From contig JALCBR010000017.1 in the NCBI GenBank assembly GCA_028066245.1, positions 1-55,216 of the forward strand: DNA of 55,216 nucleotides, given 5' to 3'. The DNA is from Pirellulales bacterium. Lineage in GTDB: Bacteria > Planctomycetota > Planctomycetia > Pirellulales > S012-138. Of this stretch, positions 1 through 55,216 are shown piece after piece. Made by a program: the position numbers and the translations under genes. The notes beneath the pieces were generated by a model. It was not told the DNA's origin. It searched no databases and saw only the letters and a list, made by a program, of their open reading frames with translations. Each line of letters opens with the position of its first letter. Position 1 is the stretch's first letter.

Positions 1-258
1 GTCTTGGACACACCGGAGGAGTTTCGATTGCAGAAACTCGTGGAATCCAAAGATCCGTTCTCATTCATAGATGAACTTGAGTTGGAGAGGTTACCTTCAG
101 CAGTGCAATCCGCGCTACGGAAATTCCCTTATGGCTTTCAGTTCCGTGGGCCTTTGTTTTTGGTTGATTTCGACTCGCGAATCATGCGGGAAGAGAGCTT
201 TCGTGAATCCTTCGATCAAATGTGCAATTCCCTGCCGAGAATTTCATCTATGACATAA
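1..258 (+). CDS. 3' part of an unidentified protein
   Basis: The reading frame is open to the left edge of the window, so this is probably the C-terminal end of a gene that begins outside. A TTG at position 4 is the only early start candidate and has no visible ribosome binding site. The 84 residues are acidic and end in SRISSMT-like sequence (RISSMT) just before a strong hairpin terminator, which supports a real gene end here. I recognise no domain, signal peptide or membrane segment, so no function is offered. Confidence 0.4.
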   Translation, partial: VLDTPEEFRLQKLVESKDPFSFIDELELERLPSAVQSALRKFPYGFQFRGPLFLVDFDSRIMREESFRESFDQMCNSLPRISSMT

Positions 259-286
259 CAGGCCGCCGGAGCGATCGGGAGCGCGC

Positions 287-327
287 AACAAAGTCCGGCG
301 CGGGGGCATTCCGCGCCGGACTTTGTT
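287..327. terminator. bidirectional hairpin terminator
   Basis: A perfect 17-bp inverted repeat (287-303 with 311-327, 7-base loop) is GC-rich at its core and flanked by AAC/GTT. It lies between two convergent genes, so it can end transcription from both sides. Short A/T runs inside the stem ends (CAAAG and CTTTG) give a weak U-tract in either direction. Confidence 0.75.
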
Positions 328-355
328 CATCGCTTACTCAAGTCTTGTGAGACGA

Positions 356-2128
356 TCAGTCCCACCACCATTGACCGCGGTCCAGGTTGTTGGGCTCAGT
401 GCGATCCTGGATGCTGGACAGCCGGCCGGAGCTGTCCTGCTCAATGGCGGACGCCTTGACAACTTCACCGGGGCGGAAGGTCACGCCACCGCTGGCCACT
501 GCCAGAACTTGCGTGCGGTTGACGATCTTGTGATTCATGACCGTCTGCACCATCTTGGGCTCGTAGCCCAAGCTAACGGGGAACTTGGCGTCATCGGCAA
601 AGGTTGTCATGTGCCAGCCAACCTGTCCCGGCAGATCCTGTGTGTTGATCAGCGCCGCGACGATGGCCAGGTCAAAGATGTTCTGTAGTTCCGCATACAC
701 AGGGTACTTTTGCGCCATCGCCTCAAAGTGCTTGGTGAAGTTCTCCGCGAAGGCGGCCGTTTCTCGATCGGACTGGCCTGTGTGCACTCGCCGGCCATCA
801 TCAGCGATCATCTCGTTCTCACTCTTGACCATCACGCCCTGGCCGCGAAGTTCATACGCATTCCCGGCTTTGCTGGAGCGAATGGAATCATAGTTGGTGG
901 TGAACCACCACCGCAGCACACCCATCGGTGGAGCGGCTTCGCCGGGCTTCACTTTGACCATAGAGAGATAACTGGGGACGCCAGCGGCGCCGGCTTCCAC
1001 GCCGATTCCCGTAAGCTTCATTCGGTAATCCGCTTCAAACAAAACGCGTGCGACGTGCGTGCGAGGATCGACTCCGTAGAATTCGATTTCTTGCTCGGCA
1101 AGCTGATCGCGAATGCCTTTGAGCCAGCGGTTAGTCTGACCTGGACGAAGCGGACGCCGGGAGGACTCTGCGATATAAGCCTTCGTGCGGGCGAGGTGCT
1201 CTTGGATCGGTGTGATCGAGCAGCCGAAGTTCTTGTCGCCATCGGCCATTTCCCGCAGCACAACCAGCAAATCATCCAGACGCAAAACCGGGCGTCCTGT
1301 GGCTGTGCCAATGACGCGGCCTTCGGCATCGCTGTGCCAATCGCTGGCCGATCCGGCGATGACGATGTCACCGGTCTCTGGATAGGTGAAGACATACTCA
1401 ATCTTTTGCAAGCCAGCGAGGAACTGCATCTCCTCGTCAATGGGCTCACCCAACGCAAGTTTCAACTGAATGGCCCGCTCCAAACGCGTGAGCGAGACTT
1501 TGCGGAGCAGAGATTCATCGTGAACGCTGCCGATACGCTGGCTGCGGGCAGCGGCGTCTCGCAACAGGCTCAAAGAGTTGTCCTGGTCTTTGTTGATGAG
1601 CGATTCAACCAATCCCTCAGCATCGACGCGAACACCACCACCACCTTGGAATTGCTCAACTTGTCCGTTGCCGGTGCCATCGTCCAGCCAGCCGTTGCCA
1701 TCAGAAGCGCCGGTTGTGGAGGTAATCAAATTGATCAAATCACCAAAGTTGGCCTGATTTCCGCCAGCAGCGCCACCCGATCTTGAACCGCGAGTTGAGC
1801 GATCCGCAGGCTGGGTTCCAAGTGGTTGCGCGAGGATCTCCGCAAAAGAATGCGCGCGACTGAGATCATTGCTGACCTCGGCCAATGTTGTCAGAGACTG
1901 TTTCCGCATGCCGGCGGCAGCTTGCGCCTCGGCGATCTTGGAGAGCATTGCATCGCGGAACGCGGGTTCCGCAGCATTCGCCATGGCCATCGCCGGAGCG
2001 AATTCCCCGGCACGAAGGTGTGCCTGGAACGCATCCTCATCCATCCCCAGGGACACCGCTGGAAAAGCGAGTGCGACTCCGAGGGCGGCGAGAATCGCCA
2101 CGGAAAGTTTGGAGCGGAATTGCCTCAT
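356..2128 (-). CDS. DUF1598 secreted protein
   Basis: This 590-residue protein starts with a clear signal peptide (about residues 1-29, basic start then an Ala/Leu/Val core). A Gly/Asn-rich low-complexity stretch follows near residues 110-165. The conserved part, about residues 235-500, carries the planctomycete signature of YVFTYPETGDIVIAG, then GVDPRTHVARVLFEADYR and a WWFTTNY motif, which I recognise as DUF1598. Its biochemical role is not known; export points to the cell envelope. The start is well supported by GAGGAG 8-9 bases upstream. It is transcribed alone and ends at the shared terminator at 287-327. Confidence 0.85.
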   Translation of the reverse strand: MRQFRSKLSVAILAALGVALAFPAVSLGMDEDAFQAHLRAGEFAPAMAMANAAEPAFRDAMLSKIAEAQAAAGMRKQSLTTLAEVSNDLSRAHSFAEILAQPLGTQPADRSTRGSRSGGAAGGNQANFGDLINLITSTTGASDGNGWLDDGTGNGQVEQFQGGGGVRVDAEGLVESLINKDQDNSLSLLRDAAARSQRIGSVHDESLLRKVSLTRLERAIQLKLALGEPIDEEMQFLAGLQKIEYVFTYPETGDIVIAGSASDWHSDAEGRVIGTATGRPVLRLDDLLVVLREMADGDKNFGCSITPIQEHLARTKAYIAESSRRPLRPGQTNRWLKGIRDQLAEQEIEFYGVDPRTHVARVLFEADYRMKLTGIGVEAGAAGVPSYLSMVKVKPGEAAPPMGVLRWWFTTNYDSIRSSKAGNAYELRGQGVMVKSENEMIADDGRRVHTGQSDRETAAFAENFTKHFEAMAQKYPVYAELQNIFDLAIVAALINTQDLPGQVGWHMTTFADDAKFPVSLGYEPKMVQTVMNHKIVNRTQVLAVASGGVTFRPGEVVKASAIEQDSSGRLSSIQDRTEPNNLDRGQWWWD

Positions 2129-2782
2129 CTTCGTTACTCTCCTCTGCGGTGCTGCTGTTCGTAAACCACGACCGCCAAAGAAAAAAGCGCTAAGTCAAAC
2201 GTGATCAGCCTGTTGATTGTCAACAGGCTGGGTGATCCCAGGATGGGATGCCAAACCGCGGCCCGAATGCACCGCGATTTGCGAGCCCTGCGCGAGTCAG
2301 CCTCGGCGTGCGAGGGACTATCGCTACTGTGCCATGCGGGGGTTCGATGAGTCAAGAAAATTGTCCCGAACACCCCGTGTTTAGCGATTCTTTGTAGGCT
2401 CCCCATTTTCCGGCTCGAGCAACTTTTCCCTGATACACGATATTGCTACGCCAATGTGGGCGTTAAGCATCCCATGTCGGCAAGCAAACTCCACGCTCGC
2501 GTGAATTGCCTGACTCGTGACTTCCATGGGCCTGCTTGGATCAGACTGATGCGCATCTGGGAAGATCTGCGCCCGAACTCTTTGCATAGTCAAGTGTTGC
2601 AAAATGATCCTGCGCCACAGGAGTTCCCAGCGTTCTGCGGCACCCGTTGACGGAAAATTCCACAAGTCTTAGCATTCCGATTAGGGATGGGCCTGACATC
2701 TTCGCGGGACTCACGAGCGGTGACGATCTCCGCAGGCCCACTGCCTCCTTCGATTTTGACCGCATATCCCGGAGCACTCGCT
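2129..2782. other. long intergenic stretch with one hairpin
   Basis: No convincing gene lies in these 654 bases. A minus-strand frame of 94 codons at 2381-2665 is open but resembles no family I know. The only structure seen is the perfect hairpin at 2206-2230. Promoters for the two divergent genes must lie here but no good -10/-35 pair stands out. Confidence 0.5.
2206..2230. repeat. perfect 11-bp hairpin with 3-base loop
   Basis: CAGCCTGTTGA (2206-2216) is followed by TTG and its exact reverse complement (2220-2230). It sits about 80 bases upstream of the DUF1598 start codon. No T-run follows closely on the plus strand; on the minus strand a run of six T lies about 20 bases further on. It could be an operator, a leader structure or an old terminator. 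Confidence 0.5.
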
Positions 2783-3103
2783 ATGCCGCTGTTCGAGGTC
2801 GAGACTGAGGCGCATATCATCATCACCTGGGCTGCAAACGAAGACGACGCGACAGCCGTGGTGAACGAGGCCTATCCGCATGATCGCGTCGTTCGCATGA
2901 CCAAGCGCCCGCGGGATACGTGGGTGATCTCGAAGTCAGCCCTTGGTATTTCTGGAAATCTTGATGCCTGTTCGACCGCGCGTGATTGCCTCTCCAAGGC
3001 ATCAGGCGACAAGGTCAGCGCTATCCGACTCTACATGCAGGAAACCGGCGTCGACCTGACCAACGCGCGCAAGGCGATCGAGTCGAACCTGGTCGGTTGG
3101 TAG
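2783..3103 (+). CDS. small protein with L7/L12-like C-terminal segment
   Basis: I start at the ATG at 2783 because GGAG lies 8 bases upstream; an upstream ATG at 2687 would add 32 residues that look non-coding. The product has 106 residues. Its last 32 residues (GDKVSAIRLYMQETGVDL, then TNARKAIES) follow the pattern of the ribosomal protein L7/L12 C-terminal domain, where a Lys-Val/Ile-Ile-Lys helix is followed by TGLGLKEAKDLVE. The N-terminal 70 residues do not look ribosomal. In other bacteria such solo segments occur in small uncharacterised proteins. It may bind a partner in the way L7/L12 binds translation factors, but that is speculation. Confidence 0.65.
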   Translation: MPLFEVETEAHIIITWAANEDDATAVVNEAYPHDRVVRMTKRPRDTWVISKSALGISGNLDACSTARDCLSKASGDKVSAIRLYMQETGVDLTNARKAIESNLVGW

Positions 3104-3157
3104 CGGGATTGGTTAAGGAACATCTTTGCCAAGGGAATGGTCTGACAACCGCTTGCT

Positions 3158-6100
3158 CTATTGCTGGTCTGCGTAAAGCGGAAGGTTGCGGTAGTAGACT
3201 TCTAGCATGAGCAGGTTCAAGCAAGTCAGGTAGATTCGCCCACCGTTGTCCCCCCAACGATCTCTCTTGGGGCCCAACGGGTTCCAGCTTCCGGACATTG
3301 GCCCTGAAGTGGTTTGCGACTGCACGAGAAACGGCCGCAACTGGTTGTTCCAATCATCCCAAGCAGGGCCCTGGAGTTGGAAGAGAATCTGCGTCCCGTA
3401 ATACCAGTAATAAGCGTCCCGTTCTGACTCGGAATAAGCCCCCTCTGGAGCCTGGCCGCGGGTGCCTGGCAAGTTCATTTGAAGTTTCCGAGCGCCGGTC
3501 AGCAGGCTTTGATCCGTCTTGTTTCGGCTGACATACAAGCGCATGAGCATGCCTTCGGCCGTCATGGCCAATGACGGCGTTCGCTGATGGAGCTGCTCAG
3601 ACCCCGGTCGGTAGATGTAAGTTGCGGGGTTGGAGGGTGCTTCCGCTGACCTCAACCAGCGATCAACTCCCGAGTAGCACTTCGGATCGACACTCAGTCC
3701 GGCTAATTCGCCGCTCTTGAGCGCCATCATTTGCCAGCCGGAAACGGACGTGTCCGTGCCCACGCGCGGAGCGTATCGCCATCCGCCTAGTACAGGCTCT
3801 TGGGCGGCGGCGATGAAATCCAAAGCCCGCTGTGCCGGGACGCGCAGGTTTGGGTCTTGCGTCATGCCGTAGGCTTCGCACAGGGCAATCGCCGCGATTC
3901 CATGACTGTAAAGCCATGTGAATTTGGATCCGCCAACCCCGGAGAACAGGTCACCATCTTCCTGCTGATTGTCGATCAACCAAGAAAGTGCTGCGGTAAC
4001 TTCATCTTGGTACTTTCCTCGCTCATGCGTGTAGCCTGCACCCAGGAAAGCCAGTAAGGACAAGCCAGTCGCCGCGCTGTCCGATTCCATCGAGCCTTCA
4101 CCGGCTTCAGCGCCGTAGTTACGTCCGCGCGCGAACTCGTTCAAGCTCCAATGCCCGTCAGGTTCTTGATGCCGAGCCAGAAACTCCAGTCCACGCTCGA
4201 TCGCGGCTTCAGAACTAGCGTTTCCTCCCCGGTCTTCGGCCAGTTCCGCACGCCGTCCCGGATCACGATCGCGAAACGCGGCGGGAACATCGTCGGCTTT
4301 CAAATCGGCAGCTAACGAGCCGGACCGCTTGTCCAAGTTGAATCGTCTGGGTGAAGTGTCCAACACGTCACTGTCATCTCTGGCGTGCCGGCTCAATTGG
4401 CCTGGGTCACCCAGGATGTCATTGTTCACTCCTCCCGCGCCAGGTGTCCGTCTCCCGCGCGCGAGGAGACTGTTGGTTTCACTCCTGGTTGGTTTTGATG
4501 CGGCCGGCCCCAAAGTCCCCACATCCGCGCGAGCCCGCGATTCACCGCCTGGTTGAGGGCCCGGGTCATCCTTAAGGGCCGAACCGGCAGTCAATCCGAC
4601 GATCTCATTTCTCCGCCGCGACGAGCGCCCCGGCGTGTCTTCACCCAGTTGGGGCCCATTGGCGGCTCCGCCGGAGGCGCGCGAAAGCGGTTCCCTCGAC
4701 AGGGCGACATCGCCTGTTCCGCCACCGGGCAGTTGGCCGCCGACACGATTGCGAGTTCCCGAAAGTTCGGTGCCTGATCGCTCTCCGGAAACTCCGGTTG
4801 TCGGTCCACTATCGGCCACACTTGATCCCTCATTGGTAGCGATGAGTGTTTCCTCGCCTCCCCCTGCTGCGGCCGGCGCCGCACTCAATTCGCCTGCATC
4901 ACGGTTCGAGCGAGATCCTGCCAGGCGGTTATCACTTCCGGAGAGTTGGGGCCGATTCCCGCGACTGGATGAAGGGGCAGAAAGACCTCCGCTGGCCAAA
5001 TCGGCGTTGTCCGATATCGAGTCTTGCGAGCCGCTTTGTCTGCGACGAGCGTTGAGAGACCCATCGTCCGCCAGCCGATTTCCACGATTGGGTGCTTCCG
5101 CCAATTGGGGTGAATCACCTGTGGAGCGGCTTCCGGCGATGTTTTCCGCGCCGGTTGTGTCATCGGCCGAGCCAGGATTCAAGACATTGGCGGAACCAGA
5201 CCTGCGGAGAATGCCAGAGCCCTCACTTCCGGGATTGAGCGACGGCCGCGAGTTGCTGGATCCCCCGGAAGTCTGAGCGGCCAACGACGAATCGCCGATC
5301 GCTGAGTTGTTGTCCGCGCTCATTCCACCACCGGAATCTCTCCGTTGTGATGCTCCGCCGGCAGCGCCCTCATTTCGGGCGACGGTATTGGATGAGTCCA
5401 TGAGTCCCGGCGTTTGCCCGGTCGATTCGGCGATGGAAGGAGCCCCGGAGGGGTCATCCGCGGCCTGATCTCCGCCGGCCAGTTGGCCAACGCTTGAGCG
5501 ACTCATGGCCACAGGCTCTCCCTGTCCGACATTTGGGCTGCCGATCCCGGTCTGCGAACCTGAGCGCGTCATTTGCGTGCTGGGGAGCGCCCCTTCCCGA
5601 GTGGCGGGCAGGTTGCCGCTGCCGGCCGCGGGTCGGCTCACCGCGACTCGCTCACCACTTTCCGATCTCCCAACATCGCCCGCAGCTGGCCGCAATTCGC
5701 CTGCGGAACGATTCGAGGCTCCGGCCGTTGCTGCTGGCTCCAGCGGCACTGAGCGGGCCGCGACAAGTCCGCCCCCTGATTGCCGTGCTGCTGGAGAAGA
5801 ACCGGGTGACGCTTCGGCCAAACTTGGCTGAGCGGACGATCCGCCGGCCTGTTGCATCCGCTGGCTGGATAAATCAGCTGGAGAAGGCGCAGAGGATGAC
5901 GCGACATCGCCACGGCGAGCGGACGTCTCCGCCAGCGAGCTGTCGTTCCGCGTCGCGCCAGCCTCGGACGGCTGCAACGCCACGTCATTGGCGGTGGAGT
6001 TGTTCGTCGAATTGTTAGACGGCATGGCCGTGGGCGCAGGGTTCGCAGTCGGCGAATCGCTCAAGGCGCTGCGGGAATCGTTGCGGGCTAGTTGCGCCTG

Positions 6101-7288
6101 GGCAGAGTCATTGATGGTGGGTTGCAATTGCTGTGAATCTCGTCGGGCAAGCTGCGAATCATTGATCTCCGAGTTGGTCGCCGTGTGGCCGGAATTCGTA
6201 TTGTGACGTTGGGCCGGTAACTCACTGCGGTTTGTCGCGACCGTGGGTTGTGGCTGCGCCGGCCGATTGACATTCGTCTCCGCCAGCGGCTGTGGGATCG
6301 CTGGGGCGCGCACGCTACTGATTTGTGGTGATGTGACGCTGCGCGACACGGGCGACGCATCGGAGGAAACATCCGGCCGCGGTTGATCTGCAACGCGGCG
6401 TTGCAGAGTCGCATCCGTTTCCACGGCCACGGCAGTTGGCCGCGGCTGCGGATCAACGCGCTGTCGCAGCGAGGGATCGACCGGCTGTTGTCGCTCAACA
6501 GGCGTTGGCTCGGAATTCAGTTGCCGTTCAACGTCAACATCTTCACGAGGCATGGCCGGAACTTGCGCCGGATCACTGGGTCGCAACCGGTCCGCAATCT
6601 CTGAACGGCTCAGACTGCCGCCGGGCGATGTGCTTCGACGGGGGACAGCGACCTGCCGGTTCATAGCGATGTTGGGGTCCGGGACATCTGGCACCGTGGT
6701 GGGCTCATTGTCCTGGGGTCGAGTCTCCGCTGCCGGCTGGTTGGAATCTGGGCGAACGTCCAAACGCTCTTGGTCGAATGTTTGGGCTTCGGTGGGCTGT
6801 GTCAGCGGGTTTTCAAAGTGTTGTGATGGCTGGTCGGGAACATACTCGGGAACCTGAACCAACTGTTCACCCAATGTCTCGCTGGAAGGCTCGTCTGACA
6901 CGGCCACCAGCGAAAAGCCCAACTCGTACATAGCCACGATCAGCCAGAAGTAGCAGAAGAGCGCCACCACGATCGAAAGCTGCATCCGACGATTCTTGAT
7001 TCGTGATTGCAACTTGTGGGTGCCGATCAACAGACCGATGAGAATGATGGCAATCCCGGCCAGGTGAGTCCAAGCATTGTAGAAGAATCGCGAGTCATCG
7101 AACCGGCTCAGCGCCACGACAACGCCTGCCAGACAGGCGGCCAACAAGACGAGCATGGCATTGATCGGCCACATCTGCTCGTCAAAGTTCGCAGCGCCTG
7201 ACCGTTGGACTTGTCGGATGACTTGTCGCGATTTGGCCATAGTCTGATGAACGAATGAAAACTTCCGACGCTTGGCGACGTCAGCCAA
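3158..7288 (-). CDS. giant membrane-anchored protein with C-terminal alpha/alpha-toroid
   Basis: This 1376-residue protein has three predicted membrane helices (about 42-60, 72-90, 103-125). They are followed by about 890 residues of Ser/Pro/Arg/Gly/Asn-rich, probably disordered sequence, then a folded domain at about 1028-1376. That domain shows QW-type motifs of the squalene cyclase/prenyltransferase toroid fold (QEPDGHW near 1041; AAQEPVLGGW near 1161) and the planctomycete motif TSVSGWQMMALKSG, but no DxDD catalytic motif, so a cyclase reaction is unlikely. With the N-terminus inside, the linker and toroid would face the periplasm. The ORF opens with TTG at 7288, 19 bases after the ExbD-like stop; an ATG at 7240 (residue 17) is the alternative and neither has a good ribosome binding site. 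It is last in a row with TPR, ExbB-like and ExbD-like genes. Confidence 0.85.
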   Translation of the reverse strand: MADVAKRRKFSFVHQTMAKSRQVIRQVQRSGAANFDEQMWPINAMLVLLAACLAGVVVALSRFDDSRFFYNAWTHLAGIAIILIGLLIGTHKLQSRIKNRRMQLSIVVALFCYFWLIVAMYELGFSLVAVSDEPSSETLGEQLVQVPEYVPDQPSQHFENPLTQPTEAQTFDQERLDVRPDSNQPAAETRPQDNEPTTVPDVPDPNIAMNRQVAVPRRSTSPGGSLSRSEIADRLRPSDPAQVPAMPREDVDVERQLNSEPTPVERQQPVDPSLRQRVDPQPRPTAVAVETDATLQRRVADQPRPDVSSDASPVSRSVTSPQISSVRAPAIPQPLAETNVNRPAQPQPTVATNRSELPAQRHNTNSGHTATNSEINDSQLARRDSQQLQPTINDSAQAQLARNDSRSALSDSPTANPAPTAMPSNNSTNNSTANDVALQPSEAGATRNDSSLAETSARRGDVASSSAPSPADLSSQRMQQAGGSSAQPSLAEASPGSSPAARQSGGGLVAARSVPLEPAATAGASNRSAGELRPAAGDVGRSESGERVAVSRPAAGSGNLPATREGALPSTQMTRSGSQTGIGSPNVGQGEPVAMSRSSVGQLAGGDQAADDPSGAPSIAESTGQTPGLMDSSNTVARNEGAAGGASQRRDSGGGMSADNNSAIGDSSLAAQTSGGSSNSRPSLNPGSEGSGILRRSGSANVLNPGSADDTTGAENIAGSRSTGDSPQLAEAPNRGNRLADDGSLNARRRQSGSQDSISDNADLASGGLSAPSSSRGNRPQLSGSDNRLAGSRSNRDAGELSAAPAAAGGGEETLIATNEGSSVADSGPTTGVSGERSGTELSGTRNRVGGQLPGGGTGDVALSREPLSRASGGAANGPQLGEDTPGRSSRRRNEIVGLTAGSALKDDPGPQPGGESRARADVGTLGPAASKPTRSETNSLLARGRRTPGAGGVNNDILGDPGQLSRHARDDSDVLDTSPRRFNLDKRSGSLAADLKADDVPAAFRDRDPGRRAELAEDRGGNASSEAAIERGLEFLARHQEPDGHWSLNEFARGRNYGAEAGEGSMESDSAATGLSLLAFLGAGYTHERGKYQDEVTAALSWLIDNQQEDGDLFSGVGGSKFTWLYSHGIAAIALCEAYGMTQDPNLRVPAQRALDFIAAAQEPVLGGWRYAPRVGTDTSVSGWQMMALKSGELAGLSVDPKCYSGVDRWLRSAEAPSNPATYIYRPGSEQLHQRTPSLAMTAEGMLMRLYVSRNKTDQSLLTGARKLQMNLPGTRGQAPEGAYSESERDAYYWYYGTQILFQLQGPAWDDWNNQLRPFLVQSQTTSGPMSGSWNPLGPKRDRWGDNGGRIYLTCLNLLMLEVYYRNLPLYADQQ

Positions 7289-7307
7289 CCGGTGCGTTTT
7301 GTCGCCG

Positions 7308-7787
7308 TTACTGCTCGCGTGATCCTGGATTGATCACGGCCTCTTTGAAGTCATGAATGCCGGCTGCACGGCACGCGTGACGCGCTTTGACAACATAGTC
7401 ATAAATGACCCCCCTGTCCGGTCGGATCACGACGGGCTGGCTGTTGTGACTCTTGAGGTAATCAAGCAAACCTTGTTCCGTATACTCCTGCCTGGAAAGC
7501 ATGTATTTGCCGCTCTTCAGAACATTGATGAAGATTGTCTTGGGTTGTGCGGTCAAAGGCAAAGATTGACTGGATTCGGCCAGTTCAACCTCCATCGAGC
7601 GCTCTTCCTCCTCAAAGCGGGTGGCAACAAGGAAAAAGATCAGCAGCAGGAACACGACATCAATCAACGGCGTCAAACTCAGCGTTGAGAGCGCCCTGCC
7701 TTTCTTGATTGAGACGGTCATGTTCGTTTCCGATTTGTCGCTGGCTGTTGACGTCGCCTGTTGCGGGGTGTTGGTTGACGGCCACAC
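7308..7787 (-). CDS. ExbD/TolR family biopolymer transport protein
   Basis: The 159-residue product has the ExbD/TolR layout: a short cytoplasmic start, one membrane helix (about 36-56, LTPLIDVVFLLLIFFLV) and a periplasmic domain. Asp43 in LTPLIDVV is the expected proton-pathway aspartate. The frame begins with GTG at 7787, directly after the TGA of the ExbB-like gene; an ATG at 7721 (residue 23, MTVSIKK) with a weak GGA upstream would give a length closer to the family. Together with the ExbB-like channel it should form the inner-membrane motor that uses proton-motive force to drive a long periplasmic partner. Confidence 0.93.
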   Translation of the reverse strand: MWPSTNTPQQATSTASDKSETNMTVSIKKGRALSTLSLTPLIDVVFLLLIFFLVATRFEEEERSMEVELAESSQSLPLTAQPKTIFINVLKSGKYMLSRQEYTEQGLLDYLKSHNSQPVVIRPDRGVIYDYVVKARHACRAAGIHDFKEAVINPGSREQ

Positions 7788-8822
7788 TCATTTTCGCTTG
7801 CGTTCCGGCGCGGCGGCGGTGGGCGCCGCGCCGTTCTTCCCGATGGTGGCCTTGGGGGCAGACCTTTCACTGGTTCGTTCGCCTTCTTCGGCGCCCTCGC
7901 CGCGACGGAGTCGCAGCTTGCCTTCATATTGCTCCAACTGCGGTAACATGTTGAGTAGCAGTTCATCGATCTCGCGAAAGTTTGCCTGAATGCGCCCTTC
8001 CAACCAGTGCGCGAGCACAGCGGCGGGAATTGCCACCGTCAGACCAGCGAACGTTGTCACCAAGGCCGTGTAGATGCCCTCGGCCAGTTGTTCGGCCTTG
8101 TTGGTCGCTACGGCGCCGGAGGCCGTCTGAGCAAAAGCCTGAATCATGCCAAAGACCGTTCCCAGCAAACCCAGCAGCGGCGTGACGCCAGCCGCCAGGT
8201 TGAGCGGGCGGACATTGGCGTAGAGTTTGTCGGCTTCCCGTTCGCTGGCTTCCTTGACTGTATGTTCCACTTCCGAATGCGGCCGACCCACTTTGAGCAG
8301 TGCCGCGCGAATGACGTTCGAGGCGGTCGATGCATACTGCTGGCAGATCTTGTACGCCTTGCGCGGATCGAGCCCTCCGGATGAACGCGAAGCTTCCCCC
8401 AACGCAGCCACGAGTTCGGAAGGCAATATCCTGCCTCGGCGAATGGCGATCACACGCTCCACGCCAAAGACCAGCGAGATCAACGCGAACAACGCGATCG
8501 GCAGCATCAGCCACCGCGAGTTCTCGTCAAACATCAGCTCAATCATTCGCTGAGTGCCGATCTTTTCCCGATTCGTCTTTGGCGGGGAAATCGCCGCGGC
8601 GTCCTCGCTGTCGGCTTCGTTGTTTTTGTCGTCGTTGAACGCTTTGTCCATGCGTTGCCGCCCGACAGGGCCCATGTCGTCTTGAGACTGTGCATGGGTT
8701 GAACGGGACGCCACCATGGCCGCATAAAACAGCGCGGAAGCCAGCAGCACGACGAGCAGCACCCGCTTACTCAGACTGCCAAAGATGTTTGCAAACATTG
8801 AGCGATTTCTCATCTCGCGCAT
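7788..8822 (-). CDS. MotA/TolQ/ExbB proton channel family protein
   Basis: The 344-residue protein has the channel core at about 200-285, with two helices (207-232 and 250-272) carrying VTPLLGLLGTVFGMIQAF and LVTTFAGLTVAIPAAVLAHW, and an earlier helix at 103-122. An extra hydrophobic segment at 20-38 followed by a charged loop makes it longer than TolQ/ExbB (about 230-245); this may be a signal peptide or a fourth helix. The last 45 residues are charged and low-complexity. AGGGA about 8 bases upstream supports the ATG at 8822. It would oligomerise as the stator pentamer around the ExbD-like dimer encoded next. Confidence 0.93.
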   Translation of the reverse strand: MREMRNRSMFANIFGSLSKRVLLVVLLASALFYAAMVASRSTHAQSQDDMGPVGRQRMDKAFNDDKNNEADSEDAAAISPPKTNREKIGTQRMIELMFDENSRWLMLPIALFALISLVFGVERVIAIRRGRILPSELVAALGEASRSSGGLDPRKAYKICQQYASTASNVIRAALLKVGRPHSEVEHTVKEASEREADKLYANVRPLNLAAGVTPLLGLLGTVFGMIQAFAQTASGAVATNKAEQLAEGIYTALVTTFAGLTVAIPAAVLAHWLEGRIQANFREIDELLLNMLPQLEQYEGKLRLRRGEGAEEGERTSERSAPKATIGKNGAAPTAAAPERKRK

Positions 8823-8917
8823 GATTTTTCCCTGAACAGTCCCTCCGCCGATGGCGCGGGCCTACGCGTGAGTTGAAGGGCTTGAGGTTGAATGCGTCGG
8901 TTAACAGGGCATTGCGG

Positions 8918-11900
8918 TCAACCGCCCAACGCTTTGATCCGGTCTTGTGCTTGGGACGCCTGGTCACTCTCTGCGAAGTTGTTCACAACTTCACGATAGC
9001 TTTCCAAGGCTTCCTGTGGTTTGTTGAGCGCCTCAAAACAGCGACCCGCCTCGAAGTGGCTCGCCGCTTGCCATTTGGGATACCCAAATCCGTAGGCGGC
9101 GCGGAAGAAGTTACGAATCGCTTCTTGGTACTCCCGTTTGGCGTAGTAGACTTCGCCGACCATAAAGCGAGCTCTGGCTGCAACTTCCCGGTTGGTCATG
9201 GTCGTGACCTGCTCGAACACGGCCAAGGCTTCGTCCGGTTTGCCCTGGTAGTTCAAAGCAAAGCCCCGTTCAAACGTCGCCTCCGGGGCCAGGTCGTACT
9301 CGGCAAACAGATCCTCTGATTGGCTCAAAGCCGCCAGTGCGGCATCGTACCGTTCAAGTTGGTTGGCCGCCTGCGCCGCGTGAAAGCGGGCGAACGCAAC
9401 GAACTGCGGATTCGAGACATCTTCAATCTTCGCAAGGATCCCCAGCGCTTTCTCATAGTTATTCTGCTTGAAATAGCACTCTCCCTGCATGAAGCGGGCA
9501 TCGTCTGCCAAATCTGCGCTGGGATAGGCACGGAGTTGATAAGCAAAGGTCTTTTCAGCGTTGGTAAAATCGTCCTGGCGGTAGTAGCACCAACCGAGCT
9601 TGTGAGTTGCCTTGGCGCCTAACTCTTGGCCACGCTCCGCGGTCAAGATGTTTGCTTGGACCAGTTCCTTGACTTTCTGTTCCGCGGAATAGTACTTGGC
9701 TGCCGCCTGCTTGAAATCCTCTTGTTCGTAGTAGTACTCGCCCAGGTTGTGGAGAGCTTCCGGAGCCAATGGACTATCCGCGTTATTTTCAACCAGTGTT
9801 GAGAATTGCTTGGCCGCGTCTTCGTCGTTTCCCGCGTCTTTGAAGCTCCAGGCGAGTTCGTAACGGACGCGATCGGCCGCAGAATAATTGGGGTTGGTCT
9901 TAAGGATCGATGCGAACACCTGCTTAGCATCGTCAAATTGCTCCTGGCTAGTCAGACAGCGTCCCAACTCGTAAAGGGCATCTAACCGCTCAGCCTCGTT
10001 GGTGGCCGAGGAAGCGAACGCCTGCAAGTCCTCGATGGCTTCATCAAACTTGCTTTGGGACTTGCGAGCGAGCCCGCGAACATAACGAGCCCGATTTCTG
10101 GCTTCGTCATCGGCAGCGCTCTGAATCGCGCGGTTCGCAGTCTGCTCGGCCCCGGCGAAATCTCTCGCGCTAAATTGCGTCCACGCCAGCCCATACAAGG
10201 CGCTGGCGGCAACCGTCGTCCGGGGCCATTGGTTGATGACCAATTGATACTCGCCCGAAGCGGTCTGGTAATCTTGTGCGTCGTAGGCGATTTCTCCTAG
10301 CAAGTAATGGGCTTTGGCCAGCCTCTCGTCATCGTGCTGACCGCGCGTCAACTCCGTGAGCTGCGCCTTGGCGTTTGAGAGTTCGCCTGCAACTCGGTAG
10401 GCAGCGGCAAGTTCTAACCGAGCGTCCGCGGCTTGTCGCCAGTTGGAATCGGCATTCAAAGAACTGGTCAGCGCGGCAATGGCCTTCTCAGAACTCGCCA
10501 ACTTGTTGAAGCTGGCACCCAACAGATAAAACGCCTGGGCTTTCTTGGCCGAGTCTTGCAAGGTGCGCGCCAGCGGCTCCAGTACCGCGACCGCCTGTTG
10601 GGGTTTGTCTTGGGCATACACAGCCAATGCCTGGCGAACCTTCCAATCTTCGATTTTGGCATGCCGCGGGAAAGCGTCGATCAGTTCTTGATACGCATCC
10701 GAAGCTTGCTCGAATTGACGCAACTGAAGCTGGCTTTCCGCCGCGACATACAGCACATCAGCCATCAAATCGCCCTGCGGAAACTTGCTCAGATAGGCAG
10801 ACGAGAAGCGAATGGCGTCCCGGTATTTTTCGGCTTCATGGGCGGAAAAACTGGCCATGTACATGGCTTGCTCCGCGGCCGGGTGATTGGCATACTCTTC
10901 CGCGATCTTGGCAAACGCCTCCATGGCTTCGCCTCGCCGGTCACCCATGGCATAGAGTGCGTCAGCCCGATCGAGCATCAAGTCGACGGCGATCTTGCCG
11001 GGATCGTTCCGCAGAGCGGCTTCAACTACTGTAAGTGCCGCGGCGGCGTTACCCTCCCTGAGGTGGCACTGACTAACCCAATGCGCTGCCTCCGCTCCGA
11101 CCTCCCCTCCTGTTGCCGCTATGGACTCCAAGCTGCGCCGCGCTGACGAGAAGTCGCCAGCCAAGTAATAGCACTTCCCGCCTTCCAGGCGGGCAAAAGG
11201 GATCTGTTCGGACTTCGTGAAACGCCGTGGAACTTCCGCATAGAGTTGAGCAGCATCGCTGTACTTTTCCTGGCGGGCGAGGCATGACGCCTGCCGCACA
11301 AGGGCATGATCCGCGAACTCAAAGCCCGGCGTCGCTGCGGCCGCCTGGAATAACTTTGCTGCTGCGGCGTAGTCCTGTTTTTGAAATAACGCCTCGCCGC
11401 GGCGCATGCTGACTTCGGTCGCTAGGTCGTGATCAGAAAAATGCTGTAGGAACGTGGCGAACGTGCGCTCCGCCGCATCAGGCTGGTTGAGTTCTTCCTG
11501 CGTCACGCCGAGTGCGTACATCGCGTCGGCAGCCAGACTGTGATTGGCAAAGTCCTTGATCAGCCGAGCGTAGCTCGCCGCCGCGTCTGACTTCGCGTTG
11601 TTTTCGTACTGAGCTTCGGCCAGGTAATACAGCCCTTCAGCACGAAAATCACCCCGCGGATAATTTCTGGTCAGGCTGGTCAGAGTTGACAAAGCTTGAT
11701 CCAACTGACCGCGTTCGCCGGCTCGCCCCAGGTTGAGTTGCGAGACGCCCAGATAAAGGGTGGCTTGCTCGGCAAGCTGGAAGTTGCGCACGGCGAGAAC
11801 TTGGGTGAACTGGGCGGCCGCGCTCTTGTGATCGCTAGTCTGAAAGTACGAGATGCCCAGATAGTGTCGCCCGTGTGTGTTGCGCTCGTGGTTGGGATAG

Positions 11901-12313
11901 CTTTCGACAAACTTCTTCCACTCGTCGATCGCCAGGTCATACAACCCACGGTCATACAGGGCCGCCGCAGCGCGATACTGGCGAATCCCGTCGTCAGTTT
12001 GGGTTCCGCCTTGCTGACCAGCCGGCGACGAATTGCCACGCTGCGCCACGCGTTGAGCAAAAGCTCCTGAAGGGAGAACGATCATTCCCCAACACGCAAG
12101 CAAGCAAACGCCAATGAAGGAGGTCTGTGAGCCGGCCAGTTTCTGTTCAGCTTGGAATGCGGCTGAGCCTCTGCAATTCACTGACATAGGGGAACAATCC
12201 TCAAGCAAGATTCTTGATCGACAGGAAGGATGCATGTCCAGCTTGATCTGCGAGTTGACGGCTTCGCATGGGATATCCTCCAGTGGCGGCGGCTGGCTAC
12301 CGCCGTTTGCCAT
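8918..12313 (-). CDS. giant TPR-repeat periplasmic protein
   Basis: The product of up to 1131 residues is almost entirely tetratricopeptide repeats from about residue 105 on (for example ALYDRGLYDLAIDEWKKF, then many A/Y/G/L-spaced helix pairs), like an enlarged CpoB/YbgF or BamD scaffold. Two starts compete. ATG at 12313 has an excellent AGGGGA 8 bases upstream and is kept here. ATG at 12187 (residue 43) has GAGGA 10 bases upstream and places a good signal sequence (SFIGVCLLACWGMIVLPSGAFAQ region) nearer the N-terminus. Either way the repeats should be exported. In Tol-Pal operons the TPR protein CpoB is encoded with the motor genes, so its place before ExbB/ExbD fits a scaffold role in the same machine. 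Confidence 0.85.
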   Translation of the reverse strand: MANGGSQPPPLEDIPCEAVNSQIKLDMHPSCRSRILLEDCSPMSVNCRGSAAFQAEQKLAGSQTSFIGVCLLACWGMIVLPSGAFAQRVAQRGNSSPAGQQGGTQTDDGIRQYRAAAALYDRGLYDLAIDEWKKFVESYPNHERNTHGRHYLGISYFQTSDHKSAAAQFTQVLAVRNFQLAEQATLYLGVSQLNLGRAGERGQLDQALSTLTSLTRNYPRGDFRAEGLYYLAEAQYENNAKSDAAASYARLIKDFANHSLAADAMYALGVTQEELNQPDAAERTFATFLQHFSDHDLATEVSMRRGEALFQKQDYAAAAKLFQAAAATPGFEFADHALVRQASCLARQEKYSDAAQLYAEVPRRFTKSEQIPFARLEGGKCYYLAGDFSSARRSLESIAATGGEVGAEAAHWVSQCHLREGNAAAALTVVEAALRNDPGKIAVDLMLDRADALYAMGDRRGEAMEAFAKIAEEYANHPAAEQAMYMASFSAHEAEKYRDAIRFSSAYLSKFPQGDLMADVLYVAAESQLQLRQFEQASDAYQELIDAFPRHAKIEDWKVRQALAVYAQDKPQQAVAVLEPLARTLQDSAKKAQAFYLLGASFNKLASSEKAIAALTSSLNADSNWRQAADARLELAAAYRVAGELSNAKAQLTELTRGQHDDERLAKAHYLLGEIAYDAQDYQTASGEYQLVINQWPRTTVAASALYGLAWTQFSARDFAGAEQTANRAIQSAADDEARNRARYVRGLARKSQSKFDEAIEDLQAFASSATNEAERLDALYELGRCLTSQEQFDDAKQVFASILKTNPNYSAADRVRYELAWSFKDAGNDEDAAKQFSTLVENNADSPLAPEALHNLGEYYYEQEDFKQAAAKYYSAEQKVKELVQANILTAERGQELGAKATHKLGWCYYRQDDFTNAEKTFAYQLRAYPSADLADDARFMQGECYFKQNNYEKALGILAKIEDVSNPQFVAFARFHAAQAANQLERYDAALAALSQSEDLFAEYDLAPEATFERGFALNYQGKPDEALAVFEQVTTMTNREVAARARFMVGEVYYAKREYQEAIRNFFRAAYGFGYPKWQAASHFEAGRCFEALNKPQEALESYREVVNNFAESDQASQAQDRIKALGG

Positions 12314-12732
12314 GGTGTTGATCCCCTGCGGTGCTTCATGTCATTTCAATTATGGCCGTATGGCAAGGTTCGTTCCAGCAAAGCAATTTCAAAGCGTCAG
12401 GGTTGCCTGCGGATTCCACCGCTTACGTTACACGAGTCTCATTTGGTATCATCCGTCGCGGAAGCCGTCGCAGTGGCAATGATTCCGCGTCTTGGCGCTT
12501 GCGATCCAACCACTGGTTGTCCGTCTTGAACTCGGTGCGGGCTACTCGTGACAAGTTCGTGAAGGTACAGAGATTTGGCAAGCCATCGTCCGAAGTTACG
12601 TGGATTTCGCTCCCATGGGTTTTTCGCACATAACGACTGATGCGGCGCCAATACTGAGTGACGGTGGGCAGCCATTGCGTCCTGAACGCATCCCACAGAC
12701 TGCATCTTCGAGTTTAGTTTCCCAGGCGCCTT
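12314..12732. other. intergenic, nothing clear
   Basis: This 419-base stretch separates divergent genes. Open frames on both strands lack ribosome binding sites and family resemblance. The promoter of the TPR-ExbB-ExbD row should lie here, but I could not pick out a convincing site. Confidence 0.4.
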
Positions 12733-13536
12733 ATGACGCGTGAAACAGAGGCAACAGAGCAGATGCCGTCCGATTTCCCTTCATCAGCGCCAGAGATGGC
12801 GATTGTGCTGGCCGCAGGACAGGGAACGCGAATGAAATCGGCGCTCCCGAAAGTGCTGATTGAAGTTGCCGGGCGGCCAATGATTGATTTCGTCCTGGAT
12901 GCACTGGACAGCGCTGGGGTTGGGAGAATCGTTGTCGTCGTTGGCTTCGAGGCGGACAAAGTTCGCCAGGCGTTAGAGTCGCGGCAGAATGTCGAGTTTG
13001 CCACTCAGACCGAACGCCGGGGAACAGGGCACGCGGTCATGTGTTGTGAGGATCAACTGGCCAGTCATGAGGGCCCCGTTCTGATTGTCACCGGCGACTC
13101 GCCCATGATGCAGGCGTCGTCATTGAGAAACCTGCTGACCGAATTCCGGAAACGGGATGCCGCATGCCTGCTGGGAACTGCGAGAAAACAAGATCCTCAC
13201 GGATTTGGGAGAATTGTCCGCGACGCCGACGGCCATTTTGAGCGGATTGTGGAAGAAAAGGATGCCACGGACGCGCAGCGCGCGATCACCGAGGTTAACA
13301 TGAGTTGCTACGTCTTTGATTCCGCCAGCTTGCGGTCGGCACTCAGTCAATTGACGGATGAAAACCAGCAGAGCGAATACTACATCACAGATTGCCCCGG
13401 CATTCTGCTGGATGAAGGCAAAATTGTTCAGGCGCTGGACGTCTTGCAGCCCGTTGAGAGTATGAGCATCAACACCCCCCAAGAGCGCGACGCTGTCGAG
13501 GCGGAGTTGCTGCGCATTAAAGCGCGTGACGATTGA
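12733..13536 (+). CDS. GlmU-type sugar nucleotidyltransferase (pyrophosphorylase domain only)
   Basis: The 267 residues form a single nucleotidyltransferase domain. LAAGQGTRMKSALPKVL (about 26-42) is the nucleotide-binding signature of N-acetylglucosamine-1-phosphate uridyltransferases, and GTGHAV, TGDSP and EVNMSCYVF follow in the family order. The left-handed beta-helix acetyltransferase half of standard GlmU (another 200 residues) is absent, so acetylation of glucosamine-1-phosphate would need another enzyme. It probably makes UDP-GlcNAc for cell-wall or lipid precursors. The ATG at 12733 has AGG 8 bases upstream; ATGs at 12763 and 12796 are possible. prs follows 140 bases later on the same strand, a pairing also known as glmU-prs elsewhere. 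Confidence 0.88.
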   Translation: MTRETEATEQMPSDFPSSAPEMAIVLAAGQGTRMKSALPKVLIEVAGRPMIDFVLDALDSAGVGRIVVVVGFEADKVRQALESRQNVEFATQTERRGTGHAVMCCEDQLASHEGPVLIVTGDSPMMQASSLRNLLTEFRKRDAACLLGTARKQDPHGFGRIVRDADGHFERIVEEKDATDAQRAITEVNMSCYVFDSASLRSALSQLTDENQQSEYYITDCPGILLDEGKIVQALDVLQPVESMSINTPQERDAVEAELLRIKARDD

Positions 13537-13679
13537 ATGCTCCCAAAATTGAGTGCTCCCAGAAATAAGACTTTGCAGCCGCCGGAAGCCATTGCTTTGG
13601 AGAGACCGTTGTCCTGACCGTGCTTTCGCCGCGCGGCGCCTCCGTAGCCGAAGAACTAATTCGCTTTCGATTCAGTCAC

Positions 13680-14621
13680 ATGAACGAAATGAAGATCTTC
13701 TCGGGCCGAGCCAACCCGGAACTTGCCGGCCGGATTTCTGAGTACCTTGGCCTGCCGCTGGGCCGGATTTCACTCGGCCCGTTTCCTGATGGTGAACTCG
13801 CTTGCAAGATCGAGGAAAACGTCCGCGGACGAAACGTGTTTGTCGTGCAGCCCACCTGCCCGCCGGTGAATGACAACCTCATGGAGCTGTTGATCATGAT
13901 TGACAGCTTCGTCCGTGCAAGCGCAGAACGAGTCACGGCCGTGATTCCCTACTTTGGCTACGCGCGGCAGGATCGCAAAGATGAAGGGCGCGTTCCCATT
14001 ACGGCGAAGCTTGTCGCCAACCTGATCAGCCGCGCCGGCGCGGATCGCGTGATCACGATGGACTTACATGCCTACCAGATTCAAGGTTTCTTCGACGTTC
14101 CAGTCGACCACTTGTACGCCGCGCCTGTGCTGACGAACTACTTCAAGAAGCTGTCCATCGCGCCGGATGATCTCGTGATTGTCAGCCCTGATGAAGGAAG
14201 CATCAAACGCGCGCTCGGGCACAAGGAGCGGCTCGGCGGCAGATTGGCTATTATCGACAAGCGCCGCAGCAGCGCCGAGAAGACCAAGCAAGCCAACATT
14301 ATTGGCGGACCGGTTGAAGGCAAAGTGGCCCTCATGTTTGACGATATGATTAGCACGGCTGGGTCCATCTGCGGCGCCGCGGAAAAACTCAAAGAGAACG
14401 GGTGCCGGCAGATCATGGTGGCAGCAACGCATGGCGTCTTTTGCGGGCCTGCCATGGAACGCTTGCAGAATGCGCCGATTGACCGTGTGATCGTTACGGA
14501 TTCCGTGCCGCTTTCCACAGACAAATCGCTTGGCAAAATCGAGGTCGAATCGGTCTCGACGCTTTTTGGTGAAGCCATCAAGCGGATTCACCGTAAGGAA
14601 TCGGTCAGTGAGTTGTTCTAA
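13680..14621 (+). CDS. prs: ribose-phosphate pyrophosphokinase
   Basis: This enzyme makes PRPP from ribose-5-phosphate and ATP for nucleotide, histidine and tryptophan synthesis. From the ATG at 13680 it has 313 residues, the normal length. Visible family signatures are LGRISLGPFPDGE, PYFGYARQDRK (ATP and catalytic loop), the metal-binding MDLHAYQIQGFF, and LMFDDMISTAGSI, the PRPP-binding loop. An upstream GTG at 13620 would add 20 unlike residues. No strong ribosome binding site is seen for either; an ATG at 13689 is also possible. It follows the nucleotidyltransferase and converges on the small TPR gene. Confidence 0.95.
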   Translation: MNEMKIFSGRANPELAGRISEYLGLPLGRISLGPFPDGELACKIEENVRGRNVFVVQPTCPPVNDNLMELLIMIDSFVRASAERVTAVIPYFGYARQDRKDEGRVPITAKLVANLISRAGADRVITMDLHAYQIQGFFDVPVDHLYAAPVLTNYFKKLSIAPDDLVIVSPDEGSIKRALGHKERLGGRLAIIDKRRSSAEKTKQANIIGGPVEGKVALMFDDMISTAGSICGAAEKLKENGCRQIMVAATHGVFCGPAMERLQNAPIDRVIVTDSVPLSTDKSLGKIEVESVSTLFGEAIKRIHRKESVSELF

Positions 14622-14658
14622 CGGCGGTAGCCCGTCGCGAGAGGACACTGCTGCGAGA

Positions 14659-14967
14659 TCAATCAAGCGAGGCCAGAAACTCGCGCATTTCCCGGGCGGC
14701 GTGATCATTCTGCTGGCTTTCCGCAACGGCAATGCCTTTGGTGAGGGTTTGGCGCGCCTCGTCTTTGCGGTTCAGCTCCGCCAGCTTTTGTCCGGCCATG
14801 AAGAAGGCGGGAACGTACGGGGGTTCTCCTTGCTGAAGTTCGGTGAATAAATCCAAGCTCCGCGCAAGCTGACTCTCTTCTTTGAGCAATTCCATCGCCA
14901 AACTGTAGCGAAGGAATTCATCTTGCGGATCATCCCGCAGCAATTCTTCAATCTTGTCTTTTCGCAT
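14659..14967 (-). CDS. small TPR-like protein
   Basis: From ATG 14967 the product has 102 residues, all helical in pattern: DDPQDEFLRYSLAMELLKEE, then two helix pairs with the A/G/L spacing of tetratricopeptide repeats (PYVPAFFMAGQKLAELNRKD). It has no signal peptide, so it is probably a cytoplasmic adaptor. A longer frame to 15045 adds 26 residues without conserved character. Such short TPR proteins are frequent in planctomycetes; the partner is unknown. It is convergent with prs, with only 37 bases between the stops. Confidence 0.7.
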   Translation of the reverse strand: MRKDKIEELLRDDPQDEFLRYSLAMELLKEESQLARSLDLFTELQQGEPPYVPAFFMAGQKLAELNRKDEARQTLTKGIAVAESQQNDHAAREMREFLASLD

Positions 14968-15049
14968 GTTGGTTTCGCTCGCAGCCTGATCTATGCCGTT
15001 TGCGTTATTTGCCCATTCACTCCGTAGATTGTCTGCACATTTCAAAGCA

Positions 15050-15083
15050 GAGCGGCGGCAGGTCTTGATTCCTACCGCCGCTC
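15050..15083 (-). terminator. hairpin terminator after the beta-propeller gene
   Basis: A 13-bp inverted repeat with one mismatch (15050-15062 with 15071-15083, 8-base loop) lies 48 bases after the minus-strand stop at 15131. The T-run after it is short, so factor-independent strength is uncertain. Confidence 0.55.
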
Positions 15084-15130
15084 CTTGAGTTATCTCTTTT
15101 TTCTACGGCGACCGATAGCCGCGAGACCCC

Positions 15131-16318
15131 TTACTTCAAACCGTCAAAACGCCAGAGGCTGCCAGGGTGGTTCAGGTCGCCTTCTTTGGCCGTTCCGAAT
15201 TCGACGACGAACAACGTTCCATCTTCACCAAATGCCATCGCAGCCGGCTTATCCAATGTTTCGATCTTTGTTGACGTGACGGATTTGCTTCCATCGTCTC
15301 CGTCAGTGATATCGAGACGGTAGAGGCCACCTTGTGATTCATCCATCCAACCAAAATCCAAGCAATAGAGAGTGCCTGTCTTGGGGTTGAATGCCACTGC
15401 AGTGATATCAAACCGATCCGTGGTGGCGTTCCAGATCATCTCGCCCGTCTCTGGGTTGTAGCATGTCAACAGACTATCAGCGGGCACGGTGATTTCACCC
15501 ATCTGCCCGACGATCAAATTACCGTCCTTGTCAGTTGTGATTCCGACGGGTGCGTCTACTTGCGTGGCCTCTTTGGTAGCGATGAAAGTTCCGTACTCCG
15601 CAGGCTCACCGCCTTGAATTGTGCAGCGGGAGATCCAACCCTTGGTGTCATCTCCATTGCACGTGACAAAGATTGCATCGCCGGCCTTGGCCAAGGCGTA
15701 GAAGTTACCTTCTCCGGTTTCTGATTTGTCACCAGGGCCGATGGGGCCCATGGTGAACTTCATTTGATCGGCTGTCTTTGTTCCGCCTGCGGCAGGCAAT
15801 TCGTAGAAGCGGAGCAATTCCTCGCCGTCCTTATGCCCACCTCCGCCGACGACAAGAGTCTCCTTGTCGAGGAAAAGGAGGCCCATGGGACCGACATTGT
15901 ACATAGGCCCTTTGCCGTAAACATCGGAAGGAAAGCCGGTAATGACTTCGGTTACCTCATAGGTGTTCTTGTCATTGACGACCGTGCCGTATCGCAGCAC
16001 GCGTGACGCCGCGGAATCTGCGATGAAGACGTCGCCTGTTTCCGGCTGCACGGCCAGACCGCAAGGATTGTGCAGGTTTTTGATCAACCACTTCTTGTAT
16101 TCATACGGCTTGTCTTCCGCTTCATCTTGGCCACCTTCCTGTTCGGTCGCACTCCCGGCCGCCTGCCCTTGGCTCCCTTGGGCCTGGCCTTGACCACCAC
16201 CACTCTGTCCGGAGTTGCCTTGCTTCGTCTCTTGTGCCCACAAAGCGGATCCACCAATGAGCAGTGCAAGGGCGAGAACGCTGGCGCCTGCTGCCAGCCA
16301 GCGAAGGTTCGTTTTCAT
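15131..16318 (-). CDS. secreted beta-propeller (NHL-like) protein
   Basis: The 395-residue protein has a signal peptide (1-29, ending in SALWAQ), a Gln/Gly/Ser-rich spacer (about 33-65) and a repeat domain from 75 to the end. Motifs such as NPCGLAVQPETGDVFIADS, APVGITTDKDGNLIVGQ, ITAVAFNPKTGTLYCLDFG and KPAAMAFGEDGTLFVVEFG recur about every 50-100 residues and mark NHL-type propeller blades. It likely binds something in the periplasm or on the cell surface; no enzymatic residues are evident. AGGAG 8 bases upstream fixes the start. It lies 55 bases behind the di-haem peroxidase gene, so the two are probably co-transcribed. Confidence 0.8.
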   Translation of the reverse strand: MKTNLRWLAAGASVLALALLIGGSALWAQETKQGNSGQSGGGQGQAQGSQGQAAGSATEQEGGQDEAEDKPYEYKKWLIKNLHNPCGLAVQPETGDVFIADSAASRVLRYGTVVNDKNTYEVTEVITGFPSDVYGKGPMYNVGPMGLLFLDKETLVVGGGGHKDGEELLRFYELPAAGGTKTADQMKFTMGPIGPGDKSETGEGNFYALAKAGDAIFVTCNGDDTKGWISRCTIQGGEPAEYGTFIATKEATQVDAPVGITTDKDGNLIVGQMGEITVPADSLLTCYNPETGEMIWNATTDRFDITAVAFNPKTGTLYCLDFGWMDESQGGLYRLDITDGDDGSKSVTSTKIETLDKPAAMAFGEDGTLFVVEFGTAKEGDLNHPGSLWRFDGLK

Positions 16319-16373
16319 AGATCAATCTCCTGAGTCCTGGGAGTGGTTTTGTGCCGGAGAGAAGAACGATCGA

Positions 16374-17516
16374 TTACCGTTGTTCAACTCGAATCGTATT
16401 CATGACTTCCCCGTTGCGACCGTCTGACTGACCATCGGAATCAGATGGCCAGTCTGGCAATACGGGCGGATCAACATGAGGATAGTTTGGGCTGGCAAAC
16501 GCTTCTTCCAAGAAGGTCACCAGATCAGCCTTTTCTTTATCTGTCAATGAAAGTGGGAAAACCTCTTCATCCAACTGAGGATTCGGGTTTCCGCCTTTGA
16601 CGTAGAAATCAACAACATCAGCCAACGTGGCGAGACTTCCATCATGCATGTACGGCGCAGTGCGCTGAATCTCTCGCAGCGTGGGTGTCTTGAAAGATCC
16701 GCGGTCTCCTAGCAACTTGGAATGCTCTTGCCGACCGATGTCCAGCTTTTCCGCGTCAATTCCAATCCCGATGTTGTGAAACCCCAGGTCGCTGAAATTC
16801 GGCGGAACGTGACACGAACTGCACCGCGCCCTGTTAAAAAAGATCTCATGCCCGCGTTGAGCCGCTTCAGAGAGCGCACTTTTATCCCCAGCCGTAAAAC
16901 GATCGTACGGCGCGTCGCCGGAGAGAATTGTCCGCTCAAACGCGGCAATGGCTTTGGCAAGTGTGTCGGAGGTTGCTTCGGATCCAAAGACTGCGTTGAA
17001 TTGTGAGCGGTAGCCTTCAATCGCGTTGATCTTGCTGACGGCTTCCTTCAAAGTGAGGTCCATCTCGATGGGATTTTCAATCGGTCCCAAGGCCTGCTCT
17101 TCCAGTCCCGTGGCTCGTCCATCCCAGAAATGGAAATACTGGTAAGCGGAATTGATGATTGTCGGTGAATTCCGGCCACCTACTTGTTCACGAACACCGG
17201 TCGCGAAGGCTTCTCCGTTGGACCAACCTTTGTTGGGATCATGGCAAGTGGCGCAGGAGACTGTGTCATCTCGGGAAAGTCGCGGATCAAAAAACAGTTG
17301 CTTGCCCAGCTCAACCTTTTCCACCGACATGGGATTGTCGGCGGGAATCCGCAATGGTTTGAGGCCTGCAGGGACTTGGAAATCGTCCTGAGATTGCCAG
17401 GCACCTTCGTGCGTGGGGTCTGCGCTCAACTGATCTGCCAGAAACGCAACCAGACAAAGAACCATGAGCCCGGCAGCAAGTGCAACAGACTGAGGCATTT
17501 TTTGATGAATCATCAT
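16374..17516 (-). CDS. di-haem cytochrome c peroxidase family protein
   Basis: Two haem c attachment sites, CATCH (88-92) and CSSCH (232-236), and the CCP/MauG spacing identify a di-haem peroxidase that would reduce hydrogen peroxide with electrons from periplasmic cytochromes, or act as a MauG-like oxidase. LGKQLFFDPRLSRDDTVSC, RNSPTIINSAYQYFHFWDG and FKTPTLREIQRTAPYMHDG are standard motifs. I start at ATG 17516, giving 380 residues with a signal sequence (about 8-31); an ATG lies directly behind it, and GGTGG lies 5-9 bases upstream. The longer frame to 17612 adds 32 unlike residues. It leads a two-gene unit with the propeller protein. Confidence 0.92.
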   Translation of the reverse strand: MMIHQKMPQSVALAAGLMVLCLVAFLADQLSADPTHEGAWQSQDDFQVPAGLKPLRIPADNPMSVEKVELGKQLFFDPRLSRDDTVSCATCHDPNKGWSNGEAFATGVREQVGGRNSPTIINSAYQYFHFWDGRATGLEEQALGPIENPIEMDLTLKEAVSKINAIEGYRSQFNAVFGSEATSDTLAKAIAAFERTILSGDAPYDRFTAGDKSALSEAAQRGHEIFFNRARCSSCHVPPNFSDLGFHNIGIGIDAEKLDIGRQEHSKLLGDRGSFKTPTLREIQRTAPYMHDGSLATLADVVDFYVKGGNPNPQLDEEVFPLSLTDKEKADLVTFLEEAFASPNYPHVDPPVLPDWPSDSDGQSDGRNGEVMNTIRVEQR

Positions 17517-17864
17517 CTTTGTCCACCACCCTCCAACACATAACACCGGGGCAAAAGCGGGCGACGATCTCGCATTTGCCGGTATTCTGGCGAATCGGGC
17601 GCGTGGTCGCAAGCGTCAGCGAGAAATCACACGCCGCCGACGTCTCCGCGTTCTCAATGGGCGACTGGCTCATCGTGTGGCCTGGGAAGACCGGCCTACG
17701 CTCATGATTCACCAGAGGTGGGGTTGCAGACCGGGTTCCTGCGCGACGGTCTCCCAATGGACAGCCAACGCGAGGACCTTAGGATACAACGGTCCAAGTA
17801 AGAATTGGAATCAAGTACCGCAGAGAAAACCAAGACGCAGCGAATTCAAGGCCATCGTCCGCAA
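17517..17864. other. divergent promoter region, nothing resolved
   Basis: These 348 bases separate the minus-strand peroxidase from the plus-strand membrane protein. They must hold both promoters. I see no convincing -35/-10 pair, operator or small gene. Confidence 0.4.
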
Positions 17865-18407
17865 ATGACAGTCTGGGTACGGACAAATCCCCGACCGTTC
17901 CTCGCCGCGCTGATCGCTGTTTCAGTGAGTATCATTGGGCTAGTGCTGCTGGCTGCTCTAACGTGGCACCTCAGCTGGCTGAGGTGGATTGTGTGCTCCA
18001 TTTCCTTGCTGATGGCCGTCTACGCTGCTTGGCTGGCGTGGCAGCTCCGGTCACCGCGGGTGGCATTTTGCGAAGGGGAGCTTCGCCTCTACCTAACAGC
18101 ATCCAAAGCGATTCCCGTCCCGCTTCAACATGTTGAGTGCTTCTTGCTCGGGGAGGCACCTGCACTGCTGGGTAAATCAACGGCCAAGACCAACACGCTG
18201 CGCATTCGTCTTGCCGAGCGCGCGGCGGATTTTCAGCAGAGGAATGTCCTTCGACTGTTGGGCAATTGGAACAGCGGCTATGTTACCTTGCATGGAACTT
18301 GGACAGAACCGTTGACTGTCGATCTTGTGCGCAAGTTGAACTCGCTGCTTTCGCAAGCCAAACGTGAGTGCCCTTTGTCCGATGAGGCCGCTCCGAGCGA
18401 GACTTAG
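17865..18407 (+). CDS. small two-helix membrane protein of unknown function
   Basis: From ATG 17865 the protein has 180 residues. Two adjacent membrane helices (about 11-32 and 37-60) are followed by a soluble domain of 110 residues containing AFCEGELRLYLTASKAIPVP and WNSGYVTLHGTWTEPL, which may be a PH-like beta domain. I do not recognise the family. A TTG at 17805 would extend it by 20 residues. The ribosome binding site is weak. It stands 320 bases before the mfnB-like gene on the same strand, so co-transcription is possible but not shown. Confidence 0.65.
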   Translation: MTVWVRTNPRPFLAALIAVSVSIIGLVLLAALTWHLSWLRWIVCSISLLMAVYAAWLAWQLRSPRVAFCEGELRLYLTASKAIPVPLQHVECFLLGEAPALLGKSTAKTNTLRIRLAERAADFQQRNVLRLLGNWNSGYVTLHGTWTEPLTVDLVRKLNSLLSQAKRECPLSDEAAPSET

Positions 18408-18728
18408 CGACACACAATTTCGAGCGTTGCCATTTAGAGCTTTGTTAGTGCGCATTTCAGGTCAAGGAATGGCGTGTCCATAAACTTCGCTCACAGCGTT
18501 GAAACACGGTGCTTGTAAGTGCAAGCCCTGCCGCTTCTTGCGCGCTTTGCGGATTTGCACGCCTGAACGGGTGTTTTCCTATTTTAACAGCCTGGGAAGA
18601 TGCACTGGCGGAGATTTTGACGCAAGCACTTTGTACTGTAGCATTGACGCCCGGAATTCGTGCCGCGTTTCACCGTACGCCGTTGCCGTCCGGTCGTTTC
18701 ATTCCCTCTCCTCGCAGTCTGCTTGCGT
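18408..18728. other. intergenic, nothing seen
   Basis: No hairpin with a T-run, no recognisable promoter and no credible short gene was found in these 321 bases between two plus-strand genes. Confidence 0.4.
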
Positions 18729-19556
18729 ATGTCGAACTCGCTGTTCAAGTCGACAGACCACCCTCGCTTATTGGTCAGCGTGCGCGATGCCGCCGAAGCG
18801 CAGTTGGCACTGGACGCCGGCGTCGATGTTATTGACGTCAAAGATCCCGGGCAAGGATCGTTGGGAGCTGCGACGACCGCGACAATGCAAGAGATTGTCG
18901 AAGTCGTGGGAAACAACGTCCCCTGTAGTGCGGCTTGCGGCGAGTTGGCCGACGGTCTTACGCCAGGATCGGCTGCGGATTCCGCCATTCTCGAACAATC
19001 TTTCCTGCACGATTCTGGTCGCTTGGGCGATTTCCTCGCCCGTGACCCGCAAGAGTTTCGTCCGCAGTTGCCGACGCCAGGCTTTGCGTTTGGCAAAATC
19101 GGACTCTCTCGATGTGCGCGGATTGACCATTGGAGAAAACTCTATCAGTCGTGGATGGCACAATTGCCAGCTGGCTGCCAGGCGGTGGCCGTTTGCTACG
19201 CGGACGCTGCAACCGCGGAAGCCCCGGAATGGGCTCTCGTCCTTCGCGAGGCTAAGCGGATGGGTTGTGCGGCCATCTTGCTGGATACTTTCGAGAAACA
19301 CCAAGGGGGCTTGCTCGACCTGTGGCGTCTGGGTGAAGTGGCCGCGTTTATCGCGGCGGCGAGAGCGACCGAGATGCAGTCGGCAATCTCCGGCTCAATC
19401 GACCTAGGCAGCGTTCCTGCGCTTCTCGAACTTGAGCCCGATTTCATCGCCATTCGAGGCGCGATCTGCGTCGGTGACCGGTCGACCTCCATCGATCCGA
19501 ATCGATTGCAGAGCCTTGTGGGGCTCTTCCACTCTGACAACACGCTCACTCGCTAG
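18729..19556 (+). CDS. MfnB-like (5-formylfuran-3-yl)methyl phosphate synthase
   Basis: The family (DUF556, MfnB) condenses two glyceraldehyde-3-phosphate molecules into the furan precursor of methanofuran. The N-terminal motif LLVSVRDAAEAQLALDAG, then DVIDVKDPGQGSLGAA matches it closely, and Lys38 in DVKDP fits the Schiff-base lysine. GELADGL, GFAFGKIGLS, VCYAD and ILLDTFEKHQGGLLDLW follow as in the family. At 275 residues it is longer than archaeal MfnB (about 235). Planctomycetes use methanofuran/tetrahydromethanopterin-linked enzymes for formaldehyde handling, so this is expected biology. The ATG at 18729 is chosen because the motif begins soon after; no strong ribosome binding site is visible. 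Confidence 0.85.
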   Translation: MSNSLFKSTDHPRLLVSVRDAAEAQLALDAGVDVIDVKDPGQGSLGAATTATMQEIVEVVGNNVPCSAACGELADGLTPGSAADSAILEQSFLHDSGRLGDFLARDPQEFRPQLPTPGFAFGKIGLSRCARIDHWRKLYQSWMAQLPAGCQAVAVCYADAATAEAPEWALVLREAKRMGCAAILLDTFEKHQGGLLDLWRLGEVAAFIAAARATEMQSAISGSIDLGSVPALLELEPDFIAIRGAICVGDRSTSIDPNRLQSLVGLFHSDNTLTR

Positions 19557-20088
19557 ATCATTGCCGTTTGGGTTCGCATTGCGGGTGTTGCAACTGCCAC
19601 GGTTCTTGTCGAGCGTCGAACTCCCGGCATCGCGCTTGGCTGGATTCTTTCGACCTAGCCCCGCTGTCGTATTGGCCGCCAGCTTAACGCATCCGTACTA
19701 TTCGGAAAGGAGCGCGACAAAGTAGGAGTTCCCGCTTGCGATTTTCTTGACTTTCGCAGCGGAGGGCCGAATACTCGACTCTCAAAGGGATGAGAATGGC
19801 AAACGCCAAGGCTTGTTCCGGAGTTGGTTGCTCACCATAGCCGCAACAAGTGAAGTTGGTGTTAGCAGTCGGTTGAAATCTTCAATGATTTGAGAATCAG
19901 GATGAGATCCCAAGATCGCCGCACCCAATGCTGCGATTTGCGAGCCGGATAAGATCACTGGGACTTGGCTCGATTGAAAGCGCCACGAGGGCATTTTTCG
20001 GCAGGCTGTTAGGTTAGGGACAGGCGAGAAGGCTTGGCAGTGTTTGTGCTTGTTTGAGTCAACGCTCATTGAAAACTTGACAGGAGGA
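19557..20088. other. intergenic with a possible kinase remnant
   Basis: This 532-base stretch carries no intact gene that I can support. On the minus strand, 19782-19994 translates to sequence resembling the end of a ribulokinase (separate entry). The rest is featureless, apart from the strong ribosome binding site of the next gene at its right end. Confidence 0.4.
19782..19994 (-). pseudogene. possible remnant of an FGGY-family kinase (ribulokinase-like)
   Basis: The frame reads SSQVPVILSGSQIAALGAAI, then LGSHPDSQIIEDFNRLL. In ribulokinases the C-terminal ATPase motif reads much like TGRPVxVxxSxQAxALGAAI followed by a PD-containing helix. Only about 40-50 of the roughly 550 residues expected are present, no start codon fits the fragment, and the upstream part of the frame is unlike a kinase. 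I infer a decayed gene fragment; a chance match cannot be excluded by eye. Confidence 0.35.
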
Positions 20089-20316
20089 ATGGACGTGCCT
20101 AAGTCCGTGTTGGACGCGATCAAGTTGGGTTTTTGGGATTACGAACCTGAGACGGTGACCGCCGCTCGCTTCCATGCGACGGATGCTTTGCCGGGTTCCA
20201 ATGAGAAGCTCGGCATTCTTGCGGAAAGAGTCAGAACGGGGCTGCCGCTTTGGCATCCGGAAGATCGCCGCGACTGCGAGGGGTTGCTTGTCACCGCAGA
20301 GGACGCAACACACTAG
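20089..20316 (+). CDS. small conserved planctomycete-type protein
   Basis: The 75-residue product begins at ATG 20089, preceded by a perfect AGGAGG 1-6 bases away from an ideal position (20082-20087), which is the strongest ribosome binding site in this region. The sequence (SVLDAIKLGFWDYEP, ALPGSNEKLGILAERV, GLPLWHPEDR) looks like short proteins I have seen annotated as hypothetical in planctomycetes. No domain of known function, no signal peptide. A good terminator follows at 20401, so it is probably a single-gene unit translated at a high rate. Confidence 0.75.
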   Translation: MDVPKSVLDAIKLGFWDYEPETVTAARFHATDALPGSNEKLGILAERVRTGLPLWHPEDRRDCEGLLVTAEDATH

Positions 20317-20738
20317 GGCGACAGAACAATCGCCCAGATGTTGCCCGCTTGGCGTATACCGACAACTTGGAATGATTCATCGGTCATCCAACTGACCATC
20401 AAAGCCCGACGAACGCCGATTCGTCGGGCTTTTTCTGTACGCACATAGTTTTTGCGACGCTGAGTCAGTAGATGCTCTCGACTCAGCCGAAGACAGCACG
20501 GCAACGCCATCGGTATCCGCGCGGTCAGCCTGGGAAATCGCTCGGGGCTCCGCCCCACCAGAGGTGTGGTTAGCGCCGGCATTTTGCGGGTGGCCGAAAG
20601 ACAAAAAAGCCCATCACAAAACGAGCCCGGACCGCGCAGTCCGATTGCCGTTCCGCTAGCCAACGGATGTTATGAAGTCATCCCGCGGTGTCCAACTTCG
20701 TCAACGTTGACGGCAGCATCTCACAAGAAAGAAAAGTT
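20317..20738. other. intergenic with terminator
   Basis: Between two convergent genes. It holds the terminator at 20401-20434; the remaining 300 bases show no gene or other structure that I can support. Confidence 0.5.
20401..20434 (+). terminator. rho-independent terminator
   Basis: A perfect 13-bp stem (20401-20413 with 20420-20432) has a 6-base loop and ends in a run of five T (20430-20434). It lies 84 bases after the small conserved gene and could also stop minus-strand transcription from the DUF2461 gene. Confidence 0.85.
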
Positions 20739-21440
20739 CTAAAACGGGACGTTGATCGCACGGCAAAGGAAACGCATCAGAGGCCGCGCAGTTCGGAATG
20801 CTTCTGCCACGTCGGCGACAAATGTCGCCTTGTGAACGTCCCGCCGGGACAAAGGCTTAACCGCGATGAAATCCTTGCGTTTCAGATCATCGATCAACGG
20901 ATGATCAGCCGTAAATCCGCGTGGTGGCCTCTTGAGTGAATCTCCTGCCAGATGAAACGCGGACAAGAACTTCCGATCGTCGCGCGCCTTTTTCCAGGCG
21001 GATGGACGCTCGTCAATAGCTGCGCGAATCGCCTGCAAGGCATCTGACGATGGATGCCAGATGCCAACACCAAGGAAGGACTCATCTGGGTGCAAATGTA
21101 CGTAATACCCCGGCGCATGCACGTCCTTACCAAATTCATGACGAAATTGAATGCCGACGTTCGTCTTGTAAGGTTGCTTATTTTTGGAAAAGCGGATGTC
21201 GCGATGAACCCGCATCAATGAACCACCGACTTTCTTGGAAATTGCGTCAAAATGGGCTGAAATCCGCTTCAAGGGGGATTGCATCTGCTGGATGAACTCC
21301 AAAGCCGGAGTGCGAACGTGATCTTCGTAGCTTGGCTTGTTTGACTCAAACCAGTTGCGATTGTTGTTTTCCTCCAGGTCCATCAAAAACGTGAAAAGCC
21401 TCTTCGTGAAGATTGCCTGCGTCGTGGATTTTTTCGCCAT
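20739..21440 (-). CDS. DUF2461 / TIGR02453 family protein
   Basis: The 233-residue cytoplasmic protein shows the DUF2461 pattern: FLMDLEENNNRNWFESNKP near the start, then RVHRDIRFSKNKQPYKTNVG and GYYVHLHPDESFLGVGIW. The family is widespread and its biochemical function is unknown to me. Length is normal. The ATG at 21440 has GGAAG directly upstream, closer than ideal. It appears to be a single gene; the other side of its promoter region is the acyl carrier protein gene. Confidence 0.9.
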   Translation of the reverse strand: MAKKSTTQAIFTKRLFTFLMDLEENNNRNWFESNKPSYEDHVRTPALEFIQQMQSPLKRISAHFDAISKKVGGSLMRVHRDIRFSKNKQPYKTNVGIQFRHEFGKDVHAPGYYVHLHPDESFLGVGIWHPSSDALQAIRAAIDERPSAWKKARDDRKFLSAFHLAGDSLKRPPRGFTADHPLIDDLKRKDFIAVKPLSRRDVHKATFVADVAEAFRTARPLMRFLCRAINVPF

Positions 21441-21768
21441 GCTTCCGTCTTTCTGATTCTTCGCACTTTGTTGAGTTGGGCGGCTGATGACTGGCCGATT
21501 CTAACGGCATCTTCTTCTTGCATGCATGGGCCGACCATGAGCATAGGACAACAAACTCCAGGAATTACACAATTGTCCCACGAGCCACGCCGACTTTTTC
21601 AGTAAACTGTTTATACTTGTCTCCCATCTGGATCAGGCCAGCTCTTTCGAAGATGGTCGCCATCGCAGTCGTTGACGTCGCCTTTCGCGAATCGTGATGT
21701 TTCATCGGTGGTGACTTATTTTCCAAACCTGGATCGACCCCGTCCTTATTCCACAGTCAGCCGATGAT
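21441..21768. other. divergent intergenic region
   Basis: 328 bases between DUF2461 (minus) and the acyl carrier protein (plus). A TATACT hexamer near 21610 could be a plus-strand -10 box, but I see no matching -35 at 16-18 bases. Otherwise nothing. Confidence 0.35.
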
Positions 21769-22050
21769 ATGACCCGAGACAGGCAGGCGATTTCCAAGGA
21801 AAATGTCAAGGAGCAGATTCGGGCACACCTGTCTAGCATCGAAGACTTGCCTCCAATAGGTGATTTGGGCGATGACGAGGCACTGGAGGGCATCCTAGAC
21901 TCCATCAACATGCTTGAATTGGTTTCCGCGCTCGAAGATCGGTTTTCTGTCCGGATTGTTGAGGATGAACTCGGATGGGAAAACTTCAGCACAATCAATA
22001 AGATCGCCACATTCTTGACGACGAAAAAGCTCGATCAATCAGCGAGTTAA
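21769..22050 (+). CDS. acyl carrier protein
   Basis: The 93 residues form one carrier domain with the phosphopantetheine attachment motif LDSINMLEL; Ser45 is the modified serine, and VSALEDRFSVRIVEDEL is the usual helix III region. Carrier proteins hold acyl or peptidyl chains as thioesters. No ketosynthase, ligase or transferase gene is nearby, so it is an orphan and probably not the fatty-acid ACP, which normally sits with fab genes. ATG 21769 has no clear ribosome binding site. It could serve a specialised lipid or an amino-acid adenylating enzyme encoded elsewhere. Confidence 0.85.
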   Translation: MTRDRQAISKENVKEQIRAHLSSIEDLPPIGDLGDDEALEGILDSINMLELVSALEDRFSVRIVEDELGWENFSTINKIATFLTTKKLDQSAS

Positions 22051-22374
22051 GCGGGCTAGCCAAGTCCTGGCACATACGTTCAGCCTGCCTCATTCCATGC
22101 TAAAGCTGGAATTGATCTCCCCAATTCCAATTTGCAGGCCCCAATGACGTGCTGACTTGCCGGGGCGAGGCGAGTTTCGGTGAGACTCGACTGCCGCAGT
22201 TGAGGAGGTGTCTTGGTCGCAACGTGTTTTGTGGCTTGGTTTTGCGCAAGATGAAATCCGCCGGGAAGCCAGGCAAGGGTTTGTGGTAATAAACGCGCGC
22301 AGCTAGAATCCCTTGTTTTCTTGGGGGTTGTTGTCTCAACCCCGGATTCACATCAGCTAAGACTTGGACCTGCT
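22051..22374. other. intergenic with weak stem
   Basis: A 7-bp stem (22108-22114 with 22122-22128) is enclosed by GCCTGC/GCAGGC (22083-22088 and 22134-22139). It could end the acyl carrier protein transcript but no T-run follows. No gene is seen in the rest. Confidence 0.35.
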
Positions 22375-22761
22375 GTGCAAATCAATATCTCAACCCGTCA
22401 CGGGCAAATCGGTGATTCCGCCCGAGACAAAGTCGAATCCAAAGTTGGAAAGCTTGCTCGATTCTTTGATCGAGTCGCTCACATTGACGTCACGTTAGAC
22501 ATGAAGGATGAAGGGTCACCCGAGGCGGAAGTGCTTTTGCGTACAGAAAATAAGCACGATTTTGTCGCGAAGGAAAGAGCCGGTAGCTTGATCGCCGCCG
22601 TGGAAGCTTCCGTCCACAAAGTTGAACAACAGATCAAGAAATACAAAACAAAGTTGCAAGACCATCGAGGTCCCGGCACAGGACAGGCATCTGTCGCTGC
22701 CCAAGAAGCTCTCGCGGATGAAGTTGATGCAGCGCCTGAGCCGTCAGGCGAGGAATCATAG
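22375..22761 (+). CDS. hpf: ribosome hibernation promoting factor (HPF/RaiA family)
   Basis: I start at GTG 22375, which gives the standard family N-terminus QINISTRHGQIGDSARDKVE, then KVGKLARFFDRV; the longer frame from 22321 adds 18 unlike residues. The 128-residue product is the short HPF form, with NKHDFVAKE in the expected place and an acidic Ala/Glu tail (about 105-128). It binds the 30S A/P sites in slow growth and inactivates ribosomes. The next three genes are ptsN, HPr and enzyme I, a neighbourhood like the rpoN-hpf-ptsN cluster of proteobacteria, which suggests shared control by nutrient state. Confidence 0.9.
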   Translation: MQINISTRHGQIGDSARDKVESKVGKLARFFDRVAHIDVTLDMKDEGSPEAEVLLRTENKHDFVAKERAGSLIAAVEASVHKVEQQIKKYKTKLQDHRGPGTGQASVAAQEALADEVDAAPEPSGEES

Positions 22762-23090
22762 TGGGAATCACATCCGGCACGGCCTCTGGAATTTAAGGAG
22801 ATCCATCTTTCAACGCAGCGGGGGATCACAGCCTAGGAACCCATCGGCCCCGGGGTCATCGCATTTTGCTCCTCGTGGTTGAGTGAAGCAAACTATGAGC
22901 CCTCCAAGCAAGAACGGACGTAGCTTTCGGGGGTCCATCCGAAGGCATGTCACGGAGTTCGATAAACATGCGACGGCGTCGGCTCTTGAATCGTCGAGAC
23001 AGCTTTCGTCGGAGCCTTCCTGGAGACGGCAAGTCCGTTTCCGCACGTAAGTAGAAACAGGCATACACATCTTGAGAAAGGGTTTGGCGT
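22762..23090. other. intergenic, nothing seen
   Basis: 329 bases between hpf and ptsN on the same strand, without a terminator, credible promoter or small gene that I can support. Confidence 0.35.
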
Positions 23091-23567
23091 ATGAAGTTTG
23101 CCGACTTCATTTGCCGAGAAGCCGTTAAAGCGAACCTCGCTGCGGATGACAAAGAAGATGTCATCCGCGAAATGGTCGCTACGCTTTTCGAGGCAAAACA
23201 AATCAAGGAGGATGAGAGTGAAAGTATTGTCAAAGCAATCCTAAAGCGTGAGGAATTGGGTAGTACCGGCATTGGCCGTGGCATCGCCGTCCCTCACACC
23301 AAACATCCCAGCGTTGACCGTCTGATTGGAGCCGTTGCTGTCAGCCACACCGGTGTTGATTTCGACAGCCTGGACGGCGAGCAAGTGCAGCTCTTCTTCC
23401 TGTTGGTTTCTCCTCCAGACCGCCCCGGGGATCATTTGCGGGCGCTGGAGAACATCTCGAGACAACTTCGCAACGAAACGTTTTGCCGGTTTCTCAAGCT
23501 GTCGAAGACGGCTGAAGACATCCTGCAGAATCTTGACGATGCCGATAACAACCAGATCGAAGGTTAA
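23091..23567 (+). CDS. ptsN: PTS EIIA domain protein, PtsN-like
   Basis: The 158-residue single-domain protein has the EIIA(fructose/nitrogen) signature [20 protein letters not shown]; His69 is the phosphorylated histidine (a second His lies at 72). [19 protein letters not shown] is the typical later motif. It accepts phosphate from HPr and, in PtsN systems, regulates potassium and nitrogen or carbon metabolism by protein contact instead of sugar transport. GAAAGGG lies about 10 bases upstream of ATG 23091. No EIIB or EIIC domain is encoded here or nearby. Confidence 0.93.
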
Positions 23568-23898
23568 TTGTCTGACCGCGTCCCATCACAGAATTGACGG
23601 ACGTGGGAGCCAAGGCATTTGCACCCCTAACTCCACGGCAAGAGCTGACGCCATGCCTGGAAGAGCGATCAAAAGAGATGTGTCGCTCGGGCAGAGCAAC
23701 CCACAAACCAAAATGAGAGCGAGCGCGCTAAGCAAAACGGATGATTCCGGAGCCACCGAGACTTCAGTCTTTTCGTGCAACGGGCATTTTCACGAGATCA
23801 GTTTGCATCGAGTTATCTGATTTGTGGTGTTTCCCGAAGCTGAACTCCTGACATGCGAACTCTCAACACGTCAAAGAAGACACCTACGTCTAGCCGAG
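23568..23898. other. intergenic, nothing seen
   Basis: 331 bases between ptsN and the HPr gene. The HPr frame stays open back to 23824 but its first 25 codons are unlike HPr. No terminator or promoter is evident. Confidence 0.35.
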
Positions 23899-24207
23899 AT
23901 GAGCGAACCCGTTTACTCCAAGCAAGTGATCGTGACCAGCCCCAACGGGCTGCACTTGCGCCCATTGGAGATGCTGGTGACTCTTTCTCGCCAGTTCAAA
24001 TCAAAGATCGAAATCATCAAAGACACTGAGCGCATCGACGGAAAAAGCATGATGGAAAGCCTGGCGTTGATCTCCGGGCAAGGCACACAACTCACGATTG
24101 AGACCAGTGGGTCAGACGCTGAAGAGGCATTGGATTCATTGGTCCAGCTGTTCGCAGGCAATTTTGAAGAACCGCCTGTAGAACCGTTTGAGCCACCTGC
24201 CTGTTAA
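23899..24207 (+). CDS. ptsH: HPr phosphocarrier protein
   Basis: From ATG 23899 the product has 102 residues. NGLHLRPLEMLV carries His19, the active-site histidine (His15 of standard HPr), with Arg21 and Pro22 of the HxRP motif. GKSMMESLALIS follows, with Ser50 in the place of regulatory Ser46. The family passes phosphate from enzyme I to EIIA proteins. Leu replaces the usual Ala after the active His, and a proline-rich acidic tail extends the C-terminus by about 12 residues. No HPr kinase gene is seen in the window, so use of Ser50 is open. Confidence 0.92.
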   Translation: MSEPVYSKQVIVTSPNGLHLRPLEMLVTLSRQFKSKIEIIKDTERIDGKSMMESLALISGQGTQLTIETSGSDAEEALDSLVQLFAGNFEEPPVEPFEPPAC

Positions 24208-24514
24208 ACATTGCGATTTCGAGCGGTCTCAGTTCCCGTCCAATCCGAGTAAACCCATGGATTGCCGCATCTTGCCTTGGGATAACCACCCCATGCGACA
24301 TGCCCGCGCACACATTGCGGATACCTTATTGCGATTTCCGCGCGCGAAGCAATTCCAGCGACCTGACAATCCCTGTCAGGATCGCGACGGGGTTGAGAAA
24401 GCTTGGCCGGCCTTCTGGCGACCAACCGGCAAAATGCCATCTGTTTGTTCCTGCTGATGACGCTCACAGCAACGTCGCGAGGAAGGTCAACTTACTCGTC
24501 GATGCCCAAGCGTC
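24208..24514. other. intergenic, nothing seen
   Basis: 307 bases between the HPr and enzyme I genes; no terminator, promoter or gene could be supported. Confidence 0.35.
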
Positions 24515-26257
24515 ATGCAAAAACTCCAAGGGATCTCCGTATCACCCGGGATTGTCATCGGTGAAGCGGTTGTGATGGCGAACGAGGGTATTCGCGTACC
24601 CCGCCAAACCATTGACCCCGCTGCCACGGACTGCGAAGTCGAGCGTTTTCGCCAAGCTGTCCAGACGACAGTCAAGGAGATCGTGCGGACCAAGCAATCC
24701 GTTGTTTCCCAGATGGGAGCGCACTACGGCGCGATTTTTGACGCGCATTTCGCGCTGGCGAACGACCCCGCCTTGGCAACGGAGATTGAAGCGCTCATTC
24801 AGCACGAGTTTTTTACGCCGGAATACGCGGTCACACGGACGCTCGGGCGGTTTTCACGCCTGCTGAGAGAGCTATCCGACGATCAACTCGCCCAACGTGC
24901 CTTTGATATTGAGGATATTGAAGATCGGCTACTGCAAAATTTGTTGGGACGCCGGCGCGCGGAACAGTTCCAGTTCACCAGGCCAGCAATCTTGTTGGCT
25001 CATAACCTCACGGTGAGCGAAGCGGCCAATCTCAAACGCGATCTCGTGCTGGGATTTGCAACGGAAATCGGCGGCGCCGGCAGCCACACGGCAATCGTCG
25101 CCGAAGCTCTCGGTATCCCTGCTATTGTGGGAGCTGGCGATCTCCTCGCCAGCATCGGCGGCGGCGAAACCGTCATTATCGACGGTGAACAGGGAATTGT
25201 CATTCTGAACCCTGACGACGAAACGAAAACAACATATCAACGGCGGATCGAGCGGGGAGCCCAGCATGCTCAACAGTTGACGTCGCTTCGTGATCTGCCT
25301 GCCGAAACTCAAGACGGTACGCGAGTCGAATTGTTCGGGACGATTGAGTTTCCGCACGAAGTTGATCAATGCCTCAAACAGGGTGGAGAAGGAATCGGGC
25401 TCTATCGGACGGAATTTCTTTACCTGGGTGCGGAGACTGCCCCGGACGAGGAAACGCATTTCCAAGCTTATCGCGGCGTTCTGGATGCACTTGCTGGCAA
25501 ACCCGTAGTCGCTCGCACGTTCGATCTGGGCGCCGACAAGTTTCCGCAGCTCAAGCCACCGGAAGATGAGCACAACCCCTGCCTTGGTTTGCGAAGCCTC
25601 CGATTGGCCCTGAGGAACCGGCCGATGTTTCGCACGCAACTGCGCGCGCTGTTGAAGGCCAGCGGACAGGGAGACCTGCGGTTGATGTTTCCGCTTGTCG
25701 CCACTTTGCAGGAACTCAGGCAGGCAAAGACCGTCTTGGCAGATGTGATGGAGGACTTGGAGGAGGAAGACGTTTCGTTCAATCGCAATATCAAAGTCGG
25801 CATGATGGTCGAGATCCCCTCGGCCGTTGTGCTGATCCGCCGGTTCCTTCCTGAAGTTGATTTCATCAGCGTCGGGTCGAATGATCTAACGCAATATGCA
25901 CTGGCGGTTGATCGTGACAATAAGGAGGTTGCACGACTATTCAACCCGTGTGATCCCGCCGTTTTGAGCTTGATGAGTGAAGCCATTCAAGCAGCCCAGG
26001 GTGCCGGCATACCTGCTAGCATTTGCGGTCAGATTTGCAACACCCCACGAAATACGATGCTGTTGCTCGGCCTCGGCTTCCGGCAGCTGAGCGTTTCTCC
26101 AGCAGCAATTCCGTATGTGAAGCGCGTTTGCCGTGGCGTGACCGTTGATGAATGCCAGGACGTGGCTCAACGAGCATTGGCCAAGGATGAAGCGCGCGAT
26201 GTCGAGGCGATCCTGCGATCGGAATGGCAAAAACGTTTCCAGCCGCCGGACGATTGA
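24515..26257 (+). CDS. ptsI: phosphoenolpyruvate-protein phosphotransferase (PTS enzyme I)
   Basis: Enzyme I takes phosphate from phosphoenolpyruvate and gives it to HPr. At 580 residues it has normal length and no N-terminal GAF domain, so it is PtsI-like instead of PtsP. GGAGSHTAIVAEALGIPAIVG holds His191, the phosphorylated residue; the usual GGRTSH is GGAGSH here. GGEGIGLYRTEFLYLG, FDLGADK, NPCLGLRS, MMVEIPSAV and VGSNDLTQYALAVDRDN are the PEP-binding motifs, and a Cys in SICGQIC matches the catalytic acid position. It begins at ATG 24515 without a strong ribosome binding site. It completes the hpf-ptsN-HPr row. Confidence 0.95.
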   Translation: MQKLQGISVSPGIVIGEAVVMANEGIRVPRQTIDPAATDCEVERFRQAVQTTVKEIVRTKQSVVSQMGAHYGAIFDAHFALANDPALATEIEALIQHEFFTPEYAVTRTLGRFSRLLRELSDDQLAQRAFDIEDIEDRLLQNLLGRRRAEQFQFTRPAILLAHNLTVSEAANLKRDLVLGFATEIGGAGSHTAIVAEALGIPAIVGAGDLLASIGGGETVIIDGEQGIVILNPDDETKTTYQRRIERGAQHAQQLTSLRDLPAETQDGTRVELFGTIEFPHEVDQCLKQGGEGIGLYRTEFLYLGAETAPDEETHFQAYRGVLDALAGKPVVARTFDLGADKFPQLKPPEDEHNPCLGLRSLRLALRNRPMFRTQLRALLKASGQGDLRLMFPLVATLQELRQAKTVLADVMEDLEEEDVSFNRNIKVGMMVEIPSAVVLIRRFLPEVDFISVGSNDLTQYALAVDRDNKEVARLFNPCDPAVLSLMSEAIQAAQGAGIPASICGQICNTPRNTMLLLGLGFRQLSVSPAAIPYVKRVCRGVTVDECQDVAQRALAKDEARDVEAILRSEWQKRFQPPDD

Positions 26258-26335
26258 CCCTCATTCCTCACTTCGATCTTGGGCACACCATAACACCGAA
26301 CAACTTTGATAGGCGTTAGAACTCAAGCCGCTCCA

Positions 26336-26962
26336 ATGACCACGTACCGCGTGCAAATGCGCTTCGCGAAACAAGGCGATCTGCGTTGGATCAGCCACCG
26401 GGATCTCGTGCGCACTTTTGAACGCATGTTTCGCCGGGCAGGCGTGTCGCTGGGAATGACGCAAGGCTACCACCCCCGTCCCAAGTTGACGTTCCCGTCG
26501 GCGTTGGCGCTAGGGGTTGAGGCCACGGACGAAATCATGGAGTTCTTGTTGGCTGAAGAGGCAAACTCAGAAGAACTACGCACCAAAATCCAATCCGTGG
26601 CGCCTGAGGGATTGACCATCGGGACAATCCGGATTCGCACGATGCAAGACCCCAAAGTTCAGGTTTGCCACGTGACCTATTCGTTTCCTATCCCGCCCGA
26701 CCGCGTCAAAGAGTGCCAGAGCCGCGCGGATGAGATCATGAATTCCGAGACATATCTTGTTGAAAGGAATGACGGAACACAGGTCGACCTCCACACGAAC
26801 CTGGAACATATCTCTGTCGAAGAGAGCCTGTTGCAACTGTCGCTGGCGGTTGATGCCTCCGGCGGAACCAAGCCAAAAGACATACTTCGCGCCCTGCAAT
26901 TGGAAGATCTCCTCACGCACGGCCGCTACCTTACTCGCACGAAAGTAGAAATCCGCGCATGA
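26336..26962 (+). CDS. DUF2344 / TIGR03936 protein
   Basis: The 208-residue product opens with YRVQMRFAKQGDLRWISHRD, then FERMFRRAGVSLGMTQGYHP, the signature of the TIGR03936 (radical-SAM-linked) family. In many bacteria it is fused or adjacent to a B12-binding radical SAM protein; here no such gene is next to it. Its ATG at 26336 is preferred over a TTG at 26306. The stop overlaps the RNase E/G start as ATGA (26959-26962), so the two are translationally coupled. The pairing with RNase E/G suggests a role in RNA maturation or modification, which is inference. Confidence 0.88.
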   Translation: MTTYRVQMRFAKQGDLRWISHRDLVRTFERMFRRAGVSLGMTQGYHPRPKLTFPSALALGVEATDEIMEFLLAEEANSEELRTKIQSVAPEGLTIGTIRIRTMQDPKVQVCHVTYSFPIPPDRVKECQSRADEIMNSETYLVERNDGTQVDLHTNLEHISVEESLLQLSLAVDASGGTKPKDILRALQLEDLLTHGRYLTRTKVEIRA

Positions 26963-28635
26963 ATACCGGCGCCTCAGCCCAGACGGAAACCTCGCCAAAA
27001 CCCACGCGACGCCGTCAAAAACCTCAAGGGCAACCGAAAATGAAGACCGAGATGTTAATCAACGTGGCGCAGCAGGAAGAATGCCGCATCGCCATCGTTG
27101 AGAACTCTGTGCTCGAGGAACTCTATATCGAGCGGACCAGTCAGGACAATTACGTTGGCAACATCTACAAAGGTGTCGTTGTCAACCTGGAACCCAGCAT
27201 TCAGGCAGCGTTCGTGGACTTCGGCGTCGGCCGCAATGGGTTCCTTCACATCTCCGATGTTGAGCCGCAGTACTTTCGCCAAGGGGGCTTTGATCCAGAT
27301 GAAGTGATCGAAAACGGCCACAGCTCGCGGGACAACAATTCCGGCAGAAACAACCAACGTGGGCGCCGGCGAGTGCCTGGTTCCCGCCCCCGCGTCAAAC
27401 CTCCCATCCAAGACATCTTCAAGCGCGGGGACGAAGTCCTCGTGCAAGTCATCAAAGAGGGAATCGGAACCAAAGGGCCAACACTTTCGACATACATCAG
27501 TATTCCAGGTAGATACCTGGTCTTGATGCCAGCGCTGGGTCGGGTCGGTGTTTCACGAAAGATTGAAGACGAGGACACGCGTCGCCGTCTTCGCGATATC
27601 ATGCTCGACTTGAATCCACCCAAGGGGCTTGGGTTCATCATTCGCACTGCCGGCAGTGACCGCACGCGCAAAGAACTCTCCCGAGACCTGGCCTATCTGC
27701 TGCGGTTGTGGAAGGTCATCGTCAGGCGAATCCGCAAGGAAGCCGGCCCCGTCGCGATCTACGAAGAGAGCGACATGATCATTCGCACGATCCGCGACAT
27801 TTTTACTTCCGACATCGACACGATCTACATTGACGAGCAAGCGGCTCACGACCGAGCAAAAGAATTCCTGCAGATGGTGATGCCCCGATCCGTAAGTGCC
27901 CTCAAATTCTATGAAGGCAAAGAGCCTCTGTTTCACAAGTACGGCCTGGACGTCGAAATCGCCAAGATCCACCAGAGAAAGGTTCCCCTAGCTGAAGGCG
28001 GATCTATCGTCATCGATCAGACCGAAGCGCTTGTCGCCATTGACGTTAACAGTGGCAGCTTCCGAACGGACGATTCTGCCGAAGAGACCGCCTATCAAAT
28101 CAACCTGATGGCAGCCAACGAGATCGCCCGTCAGCTTCGCCTGCGCGACATGGGTGGCGTGATCGTGAATGATTTCATCGATATGCGGCGAGAAAAGCAT
28201 CGCCGGGGTGTCGAGCGTGCCCTCCGCGACGCTGTACGGCGAGATCGGGCGCGAACCAAGATCTTACGAACAAGTCCTTTTGGGCTGGTCGAAATGACGC
28301 GGCAGCGGATTCGTCCCAGTCTGAAACGCAGCGTTTATCGCGATTGCCCCGGCTGCGGCGGCACGGGTTTGGTCAAATCAGCTGAGAGTATGGCGATTGA
28401 CGTCATCCGCAAGCTGATTCTGGCCATGCATCGCCAGGAGATCTCGCGTATCAAGGTGACAGTTGCCTCGGAAGTGGCCAGTTACCTGCAAAACAGAAAG
28501 CGGCGAGACCTAACGTGGCTTGAATCCGAGGGAGGCATGACCATCGAGATGTACGGTCGGGAGTCAGTCCTGCCGGAGCATTTGGAGTTCGAATGTCAGG
28601 ATTCCACCGGAAGGCTTGTCGATTTCAAAGGTTGA
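26959..28635 (+). CDS. ribonuclease E/G family endonuclease
   Basis: The 558-residue enzyme has an S1 domain (about 58-175) broken by an Arg/Asn/Gly-rich insertion (about 106-150), a 5' sensor/RNase H region and the DNase-I-like catalytic part. Asp362 in AIDVNSG and Asp405 in GGVIVNDFIDM are the two magnesium-binding aspartates. CPGCGGTG (Cys463, Cys466) is the zinc-link that joins dimers. There is no long C-terminal scaffold of RNase E, so it is closer to RNase G in size, with a basic N-terminal tail of about 30 residues. It processes rRNA and mRNA. Start is the ATG overlapping the previous stop. Confidence 0.94.
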   Translation: MNTGASAQTETSPKPTRRRQKPQGQPKMKTEMLINVAQQEECRIAIVENSVLEELYIERTSQDNYVGNIYKGVVVNLEPSIQAAFVDFGVGRNGFLHISDVEPQYFRQGGFDPDEVIENGHSSRDNNSGRNNQRGRRRVPGSRPRVKPPIQDIFKRGDEVLVQVIKEGIGTKGPTLSTYISIPGRYLVLMPALGRVGVSRKIEDEDTRRRLRDIMLDLNPPKGLGFIIRTAGSDRTRKELSRDLAYLLRLWKVIVRRIRKEAGPVAIYEESDMIIRTIRDIFTSDIDTIYIDEQAAHDRAKEFLQMVMPRSVSALKFYEGKEPLFHKYGLDVEIAKIHQRKVPLAEGGSIVIDQTEALVAIDVNSGSFRTDDSAEETAYQINLMAANEIARQLRLRDMGGVIVNDFIDMRREKHRRGVERALRDAVRRDRARTKILRTSPFGLVEMTRQRIRPSLKRSVYRDCPGCGGTGLVKSAESMAIDVIRKLILAMHRQEISRIKVTVASEVASYLQNRKRRDLTWLESEGGMTIEMYGRESVLPEHLEFECQDSTGRLVDFKG

Positions 28636-28648
28636 TTTCGGCGAGGGC

Positions 28649-28657
28649 GGGGGGGGG
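28649..28657 (+). repeat. run of nine G
   Basis: Nine consecutive G start 14 bases after the RNase E/G stop codon. Runs of this length are slippage-prone; being outside genes it would affect transcript ends only. It could also be a place of sequencing error. Confidence 0.6.
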
Positions 28658-28770
28658 TTTCCCACCAGAATCAACAGAGGCAAATCACGGGCTTTTGTTG
28701 AAATAGGGCAAATGCGATGCAGAGCACGGTTTCTACAAAGGATTTCGTTCATATTCGCGAGCGAAGGGGC

Positions 28771-28800
28771 TTGTCGGATTGACGTATCACCCGATATATT
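28771..28800 (+). promoter_or_regulatory. sigma-70-like promoter of the alpha operon
   Basis: TTGTCG (28771-28776), an 18-base spacer and TATATT (28795-28800) form a good -35/-10 pair. The start of transcription would fall near 28807, about 40 bases before rpmJ. It is the only strong promoter-like site ahead of the ribosomal genes in this stretch. Confidence 0.55.
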
Positions 28801-28847
28801 CAGCGGTTTGATCCTTCCAGAATTGTTAGAGACGGAAAAGCACGGCC

Positions 28848-28961
28848 ATGAAGGTTCGCGCCAGCGTGAAACGTATCTGCGAAAAGTGCAAGATCGTGCG
28901 ACGACGCGGAGTTGTGCGGGTGATTTGCGATAATCCCCGACACAAGCAGCGGCAGGGCTGA
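28848..28961 (+). CDS. rpmJ: 50S ribosomal protein L36
   Basis: The 37-residue protein [20 protein letters not shown], then [17 protein letters not shown] is a standard L36. Cys11, Cys14, Cys27 and His32 form the zinc-binding set, so this is the zinc-bearing form. It binds 23S rRNA late in 50S assembly. GGAAAAG lies about 10 bases upstream of ATG 28848. It opens the group rpmJ-rpsM-rpsK-rpsD-rpoA-rplQ, the usual alpha-operon order. Confidence 0.96.
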
Positions 28962-29089
28962 TTCTATCGCATAACGGTGGCCGGCAAGATAACCACGGCT
29001 GCGGTTTGATTGTTGTGCAAGTATAGGTTCGTGCCGCACAGAGTGCTCTTCCCTTTTCAACAGGTCAAGAGAATAGAACGGAGATTCAC

Positions 29090-29473
29090 ATGCCGCGCTT
29101 GCTTGGCGTGGATATTCCCAACGATCGCCCAACGTACATCTCGCTCACCTATCTCTATGGGGTGGGCGAGCGTTCTGCTCGCGAACTCTGCCGTAAGGCT
29201 AATGTGGAGCCGACCCAGCGCGCGCGAGAACTCAAGGAAGAAGATCTTGCCCGTCTGGCTGGAATTCTCGACACGGACTACACCGTGGAGGGCCAGTTGA
29301 GACGGCAGGTCTCACAGAACGTTGCACGATTGCGGGATATCGGTTGCTACCGTGGATTGCGCCATCGGCGTGGCTTGCCTGTGCGAGGGCAGCGGACGAG
29401 GACAAATGCTCGGACACGCAAGGGTCCGAAGAAAACGGTCGCCGGTAAGAAGGGCGTCAAGGATCTGCGCTAG
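29090..29473 (+). CDS. rpsM: 30S ribosomal protein S13
   Basis: The 127-residue protein binds the 16S rRNA head and contacts P-site tRNA with its basic tail. RLLGVDIPNDRPTYISLTYL at the start, YGVGERSARELCRKA (helix-two-turn-helix) and GLRHRRGLPVRGQRTRTNAR near the end are diagnostic. GGAG lies 6 bases before ATG 29090. The gap to rpmJ is 128 bases, longer than usual inside this operon. Confidence 0.97.
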   Translation: MPRLLGVDIPNDRPTYISLTYLYGVGERSARELCRKANVEPTQRARELKEEDLARLAGILDTDYTVEGQLRRQVSQNVARLRDIGCYRGLRHRRGLPVRGQRTRTNARTRKGPKKTVAGKKGVKDLR

Positions 29474-29596
29474 TCTGACGCTTAGTGCGACTTCGCGGAA
29501 TTGCGGTGTGGTTGGTTAAGGCTTGGATTGAACGGGTGACGTGGCCGTCATTGTTCATTCTTACGATCCAAAGAGCAAAGACGGAGAGATAACTCA

Positions 29597-29983
29597 GTGG
29601 CTAAATCTTCAGGCAAGAAAAAGCGGATTCGACGGAACGTCAGTTCCGGCATTGCGCACATCGCCGCCACCTTTAACAACACAACCGTGACGATAACGGA
29701 TTCCAAGGGTGAAACGTTGTGTTGGGCCAGTGCCGGCACATGTGGCTTTAAGGGCAGCCGCAAGAGTACGCCCTTTGCTGGCCAAATGGCCGCTCAGCAA
29801 GCTGCAGAAAAGGCCGCAAAGTTTGGCATTCGTGATCTGGAAGTCCGGGTTAAAGGGCCGGGAAGCGGTCGAGAAAGCGCAATCACAGCACTTGAGTCTT
29901 CCGGGTTGAAGGTTAAGTCGATTGAAGACGTGACACCGCTGCCGCACAACGGGTGCCGACCTCCAAAACGTCGGCGTGTGTGA
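29597..29983 (+). CDS. rpsK: 30S ribosomal protein S11
   Basis: The 128-residue protein sits on the 30S platform near the Shine-Dalgarno helix. [40 protein letters not shown] and [17 protein letters not shown] at the end are typical. It starts with GTG at 29597, with GGAGAG 8 bases upstream. The gap to rpsM is 123 bases. Confidence 0.97.
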
Positions 29984-30086
29984 CCTCCGCCGACCACGCG
30001 GACGGAAGTCGACACATGAGAGCGCAGAGCCGGACTTAATCCGGCTGAATGACCAGAGTTCATCAACATCAAGAGTCGAAATTTCG

Positions 30087-30722
30087 ATGGCCAGAATTAC
30101 CGGTCCCGTTTGTCGCCTTTGCCGTAGAGAAGGGCTGAAACTCTTTCTCAAAGGCCAGCGGTGTGATTCTCCCAAATGTGCAATCGAGCGCCGCCCTCAA
30201 CCGCCAGGTATGCAAGCGACGGGGCGCCGCAGCAAGCCAACGGATTACGGCATCCACTTACGTGAGAAGCAGAAGGTCAAGCACTATTACGGCGTCTTGG
30301 AGCGGCAGTTCCGCAATTACTTTGCCCGAGCAAGTCGTATGACGGGAAACACGGGCGACAATTTGATGAGCTTGTTGGAACGCCGGTTGGACAATGTGGT
30401 TCATCGCATGGGCTTTGGGCTCAGCCGCGCCCAGGCTCGGCAACTCGTCGCTCATGGTCATGTTGTGGTCAACGGTCGCCGCACAGATATCCCTAGTTTC
30501 CTCGTGCAACCCGGTGACGAGATTGTCATCAAAAATCGCCCCAAGAGCGTCCAACTGGTCCAGGGCAACCTCAGTGAATTCCACCACGCTGTGCCGGATT
30601 TCCTGAGTCGCGATGAAGGTGCAGAAATCCCCTCCGGCCGAGTTGTACGATTGCCGATGCCCGAAGACACGTCAGTGCCGGAGCTTCAGGCAAACTTGAT
30701 TGTCGAGTTGTGCTCAAAGTAG
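30087..30722 (+). CDS. rpsD: 30S ribosomal protein S4
   Basis: From ATG 30087 it has 211 residues, normal for S4. It starts 16S assembly and in many bacteria represses its own operon. Cys9, Cys12, Cys26 and Cys31 make this the zinc-binding form. The S4 RNA-binding fold includes RRLDNVVHRMGFGLSRAQAR and LVAHGHVVVNGRRTDIPS. The frame extends upstream to 29976 into unlike sequence. The 103-base spacer before it, or the 128-base spacer before rpsM, is where an S4 translational operator could lie. Confidence 0.97.
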   Translation: MARITGPVCRLCRREGLKLFLKGQRCDSPKCAIERRPQPPGMQATGRRSKPTDYGIHLREKQKVKHYYGVLERQFRNYFARASRMTGNTGDNLMSLLERRLDNVVHRMGFGLSRAQARQLVAHGHVVVNGRRTDIPSFLVQPGDEIVIKNRPKSVQLVQGNLSEFHHAVPDFLSRDEGAEIPSGRVVRLPMPEDTSVPELQANLIVELCSK

Positions 30723-30916
30723 TTGTCACCTGCTCCCTCTGGCACTGCCCGAGAGAACCGTGGCGAGCACCAGTCAGAACACGGACATTGTTTGTTGCCG
30801 TTATGACGAGAATTTGAATCGATCCCTGTCGCGTGACGGTTGAGTCTCAGTTGCGAGAGATTCCCGCCACCGTTTTGAGTCGCCCAGATCACCCTCATTG
30901 ACATTGGAGAATCCTC

Positions 30917-31906
30917 ATGCGTGTACGATGGCGCGGATTGGAACTTCCCAGCCAGGTCGTGTGCGAAAGGGAAACTCTCTCGCCGACCTTTGGCCGCTTT
31001 GTCATCGAACCCTTTGAACGCGGGTTTGGCGTCACCATCGGCAATAGCTTGCGTCGCGTTCTGCTCTCGGCGATCGAAGGCAGTGCCATTACGCAGGTCA
31101 AAATCCATGGCGCCCAGCATGAGTTCACCACGCTCCCCGGCGTTGTCGAAGACATCTCGGACATTCTGCTCAACCTCAAGGCCGTTGTCGTCAAGAAGCA
31201 CAGTGACGACAACATGCGCGTGATGCGAATCGAGAAGAATGAGCGCGGGCTCGTTACCGCCGGCGATATTGAAACCGATGAATCCATCGAGATCATCAAC
31301 AAGGATCACGTGATCGCCACATTGACGGAGGATGTTTCGTTCGAAGTGGAAATGGTTGTTGAAGACGGCCGTGGATACGTGCCGGCGGCAGAACACAGTA
31401 ACAACATTGAAGTCGGCATCATTCCCGTCGACGCTGTATTTACGCCCATCCCGTTGGTTCGCTACGCCATTGAGGAAACTCGCGTTGGCCAGAAAACCAA
31501 CTATGACCGTTTGATTTTGGAGATTCACACGGACGGTTCTCTTGATCCGCAGATGGCTCTGGTTGAAGCGGCCAAGATCATGCGCAAACACCTGAATCCG
31601 TTTGTTCAGTATCAAGAGTTGGGCCGACTGGTTCATGCTCAGGGTCCAGCGACTCGCAGCGACGAGAACGCTCAACTGGAAGCCAAGCTCAATATGCCGC
31701 TTTCTGAGTTGCACCTTTCCGTACGTGCCATGAACTGTCTCGAGTCCGAAGCCATTCACTTGGTGCGGGATCTCGTTCAGTACACAGAAGATGAACTGCT
31801 CGAAGTGCGCAACTTTGGTGAAACAACATTGCGTGAAGTGCTGGAAAAACTAGGAGCGTTGGGCGTGCGCTTGGGGATGCGGTTACCGCAGCCTTCGGGA
31901 GTTTGA
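30917..31906 (+). CDS. rpoA: DNA-directed RNA polymerase alpha subunit
   Basis: The 329-residue protein has the N-terminal assembly domain (about 1-230; [20 protein letters not shown]) and a C-terminal UP-element domain (about 250-325; [20 protein letters not shown], then [14 protein letters not shown]). Alpha dimers nucleate polymerase assembly and the C-terminal domain binds upstream DNA and activators. GGAGA lies 6 bases before ATG 30917. The spacer from rpsD is 194 bases. Confidence 0.97.
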
Positions 31907-31958
31907 GTGCAGTTAATTCCTTCTTAAGATCGCCGGCGAGTCCGGCAGCGGTACAGCC

Positions 31959-32666
31959 ATGAGACATCGAAGAAGTGGACGCGTTCTCGGTCGCAGCCCC
32001 AGCCACCAAAGAGCGATGTTGCGCAACTTGGCCAGTAGTCTGTTCCTGACAGAACGGGACGCCGAGTTCGACGACAACGCACCCAAGGTCAAAGGCCGCG
32101 TAACGACGACCGTTCCCAAGGCCAAGGAAGTACGACCGCTGGTGGAAAAGTGCATCACGCTTGCCAGGAGAACCTTGACCGCGCAACGCAGAGCTGATGA
32201 TCTGGAGTCATCCGCCGAGCGCGGTACTTCCGAATGGAAGGCCTGGCGTGAAAGCGATCAGTACCACGAATGGAACGCGGCGGTCGCTCCAGTGGTCGCC
32301 GCTCGCCGGCGAGCGCTCAAGTTGTTGGGTGATAAGCAAGCCGTCCGCATCCTTTTTGAAGAAATCGCGCCTCGGTTTGAAGATCGTCCCGGGGGATACA
32401 CTCGGATCGTCCGACTTGCCAAGCCTCGGCTGGGTGACGCCGGAGCTCAGGCCATTATTGAGTTTGTCGGACGTAATGACCGCGCCACTCAAAAGGCCCA
32501 AGCTCCACTCTTTGACGACGATGCTCAATCCCCCGCGAGCGACGCGGAATCGGCTGCGGAAGACGTCACCGCCGACTCTGCCACCGGGGAAGATACTGAG
32601 GAAGCCGTTGCATCCCAAGAGGAATCCCAGCCGGAAGCTGACTCCGACGAGTCCAAGGAATCATAG
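31959..32666 (+). CDS. rplQ: 50S ribosomal protein L17 with insertion and acidic tail
   Basis: The L17 core is clear: MRHRRSGRVLGRSPSHQRAM at the start, KAKEVRPLVEKCITLARR (about 54-71), then RRRALKLLGDKQAVRILFEE and RPGGYTRIVRLAKPRLGDAG. Between Arg71 and Arg116 an insertion of about 40 residues (TAQRRADDLESSAERGTSEW onward) interrupts the domain, and a Glu/Asp/Ser-rich tail of about 50 residues follows the core. At 235 residues it is nearly twice the usual 115-130. The protein surrounds the peptide exit tunnel region of the 50S. No strong ribosome binding site. Confidence 0.95.
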   Translation: MRHRRSGRVLGRSPSHQRAMLRNLASSLFLTERDAEFDDNAPKVKGRVTTTVPKAKEVRPLVEKCITLARRTLTAQRRADDLESSAERGTSEWKAWRESDQYHEWNAAVAPVVAARRRALKLLGDKQAVRILFEEIAPRFEDRPGGYTRIVRLAKPRLGDAGAQAIIEFVGRNDRATQKAQAPLFDDDAQSPASDAESAAEDVTADSATGEDTEEAVASQEESQPEADSDESKES

Positions 32667-32719
32667 CGGTACCCTGCCCTTGGCTGGTTGACTCCCCACT
32701 TCGTTGACAGAGCGATCAC

Positions 32720-33349
32720 ATGGGGGGAGAAGCAAGACGCCGCCCTGCTGGAGTTCTCCAAACGAGAAGTGTTGAAGGTTTCGATTTCACATCGGCCATT
32801 GCAGCACTCTGTATTCATGCCTGCCAAGAGGTTGACGTCCTTAGGCATATCCGTATGCCGCAGGTGGCCGTCGGCTTCCGTCAAGCCCGCAAGGCCGTTT
32901 CACACGGGCTGCAAGCCTCGCTAACACCGATGCGGTTTGAAAGGGGTGCGATAGAAACGATACGCCGGGGTAAGCGTTGGACCACGCAACGGATTCTCGC
33001 TCCCAATGGCCAGGAAGTTCTTTACCTGCTGAATTTCTATTTGCCACGCTTTCTGAATTTGCCGTTTGACGAGAAGTTGACGACGATTTTCCACGAGTTA
33101 TGGCACATCGGACCAGAATTTGACGGTGATTTACGGCGGCACGAGGGGCGGTGCTATGTACATGGTCCTCGCCAGAGTGACTTTGATGAGGTCGCTCGGC
33201 ACATCGCACAAGCTTGGATGGCCGGTGATCCCCCTCGCGAATTATGGGTGTTCTTGCACGATGACTTCAGCGACCTCAAAGCACGTTATGGAAGCGTCTA
33301 CGGAGCGCGGTTTGCCGCACCCAAGTTGATTCCCGTCGATCAGCGCTAA
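32720..33349 (+). CDS. putative zinc metallopeptidase
   Basis: The 209-residue protein carries HELWH (125-129) in KLTTIFHELWHIGPEFDGD, a zincin HExxH site, with RRHEGRCYVHG (about 139-149) supplying possible third-ligand histidines. I recognise the pattern HELWHxGPxxDGDxRRxxGR as an uncharacterised bacterial/phage metallopeptidase family. There is no signal peptide, so it should act in the cytoplasm. ATG 32720 has no clear ribosome binding site, but the segment IRMPQVAVGFRQARKAVSHG after residue 44 fits the family and supports the longer start. Substrate unknown; it may release a tag or cleave a regulator. Confidence 0.7.
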   Translation: MGGEARRRPAGVLQTRSVEGFDFTSAIAALCIHACQEVDVLRHIRMPQVAVGFRQARKAVSHGLQASLTPMRFERGAIETIRRGKRWTTQRILAPNGQEVLYLLNFYLPRFLNLPFDEKLTTIFHELWHIGPEFDGDLRRHEGRCYVHGPRQSDFDEVARHIAQAWMAGDPPRELWVFLHDDFSDLKARYGSVYGARFAAPKLIPVDQR

Positions 33350-33486
33350 GAAGCTCACGGTTATGCTCATCGTCGGCGGATGCTTGACCACTGTGTGCAT
33401 TGGGCCCCACAAGTCCGGTTCTTTCCGGCGGTGTCTTTGGTATGCTGCATGGCAGTTGAAGTCGCCCTGCTCTTTGGATAGGCAAA

Positions 33487-33969
33487 ATGCCACGTTTGAC
33501 TCATTTTGACGATTCGGGTGCCAGTCGCATGGTGAACGTGGGCAGTAAGCCCGTGACCTCGCGAATGGCAAGGGCAGCCGGCCGAGTGACAATGGCCTCG
33601 GAAACGCTGGCGATGATTCGCAGCCGAGGTCATGCTAAGGGCGACGTTCTAGAGGTAGCGCGGCTGTCGGGGATCATGGCGGCTAAGAAAACTGGCGACC
33701 TGATTCCACTATGCCACCCGCTTGGACTGGAAAGCGTTTCACTTAATTTTGCATTCGTCGAAGATCATACGATCACAATCGAGGCCACGGCCACTGTTGA
33801 AGCCAAAACGGGCATTGAAATGGAGGCCTTGACCGCGGTTTCCGTTGCCGCGCTGACGATCTACGACATGTGCAAGGCCGTTGATCGCAACATGGCGATT
33901 ACAGATATTCGGCTGATGGAGAAGTCCGGCGGAAAGAGTGGGCATTTCGTCAGGGCAGATGATTCTTGA
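33487..33969 (+). CDS. moaC: cyclic pyranopterin monophosphate synthase
   Basis: MoaC converts the MoaA product to cyclic pyranopterin monophosphate in molybdenum cofactor synthesis. The 160-residue protein has all main motifs: LTHFDDSGASRMVNVGSKPV, AAKKTGDLIPLCHPLGLESV (substrate-binding Lys and His) and TGIEMEALTAVSVAALTIYD, then MCKAVDR with the catalytic Asp and Lys. AGG lies 7 bases before ATG 33487. No other mo-genes are adjacent. It converges on the WYL gene 71 bases away. Confidence 0.96.
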   Translation: MPRLTHFDDSGASRMVNVGSKPVTSRMARAAGRVTMASETLAMIRSRGHAKGDVLEVARLSGIMAAKKTGDLIPLCHPLGLESVSLNFAFVEDHTITIEATATVEAKTGIEMEALTAVSVAALTIYDMCKAVDRNMAITDIRLMEKSGGKSGHFVRADDS

Positions 33970-34040
33970 TACGCCCCCAGATGAACGGCGAAATCACAGT
34001 GCGAAAACCTTTGCCGAGCACGACGCATGATGGCTCGTCA

Positions 34041-35237
34041 TCACCCCTGACGATCGCTGAAGTGGTCAGTAGTTTTATTTTTGCGCTGGGGATTCTTGCA
34101 GACAGGCAGTTTTGACTTCGCTTTCTTCTTTCCTGCGGTGCGACGCTTTAACGCCTGACCCGGCTTTGGTTTCGGTTCGCCATGTTTGATGGCCGTTTTC
34201 TTGTGGTTCTCCTTGTTTGAGCTTGTGGTGGATTTGGGCTGGCGGTATTGCTTGGCTGCGTCTTCAAGCCGGCGACTGACCAGATCTCGGAGAGACTTGG
34301 GGGCTAAGACCTCGACCTGATCGCCATAGCTGAGCAACCACCAGGAGATCTCGTCAATCCCAGACACTTTGACTTCGAAATCCAGCGATCCGTCCGCCCG
34401 CCAACGGGTTTTTTGCGTTGCGTGCCAGTGAACTTCGGCAACATTCAAGGCAACTTTGGCCGAAAACCGCGCTTTGATGCGATGGTCTGGTCCAGGCGCT
34501 GGGACCATTTGCCAAGCGTTGCCAAGATGACGTTTGATGGAGAAACCGCGCGGCACGCGAAATGATCCATCCAGTAGCGTGACTTCCAGAATTCGCCCGA
34601 GATTGAATGTCCTCGGGCTGCGATGCAATGATGAGCGACCGATCACGTACCAGCTTCGCCGGAGAAAGAAGATCCGATAAGGACTAAGCTTGGTTTGAAT
34701 CTCCTTCCGCTTCGTCGCATCAAAGTAACGAATACGCAGGTTGCGACGTCGCCCAGTTGCCTGCCTGACCACGTCAAATGTGGTTGACATGTCAGTGAGT
34801 GGGTTGAACTGCGAGACCATAATCTCGAGTGAGCGCAGGTCTGTGGCCAGCTCTTCTCGCAGTCGCGAGGGAAGACTACTCTCAATCTTGAGCGCTGCCG
34901 TACTGGCATGTTCCAGAAACGGCAACCCCTTATGATTGCCCATATGATGGCAGAGCGCGAGAACCGCGAGTGACTCTGCGGCGGTAAAATTTGTGGCCGG
35001 TAGGCTGCGTGTTCCACGCATCACAAAAGACTGGGCCTGCTCATCAAACTCGATACCAACATCGGATTGCCGCAACAGTTCCAAGTCGCGGAACACAGTT
35101 CGTCGGCTGACGCCGCATTCTGTTGCCAGCGTTCGTGTTGTCTGCGCCAGTCCTGATTGCAGAAGGTTGACCAGCTTAAGCAAGCGGTGAATTCGGCTGG
35201 GTTTGATCGGCGGTTTTTTGACGTTGCCCGGGTTCAT
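34041..35237 (-). CDS. HTH-WYL transcriptional regulator
   Basis: The 398-residue protein has an N-terminal DeoR-like helix-turn-helix (about 15-58; TLATECGVSRRTVFRDLELL), a WYL domain (about 165-250; LSPYRIFFLRRSWYVIGRSS) and a C-terminal WCX segment (to about 335). A Lys/Arg-rich tail of about 60 residues is unusual and may bind nucleic acid. WYL domains sense nucleic acid or nucleotide ligands. Its ATG at 35237 lies inside the end of the TolC-family gene on the same strand, a 62-base overlap, so the two are likely transcribed together and it may control them. Confidence 0.88.
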   Translation of the reverse strand: MNPGNVKKPPIKPSRIHRLLKLVNLLQSGLAQTTRTLATECGVSRRTVFRDLELLRQSDVGIEFDEQAQSFVMRGTRSLPATNFTAAESLAVLALCHHMGNHKGLPFLEHASTAALKIESSLPSRLREELATDLRSLEIMVSQFNPLTDMSTTFDVVRQATGRRRNLRIRYFDATKRKEIQTKLSPYRIFFLRRSWYVIGRSSLHRSPRTFNLGRILEVTLLDGSFRVPRGFSIKRHLGNAWQMVPAPGPDHRIKARFSAKVALNVAEVHWHATQKTRWRADGSLDFEVKVSGIDEISWWLLSYGDQVEVLAPKSLRDLVSRRLEDAAKQYRQPKSTTSSNKENHKKTAIKHGEPKPKPGQALKRRTAGKKKAKSKLPVCKNPQRKNKTTDHFSDRQG

Positions 35238-37584
35238 TTGGCCTGAAGGTTGAGACTTTCAAAGAGCCAGAAGACGTCTCAACATTAGACTCCCGAGCTG
35301 GGCGACGAAACAACAAATCCTCTTTCTCACCGAAACCAGTGCTCGGATTCCCCTGTTCCGGGTCAGCGGTTGATGATACTTGGCGAACCTCGCCTGCCGC
35401 AGACGTGTCGGGGGCCGTCGCCGCGGTTGATCCACCGGTCTCGCTTGAGCTTGGCGCGGAGTCACCCGGAGGTAAACCGTCAGTTGGCGTTGGAGTCATG
35501 CTCTCGGAAGTATCGACGTTCGCGGGCGCAGGCGTTGGAATCGGCTCGACATCAGAAAAGAACTCTGCAAGCGGAGGCAATGGGGCATCACCGGTATGCT
35601 GAGGATAAAGCCCACGACTAAACACACCTGGCTTGGTAATCGTATAGTCCATGGGGACAGCATTGCTCCGGAGCAAAGCCTTGTCTCGGGCGTCAGCGTA
35701 GGCCTTGGCCGGCCACGGCCCTTCCGCAAGATAGATATTGTTGTATTCCAACAATGAACCCTTGCGGTATTCAAACTCAGCAATGGAGCGGTTGTAGTTG
35801 ATGAGCGAGCGATAGTAATTTGTTTCTGCGATGGACTCCGCAGTGATGGCACGCAGCACATTGGCCCAATCACCGCCCCCCAAAGCTTCCGTGAGGTTTT
35901 CAAACACAATCGGAGCGATTTCTGCCTCCCGGCGAGCTGCCAGCCAGGCGTTAAACCGCGTTTGCGTCAGAACATAATTGCTCTCCAAGTTGCGGATTGC
36001 CTCGGCCAACAGATGTGACGCTTCTAACTCTTGTTCTTGCAGCTGAGCACGAGCACGGGCAAGTTGCAATTGCGCGTTCCGCACGCCGGCAAGTTCCTGG
36101 CGGAAGCCCAGGTTCATACTGAAGTTCAAACCGAGTTGCCATTCTTGATAGTCACCATCTGTCAGAGTGCTGAACGCGTTGCTGCCTGGATAGGGAAACA
36201 CACCGCGTCCGTTGGGATCAATCAAAGTGTCGCCTGCACCCAACAGGCGGTAGGTTCCAGACGCGTCCAGGCGAGGCAGCAGGAAGTTCTTCGAGGCAGT
36301 GAGTTCCATCTCTCGTTGTTTAACCCGCCACCGTTGGCGGCGCAGTTCGACCGTTCGGGCCAGCATTTCACACTGATCATAGACCCAATCAACGCCGACA
36401 GGGGCAGTTGTGGGTTCATCCAAGGGGCGGAACAGTCGTCCATCCGTGGATGCCAGTCCCATCAGAAATCTCAGGCGTTGTTCCGCGCGATAGACCTGCC
36501 GCAGTGAGTTTTCCAAAGCGGCCTTGTTGCGGAAATACTCCGCTCGCGCTTGAGCTTCCGCCAGCGGCGTGCCGGAACTTCGATTGCCAGCGCCACCGAC
36601 CTGTAGCTTGACATTGACGATATTCCATTGCTTCAGCACGCCGTCCCGAGCTCTCATGGACGCATCCAGCGCTCGGTACGCCATGTACAGCTCCCAATAG
36701 GCGTCTTCGACGTTCTTGACCTGATCGCGAACGCTGGCTTCAAAGTCGGCAAGTGTAATGTCATTGTTGATTCGCGCGATCGCCACACCGCGATAGACCC
36801 CAGCCGCTGAGTTGGGCCCAGCCACACGATTGAAATGCGTTCCCCAACCCTGCAACAATGGTTGGTTGAACCCAACCTCAACGTTGGTTTGCCAGTCTGA
36901 GGGCACTCCACGCGTGGGGTTATTGTTGAGTTCATAGTTCGCGTTGTGCCGAGCAAAGAACGTCGTTCCGACGGCAGATTGTTTGCTGAGTTGCGTTCTA
37001 TACGCACCCAGGTCCTGATTGAAATTGGTAGCGAAGATCGACTGACCGATGCCGCCGGTGTTGACGGGGCGCTCGTTGCGGTTCCAAGTCACGCTCGATG
37101 TCAACTGAGCGTCAAACGCGGCCAGCGCGGCTTCAACGCCAATCCCACCAAAACCTCCGCCAGTGCTTGTTTCCTGCAATGCCGGATCATAAACGGTGGC
37201 CACTCCGTCAGGCGCTCGCAGCAGATTCTCCGAAGCACCGGCAACTGCTGCACCCCCTTCGCTGGGACCAGACCCGTAGTTCAATTGCCGCACCACTTTG
37301 CTATTGGCCAAAGCGGTTTGTACGGCCTCTTCCAGCGAGATCTCGCGAAAATCCTCAGGCTTGAGTTGCTCAAACTCTTTGAGGGTAAAGGGATGGACTG
37401 AGAACGTGACCTCATCCAACGTCAACGTATCAACATCTGGCACTTCCACTTGAGTTGCCATCTCTTTGTAAAATGAGATGTCTGCGTTCTGGAAGTTGGT
37501 CCGCGGCTGGTGCTGAGCACAGCCGGACGCCAAGAGGCTGGCTAATGCCATCGCGACGCCGTAGTGTCTGATACGCCGACTCAT
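35176..37584 (-). CDS. TolC-family outer-membrane lipoprotein
   Basis: From ATG 37584 the protein has 802 residues. A lipoprotein signal with Cys22 (SLLASGCAQ) opens it. Two outer-membrane efflux repeats, about 240-640, show the long Ala/Arg/Glu/Leu-rich coiled-coil helices typical of TolC (RAEQRLRFLMGL; RNAQLQLARARAQLQEQELE). The C-terminal 110 residues are Pro/Ser/Thr-rich and probably disordered. It should form a trimeric channel-tunnel across the outer membrane. No membrane-fusion or pump gene is adjacent. A longer frame to 37656 adds 24 residues before the signal and is less likely. The end overlaps the WYL gene. Confidence 0.9.
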   Translation of the reverse strand: MSRRIRHYGVAMALASLLASGCAQHQPRTNFQNADISFYKEMATQVEVPDVDTLTLDEVTFSVHPFTLKEFEQLKPEDFREISLEEAVQTALANSKVVRQLNYGSGPSEGGAAVAGASENLLRAPDGVATVYDPALQETSTGGGFGGIGVEAALAAFDAQLTSSVTWNRNERPVNTGGIGQSIFATNFNQDLGAYRTQLSKQSAVGTTFFARHNANYELNNNPTRGVPSDWQTNVEVGFNQPLLQGWGTHFNRVAGPNSAAGVYRGVAIARINNDITLADFEASVRDQVKNVEDAYWELYMAYRALDASMRARDGVLKQWNIVNVKLQVGGAGNRSSGTPLAEAQARAEYFRNKAALENSLRQVYRAEQRLRFLMGLASTDGRLFRPLDEPTTAPVGVDWVYDQCEMLARTVELRRQRWRVKQREMELTASKNFLLPRLDASGTYRLLGAGDTLIDPNGRGVFPYPGSNAFSTLTDGDYQEWQLGLNFSMNLGFRQELAGVRNAQLQLARARAQLQEQELEASHLLAEAIRNLESNYVLTQTRFNAWLAARREAEIAPIVFENLTEALGGGDWANVLRAITAESIAETNYYRSLINYNRSIAEFEYRKGSLLEYNNIYLAEGPWPAKAYADARDKALLRSNAVPMDYTITKPGVFSRGLYPQHTGDAPLPPLAEFFSDVEPIPTPAPANVDTSESMTPTPTDGLPPGDSAPSSSETGGSTAATAPDTSAAGEVRQVSSTADPEQGNPSTGFGEKEDLLFRRPARESNVETSSGSLKVSTFRPNEPGQRQKTADQTQPNSPLA

Positions 37585-37814
37585 TGTGGGACGCCTTGTC
37601 TGGGAGGAAACAGTGCGTTTCGGATTTGTCGCCAGCGACCTGAAACTTCGCTCCAAGCTTTGGTTTCGTTCAAGTACGCCTCTGCGACCTCACCGTTATC
37701 GTCACCACAATCAGCAAACTTCAGAAAAACTGCTTATTTACAAAAATCAGCAATCTCACTGCATTCAGAAAATTCATCTTGTTTTTCTTATTACTCCAAT
37801 TATGCTCAAAATAC
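37585..37814. promoter_or_regulatory. AT-rich presumptive promoter region of the tolC-like gene
   Basis: This 230-base stretch, especially 37720-37814, is much richer in A and T than its surroundings, with many short A and T runs. It sits upstream of the minus-strand TolC-family gene. The base composition fits a promoter region but no single -35/-10 pair is clearly best. Confidence 0.4.
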
Positions 37815-37852
37815 GAAAAACTCCCAGGTTGATCTTTTGACCAACCTGAGGG
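37815..37852 (-). terminator. terminator after the thioredoxin-fusion gene
   Basis: CAGGTTG and its complement (about 37824-37830 and 37842-37848), extended by a G-T and a C-G pair, form a hairpin with an 11-base loop. Read on the minus strand it is followed by GGGAGTTTTT. It lies about 45 bases after the minus-strand stop at 37896. A T-run on the plus side (37856-37860) makes it weakly two-way. Confidence 0.7.
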
Positions 37853-37895
37853 TGGTTTTTGCTAGCAACGCATCTTGGCGGCAAAGCCAGTGGAG

Positions 37896-40046
37896 TTACT
37901 TGCCGTCTCCCGGAGACAAAGGGAATTCAAAACTTGTTTGAATGCCTTCCGCATACCTGGACTCATGCTTGCGTTGTAGGTCCTTGATTGTCTTCGCGAT
38001 CGCCGCATGCCCTGCTGGAGTTTGGCAGACCACGATGCACTTGGCTTCCGCGAATGGCACAATCTTGCCATGGCCGCCATCATCTGCCCAAGTACCAGGA
38101 CAGCAGGCTTGAATTGCGTTGCAATACTCGTCAATCATTGGCACGGTGCACACATTCAGTAGCCCTAAGTGCGCCAATCCCGGAAGCACGGGCACCTCAT
38201 CGCGTTTGCCCCCATCAACTTGATAAACGCGGACGATGTACGAACTGCTTTCTGGGTTGTCAGTTTGCTTGGCTTGGGCAGCCTCACAGCAGGAGCGATC
38301 GCCTTGATGGGCGCTCACATTCAGGAACAACTCGAATTCCTCATCACCAACTGACCATGGTATGGCGATTGTCTCACCCTGCCTGCAGACGGCCTCGCCA
38401 CAGGGCTTTTTGCTTTCTTGTGTGTTGAACAGCTTGAGGGCCACTGCGTTGGGCGCCTTCGGCATCGATTGGACCTCAAGACCCGCAAAGAAGCACGGGC
38501 CGTTTTGAAAGCCGACTTCTACACAGGCCCGCTGATGCTCAACGGTCACCAAATGAGGTCGACTAACAACCTCCTCGCCGTCTTTGAGCGTCATGTCAAT
38601 GTGGAACGTTTTCTTCACTGGAACACCTTGGGCAGCCGGTAAAGGTAGCGGAGGTGACGCATGCTGTTGCGGGTTGACCTGCTTAATGGATGTCGCCTGC
38701 GGTAGCGGAGTTCCCGGGTATGGCAACTCCACAGGGTGGGGAAACACGGTCGCGCGAGTCGCGGAGATCTCGTGCACCGGGCTTTCGGCCAATCTCTCTT
38801 CCGTCACGGAAAGGCATTCCACGTTGTGTCGCGGAATCCAATGCTTCGTCCCGTTTTCCTTGACGATGATGAAATCGTCCGTCATCCGCACGAATTCCCC
38901 TGCGTAACTGTGACGCTCGCCCTGGGTTGTGACAACGCAGTAGGCGCCAGTCGGCGGAGTTTCTTCACTGGGATTGATCGTGTGAGGACGAAACGCAGGC
39001 GAGGCGATGAGTTTCGAGTTGCTCGATGAGGTAGTCGGCAGGGATTTCGAATGCCACGTCCTGACCAGGTTGTGTGCAGGATGGCGAACAACAACGGCTG
39101 TAAGGTTTTTCGACGGAGAAAAAGGGCATTGGTCGTGTGCAGGGCAGCTGTCTGAAGCGGGACACTCGGCCGTAGGCCATTTTTCCACGGCCGAAGCTAT
39201 CGATGTCACCGATTGACACTCCGATGGCTTTACCGGGCGATGCTCATCGATCAACTGCATCAGGCCATTAAGCGCCACTTCGCACTCTGATGCGGCACCC
39301 CGCTCTGGCTGATCGCTGGGTTTGCTGATGACACGTGTTTCGGCAATGCCACCATCGACCTTCGTACCTTCACATTCCAAGCGGATCTGTCCACCATCAT
39401 CCTGCAAGCGAATGGACCTCGCTCTGATGACCAGCGGCTTCCCGGCGATCGTCAGTACGACGCGGCTGTCGCCTTGGCCCTTCACTTGGGTGCTGTGCTT
39501 CTTGCCTTGAATCCGTTTATGGATGGTGAATTTGGGAGAGGTCACCGTGTAAGTAGCCACAGCATTGGCTTGCGTGTTGGTCTTGGCGACCTCCTTGACC
39601 GTGGCAATCAACTTGTCCTTGTCCGTAAGCCCAGTAACCTTTTTGATGATCTTTCCATCCGCGCTAACGAAGATCTGCGTTGGAATGGCGCTGACCTCGA
39701 ATTTCTTTGCCGTTTCTTGATCTTCGTCAATATTGATGGCGATCACTTTGCAGGCAGCTTTCAGGCATTTGGCAACGTCATGATCAGCCATCGTTTCCTT
39801 CATGGCCTTGCACGGTGCGCACCACGGCGCGGAGAAGGAGTACATCACCACCTTCTTCTTGTACTCGCCGCACGACTTGCAGGCTTTGTCCGTTACCACC
39901 TGTGCAGCAGCAGTCTCGCACAACGGGCAAGCGGCTGTCGCCTGGACAGAGCACTTCGCAGAAGTCGCTTCTCCTGGCTCCGCCTGTTGGGCATGCGCCA
40001 TCGTGGGGGCGAGTGCGCAGATGATGAACATCACGAGTTTTCGCAT
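37896..40046 (-). CDS. secreted thioredoxin-fold fusion protein with secretin-N-like end
   Basis: From ATG 40046 (AAGGAG 6 bases upstream) the protein has 716 residues. It has a signal peptide (1-20), a Cys-rich lead (Cys32, 40, 43, 56, 59), then a thioredoxin domain with SAPWCAPCK (redox Cys76 and Cys79) to about 160. The middle is Cys/His/Pro-rich with repeated YCVVTTQGERHSYAGEF-like beta segments. The last 90 residues (GTWADDGGHGKIVPFAEAKC, then IVVCQTPAGHAAIAKTIKDL) match a pattern I associate with planctomycete secretin-linked N-domains (SWxxxGGxGxIxPF...VVxQT...H..IA..L). It is divergent from the secretin gene. A role in disulfide chemistry of envelope proteins is likely. Confidence 0.75.
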   Translation of the reverse strand: MRKLVMFIICALAPTMAHAQQAEPGEATSAKCSVQATAACPLCETAAAQVVTDKACKSCGEYKKKVVMYSFSAPWCAPCKAMKETMADHDVAKCLKAACKVIAINIDEDQETAKKFEVSAIPTQIFVSADGKIIKKVTGLTDKDKLIATVKEVAKTNTQANAVATYTVTSPKFTIHKRIQGKKHSTQVKGQGDSRVVLTIAGKPLVIRARSIRLQDDGGQIRLECEGTKVDGGIAETRVISKPSDQPERGAASECEVALNGLMQLIDEHRPVKPSECQSVTSIASAVEKWPTAECPASDSCPAHDQCPFSPSKNLTAVVVRHPAHNLVRTWHSKSLPTTSSSNSKLIASPAFRPHTINPSEETPPTGAYCVVTTQGERHSYAGEFVRMTDDFIIVKENGTKHWIPRHNVECLSVTEERLAESPVHEISATRATVFPHPVELPYPGTPLPQATSIKQVNPQQHASPPLPLPAAQGVPVKKTFHIDMTLKDGEEVVSRPHLVTVEHQRACVEVGFQNGPCFFAGLEVQSMPKAPNAVALKLFNTQESKKPCGEAVCRQGETIAIPWSVGDEEFELFLNVSAHQGDRSCCEAAQAKQTDNPESSSYIVRVYQVDGGKRDEVPVLPGLAHLGLLNVCTVPMIDEYCNAIQACCPGTWADDGGHGKIVPFAEAKCIVVCQTPAGHAAIAKTIKDLQRKHESRYAEGIQTSFEFPLSPGDGK

Positions 40047-40598
40047 AGAGATCTCCTTAGTCTGATGAGCGCGAGCGACCCTCGCTGGATCCAATTTTGG
40101 TGCTTACGCCGGTCTACAGGGCGAGGATTGGACCAAAACGGAACACACAGCGAAAGGCCAACCGCGGCCGAATCATCAAAGCGCATTTCCTGTGTATCCG
40201 CACTCACAAAAGACTAAATCGACTGAGTGAAACCCCCAGGAACCTCCCTCATGAGGATTAGCGCACGCGCGCGACCGCGGCAGAACTTGCGGCAACATCT
40301 GGCAGTCGTCACGTAAGAAACCAATCTCCAGCGCTGGTGTTGAAAGCAGTGGCAGAATGCTGCCAGTGCGTGTGATGACCTTAGCGATAGAAGAAAACAT
40401 TCGAGTGTTTCCGGATGTGTCGAATCTACTGATTCGAACAGTCCAGAATCTTTGGAGAGCTGTAGCAATCCTGCCGATGATTCCAGGTGCACGGACCTCG
40501 CCACGCCGCGGTAGGTCTGTGGATTGCGCGGGTTACCCCGTTGCATCCCCCGGAGGGAGGACTAGTTGTTGGCAAAATCATCTCGTGAGGTTCGAGCT
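40047..40598. other. divergent regulatory region
   Basis: 552 bases between the thioredoxin fusion (minus) and the secretin (plus). An imperfect palindrome, GCAGTGGCAG-AATG-CTGCCAGTGC (40346-40369), lies near the centre and could bind a shared regulator. A strong GGAGGGAGG sits at 40552-40560. No small gene is convincing. Confidence 0.45.
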
Positions 40599-43500
40599 AT
40601 GTTACGGCAAGCCATTGCGGCGACGATCGTTCTCTGCTTCGTCTGTGCGACGGTCAAGGCGCAGACCGGAGATGAATCCTTGCGTGACTACGCCGTCACG
40701 CACGCTCCCGCGCAAGAAGCGGAAGCAGCGCTGCAAGCGATGCTTGCCCAGCTGAATGTTCCGGGACGTGTGATGGCTGACCCGGAGCGGAACCGCTTGA
40801 TGGTCCAAGGCGGAGACAACATCCACCGCTTTGTCGAGCAGTACCTTCTGAGCCAGTCTGCTGTGGGGACCAACCAGCGTGAACAACACGCCGCGCCGGC
40901 TCAGCAACCATCCTTGCCAAGGGCGGTCAACTACCCGACTGTCCCGCAGCAATCAAGCCATCAACGTCAACCAACCTTAGCCCCCAGCCAGAGCCAATCG
41001 CATTCAGGTGAGACTTCAGGTCTGCTGACAAAGACATATGACGTCGCTCCCGAAGCTCTGGAAGCAACAGTTCAGCATCTCAAGCGTCACTACGCGCAGG
41101 CCCCTAGCGTTCGATTAGCTTCGATCGCCGAAACGGCGACGCTCATCGTCGTTGCACCGGCCGATATGCACGGAGATATCGCCGGGCAGATCGCCCAAGC
41201 TCTCACTCAGCCTGAGGAGTACCGTATTGTCTCCCAGGGCTTGGAGCCGCGCCAACCTGAAATCAACACACAACAAACGCAGTGGGACCTGCGGGCTCCC
41301 GATCAAACTCCGCGTTACCAACAATACGCCAAGGAAGCTCAGCAGTTTGAAAACAATGTGAAGCCAAACGGTGTTCAGCCTGTGCCCGCTGGCCCAAGAA
41401 TCAACCAGAGCCATCAGTACGTCCCTAGAGACGGCCAGGTTATGCAAGCGACGTTGGGGCATCTGGGAATTCAAACGGATCAAGGGCTTGGCTTGGAGTT
41501 GAAGACTCCAGCACCTGTCATCATCGGCGCGTTGCGACAAGGGTTGGGTGACCAGATTTCGCAGCACCCATTTGAAGGCGATCCCGCGGGTGCGATTTTC
41601 ACGATCTACCTCAGCGAAGAGTATGGATCGATCCGCTTGGACTGGAACACGCGCAGCAACAAAGTTGTCGTCCGTGGCTACCCCCAGATGCAAGAACGCA
41701 TGGCGCGATTGCTGACAACGCTCGACAGCCAGCAAGCATTGGAAAATGGCGAAATCCGCTTTACGTCTTTGCGAAACGCCAACCCCAAGACGGTGATGCA
41801 ACTCGTGCGAGCGGTCCAGCGTGAGCAGAGTGGCGCACGTCCCACAGCCAACAGCAACTACATGGTCGGCAATTTGTTCTATCGACGGCAACCCCAGGGA
41901 CAACCGCAACCAGGATCGCCTCAGAATCAAGATGGGCAGGTAGGACAACCGAACGGCCAAAGTTTGTTTCAGCCGGCCCCATTGGCGGGCGCAAACCCAC
42001 AACGTCCCGTTCGTGCGGAAGTCATCGAAGGGATCGGTATTGTCCTGACAGGAACGGAACAAGACCTAGAACAACTCATGGCTCTGATCGATCAGATTGT
42101 CGCAGAAAGCGAACTTTCCGAACCGCTCGTCGAATCCTACTTGCTACGGCATGTTGACAGCTCCTCGCTGGCAGACGTCGTGCAAGACATCTACGACACG
42201 ACTTACGCTGTCCGTCGCGGACCTGTGACGATCACGCCCTTCGTTAACCCGAATTCGCTGCTAATCATCGGGCAGGAAGGGGCTGTGGATCAAGCTAAGG
42301 AACTGATCCGCCGTTTGGATCAGCGCGGCTCACCAGGCGCTCAATTCCGAGTCTTCAAGTTGAAGAACGCAAACGCTGTCAACGTACAAGCCGCAATCAC
42401 ACAGCTCTACCCCACCGGTCAAAACCCAGCCACGCTGGAACCACAGGTCGTGGTGATTGCAGATGATCGTTCTAACACGCTTGTCGTCCGGGCCAGCCAG
42501 CGGGACTTGTTGGAAGTTGAACAGCTGATTCTTGAACTTGATGTCCCCGAAGGGGAGTTCGACTTGGAACTGAGAATTTTTCCGCTGCGAAATTCGCAAG
42601 CTCTGGACCTGATCGAGGTCCTGCAACAAGTGATCGTCGGCGACGCTGACGTAGGCTTTGGCAGCGGGGGGCAGACGCCTGCCAGCATCGTGATCAAGCA
42701 ATTTGACGCTCAGAACCGCATTGTCGATGAGATTCGTTCAGGAATCTTGAGTGACGTCCGCATTACCGCAGATCCACGAGCCAATACGCTTGTTGTGGCT
42801 GCTCCTGCTGGAGCGATGGACTTGATCGCCCAGCTGATCTTTGAACTGGATGCTGAGTCCGGTGTTGTCGCGGACATCAAAGTCTTCCCGGTGATCAACG
42901 GGGACGCTTCGGCCCTCGTCGAGATGCTGCGAACACTCTTTGGCCAGCAGGCGACACAGGGCGGAGGCTTTGGGGGGCAAACGGTTATTGCCAGTGCGAC
43001 AGCAGGAATTGTACCGTTGCGGCTATCCGTGGATGTACGGACTAACAGTATTGTGGCCGCAGGAAGTCCAGGCGATCTGCAGATTGTGGAAGCGATCCTC
43101 GCCAACCTGGACCTGGACGACATCGCCGACAGGCGTACTGACGTGGTCCGCTTGAAAAATGTGCCGGCGATTGATATTTCCAACGCGATCACGTCCATCC
43201 TCCAGACGGAAGCCGATCTGCTGGGTGACCAGGTTGCCTTCCAAGCTCTCCAGCAGCAAGTGATTGTTGTTCCGGAAGCAATCACCAATACGTTGATTGT
43301 CACTTCCACGGACCGGTACCGTGACCAAATTTTACAGATCGTGGAGACTCTGGATCGGGAACCGCCAATGGTTATGATCCAAGTCTTGATTGCCGAAGTC
43401 GCGCTCAACAACACCGATGAGTTTGGCGTTGAACTCGGCTTACAGGATTCACTGCTGTTCGACCGCAGCCTGTTGGGAGATTTGGTCACGACAACGAACA

Positions 43501-44942
43501 CGATCCAGACAAACAATGGCGGCGCTGTCATCACGGATACGCAACAGATCATCCAAGGTGCCAGTAACACACCTGGTTTTGCCTTTGGCAATCCGACAAC
43601 ACCGCTCCCGAACTCGGGGAGTGACCTCGCGCTCAGCACTGCAGGTAACGTGGGCACCCAAGGACTGACGAGTTTCTCAGTGGGCCGGATCAACAATGAA
43701 CTTGGCTACGGCGGCTTGGTGCTGTCCGCCAGCAGCGAGAGCGTCAGCGTGTTAGTCCGGGCTCTGCAAGAAAGCCGTCGGTTGGACGTTATCAGCCGTC
43801 CGCAAATTCAGACATTGGATAACCAGCCAGCCTTCGTGCAAGTTGGCCAGCGCGTGCAACTGCCCACGGGATCAACGCTCGATCCGCAGACAGGTGTCAC
43901 AACGGTCCAAGTCGGGGCGGCGGAAAACGTGGGTATCATTCTCGGCGTCACGCCGCGAATCTCGATCGGCGACTTAACCACGCCAGCGGATGACCAGATC
44001 GTCATGCAAATCGACGTTGAGAAATCCGAAGTCGGGCCGGAGTCAGAGGGAACGCCACTTTCCATTAACGCACAGGGTGACGTGCTTCGCAGCCCTCGGA
44101 TCAATACGGTCACCGCCCAAACGACGCTCAGCGGTGTTGACGGGCAGACGATCGTTCTGGGCGGTTTGATTACGAAGTCGGAAACCAAAGTTCACCGGCG
44201 AGTGCCAGTGTTGGCTTCTGTGCCGGTGTTGGGGCACTTGTTCCGCTATGACCTCAAGTCCGTTCGTAAGACGGAACTGATGATCATCCTCACCCCGCGA
44301 ATCGTCCGCTCGGAGGAAGAAACGGAGTACTTGAAGCGTATGGAAACCGCACGGATGAGTTGGGTCTTATCAGATGTGACCAAAATCCATGGCGGCGATG
44401 GACTGTATTCGCGCTACGAACCGTGGGGCGATCCGAGTTGCGTGGTCTACCCCGATCTGAACCCCGATGGCTTTTTGTCGCCAGTGGAAGGTACGCAGGG
44501 CACTCCTGTCCCAATGAACAGACCTGACGGACAGCCTTTGCAACACCCCCCAGGCGGTGAACAGGCACCCGGCCCGCCGCAGGACGGCTTCCTGAACTTC
44601 CAGGGTGTTGACAGCGGAATTCAGCAAACGAGCTATTACCAGGGTGGACTCAACCCGCCCTGGCGTGGTGGCTACGATCAACAACAGCCGCCGATGCAGG
44701 GAATTCAACCAGGCAGGCAGGATATTCAGCGCAGCCCGAATCGCTACGCACCCGTGCAGTTTGATCGGCGTGATGATCCACGCTCTACTCGGCCAATGAA
44801 ACTGGGAGTCCGGCCGGGCGCGCGGCAGGATGTTCAGCGCACCCCGAATGGCTACATACCTGTGCAGTTCGATCCGCACAGCTATCCGCGATACGCTCCC
44901 ACGCCGTACTGGCGAACGGGTGCTCTGCGCGTCAACCGTTAG
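40599..44942 (+). CDS. very long secretin (GspD/PilQ-like) with many N-domains
   Basis: From ATG 40599 (GAGG 8 bases upstream) the product has 1447 residues; a TTG at 40566 with the stronger GGAGGGAGG 5 bases upstream would add 11. A signal peptide (1-22) precedes a Gln/Pro-rich stretch. At least six secretin N1-like modules follow (each ending like SNTLVVRASQRDLLEVEQLI). The secretin channel domain, about 1000-1265, shows VISRPQIQTLDNQPAFVQVG, TVTAQTTLSGVDGQTIVLGG and VPVLGHLF. A 150-residue Pro/Gln/Gly tail ends it. GspD usually has about 650 residues and three or four N-domains. It should form a large outer-membrane pore; no GspE/F-type genes are nearby. Confidence 0.93.
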   Translation: MLRQAIAATIVLCFVCATVKAQTGDESLRDYAVTHAPAQEAEAALQAMLAQLNVPGRVMADPERNRLMVQGGDNIHRFVEQYLLSQSAVGTNQREQHAAPAQQPSLPRAVNYPTVPQQSSHQRQPTLAPSQSQSHSGETSGLLTKTYDVAPEALEATVQHLKRHYAQAPSVRLASIAETATLIVVAPADMHGDIAGQIAQALTQPEEYRIVSQGLEPRQPEINTQQTQWDLRAPDQTPRYQQYAKEAQQFENNVKPNGVQPVPAGPRINQSHQYVPRDGQVMQATLGHLGIQTDQGLGLELKTPAPVIIGALRQGLGDQISQHPFEGDPAGAIFTIYLSEEYGSIRLDWNTRSNKVVVRGYPQMQERMARLLTTLDSQQALENGEIRFTSLRNANPKTVMQLVRAVQREQSGARPTANSNYMVGNLFYRRQPQGQPQPGSPQNQDGQVGQPNGQSLFQPAPLAGANPQRPVRAEVIEGIGIVLTGTEQDLEQLMALIDQIVAESELSEPLVESYLLRHVDSSSLADVVQDIYDTTYAVRRGPVTITPFVNPNSLLIIGQEGAVDQAKELIRRLDQRGSPGAQFRVFKLKNANAVNVQAAITQLYPTGQNPATLEPQVVVIADDRSNTLVVRASQRDLLEVEQLILELDVPEGEFDLELRIFPLRNSQALDLIEVLQQVIVGDADVGFGSGGQTPASIVIKQFDAQNRIVDEIRSGILSDVRITADPRANTLVVAAPAGAMDLIAQLIFELDAESGVVADIKVFPVINGDASALVEMLRTLFGQQATQGGGFGGQTVIASATAGIVPLRLSVDVRTNSIVAAGSPGDLQIVEAILANLDLDDIADRRTDVVRLKNVPAIDISNAITSILQTEADLLGDQVAFQALQQQVIVVPEAITNTLIVTSTDRYRDQILQIVETLDREPPMVMIQVLIAEVALNNTDEFGVELGLQDSLLFDRSLLGDLVTTTNTIQTNNGGAVITDTQQIIQGASNTPGFAFGNPTTPLPNSGSDLALSTAGNVGTQGLTSFSVGRINNELGYGGLVLSASSESVSVLVRALQESRRLDVISRPQIQTLDNQPAFVQVGQRVQLPTGSTLDPQTGVTTVQVGAAENVGIILGVTPRISIGDLTTPADDQIVMQIDVEKSEVGPESEGTPLSINAQGDVLRSPRINTVTAQTTLSGVDGQTIVLGGLITKSETKVHRRVPVLASVPVLGHLFRYDLKSVRKTELMIILTPRIVRSEEETEYLKRMETARMSWVLSDVTKIHGGDGLYSRYEPWGDPSCVVYPDLNPDGFLSPVEGTQGTPVPMNRPDGQPLQHPPGGEQAPGPPQDGFLNFQGVDSGIQQTSYYQGGLNPPWRGGYDQQQPPMQGIQPGRQDIQRSPNRYAPVQFDRRDDPRSTRPMKLGVRPGARQDVQRTPNGYIPVQFDPHSYPRYAPTPYWRTGALRVNR
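44717..44874 (+). repeat. two copies of a 36-residue coding repeat
   Basis: Within the secretin tail, 44717-44766 recurs at 44825-44874 with about 80 percent identity, offset 108 bases. The encoded segments read QDIQRSPNRYAPVQFD and QDVQRTPNGYIPVQFD. Confidence 0.75.
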
Positions 44943-45028
44943 TTCTTCTTCTTCGCGGCTTGCGCTCACGCAGAACTGACTGGGCGCGATCGTCCGACGA
45001 TGGATTTTTTCCAGCAAGGGAATGCAAG

Positions 45029-46357
45029 ATGCGCTGCAACACAAATAGCCAGACTCCGCGAACCACCACAGCGCGGCTACTGACTTGGTCACTGTGCGGT
45101 CTGTGGATGGCGACAGCATTGGGTTGCTCTTCCGGTTTCGATATGCGCAAGAACATTCCGTGGCCCGAGCTGGTGAACTTCGACGAACCCAAGACGCCAC
45201 TTAAGATGGTCGCAATGTGGCAGGAGACCGTGAAGCACCAGGAAGGAAAACCAGCCATTCGAGGATTCGGCGGGCGTGTGCTGTTCTATGCGTCCGACGA
45301 TACCAAACCCATCAAAGTCGATGGTGACTTCGATGTCTTTGCTTTCGTGGAAAGTGGAAACAAACAAGACGAACATAAGCCGGATCGCAAGTTTGTTTTC
45401 ACACGAGATAAGCTGGAATCTCACTACAGCAAGAACAAGCTGGGGCACACGTATAGCTTCTGGCTGCCGTGGGAACCTGTGGGCGGAGAGACGTTACAGA
45501 TCACATTGATCGCCCGATTCACGCCTGTAACCGGCGGTGGCACCGTCACAAGTGAGCAGAATCGATACTTGTTGCCTGGTTTGGACCCGTTTGAAGGGTC
45601 CCCTCCAGATACGAGCTACAATGAATTCCGCAATCAGACCGGTACAAGTCCAGATATCACTCAGATTGGCTATTTTGGGAATGACAGCATGAGGGGGCGG
45701 TCACACCCAATTTCACGCAACAGTCAGCCGCGAACTATCCAGATGCCGCGGCTCAATCCGGCATCGGAATTCGGCTATCGCATGTCACATCCAACCTCTG
45801 CCGGGCAAACCCAAGGTCAGAGCGCACATGTGACAGCTCCTGGCCAAAGGTTCGATTACTTACCACCTCAGCAAGCACATCAACAACTGGCAGAGTTAAG
45901 CAACATCGTGCAACCAAGGGACACGGGCGCGATGCAACAGATGCCACATTCTCGCCCGGAATACTCCAACGCTCCGGAAGAGAGCGCCGCGGCTCCGTCC
46001 TTAAGCGCGGCGTTTTCCAGGTTCAATCAAGACCGGTGGGCGCGATATGCTAACGCGGGAAACGCTGCCGGGAGAACGTTGGGACAAGTCCCTCAGGCAA
46101 ACCACCAGCCGACCCAGCTTCCGCAGAACCAGCAGCAGGTGGGACCTGATTCATTTGAGGAGTTTGGCCCTGTGTCCGGAGGTTGGACGACGTCGACGTT
46201 CCTGAATGATCCACGGCAGCCTCCGAGTCAATTACTTCCAGGCGGTTTTCAACCTCCCAGACTCCCGGCTCAAGCAAGGCCATTCTCTCGGCCAACTTTC
46301 GATCAGCAATGGTCGCCACCTTCCCTTCCAGGACAACTCGCGAGCCCACAATTCTAG
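45029..46357 (+). CDS. lipoprotein encoded after the secretin
   Basis: From ATG 45029 (AAGGGA 7 bases upstream) it has 442 residues with a lipoprotein signal ending at Cys33 (TALGCSSG). The conserved domain, about 34-200 (KNIPWPELVNFDEPKTPLKM, then VDGDFDVFAFVES and LGHTYSFWLPWEPVGGETLQ), is a beta-rich fold I do not know by name. The rest is Pro/Gln/Ser-rich. It starts 86 bases behind the secretin and is probably in the same transcript, so it may be a secretin pilot or accessory protein; pilotins are lipoproteins too. Its last 308 bases overlap the BON gene on the other strand. Confidence 0.78.
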   Translation: MRCNTNSQTPRTTTARLLTWSLCGLWMATALGCSSGFDMRKNIPWPELVNFDEPKTPLKMVAMWQETVKHQEGKPAIRGFGGRVLFYASDDTKPIKVDGDFDVFAFVESGNKQDEHKPDRKFVFTRDKLESHYSKNKLGHTYSFWLPWEPVGGETLQITLIARFTPVTGGGTVTSEQNRYLLPGLDPFEGSPPDTSYNEFRNQTGTSPDITQIGYFGNDSMRGRSHPISRNSQPRTIQMPRLNPASEFGYRMSHPTSAGQTQGQSAHVTAPGQRFDYLPPQQAHQQLAELSNIVQPRDTGAMQQMPHSRPEYSNAPEESAAAPSLSAAFSRFNQDRWARYANAGNAAGRTLGQVPQANHQPTQLPQNQQQVGPDSFEEFGPVSGGWTTSTFLNDPRQPPSQLLPGGFQPPRLPAQARPFSRPTFDQQWSPPSLPGQLASPQF

Positions 46358-46886
46358 TGGCGACTCCTGAACCATCGGCATTGATAAAACGAGCCGATTC
46401 AAACGGCCTGGCCAGGCGATCGGCAATTACCAGTGTGGGAATGCGGGGAGTTTGAAATCCCAACTGGTACCGGATGCGAAAAGCAGCCATTTCGTCGCCA
46501 CCGGTGTTCACATCCTGTGAATTCTGATTCAAGTTGTTCAGCTGTAGTTCCTGGAATTGTGTCCCCATAGCCGTTCCTAGGATATTGGCCATATCAGCGC
46601 TATCCGCCCCCACAAACTGCCCAGCGGCGGACTGGCGGGAAAAGCGCTCATCCCCAGTGATCGTCCCGGCAGCTGTGTCTGTCTGCGTAGCTCCGGCGAT
46701 TGTCCCGCCTGTTCCCAGGTTGGTTCTGGTTCCCGCGGCGGTCCCGGTTGCTCCGCCAACAGTTCGACTACTACCAAAAAGGCCCGAAGTTGTCGTCTGC
46801 GCAAGGGACTCAGAGACGCAGACGCCCGCAAGTGCCAGAACAGTTACGGCCACCGTAAGTTTTTGTCTGGTAAGAAGATATTGCAT
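46050..46886 (-). CDS. secreted BON-domain protein
   Basis: The 278-residue protein has a signal peptide (1-29, ESLAQ) and a Gly/Thr-rich low-complexity section (about 30-85). A BON-like domain at about 153-223 reads LVIADRLARPFESARFINAD, then VVLEGKVATIADRKLAERMA and VWEVENRLEV. BON domains bind phospholipid or other envelope partners and occur as secretin accessory domains. GAGG 8-9 bases upstream supports ATG 46886. The 3' part, including much of the BON domain, overlaps the plus-strand lipoprotein end, which is odd because both readings look real. Confidence 0.8.
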   Translation of the reverse strand: MQYLLTRQKLTVAVTVLALAGVCVSESLAQTTTSGLFGSSRTVGGATGTAAGTRTNLGTGGTIAGATQTDTAAGTITGDERFSRQSAAGQFVGADSADMANILGTAMGTQFQELQLNNLNQNSQDVNTGGDEMAAFRIRYQLGFQTPRIPTLVIADRLARPFESARFINADGSGVATRIVGSRVVLEGKVATIADRKLAERMALLEPGVWEVENRLEVIDSEAAVDHSGTSTSSNLRTQGQTPQMNQVPPAAGSAEAGSAGGLPEGLVPTFSRQRFPR

Positions 46887-47170
46887 TTGATCGCCTCGTC
46901 AGTCCAAGTTAAATTGGTCCCGCAATTCTAGCATCAATTTTTGCCGCAAGTCGACCGAAATTCCGAGGGGCCCAAACCCCGGCCTCAAGGTTGCTCGGGC
47001 GAGTTGATTGCGCATCGTCGACATTTGGGCGAAAGACCATAAAAATGGGCGCGCACTCTCACCCTTTGAAACCCCCCGTGGATGCCTTTGGTATCGCTTG
47101 GCAGGAGTCAAAACCCTTCACGAGAGCTGCATCACTCCATTCACTGGCCGCGCTGGCTTAGGAGATTACC
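46887..47170. other. divergent intergenic region
   Basis: 284 bases between the BON gene (minus) and the next plus-strand gene. Promoters are expected here; none was clear. GGAG at 47161-47164 serves the plus-strand GTG start. Confidence 0.4.
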
Positions 47171-48997
47171 GTGAATTACCGCTTTGGGAGCCGTTGGGTT
47201 TCAGCCGTGTGCTGTCTTGTCACACTGTCTACCGTCCCGAATCTTGCCCTGGCGGAAAAGGCGGACACGATCCGACTACTGCCGCAGAATACCTACGCCT
47301 ACGTCTCAATCGCTAACGCACCGGAGCTTGCGGACAAGTTCATGCAAACCGGGTTTGGGTTGATGTTGCAGGACGATGGTTTGCGGCCAGTTTTGCAGCA
47401 GTTGTTTGACGAATTGGAGAACGTCGCCAGTCCGCTAACGGATCAGATTGGATTGACGCTGGCTGACATGTCCATGATCCCACAAGGCGAAGTGACGCTC
47501 GCCGTTTTTGAACAAGGAACAGGACTAGAAGTCGGGTTTGCCGTCTTTGTTGAAGTTAATGAACAGATGCTGGCCGTTCAACAAATGCTCGATCGAGCTG
47601 ATGAGGAATTCACTCGCGGAGACCGCACGCAAGAGATCGAAGAGTTCGATGGCGTGGATATCATCTATTACGATATGCCAGGTAACGAAGATTTCGTCTA
47701 CTTCGAGCGGGATGGCATCCTTGTGATTTCAAATAGTCTGCCTGCCGCTCGTGAGTTCTTGAGTACCTGGGATACCGGTCGTAGCGATGGTTTCCATACC
47801 AACCGAACTTTCGCTACAGTTGTTGACCGTAGCCGAGGGCCGCGCGGCAAGAACCCCCAAGCCACATGGTTCGTCGATCCGATCTCGCTTATCAAGCGTG
47901 GAAGCGATGACAACTTCGTTTTCAATAATATCCTGGACTCGATCGGCCTTAACGGATTGAAGGGCGCTGGCGGCGGCATCTTATTCGCCACCGAAGACTA
48001 TGACACGTTCAGCCAAACGCACGTGATCATGGATCATCCGCGTCCAGGCGTATTGAACGTTCTGGCGTTCGAGGCCGGTGACGGGACTCCAGACCCTTGG
48101 ATTCCCGCAGATGTCAGTGCATACATGTCCGTCAACTTTAACGTTCAGGACGGGTTTTTTACTGTCGCGGATCTGGTCAACCGTTTTCAAGGTGAAGGTG
48201 CGCTGGAACTCCAAGCCGCAAATGCCTTTCGCCAACTCAACCTGGATTTTGAAAGCGATGTCCTGCCGGCGTTTGGGAATCGCTTCTCTTACAGTACTTG
48301 GATCCAAAAGCCTGTCACGATCAGTAGCCAAGGGCAGGTGCTAGGCGTGAAACTGACAGATGGCGATGCTTTCAAGCCAACGTTTGACAAAATCGTTGAA
48401 CGAATCATGGACAGCGCGAACTTGCAGGAGAAGACATTCGCTGGCAAGACGTACTATGCACTGGAGTTTGGGTTCCGACCGCAGGGTGGATTCCGGCAGT
48501 CTGACCAGGAACGAAATCCGTTTGGTGCAGAGGCGCCAACGCCTTGCTTTATGCTCCTCAATGACTATTTGTTGATTTCAGACCGAACCTTTGCTTTGGA
48601 GCAGGCAATTCGCGCTAGCCGAGGTGACGTCGCGACGCTTGACAGCGATGAGGTTTTCAAGCTGGTCATGGAAACCGTCCGCAGGGAGGCCGGCGGTGAG
48701 CCCGCGATGATTGGCTTCAGCCGTCCCGAAGAGGGATTGGGCTTGTTGTACAGCCTGGCAACCGATGACGGGACGCGAGATGCCCTGCGTGGATTTGCAG
48801 AAGACACGGAAGAATTAGCCGGTTTCAGCAAAGTGCTCGATGAGAACCCCCTGCCGCCATTTGACGAGTTAAAGAAGTATCTTGCGCCGACTGGTGGAAT
48901 TCTGGTTAGCGATGAAACCGGACTGCACTACACATCTCTTGGGCTCAGATCGAAAGCTGTGGAAGAAGCTCGAGAGAAGAGCGACGGCAGCCGCTGA
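47171..48997 (+). CDS. large secreted protein of unknown function
   Basis: The 608-residue protein begins with GTG at 47171, with GGAG 6 bases upstream. A signal peptide (1-28, NLALA) is followed by a long mixed alpha/beta domain: RLLPQNTYAYVSIANAPELA, VDIIYYDMPGNEDFVYFERD, then DPWIPADVSAYMSVNFN and LLNDYLLISDRTFALEQAIR. The layout resembles DUF3352-type proteins of planctomycetes, in which two similar halves each contain a 'not displayed as zero' beta-alpha pattern; the match is not certain. No catalytic motif is visible. It ends at a good terminator and is not clearly linked to the secretin genes. Confidence 0.75.
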   Translation: MNYRFGSRWVSAVCCLVTLSTVPNLALAEKADTIRLLPQNTYAYVSIANAPELADKFMQTGFGLMLQDDGLRPVLQQLFDELENVASPLTDQIGLTLADMSMIPQGEVTLAVFEQGTGLEVGFAVFVEVNEQMLAVQQMLDRADEEFTRGDRTQEIEEFDGVDIIYYDMPGNEDFVYFERDGILVISNSLPAAREFLSTWDTGRSDGFHTNRTFATVVDRSRGPRGKNPQATWFVDPISLIKRGSDDNFVFNNILDSIGLNGLKGAGGGILFATEDYDTFSQTHVIMDHPRPGVLNVLAFEAGDGTPDPWIPADVSAYMSVNFNVQDGFFTVADLVNRFQGEGALELQAANAFRQLNLDFESDVLPAFGNRFSYSTWIQKPVTISSQGQVLGVKLTDGDAFKPTFDKIVERIMDSANLQEKTFAGKTYYALEFGFRPQGGFRQSDQERNPFGAEAPTPCFMLLNDYLLISDRTFALEQAIRASRGDVATLDSDEVFKLVMETVRREAGGEPAMIGFSRPEEGLGLLYSLATDDGTRDALRGFAEDTEELAGFSKVLDENPLPPFDELKKYLAPTGGILVSDETGLHYTSLGLRSKAVEEAREKSDGSR

Positions 48998-49411
48998 TTC
49001 ATGCCAAGTTCATCAACGAAAAACTGATCGAGCCGCCCACATCGCATGTGTGAGCGGCTTTTTCGTTGCAGCTAAGACGTTTTTTCTCTTGTTGACGCTC
49101 TGTCGCTAACTTACCTCAAGCTAAGCTCCCCTACCGTCGCGCCAGTCTGGACAGCTCGCGGTTTGAGGAGCGTCAAATCAAGCTGTGACTATTGCAAACC
49201 ACGGTACATGCTCGCATCGAGCCAAATCCACGCGCCGCGCTGTCATCAGTGGCAAGACAATCACGGCCACCAAATTGGGGAGACAACAGTACAAAGCATG
49301 TGCCGCCGTTCATGCGCAAGCCCCAAACGGTGTGGCATCCCAATCGGACAAGCCTAACACGAGCTAAGGTTGAGGTGCAGACTGTTTGCGCTGACCTAGG
49401 GTGACGTGAGA
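48998..49411. other. intergenic with terminator
   Basis: Between convergent genes (414 bases). It contains the terminator at 49032-49064. The remainder has several short overlapping frames with no ribosome binding sites or family likeness. Confidence 0.45.
49032..49064 (+). terminator. rho-independent terminator
   Basis: AGCCGC (49032-49037) pairs with GCGGCT (49055-49060), and CACAT with ATGTG inside, separated by small bulges. Five T follow (49060-49064). It lies 35 bases after the large secreted protein gene. Confidence 0.75.
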
Positions 49412-50005
49412 TCACTTCGTCTGCGCCACGTCAGAGATCACTTCGTCAATCAGCCCGTACTCCATCGCTTCTTCAGGCGTCATGAACTTGTCGCGTTCCG
49501 TGTCCGCTTCGATCTCTTCCAGGCTTCGCCCGGTGTGGTTCAGCAAGATCGTATTCATCTTGGCTTTGATCTTGCGGAGTTCCTGCACGTGAATATCAAT
49601 CTCCGCCGCGGTTCCCTCCATGCCTGCCAACGGCTGATGGATCATGATCCGCGAGTTGGGCAAAGCACGACGCTTACCTTTCGCGCCGGCGGTCAGCAGG
49701 ATTGCGCCCATGGATGCGCATTGACCGATGCAGTACGTCGCCACATCGCAAGAGATAAACTGCATGGTGTCGTAGATGGCCATTCCGGACGTAATGCTCC
49801 CGCCAGGCGAATTAATATACAAATGCACGTCCTGATCCGGCGATTCCGACTGCAGAAACAGCAACTGCGCCACGACGCTGTTGGCGACTTCGTCATTGAT
49901 GCCGGTCCCCAAAAAGACAATTCGATCGACCAGCAACCGGCTGTAGATATCATACAGCCGCTCGTCCCGTCCGCTGCGGTCAATGACATAGGGAATCAAA
50001 GGCAT
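49412..50005 (-). CDS. clpP: ATP-dependent Clp protease proteolytic subunit (first copy)
   Basis: ClpP forms the two-ring serine protease chamber fed by ClpX or ClpA/C. The 197-residue protein has Ser98 (GQCASMGA), His123 (MIHQPLAG) and Asp172 (TERDKFM) as catalytic triad, and [27 protein letters not shown] 5 bases upstream supports ATG 50005. It is the last of tig-clpP-clpP, a common order in which the ATPase clpX often follows; here it does not in this window. Confidence 0.97.
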
Positions 50006-50132
50006 GGGTCTCTCCCAGTGAATGTCCGTTGTTTCGCTTGTGGCAAACGCGAGCGAGGCGATGAAGAGATTCCGTCAACGACACGCAACTACTCGGAGCT
50101 GAACCGAAGGCAGTATGAAAGTGCCGGTCAGC

Positions 50133-50741
50133 TCAGTCTTTCTTGTCGTCGTCAGTACTCTTCTTGAGGATGTCATCGACGAGTCCATACTCCTTGGCTT
50201 CGGCGGCCGTCATATAGAAGTCGCGGTCGGTATCTTTGGAGATTCTCTCGATGGGTTGGCCGGTGTGTTCGGCCAGGATTTTGTCCAACCGTCCCCGTTC
50301 GGCAATGATCTCTTTCGCTTGGATTTCAATGTCCGTGACCTGGCCGCCGACCTGCCCGTATGGCTGATGAATCATCACTTTGGCGTGCGGCAAAGCGAAG
50401 CGTTTTTCCTTGGCTCCACCAGCGAGCAAGACTGCGGCACCGCTGGCAGCCATCCCAACACAATAGGTCGCAACAGGGCAAGCGAGGATCTGCATGGTGT
50501 CATAGATCGCCAACGTTGCCGTTACGCTTCCGCCAGGGGAGTTGATGTAAAAATGTACTTCCTTGCGGCGGTTTTCGCTTTGCAAATACAACAGCTTCAT
50601 CACCAATTCGTTGGCATTGCCATCGTGAATGGGACCTTGCAGAAAGATTGTCCGATTCTCCAACAACAAATCGCCCAGCGTCAGCGAACGCTGTCGCTGA
50701 TACTCACGATAATTGAGTTGCGGGTCAATTGGCGCGTTCAT
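50133..50741 (-). CDS. clpP: ATP-dependent Clp protease proteolytic subunit (second copy)
   Basis: This 202-residue ClpP has Ser100 (GMAASGAAVLL), His125 (MIHQPYGQ) and Asp174 (TDRDFYM), all intact. The N-terminus carries QRQRSLTLGDLLLENRTIFL, longer than in the first copy. ATG 50741 is used because GGAG lies 6 bases upstream; an ATG at 50747 abuts that GGAG and a GTG at 50873 gives a non-ClpP extension of 44 residues. The two copies share about half their residues by eye, so they may form mixed rings, as in other bacteria with two clpP genes. It lies 127 bases ahead of the first copy. Confidence 0.95.
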   Translation of the reverse strand: MNAPIDPQLNYREYQRQRSLTLGDLLLENRTIFLQGPIHDGNANELVMKLLYLQSENRRKEVHFYINSPGGSVTATLAIYDTMQILACPVATYCVGMAASGAAVLLAGGAKEKRFALPHAKVMIHQPYGQVGGQVTDIEIQAKEIIAERGRLDKILAEHTGQPIERISKDTDRDFYMTAAEAKEYGLVDDILKKSTDDDKKD

Positions 50742-50928
50742 GGGCATCTCCGAAAATCCCGCCGGTAAGGCACGTTCAAAGGAATCGTACGCGTGGCCTT
50801 GAAAGCATCCTTCGCTAACTGCTGATTCTGTTGCGTCACTCGATTGCATAGCCGCTAGGGCATCCTTCACCACAGGTTCGCAAAAGACAAGTCCTCAGAC
50901 GAACGTGAATGAGTACCATGCCGAGAGA

Positions 50929-52425
50929 TCACGACTCTGCGCCAGCTTCAGCTTGTTCTTCCGCTGATTCCCGTTCAGCCTTAGCTTCGGGAATTTCTTC
51001 CTCTTCGTCACCGCCGCCAGCGGCAAAATCCACAGCTTCCGTCTCTGGGCGTTCCGGGTTATACGGGACGTCGTTAAATTTGGCTTCAGCGCTGATTTTG
51101 TCGATCACCTGCCGTTCAATGATCTGATTCCGCAGCGCATCCATCTGCCCTTGCTTTTCCAAACGTGCGCGGACACGGCGGGGCGATTCACCCAATTGGG
51201 CAGCGATCAAGGCGATCTCCATATCGATATCTTGCGGTGATTCCTCAATCCCCTCGACCTCTGCGATCTTCTCAAGAATGAAATGTTCTTTGAGCGCACG
51301 CGCGGTCTCTGCCTGGCTGTTTTGCCGCAGTGTGTTGGCGTGAGCTCGGACCTGCTGCTCGCTGAAACCTTCTCGCCGAAGTTCCAAGATAGCGCGCTGG
51401 AACTCCCGATCCGCCTGGCGGCGTAACATTTCTTGCGGCAAATCCCACTGTGCTGTTTTGACCAGCGCCGTTGTGATCTGCTTGCGAACCGTTGCCCGGC
51501 GCGCATAGTCGAGTTGCCGTTCCAGGTTTTGCTTGACAACCTCGCGGAGTTCTTCCTCGGTGGAAAACTCGCCAATCTTTTCCAAAAACGCTGGCGTCAT
51601 CTCCGGCAATTCAAGTTTACGAACGCCGAGAACCTTCATCTCGACATCAATCTGCTTGCCGCGCAGTTCCTCATTGGGCGCATCCGCGGTGAGCTTGACC
51701 TTGGCTGTGATGACGTCATCAACTTTGGCGCCCTTGGCTTTCTCTCCAAAGCCAGCAATGTTGCCGTCGCGGAAGCTCAAGCTTGGCCGCACGGCAAGTT
51801 GGACCTCCTCCAAAGAGTTAATGGCTTCTCCGTCATGCTTGAAAGTCATGTCCACTGTGAGGAAATCGCCAACATTGGCTGGCTCATCAGAGGGCACCTT
51901 CTTCGCATGACTTTGCAGGATATCCTTTAGCCGATCATCAATCTCTGCATCAGTGAACTCCTGCGTGGGCCGATCAATTTTCAAGCCCTTCCAATCCGGC
52001 AGATCGAATTCCGGACGAACCTCGATGTCGAACTCGAACGTGAGCGAACCTTCTTCAGGAATGTCAATCACATAGGGATCAAGTTCTGGCTCGCTGATCG
52101 CCGCTAGATTGCTCTCTTCTGTGACCTGGCCCAAACTATCCATCAGCAAGTTGCCTTTGACCTGGTCGGCAACTTCTTTTCGGAACCGGCTTTCCACGAG
52201 TTTCCGTGGAGCCCGCCCGACGCGAAAACCGGGAACATCGGCTTTGGGCATCATCTCCGTAAAAGCATCATCAAAGTACCGCTCAATATCCTCTCGCGGG
52301 ACGGTCACGGTCACGTGCCGCTCGCAGGCGCCGCGTTCCTCAATTTCTACATTGAGATCAAGGCGTTCTTTTTCTGCATCCTCAGCGACGGGCTGATCCG
52401 TAAGTTCGGGTGTGTCGTTTGACAT
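50929..52425 (-). CDS. tig: trigger factor
   Basis: Trigger factor is the ribosome-bound chaperone and prolyl isomerase that meets new chains at the tunnel exit. The 498 residues are arranged as ribosome-binding N-domain (about 20-165; GFRVGRAPRKLVESRFRKEV contains the ribosome-docking loop), PPIase-like domain (about 180-270; VGDFLTVDMTFKHDGEAI) and C-terminal chaperone arms. It is about 65 residues longer than the E. coli protein, from an N-terminal acidic lead and a Glu/Ala-rich tail. It stands at the head of the clpP pair on the same strand and behind a tRNA-Gly gene. Confidence 0.95.
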   Translation of the reverse strand: MSNDTPELTDQPVAEDAEKERLDLNVEIEERGACERHVTVTVPREDIERYFDDAFTEMMPKADVPGFRVGRAPRKLVESRFRKEVADQVKGNLLMDSLGQVTEESNLAAISEPELDPYVIDIPEEGSLTFEFDIEVRPEFDLPDWKGLKIDRPTQEFTDAEIDDRLKDILQSHAKKVPSDEPANVGDFLTVDMTFKHDGEAINSLEEVQLAVRPSLSFRDGNIAGFGEKAKGAKVDDVITAKVKLTADAPNEELRGKQIDVEMKVLGVRKLELPEMTPAFLEKIGEFSTEEELREVVKQNLERQLDYARRATVRKQITTALVKTAQWDLPQEMLRRQADREFQRAILELRREGFSEQQVRAHANTLRQNSQAETARALKEHFILEKIAEVEGIEESPQDIDMEIALIAAQLGESPRRVRARLEKQGQMDALRNQIIERQVIDKISAEAKFNDVPYNPERPETEAVDFAAGGGDEEEEIPEAKAERESAEEQAEAGAES

Positions 52426-52596
52426 AGAATGCTGCCAAATACCAAAGTGAGACGGGGATTAGCGCGCCCGAGATATGCTGAACCGGTGGCTTGCCATCGG
52501 CAATTGCCCCACATCGTCCAGCCTTCAATCCGTTGACTGCGCGCTATGTTCCGCCGCGGGGCTCCTGACCGCGGACAAGAGCTGCGAATAGAGAAG

Positions 52597-52669
52597 AGCG
52601 GGTGATGGGATTCGAACCCACGACAACAACGTTGGCAACGTTGTGCTCTGCCAACTGAGCTACACCCGC
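52597..52669 (-). tRNA. tRNA-Gly (GCC)
   Basis: The 73-base gene folds fully: a 7-bp acceptor (GCGGGTG/CACCCGC), D-arm GCTCAGTTGGCAGAGC, anticodon stem CAACG/CGTTG with loop TTGCCAA (anticodon GCC), and T-arm GTGGGTTCGAATCCCAT with one G-T pair. The base after the acceptor is T and no CCA is encoded. A promoter lies at 52736-52763. Confidence 0.97.
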
Positions 52670-52735
52670 TTCTCAAGCTCGACAAGATTCGTGCGAAATC
52701 GGCGACCCGTACGAACTTGCGAACTGTGTGCGGCA

Positions 52736-52763
52736 ATTATAGGCCTGCAACCAACCCTTGCAA
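52736..52763 (-). promoter_or_regulatory. promoter of tRNA-Gly
   Basis: On the minus strand TTGCAA (52763-52758), a 16-base spacer and a perfect TATAAT (52741-52736) point at the tRNA-Gly gene. Transcription would start near 52729, about 60 bases ahead of the mature tRNA. Confidence 0.7.
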
Positions 52764-53168
52764 GAGCTAGGAGTTTGAGCCCGTGTCGCCAGTATTCAAG
52801 CAAATTGTCACCGTCCAACCCGTTGAAAATATGATCGTGGTGATTTCCAATCCGAACCAGGCGCCAAAGTGAGTCCCCCACGGACCGTCTATCACGCCAT
52901 CACGGCACGTTTTGCCATGACGAGAGCCCTACTCTCGGAGTTCATGCGGCTTGGTGACCAAATCAACGGCTACGAAAACCGTATTCGGCGCATCTCACTC
53001 CGCACTTCTTGATCTCACCGCTGAGCAAAGAACTCTCGGTTTTGGACGACTGCATAGCCTGCGCAATTGACAAAAGGGGCACCCCAGCGAGGAAGCACTC
53101 CGCAAAGACAGCCAAGGAGTCTGCCCGCACTTGTCGAAATCTGCCCAAACAAGGCGCGAACCTGCCGC

Positions 53169-53196
53169 TTGACGGGTTAGTCAAATGACATAGACT
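53169..53196 (+). promoter_or_regulatory. promoter of tRNA-Leu
   Basis: TTGACG (53169-53174), a 16-base spacer and TAGACT (53191-53196) form a good -35/-10 pair. The expected start near 53203 is 12 bases before the tRNA, which is typical. Confidence 0.65.
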
Positions 53197-53214
53197 CATC
53201 AAGACTGCTCTGCC

Positions 53215-53300
53215 GGGCTCGTGGCGGAATTGGCAGACGCGCCAGGTTGAGGGCCTGGTGAGGGTTAAACCTCGTGCTGGTTCGAATCCAGTCGGGCCCA
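53215..53300 (+). tRNA. tRNA-Leu (GAG)
   Basis: The 86-base gene folds fully: acceptor GGGCTCG/CGGGCCC (one G-T pair), D-arm with GGCGGAATTGGCAGACGC, anticodon stem CCAGG/CCTGG with loop TTGAGGG (anticodon GAG), a long variable arm (class II) and T-arm GCTGGTTCGAATCCAGT. The long arm and GAG anticodon identify leucine (CUC codons). No CCA is encoded. Confidence 0.97.
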
Positions 53301-53311
53301 TTCGCAATCCG

Positions 53312-53335
53312 CAAGCCTGAAATGGTCCAGGCTTG
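53312..53335 (+). terminator. hairpin after tRNA-Leu
   Basis: A perfect 8-bp stem, CAAGCCTG (53312-53319) with CAGGCTTG (53328-53335), and an 8-base loop begin 12 bases after the tRNA. There is only a weak T-rich follow-up, so it may be a terminator or an RNA 3' end structure. Confidence 0.5.
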
Positions 53336-53494
53336 ATTCCGTTCGATCCTCGATACGGAACCTCCCTAATCTAGCTGACAGTCCCAACTCGCGGCGACGT
53401 CCCTTCGCATTCTGCCCTATTTCGGGATGTCGCTATGTAAGGATCAGTGGCGCATCGTCAACCCGAGACCAGCCTGTGATCTCGCTTCACCCGC

Positions 53495-55123
53495 ATGGCA
53501 CCATCCGTCGAGAAACTCACTCTCTCAGCTCTCACGGCCCAACTGGCCGAACAAGAAGACGTCATCAAGCTCGGCGGCGGTGAGAAAGCCATCGAGCGGC
53601 AACATGGCAAGGGAAGACTGACCGCGCGGGAACGCATCAAGCGACTGATTGATGCAGAGACAAAGTTCTTTGAAACAGGCCTCTGGCAGGCGTGGGAAAT
53701 GTACGAGGAGTGGGGCGGCGCGCCCTCCGCAGGAGTCGTGACAGGAATCGGCGAGATCTCCGGTCGAAGACATATGATCATCGCCAATGACGCGACGGTC
53801 AAAGCCGGAGCCTTCTTCCCTTCAACCGCCAAAAAAGTTCTCCGGGCGCAGCACATTGCTTTTCGCAACCGTTTACCGCTGGCCTACCTTGTCGATTCCG
53901 CTGGCATCTTTCTGCCGCTGCAAGAAGATACGTTTCCGGACACAGATGACTTCGGTCGTATCTTCCGCAACAACGCCGTTATTTCTGCAGCGGGGTTGGG
54001 GCAAATCGCAGCCATCATGGGCAACTGCGTCGCCGGCGGAGGTTACTTGCCAGTCTTGTGCGACAAGATGTTGATGACCGAAGGGAGCGGCCTCTACCTG
54101 GCCGGGCCGGCTTTGGTCAAAAGCGCCATCGGCCAACAAGTCTCTAGTGAAGAACTTGGTGGAGCCGAGATGCACGCGGCCATCAGCGGCACCATCGACT
54201 ATCGCGATCCCGACGATGAGAGTTGCCTCCGGCGAATGCGCGACTTGGTCGGCAATCTTCGCGCTGATGATTCATTACCAGCGGCGCCATTCAAGCGCGA
54301 AGCAATAACCGATCCGACTCGTCCGGCAACCGACCTCTATGACATCGTTGATTCGGAACTCCGCCGTGAGTACGAAGTCCGTGACGTGATCGAGTGTGTC
54401 GTTGATGGAGGAACGCTTCAGGAATACAAACCAGAATATGGCCAGACGCTCGTTTGCGCAACCGCCCGCATCGGCGGCTTCCCGGTCGGCATCGTCGCCA
54501 ATCAGCGGCATCGTGTGCAATCAGCCGAGGGGCTCATCCAGTTTGGCGGCGTAATTTACGTTGACAGCGCGGACAAGGCCGCGCGGTTCATCATGTCCTG
54601 CAATCAAGACTGGCTCCCCATCATCTTTCTGCAGGATGTCAACGGCTTCATGGTGGGACGCGAGAGCGAGCAAGCCGGCATCATCAAGGCCGGCGCCAAG
54701 CTGGTCAACGCCATCAGCAACAGCCGCGTCCCCAAACTCACTGTGATCATCGGTGGTTCATATGGTGCTGGAAATTACGCCCTGTGCGGCAAGGCCTTTG
54801 ATCCAAGATTGATCTTCGCTTGGCCCTCGGCCCGCAAAGCCGTGATGGGGGCCGCACAGGCAACCAACACGCTATTGGACATCACACTGCGCAGCATCAA
54901 ACGGCAAGGCGAAGAGATCGACGAGGGCGAGATCACCACGCTGCGTGAGAAAGTGGCCGGCGACTATGAACGCCAGACCGACGTACGCTACGCCGCCGCT
55001 CGCGGCTGGGTGGACGCCATCATCGATCCCGCCAAAACCCGCGATACTCTGATCTATTCTCTCGAATGCTCGACGCGCCACGCAGACGACGAACCATTCC
55101 GGGTGGGCGTTTATCAGGTGTGA
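53495..55123 (+). CDS. acyl-CoA carboxylase carboxyltransferase (beta) subunit
   Basis: This 542-residue protein is a biotin-dependent acyl-CoA carboxyltransferase, the beta subunit of propionyl- or methylcrotonyl-CoA carboxylase. GKGRLTARERIKRLIDAETK, GRRHMIIANDATVKAGAFFP, LVDSAGIFLPLQ and GNCVAGGGYLPVL form the first crotonase-like half; IIGGSYGAGNYALCGKAFDP, then WPSARKAVMGAAQA form the second, acyl-CoA side. LVDSAGIFLPLQ looks nearest to the methylcrotonyl-CoA type (leucine breakdown), but the substrate is not decided by eye. The biotin-carboxylase partner is not within the window; it may follow to the right. ATG 53495 has a poor ribosome binding site. Confidence 0.93.
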   Translation: MAPSVEKLTLSALTAQLAEQEDVIKLGGGEKAIERQHGKGRLTARERIKRLIDAETKFFETGLWQAWEMYEEWGGAPSAGVVTGIGEISGRRHMIIANDATVKAGAFFPSTAKKVLRAQHIAFRNRLPLAYLVDSAGIFLPLQEDTFPDTDDFGRIFRNNAVISAAGLGQIAAIMGNCVAGGGYLPVLCDKMLMTEGSGLYLAGPALVKSAIGQQVSSEELGGAEMHAAISGTIDYRDPDDESCLRRMRDLVGNLRADDSLPAAPFKREAITDPTRPATDLYDIVDSELRREYEVRDVIECVVDGGTLQEYKPEYGQTLVCATARIGGFPVGIVANQRHRVQSAEGLIQFGGVIYVDSADKAARFIMSCNQDWLPIIFLQDVNGFMVGRESEQAGIIKAGAKLVNAISNSRVPKLTVIIGGSYGAGNYALCGKAFDPRLIFAWPSARKAVMGAAQATNTLLDITLRSIKRQGEEIDEGEITTLREKVAGDYERQTDVRYAAARGWVDAIIDPAKTRDTLIYSLECSTRHADDEPFRVGVYQV

Positions 55124-55216
55124 GCGAAGGCCAGGCCAAACCGCAGTAATCGACTGAGCGCGAGAACTGAAGTAACCACCGGCTGAAGCCGGAGGGTTCG
55201 CCGGCAGTCGGCTAAA

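Follow-up and report, generated by a model that had tools for sequence, protein, structure and literature searches.

The window, by which we mean the whole 55,216-nucleotide stretch of Pirellulales DNA that was analysed, contains four genes in series on the minus strand, in the order TPR, exbB, exbD and a giant arm gene. Inspection of its open reading frames confirmed the places and strand that an earlier note had assigned to all four. The first gene of the cassette (8918..12313) encodes a 1131 aa TPR protein, so named on the basis of matches to PF13432, PF13174 and other families. It is followed by a gene for an ExbB/TolQ-type motor protein of 344 aa (7788..8822; basis PF01618), a 'long ExbB' with an N-terminal hydrophobic segment, and by one for an ExbD/TolR-type motor protein with a pore Asp (7308..7721; basis PF02472), which measures 137 aa from an ATG at 7721 or 159 aa from a GTG at 7787. 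The fourth gene (3158..7240) encodes the arm, comprised of three TM helices, a disordered linker and an alpha/alpha toroid, with a length of 1360 aa from an ATG at 7240 or 1376 aa from a TTG at 7288. The N-termini of orthologs suggest that the ATG is to be preferred for both the arm and ExbD. Residue numbers used below count from the TTG for the arm and from the GTG for ExbD Asp43. The description of a 1376-residue giant with a linker of ~890 residues held with respect to its three hydrophobic helices, its linker (884 residues) and its toroid, which was supported by a model, but the start is likely the ATG. Beside the cassette, the window encodes a DUF6793 protein (2687-3103, plus strand) and a DUF1598 protein (356-2128, minus strand), neither of which is a conserved neighbor of it, and the flanking genes offered no clue to function.

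The assignment of the second and third genes to an ExbB/TolQ channel and an ExbD/TolR protein with a key Asp43 proved sound. ExbB matched PF01618 in Pfam with an E-value of 2e-24 (86 bits, cut-off 22.9), and the best PDB match of its family profile was TolQ (8odt, 7e-18). The pore residues Thr222, Thr256 and Thr257 were conserved in all relatives compared, and Pro266 was conserved as well. With a profile score above the cut-off and conserved pore Thr residues, the protein satisfied the test for a proton channel of the ExbB/TolQ/MotA type. ExbD matched PF02472 at 1e-21 (77.6 bits, cut-off 25.4), its PDB matches were ExbD (7ajq) and TolR (9ddm), and Asp43 was present in 37 of 37 sequences. It likewise satisfied the ExbD/TolR test, which combines a profile score above the cut-off with the essential TM Asp.

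The arm possesses exactly three hydrophobic helices (residues 42-60, 72-90 and 102-120), and its features all lie on the minus strand. TM1 and TM2 map to 7013..7171 (residues about 40-92), and TM3, a docking helix of the TonB/TolA type, to 6923..6991 (residues about 100-122). The consensus of TM3 is Ser109-x3-His113, with the His found in 32 of 35 orthologs and the Ser four residues earlier in 28 of 35; the window's own helix instead bears Ala109 (6962-6964) and Tyr113 (6950-6952). Ser-3X-His belongs to the SHLS motif, which mediates the binding of TonB to ExbB and of TolA to TolQ (PMC12905483). About 59 of the 69 TM-bearing toroid proteins had SxxxH in its strict form, compared to 15 of 700 TM segments from other proteins at the same loci, one of these 15 belonging to a vWA arm. 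The Ser-x3-His motif was also present in seven TonB-family loci of the order. Three arms lacked TM1 and TM2 and retained TM3 alone, which is the topology of TonB. In four distant arms a PD40 beta-propeller (PF07676, 1e-22 to 3e-32) separates TM1 from TM2, suggesting that the three-helix anchor could have arisen by loss of this domain, an origin that we infer rather than observe.

The low-complexity linker (4262..6922) comprises 884 residues and is rich in S, A, G, P and R. Over 35 arms its length ranged from 384 to 1188 residues (median 721). Such linkers are far longer than that of TonB. Since positively charged residues precede TM1 and sit between TM2 and TM3, the positive-inside rule would place the linker outside the inner membrane. 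Within the segment 6800..6862, after TM3, lie two short conserved motifs (LVQVPEY... and FENPLT). A T-L-P-D-Y-like motif 20-29 residues after TM3 was found in 18 of 35 arms, compared to 0.5 expected in shuffled sequences, and an F-E-x-P-V-E-like motif, mostly 37-47 residues after TM3, in 22 of 35, compared to 0.6 expected; both patterns were defined post hoc, after the sequences had been viewed. The D-box of TonB lies just after the TM helix and pairs as a strand with the ExbD dimer (PMC10907165, PMC10771500). The motifs of the arm are candidate equivalents of a D-box or motor box, and their strand formation and binding to ExbD are inferred from sequence alone. No TonB_C or TolA domain was detected in the arm by Pfam at E ≤ 0.1, its C-terminus being the toroid, and Pfam returned no VWA match in the arm.

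The SHLS Ser and His contact a conserved Ser on TM1 of ExbB or TolQ (PMC12905483). In the cassette, the TM1 position corresponding to residue 113 of the window's ExbB was Ser in every system with His or Asn in the arm, about 70 systems that include a few duplicates. This Ser was absent from exactly those systems whose arm has lost the docking residue, namely the window (arm Ala/Tyr, ExbB Ala), the L074 system of genome G071 (arm Ala/Val, ExbB Gly) and then genome G040. In the latter, the arm has Tyr, and the ExbB, encoded on another contig, has Ala, as we had foretold before its sequence was examined. For two of two among 70 systems, the naive exact probability comes to 4e-4, with relatedness not modelled; because G040 and the window share family and ancestry, the co-variation amounts to only two independent events. 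In the window and G040, Tyr has replaced the docking His and Ala the Ser of ExbB, a pair of changes specific to this lineage. A sequencing error at Tyr113 was rejected, as G040 has Tyr too. Since Ala and Tyr replace Ser and His, docking of the window's arm differs in detail. Residue 113 of the window's ExbB presumably corresponds to the TM1 Ser of E. coli ExbB, with which we aligned it. As TM1 lay outside the region covered when the PDB was searched with the ExbB profile, this equivalence rests on that alignment and on the text of PMC12905483. The natural co-variation of His and Ser provides a check on the motor-arm interface described in recent cryo-EM work.

The C-terminal alpha/alpha toroid (3161..4261) spans about residues 1010-1376, or ~370 residues. 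An AlphaFold2 model made with 56 relatives reached a pLDDT of 92.7, and the nearest solved folds were squalene-hopene cyclase (2sqc), drimenyl diphosphate synthase and sugar epimerases. Alignment to 2sqc with VIA-align gave a Z of 26.5 over 297 residues at an rmsd of 3.3, which satisfied the test for an alpha/alpha-toroid fold. In Pfam the giant displayed a weak sequence match to the squalene-hopene cyclase C-terminal domain, and the toroid sequence did not reach the cut-offs of the cyclase families. At the position of the cyclase acid motif the toroid reads Asp1179-x-Ser1181 in every one of the 56 sequences. In a profile alignment to the prenylcyclase 6ij1, Ser1181 occupies the place of the second Asp, which we take to be the proton donor. 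The acid motif of class II terpene cyclases (DxDD/DxD, with its proton-donor Asp) was thus absent from all 56 toroid sequences, and on this ground the toroid was rejected as a terpene cyclase.

These observations bear on whether the toroid could be a membrane-tethered enzyme acting on glycans or isoprenoids, which the motor would regulate or position rather than pull. The toroid has numerous invariant positions (Trp, Tyr, Asp, Glu and Arg), unchanged even at 37-40% identity, which resemble an active site; the fold is common to terpene cyclases, sugar epimerases and GH76, and paralogs score just over the cut-off of PF09492 (pectic acid lyase). The invariant Ser and the missed cyclase cut-offs nevertheless speak against catalysis, and neither the docking helix nor the co-variation is explained unless force reaches the head, so that we regard an enzyme of this kind as unlikely without dismissing it. 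The invariant residues suggest a conserved ligand, although whether they face the cavity is undetermined. The replacement of the cyclases' proton-donor Asp by an invariant Ser makes binding a likelier role for the head than catalysis; this remains an inference.

The TPR protein matched many TPR families in Pfam. Judging by eye from the N-termini of its orthologs, it probably carries a signal peptide, with no lipobox evident. A suggested link to CpoB was not upheld: the protein scored 93.2 bits against the CpoB equivalog PRK10803, below the cut-off of 383, and passed that of TIGR02795 only through the summing of 12 repeated TPR stretches. Its similarity to proteins of the PorW/SprE type (3e-37, under the cut-off), together with the gliding role proposed for the vWA analogue, raises the question of whether the arm and TPR protein power surface motility or adhesion, as in an AglRQS/Glt- or GldLM-like machine, rather than outer-membrane stabilization or import. 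Yet no additional gene family is conserved beside the cassette, and the docking motif is of the TonB/TolA type, leaving a motility or adhesion machine a rather improbable account. The role of the TPR protein in a TonB/TolA-type machine is inferred only.

The toroid domain is widespread, being present in 145 of 146 genomes of the order and in 208 of 244 of the phylum. We collected 34 long-frame orthologs of the arm from the order, 32 of whose loci had enough upstream DNA. The four-gene order, for which the earlier note had proposed a search, recurs: TPR-ExbB-ExbD-arm was found at 26 of 32 loci, more than expected by chance, amid varying flanks. The remaining loci displayed ExbB-ExbD-arm (1), ExbD-arm (3), TPR-arm (1) or none of the partners (1). 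In four of these six exceptions (G086, G015, G005 and G059) TPR and exbB sit together at a second locus, indicating that the parts of the cassette are kept despite splitting of the operon. The commonest further gene family occurred at 12 of 57 loci, leaving the four cassette genes as the sole widely shared neighbors. Blastopirellula marina DSM 3645 has ExbD-arm, and Stieleria tagensis and strain K23_9 have the full cassette. Two outcomes would have refuted the earlier interpretation, namely a toroid gene lying mostly away from exbB/exbD and a TonB or TolA homologue paired with the same motor. Neither was met; ExbD lies directly upstream of the arm at 30 of 32 loci, and no such pairing was seen.

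In a tree of 73 toroid domains, the long arms grouped into a single supported clade (35 rows, 99/94). Other motor-linked toroids formed a second clade apart from it, and the window's genome holds a member of each (the window and L086); solo toroids occupied other branches. The notion that any toroid gene must adjoin exbB was rejected, as many SxxxH toroid genes are solo. Nine solo toroids, three of them in the window's genome, have helices of the (P/A/S)WxxSxxxH type with no motor gene adjoining, several having a CxxC...CxxC zinc-ribbon-like stretch before the helix; among the three, L089 bears Asn. In other classes of the phylum, five loci encode toroid proteins with a TonB-type helix in tandem, two or three at a time. 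At L202 (1847-9595), ExbB and ExbD-like genes, a toroid arm of 590 aa and a downstream TPR gene stand in an arrangement closer to the vWA gene order. In genome G036, TPR and arm (L040, contig C86) are adjacent without neighboring ExbB or ExbD, and no close homolog of the cassette ExbB was found in that genome; the motor of the second clade may serve this arm. The frequency of solo toroid proteins in the phylum and the missing motor genes next to the G036 arm would fit adjacency through shared regulation only, with the toroid protein uncoupled from the motor. Such an explanation is hard to reconcile with the co-variation of arm and ExbB, its foretold third case in G040 and a gene set that is kept amid differing surroundings and survives splitting, and we hold it to be very unlikely.

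Searches of the window's genome with the TonB_C and TonB_2 profiles gave no matches, and a single weak match to a TonB-receptor plug was noted (L128; G000:C109:3272-3463). Seven ExbB-like loci were identified there, including the window cassette, the second toroid cassette (L086), L083 and L085. L083 (contig C43, 9372-10460) encodes a vWA-type transducer, with a PWLISVIFH helix and a VWA domain (PF00092, 3e-4), beside ExbB/ExbD and TPR genes. The ExbB-like gene of L085, beside an OmpA-family gene, looks like MotAB.

Taken together, the synteny, the Ser-x3-His helix, the His/Ser co-variation and the lack of a TonB_C or TonB_2 match in the window's genome support the view, advanced in the earlier note, that the giant protein is an arm driven by the motor in place of TonB or TolA, and we consider it very likely that the adjoining motor drives it. 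Architecture, conserved synteny, the TonB-type helix, the co-variation of arm and ExbB, the predicted toroid fold and the missing cyclase acid were shown by the analysis itself. In the mechanism that we propose, an ExbB pentamer, assumed by homology, and an ExbD dimer would form the inner-membrane motor, with TM3 docking on the exterior of ExbB in the position that TonB and TolA occupy. The ExbD dimer may capture the short motifs just after TM3, and the disordered linker, several hundred residues long, would span the periplasm, the periplasmic side of linker and toroid being deduced from the positive-inside rule. The toroid would then bind a conserved partner located at, or close to, the outer membrane, the cell wall or the TPR protein, on which rotation of the motor is presumed to pull. 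That the toroid binds a pulled partner is our best guess, with the partner unidentified. Against this proposal count the Ala and Tyr in place of Ser and His in the window's own arm, linkers that greatly exceed TonB's in length, the lack of adjoining ExbB/ExbD in G036, the many SxxxH toroid proteins without an adjoining motor gene, a co-variation resting on only two independent events, and the absence of ligand, localization or phenotype data. On balance, we judge it probable that the cassette encodes a PMF-driven trans-envelope transducer with the giant protein as motor arm and the toroid as a head pulling an envelope partner. A more tentative extension, which we hold with somewhat less than even confidence, is that toroid arms bearing the TonB/TolA-type helix (some with their own motor, many solo or in tandem) constitute a third, phylum-wide class of proton-driven transducer in the Planctomycetota that took over Ton/Tol work and pulls a conserved envelope ligand in the toroid cavity. 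How planctomycetes energize their outer membrane is largely open; a TonB_C protein is encoded in 46 of 146 genomes of the order, elsewhere than in the cassette, versus toroid proteins in 145 of 146. Since the four-gene module is conserved and genetically compact, the question is testable by deletion and structure.

Comparison with known systems places the cassette among several partial relatives. With squalene-hopene cyclase and other class II terpene cyclases (2sqc, 8pak, 6ij1) the arm shares the alpha/alpha-toroid fold (Z about 26), but it has an invariant Ser for the proton-donor Asp, and its membrane anchor is a TonB-type helix. The Tol-Pal system (TolQRA, TolB, Pal, CpoB) resembles it in the TolQ/TolR-like motor, the long arm and a periplasmic TPR protein, as well as in the PD40 propeller repeats within some distant toroid arms. 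Unlike Tol-Pal, the cassette has no TolA C-terminal domain, its TPR protein measures about 1100 aa, and, as far as the locus itself is concerned, neither TolB nor Pal lies beside the motor: no extra family exceeds 12 of 57 loci, and the annotated neighbors in the window are neither. TonB-ExbB-ExbD is matched in the ExbB/ExbD motor, the Ser-x3-His helix of most orthologous arms and the candidate D-box, whereas the cassette has a toroid tip, lacks a TonB_C domain and has no conserved TonB-dependent receptor gene adjoining.

The closest parallel is the set of vWA-tipped transducers with an SHLS helix reported by Williams-Jones et al. in 2025, which L083 of the window's genome resembles. In the PVC group their genes often follow a TPR gene, tolQ and two copies of tolR (PMC12204202). 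They share with most toroid arms an SHLS-type helix, a proline-rich or disordered linker and a globular tip other than that of TonB, and their TPR-tolQ-tolR-transducer order is matched in the 26 of 32 toroid loci, with one exbD rather than two. The vWA transducers have a linker of about 100 residues and usually two tolR, whereas in the toroid system the linker measures 384-1188 residues, there is a single exbD, and most arms carry two additional membrane helices. The terms toroid, squalene and prenyltransferase are not mentioned in the text of PMC12204202, and no toroid-tipped arm was found in the open-access literature, subscription papers and preprints being outside the scope of the search. 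The statement that no system with a toroid in the arm position has been described thus stands for the open literature searched, although the vWA tips, published in 2025, provide a precedent for its principle. A tip other than that of TonB is therefore already known; apparent novelties are the toroid tip, the length of the linker and the anchoring by three helices. These findings suggest that a toroid-tipped arm on an ExbB/ExbD-type motor represents a previously undescribed route for envelope energy transfer and extend the vWA finding, in that 5:2 motors seem to take interchangeable tips.

What the first reader, a model, noticed from the sequence alone, without database searches (positions are those of the whole stretch)
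37896..40046. Thioredoxin protein ending in a secretin-N-like module, divergent from the secretin
The C-terminus (GGHGKIVPFAEAKC, then VVCQTPAGHAAIAKTIKDL) follows the same planctomycete pattern found in secretin-associated proteins, and the gene shares its control region with the secretin. A disulfide-handling factor built to dock on the secretin ring would be new to me. The central Cys-rich part adds to this idea.
Basis: partly seen in the sequence, partly recalled or inferred. Interest (0 to 1): 0.6.

Follow-up and report, generated by a model that had tools for sequence, protein, structure and literature searches.

The report
Exported thioredoxin with secretin-like tail
A planctomycete bacterium makes an exported thioredoxin that carries, at its far end, a small domain like the ones stacked in bacterial outer-membrane secretion gates; relatives elsewhere join the same parts, some of them with gate domains in the same chain, but nothing ties this protein to the particular gate gene beside it.

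Summary
The gene is real (716 aa, signal peptide, WCAPC thioredoxin). Its last ~90 residues are a genuine secretin-N-like module: 33 such modules match 88 planctomycete Secretin_N repeats at hhalign probability 93% (best of 300 column shuffles 1.6%), and the predicted fold is closest to secretin N domains. The divergent pair is not conserved: 0 of 11 secretin loci with at least 3.6 kb upstream have a thioredoxin or P0001 relative there. The module is not secretin-specific: it is near-universal in the order (115 of 117 genomes) and is also fused to serpin, VWA, DUF1559 and DUF1598 proteins. However, thioredoxin plus this module recurs: seven other planctomycete genomes encode such fusions, two with Pfam Secretin domains in the same chain; the five whose upstream sequence is held follow a BlaR1-type M56 peptidase gene. 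P0001 has no full-length relative in any search and looks like a separate fusion. Best reading: an exported thiol-disulfide enzyme positioned by an N1-like adaptor on a module-bearing partner, not specifically on the neighbouring secretin.

The parts
37896..40046 (-). P0001, exported thioredoxin protein, 716 aa
   Evidence: ORF and translation; AGGAG ribosome site and codon make-up
39987..40046 (-). signal peptide, residues 1-20 (AHA|Q cleavage site read by eye, no tool used)
   Evidence: sequence
39870..39929 (-). Cys pairs CPLC (40-43) and CKSC (56-59); possible metal site by inference
39591..39860 (-). thioredoxin domain, residues 63-152, active site WCAPC 75-79
   Evidence: PF00085 6.2e-15; PDB thioredoxins; pLDDT 94-96 in the blocks from 71 to 150
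38784..38984 (-). small five-stranded beta domain, residues about 355-421, no family match
   Evidence: pLDDT 73-94 by blocks of ten from 361 to 420; no Pfam match over a cut-off
38505..38573 (-). residues 492-514, EVVSRPHLVTVEHQRACVEVGFQ, like the conserved core segment of secretin C-domains
   Evidence: hhalign probability 42 and 60, 23 columns, 0 of 500 shuffles as high in either test
37947..38240 (-). C-terminal secretin-N1-like module, residues about 603-700
37823..37850 (-). terminator-like hairpin just after P0001, 12-pair stem
   Evidence: 2 sites found in the region, 3.2 expected by chance
40602..44942 (+). divergent neighbour: T2SS-type secretin with many Secretin_N repeats
   Evidence: PF00263 2.5e-37, PF03958 2.8e-64; nine repeat hits

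Best explanation
P0001 is an exported thiol-disulfide oxidoreductase of the thioredoxin family whose C-terminus is a secretin-N1-like interaction module. Shown: the thioredoxin domain with intact WCAPC and IPT, the N1-like module by profile and predicted fold, and recurrence of the same combination in other Planctomycetes. Inferred: the signal peptide delivers it to the periplasm; the thioredoxin is kept reduced by a DsbD-type protein, of which the genome holds one match; the N1-like module positions it on a partner that carries the same kind of module (the module-secretin on contig C146 is one candidate among seven other well scoring module frames of this genome), where it reduces or shuffles disulfides of that partner or of proteins that pass it. 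It is not specifically the partner of the divergent secretin.
For: Thioredoxin family match. Module: hhalign 93% against Secretin_N with a 300-shuffle control, and 92.9% when only the 22 rows outside the secretin-domain loci are used; the only two PDB sequences found by the A1 profile at E up to 5 are GspD (E 0.018, 0.036); AlphaFold strand/helix order E-H-E-E-H; the first ten Foldseek rows are secretins or needle complexes; VIA-align ranks 1-6 are secretins (rank 2, BfpB, by recall), best Z 7.7. Seven other genomes with Trx + module in one frame, two of them with PF00263 in the same chain. DsbD_TM once in the genome. A 23-residue secretin-core-like segment in P0001 itself.
Against: No full-length relative: 0 of 4 other family genomes, only module hits in 396 order genomes, chance-level hits in 397 class genomes. 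P0001 lacks the STN domain found in six of the seven other Trx fusions and has no M56/BlaI gene in the window. In three of the seven other fusions the thioredoxin has lost one or both active-site Cys (WSSPC, WSRPC, WAAPS), so the domain need not be catalytic there. Z 7.7 is within the range of common folds (note), and no Foldseek E-value is significant. With 33 rows instead of 24 the PDB profile search is weaker (GspD 0.025 and 0.17, then three unrelated names). A tail-end N1-like domain as a docking device is inference.
Confidence: 0.4

Rival explanations
1. Ordinary exported thioredoxin that acquired a common planctomycete extracytoplasmic module; the module serves some general role (fold spacer, envelope or self binding) and has nothing to do with secretins.
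For: Module in 115 of 117 order genomes, fused to serpins (L145, L147, L150, L175), VWA or VIT/VWA, DUF1559, DUF1598; Trx in 0 of 33 other module frames and in no ORF of the 30 loci.
Against: Recurrent fusion with thioredoxin in seven other genomes, two with Secretin domains in the chain; secretin-core-like segment in P0001.
Confidence: 0.28
2. Redox or ligand sensor of a signalling pathway: by analogy with the Trx/STN/module proteins encoded after BlaI and BlaR1-type M56 genes, P0001 reports the thiol state of the envelope.
For: M56 gene adjacent in 5 of 5 Trx fusions whose upstream sequence is held, and BlaI in 4 of 4 where it could be seen; CPLC/CKSC pairs in P0001.
Against: No M56 or BlaI in the 55 kb window; no STN in P0001; P0001's thioredoxin does not group with those of the fusions in a poorly resolved tree.
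Confidence: 0.17
3. One reading: disulfide factor dedicated to the divergent T2SS-type secretin.
For: Divergent neighbours 555 bases apart; module resembles secretin N domains; the secretin-core-like segment matches this type of secretin.
Against: Secretin and its downstream gene are found together in 15 of 15 loci, but no P0001 or thioredoxin is upstream in 11 of 11 testable loci; the neighbour's repeats match the module model only weakly (best repeat 8.3 bits).
Confidence: 0.12

Closest known systems
Secretin_N (PF03958) / N1-N2 domains of GspD, XcpQ, PilQ
   Same: profile similarity, predicted E-H-E-E-H order, Z 7.7 to XcpQ N012
   Different: W..GG.G signature, not listed by Pfam for P0001, sits alone at a C-terminus without a secretin domain after it
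Thioredoxin PF00085, e.g. Deinococcus Trx2 (7d6l)
   Same: WCxPC, IPT, whole fold; Trx2 proteins also have an N-terminal Cys-pair part (recalled)
   Different: exported, 716 aa, extra middle part and N1-like module
Trx-STN-module proteins of other Planctomycetes (L208, L248, L251-L254, L256)
   Same: thioredoxin N-terminal to the same module
   Different: six of seven have STN; the five with readable upstream sequence lie after an M56 gene; L251 and L252 have Secretin domains; P0001 has none of these
DsbE/ResA/TlpA-type periplasmic thioredoxins
   Same: exported thioredoxin fold; weak hits (ResA 8.6e-8, TlpA 0.0004, dsbE 0.0012)
   Different: all far below their cut-offs; no such C-terminal module known to me

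Membership tests
Thioredoxin (PF00085) | score over Pfam cut-off | tested here: met
   55.5 bits, cut-off 23.5
Thioredoxin (PF00085) | WCxxC active site and cis-Pro segment | tested here: met
   WCAPC 75-79, IPT 121-123 read
Thioredoxin TIGR01068 (equivalog) | score over NCBIfam cut-off | tested here: not met
   58.3 bits, cut-off 96.8
Secretin_N (PF03958) | score over Pfam cut-off | tested here: not met
   not listed for P0001 at E up to 1
Secretin_N (PF03958) | profile relationship | tested here: met
   hhalign 93% with shuffles
Secretin_N (PF03958) | N1/KH-like fold | tested here: inconclusive
   strand/helix order and best Z 7.7 fit, but Z under 8 may be a common arrangement
Secretin (PF00263) | C-domain over Pfam cut-off | tested here: not met
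   none in P0001; only a 23-residue likeness
T2SS secretin accessory protein | conserved next to the secretin | tested here: not met
   0 of 11 loci
T2SS secretin accessory protein | physical binding to the secretin | not testable with these tools
   needs experiment
Trx-STN-module class after BlaI/M56 | Trx and module in one chain | tested here: met
Trx-STN-module class after BlaI/M56 | STN domain between them | tested here: not met
   no hit at E up to 10
Trx-STN-module class after BlaI/M56 | M56/BlaI genes adjacent | tested here: not met
   none in the window

The most novel reading that the evidence does not exclude
Planctomycetes build thiol-redox chemistry into secretin-type rings: thioredoxin, N0/N1-like modules and secretin cores are shuffled into single chains (L251, L252) or separate proteins (P0001), giving redox-set secretin-like channels or sensors, several of them under BlaR1-type control.
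Probability: 0.15. Interest if true: 0.75.

Novelty: new variant of a known kind. Interest (0 to 1): 0.48.

Why it matters
Secretin N domains are usually thought of as parts of secretin rings only (recalled). Here an N1-like module is a general planctomycete building block that recurs with thioredoxin in at least eight genomes, P0001's included. That makes a clear question testable: does the module recruit enzymes and inhibitors to secretin rings, or is it a free-standing envelope adaptor that secretins share? The BlaI/M56 linkage of some of the fusions offers a genetic handle.

Tried and rejected
Middle region (residues 153-630): no relatives. The class-wide hits at E 0.002-0.008 look like chance: alignments were seen for four of the six and look unrelated; no Pfam match over a cut-off, no sensible PDB match, and for the beta region alone one weak hit of E 0.008 in a frame with two stops among 246 genomes.

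Secretin domain of the module-secretins as a match for P0001's beta region: 9 of 200 shuffles as high, rejected; only the core segment of the T2SS-type secretin stood out. A scan of P0001 in 110-residue windows showed nothing else above 1%.

Full-length AlphaFold model: mean pLDDT 54; only the thioredoxin, the small beta domain, parts of 521-570 and the module are confident, and Foldseek on it lists only thioredoxin-fold rows in its top 50, so the folds of the middle stay untested. In the VIA-align list metallochaperone and ferredoxin-like rows follow at Z 6 to 7, so fold alone would not decide.

Literature: searches (search listings with titles and abstract starts seen, no paper opened) showed nothing on planctomycete secretin-N modules fused to thioredoxin; most subscription papers are missing from that library.

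Dropped rows: L003 (stop inside) was left out of the alignment; the counts leave out the three copies of P0001 itself; the 20 regions were chosen by me from the rows, mostly for covering the thioredoxin part, so 7 of 397 genomes is a lower bound and not a rate. In one search only two candidates per genome were scored, three.

Full report
Observation. P0001 (37896-40046, minus) is a real gene: ATG with AGGAG upstream, codon-position GC like its neighbours. Pfam lists thioredoxin-like families only (best PF00085, 6.2e-15, residues 63-152). It has thirty cysteines, with CPLC, CKSC and CAPC. A twelve-pair hairpin follows the stop codon, so it may be a single-gene unit.

The C-terminal module. A search of 396 genomes of the order with residues 153-716 gave, besides the gene itself, 33 places in 32 other genomes; all of them fall in or reach the C-terminal module. 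Aligned, they share W, GG.G and a hydrophobic strand-helix end; three positions (W70, G74, G75 of the first row) are invariant in 24 rows. As a profile of 33 rows it matches 88 Secretin_N repeats taken from related T2SS-type secretins at 93.2% over 55 columns; 300 column shuffles reach at most 1.6%, the reversed profile 0.9%; without P0001 it is 88.8%; with only the 22 rows outside the secretin-domain loci 92.9%; P0001's row alone 22%. A first comparison with the seven repeats of the window secretin alone gave 47% over 34 columns. The PDB profile search with 24 rows gave two hits at E up to 5, both GspD; with 33 rows five hits, the best two GspD (E 0.025, 0.17) and the other three unrelated names. 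AlphaFold on residues 597-716 gives mean pLDDT 78.7 and the order strand-helix-strand-strand-helix. The first ten Foldseek rows are secretins or needle complexes, none significant by E-value (best 0.093). VIA-align ranks 1-6 are secretins (rank 2, BfpB, by recall), best Z 7.7, but unrelated ferredoxin-like rows follow at 6 to 7. Sequence and fold together support the N1-like reading; fold alone would not.

Not secretin-specific. The module model matches 115 of 117 genomes of the order, 1 to 26 places each. Many of the best hits lie in frames of 950-1600 aa; of this size class four were scanned with Pfam (L027, L030, L031 and the own-genome L086) and all four hold PF00263. Other frames are fusions to serpins (L145, L147, L150, L175), VWA or VIT/VWA (L148, L209, L210), DUF1559 (L090) and, with a partial module, DUF1598 (L211); L172 and L197 carry TPRs with alpha-2-macroglobulin traces in frames open at the 5' end. 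Named records with the module are planctomycete by title in 47 of 51 loci; two are titled Candidatus Nealsonbacteria and two only 'bacterium'. In the own genome eight frames score E 2.1e-4 or better, P0001 among them; of the seven others, all scanned with Pfam, only the one on C146 has PF00263.

The pair. The secretin's downstream gene (44960) is found beside it in 15 of 15 fetched secretin loci and the DUF3352 gene in 6 of 15; no piece of P0001 matches anything in these 15 at E 1e-4. Eleven of them have at least 3.6 kb upstream, with varied genes and no frame holding CGPC or CAPC. Only one of these eleven (L092) is from the same family, so a pairing limited to the genus is not excluded. P0001 has no full-length relative in 4 other family genomes, 396 order genomes, 397 class genomes searched with its middle part or in the pattern scan of genome contigs.

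A recurring combination. Testing 51 named module loci for thioredoxin turned up an 865-aa frame in an uncultured Schlesneria (L208) with thioredoxin (3.6e-14) and two modules. A class search with it, and 20 regions chosen from the result, gave six more genomes with thioredoxin and module in one frame: L248, L251, L252, L253, L254, L256. L251 and L252 hold PF00263 (4.1e-14, 4.6e-13) before the thioredoxin, and a secretin-C-like stretch after the module: thioredoxin, module and secretin parts in one chain. Active sites are WCTPC (L208, L253) and WCGPC (L248, L256), but WSSPC, WSRPC and WAAPS in L251, L252 and L254, so the thioredoxin is not catalytic in all. Where upstream sequence is held (L248, L251, L252, L253, L256) an M56 gene is adjacent, with BlaI beside it in the four where it could be seen; Pfam confirms M56 for L248, L251, L252, L256 and BlaI for L248, L252, L256, while L253 rests on models built here. 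The same gene order stands before two module proteins without thioredoxin (L247 and L255). P0001's thioredoxin does not group with those of the fusions in a tree with only 7 of 37 inner branches well supported, which suggests, but does not prove, a separate fusion.

P0001 also has a 23-residue stretch (492-514) like the core segment of secretin C-domains: probability 42% and 60% against two overlapping profiles, 0 of 500 shuffles as high in each. The rest of that region does not align.

Mechanism. Signal peptide, intact WCAPC/IPT and a genome with one DsbD-type match point to an exported disulfide reductase or isomerase; the N1-like module probably positions it on a module-bearing partner. The partner is unknown; the divergent secretin is not favoured. 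Steps shown: domains, module relationship, recurrence of the fusion. Steps inferred: export, activity, docking.

Noticed in passing
L247, L248, L251, L252, L253, L255, L256: BlaI - BlaR1-type M56 peptidase - third gene with N1-like modules, mostly STN, sometimes secretin domains and often thioredoxin: an apparently recurrent signalling cassette in one planctomycete family.
   Followed up: partly
L145:1334-4057, L147:2435-5107, L150:1820-3955, L175:78-2918: N1-like modules fused to complete serpin domains; protease inhibitors with a secretin-type module are odd and unexplained.
   Followed up: partly
L157:2344-5872, L089:6934-8949: Runs of small STN/module-type proteins, four in a row in L157 and two in a row in L089 of the own genome.
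   Followed up: no
window 356-2128 (-): DUF1598 protein with a partial match to the module model (E 3e-5); a DUF1598 frame in L211 also carries a partial module.
   Followed up: no
window 40602-44942 (+): Secretin with about seven to nine Secretin_N repeats, more than I recall for T2SS secretins; its downstream gene 44960-46357 has no Pfam family yet lies beside it in 15 of 15 loci.
   Followed up: partly
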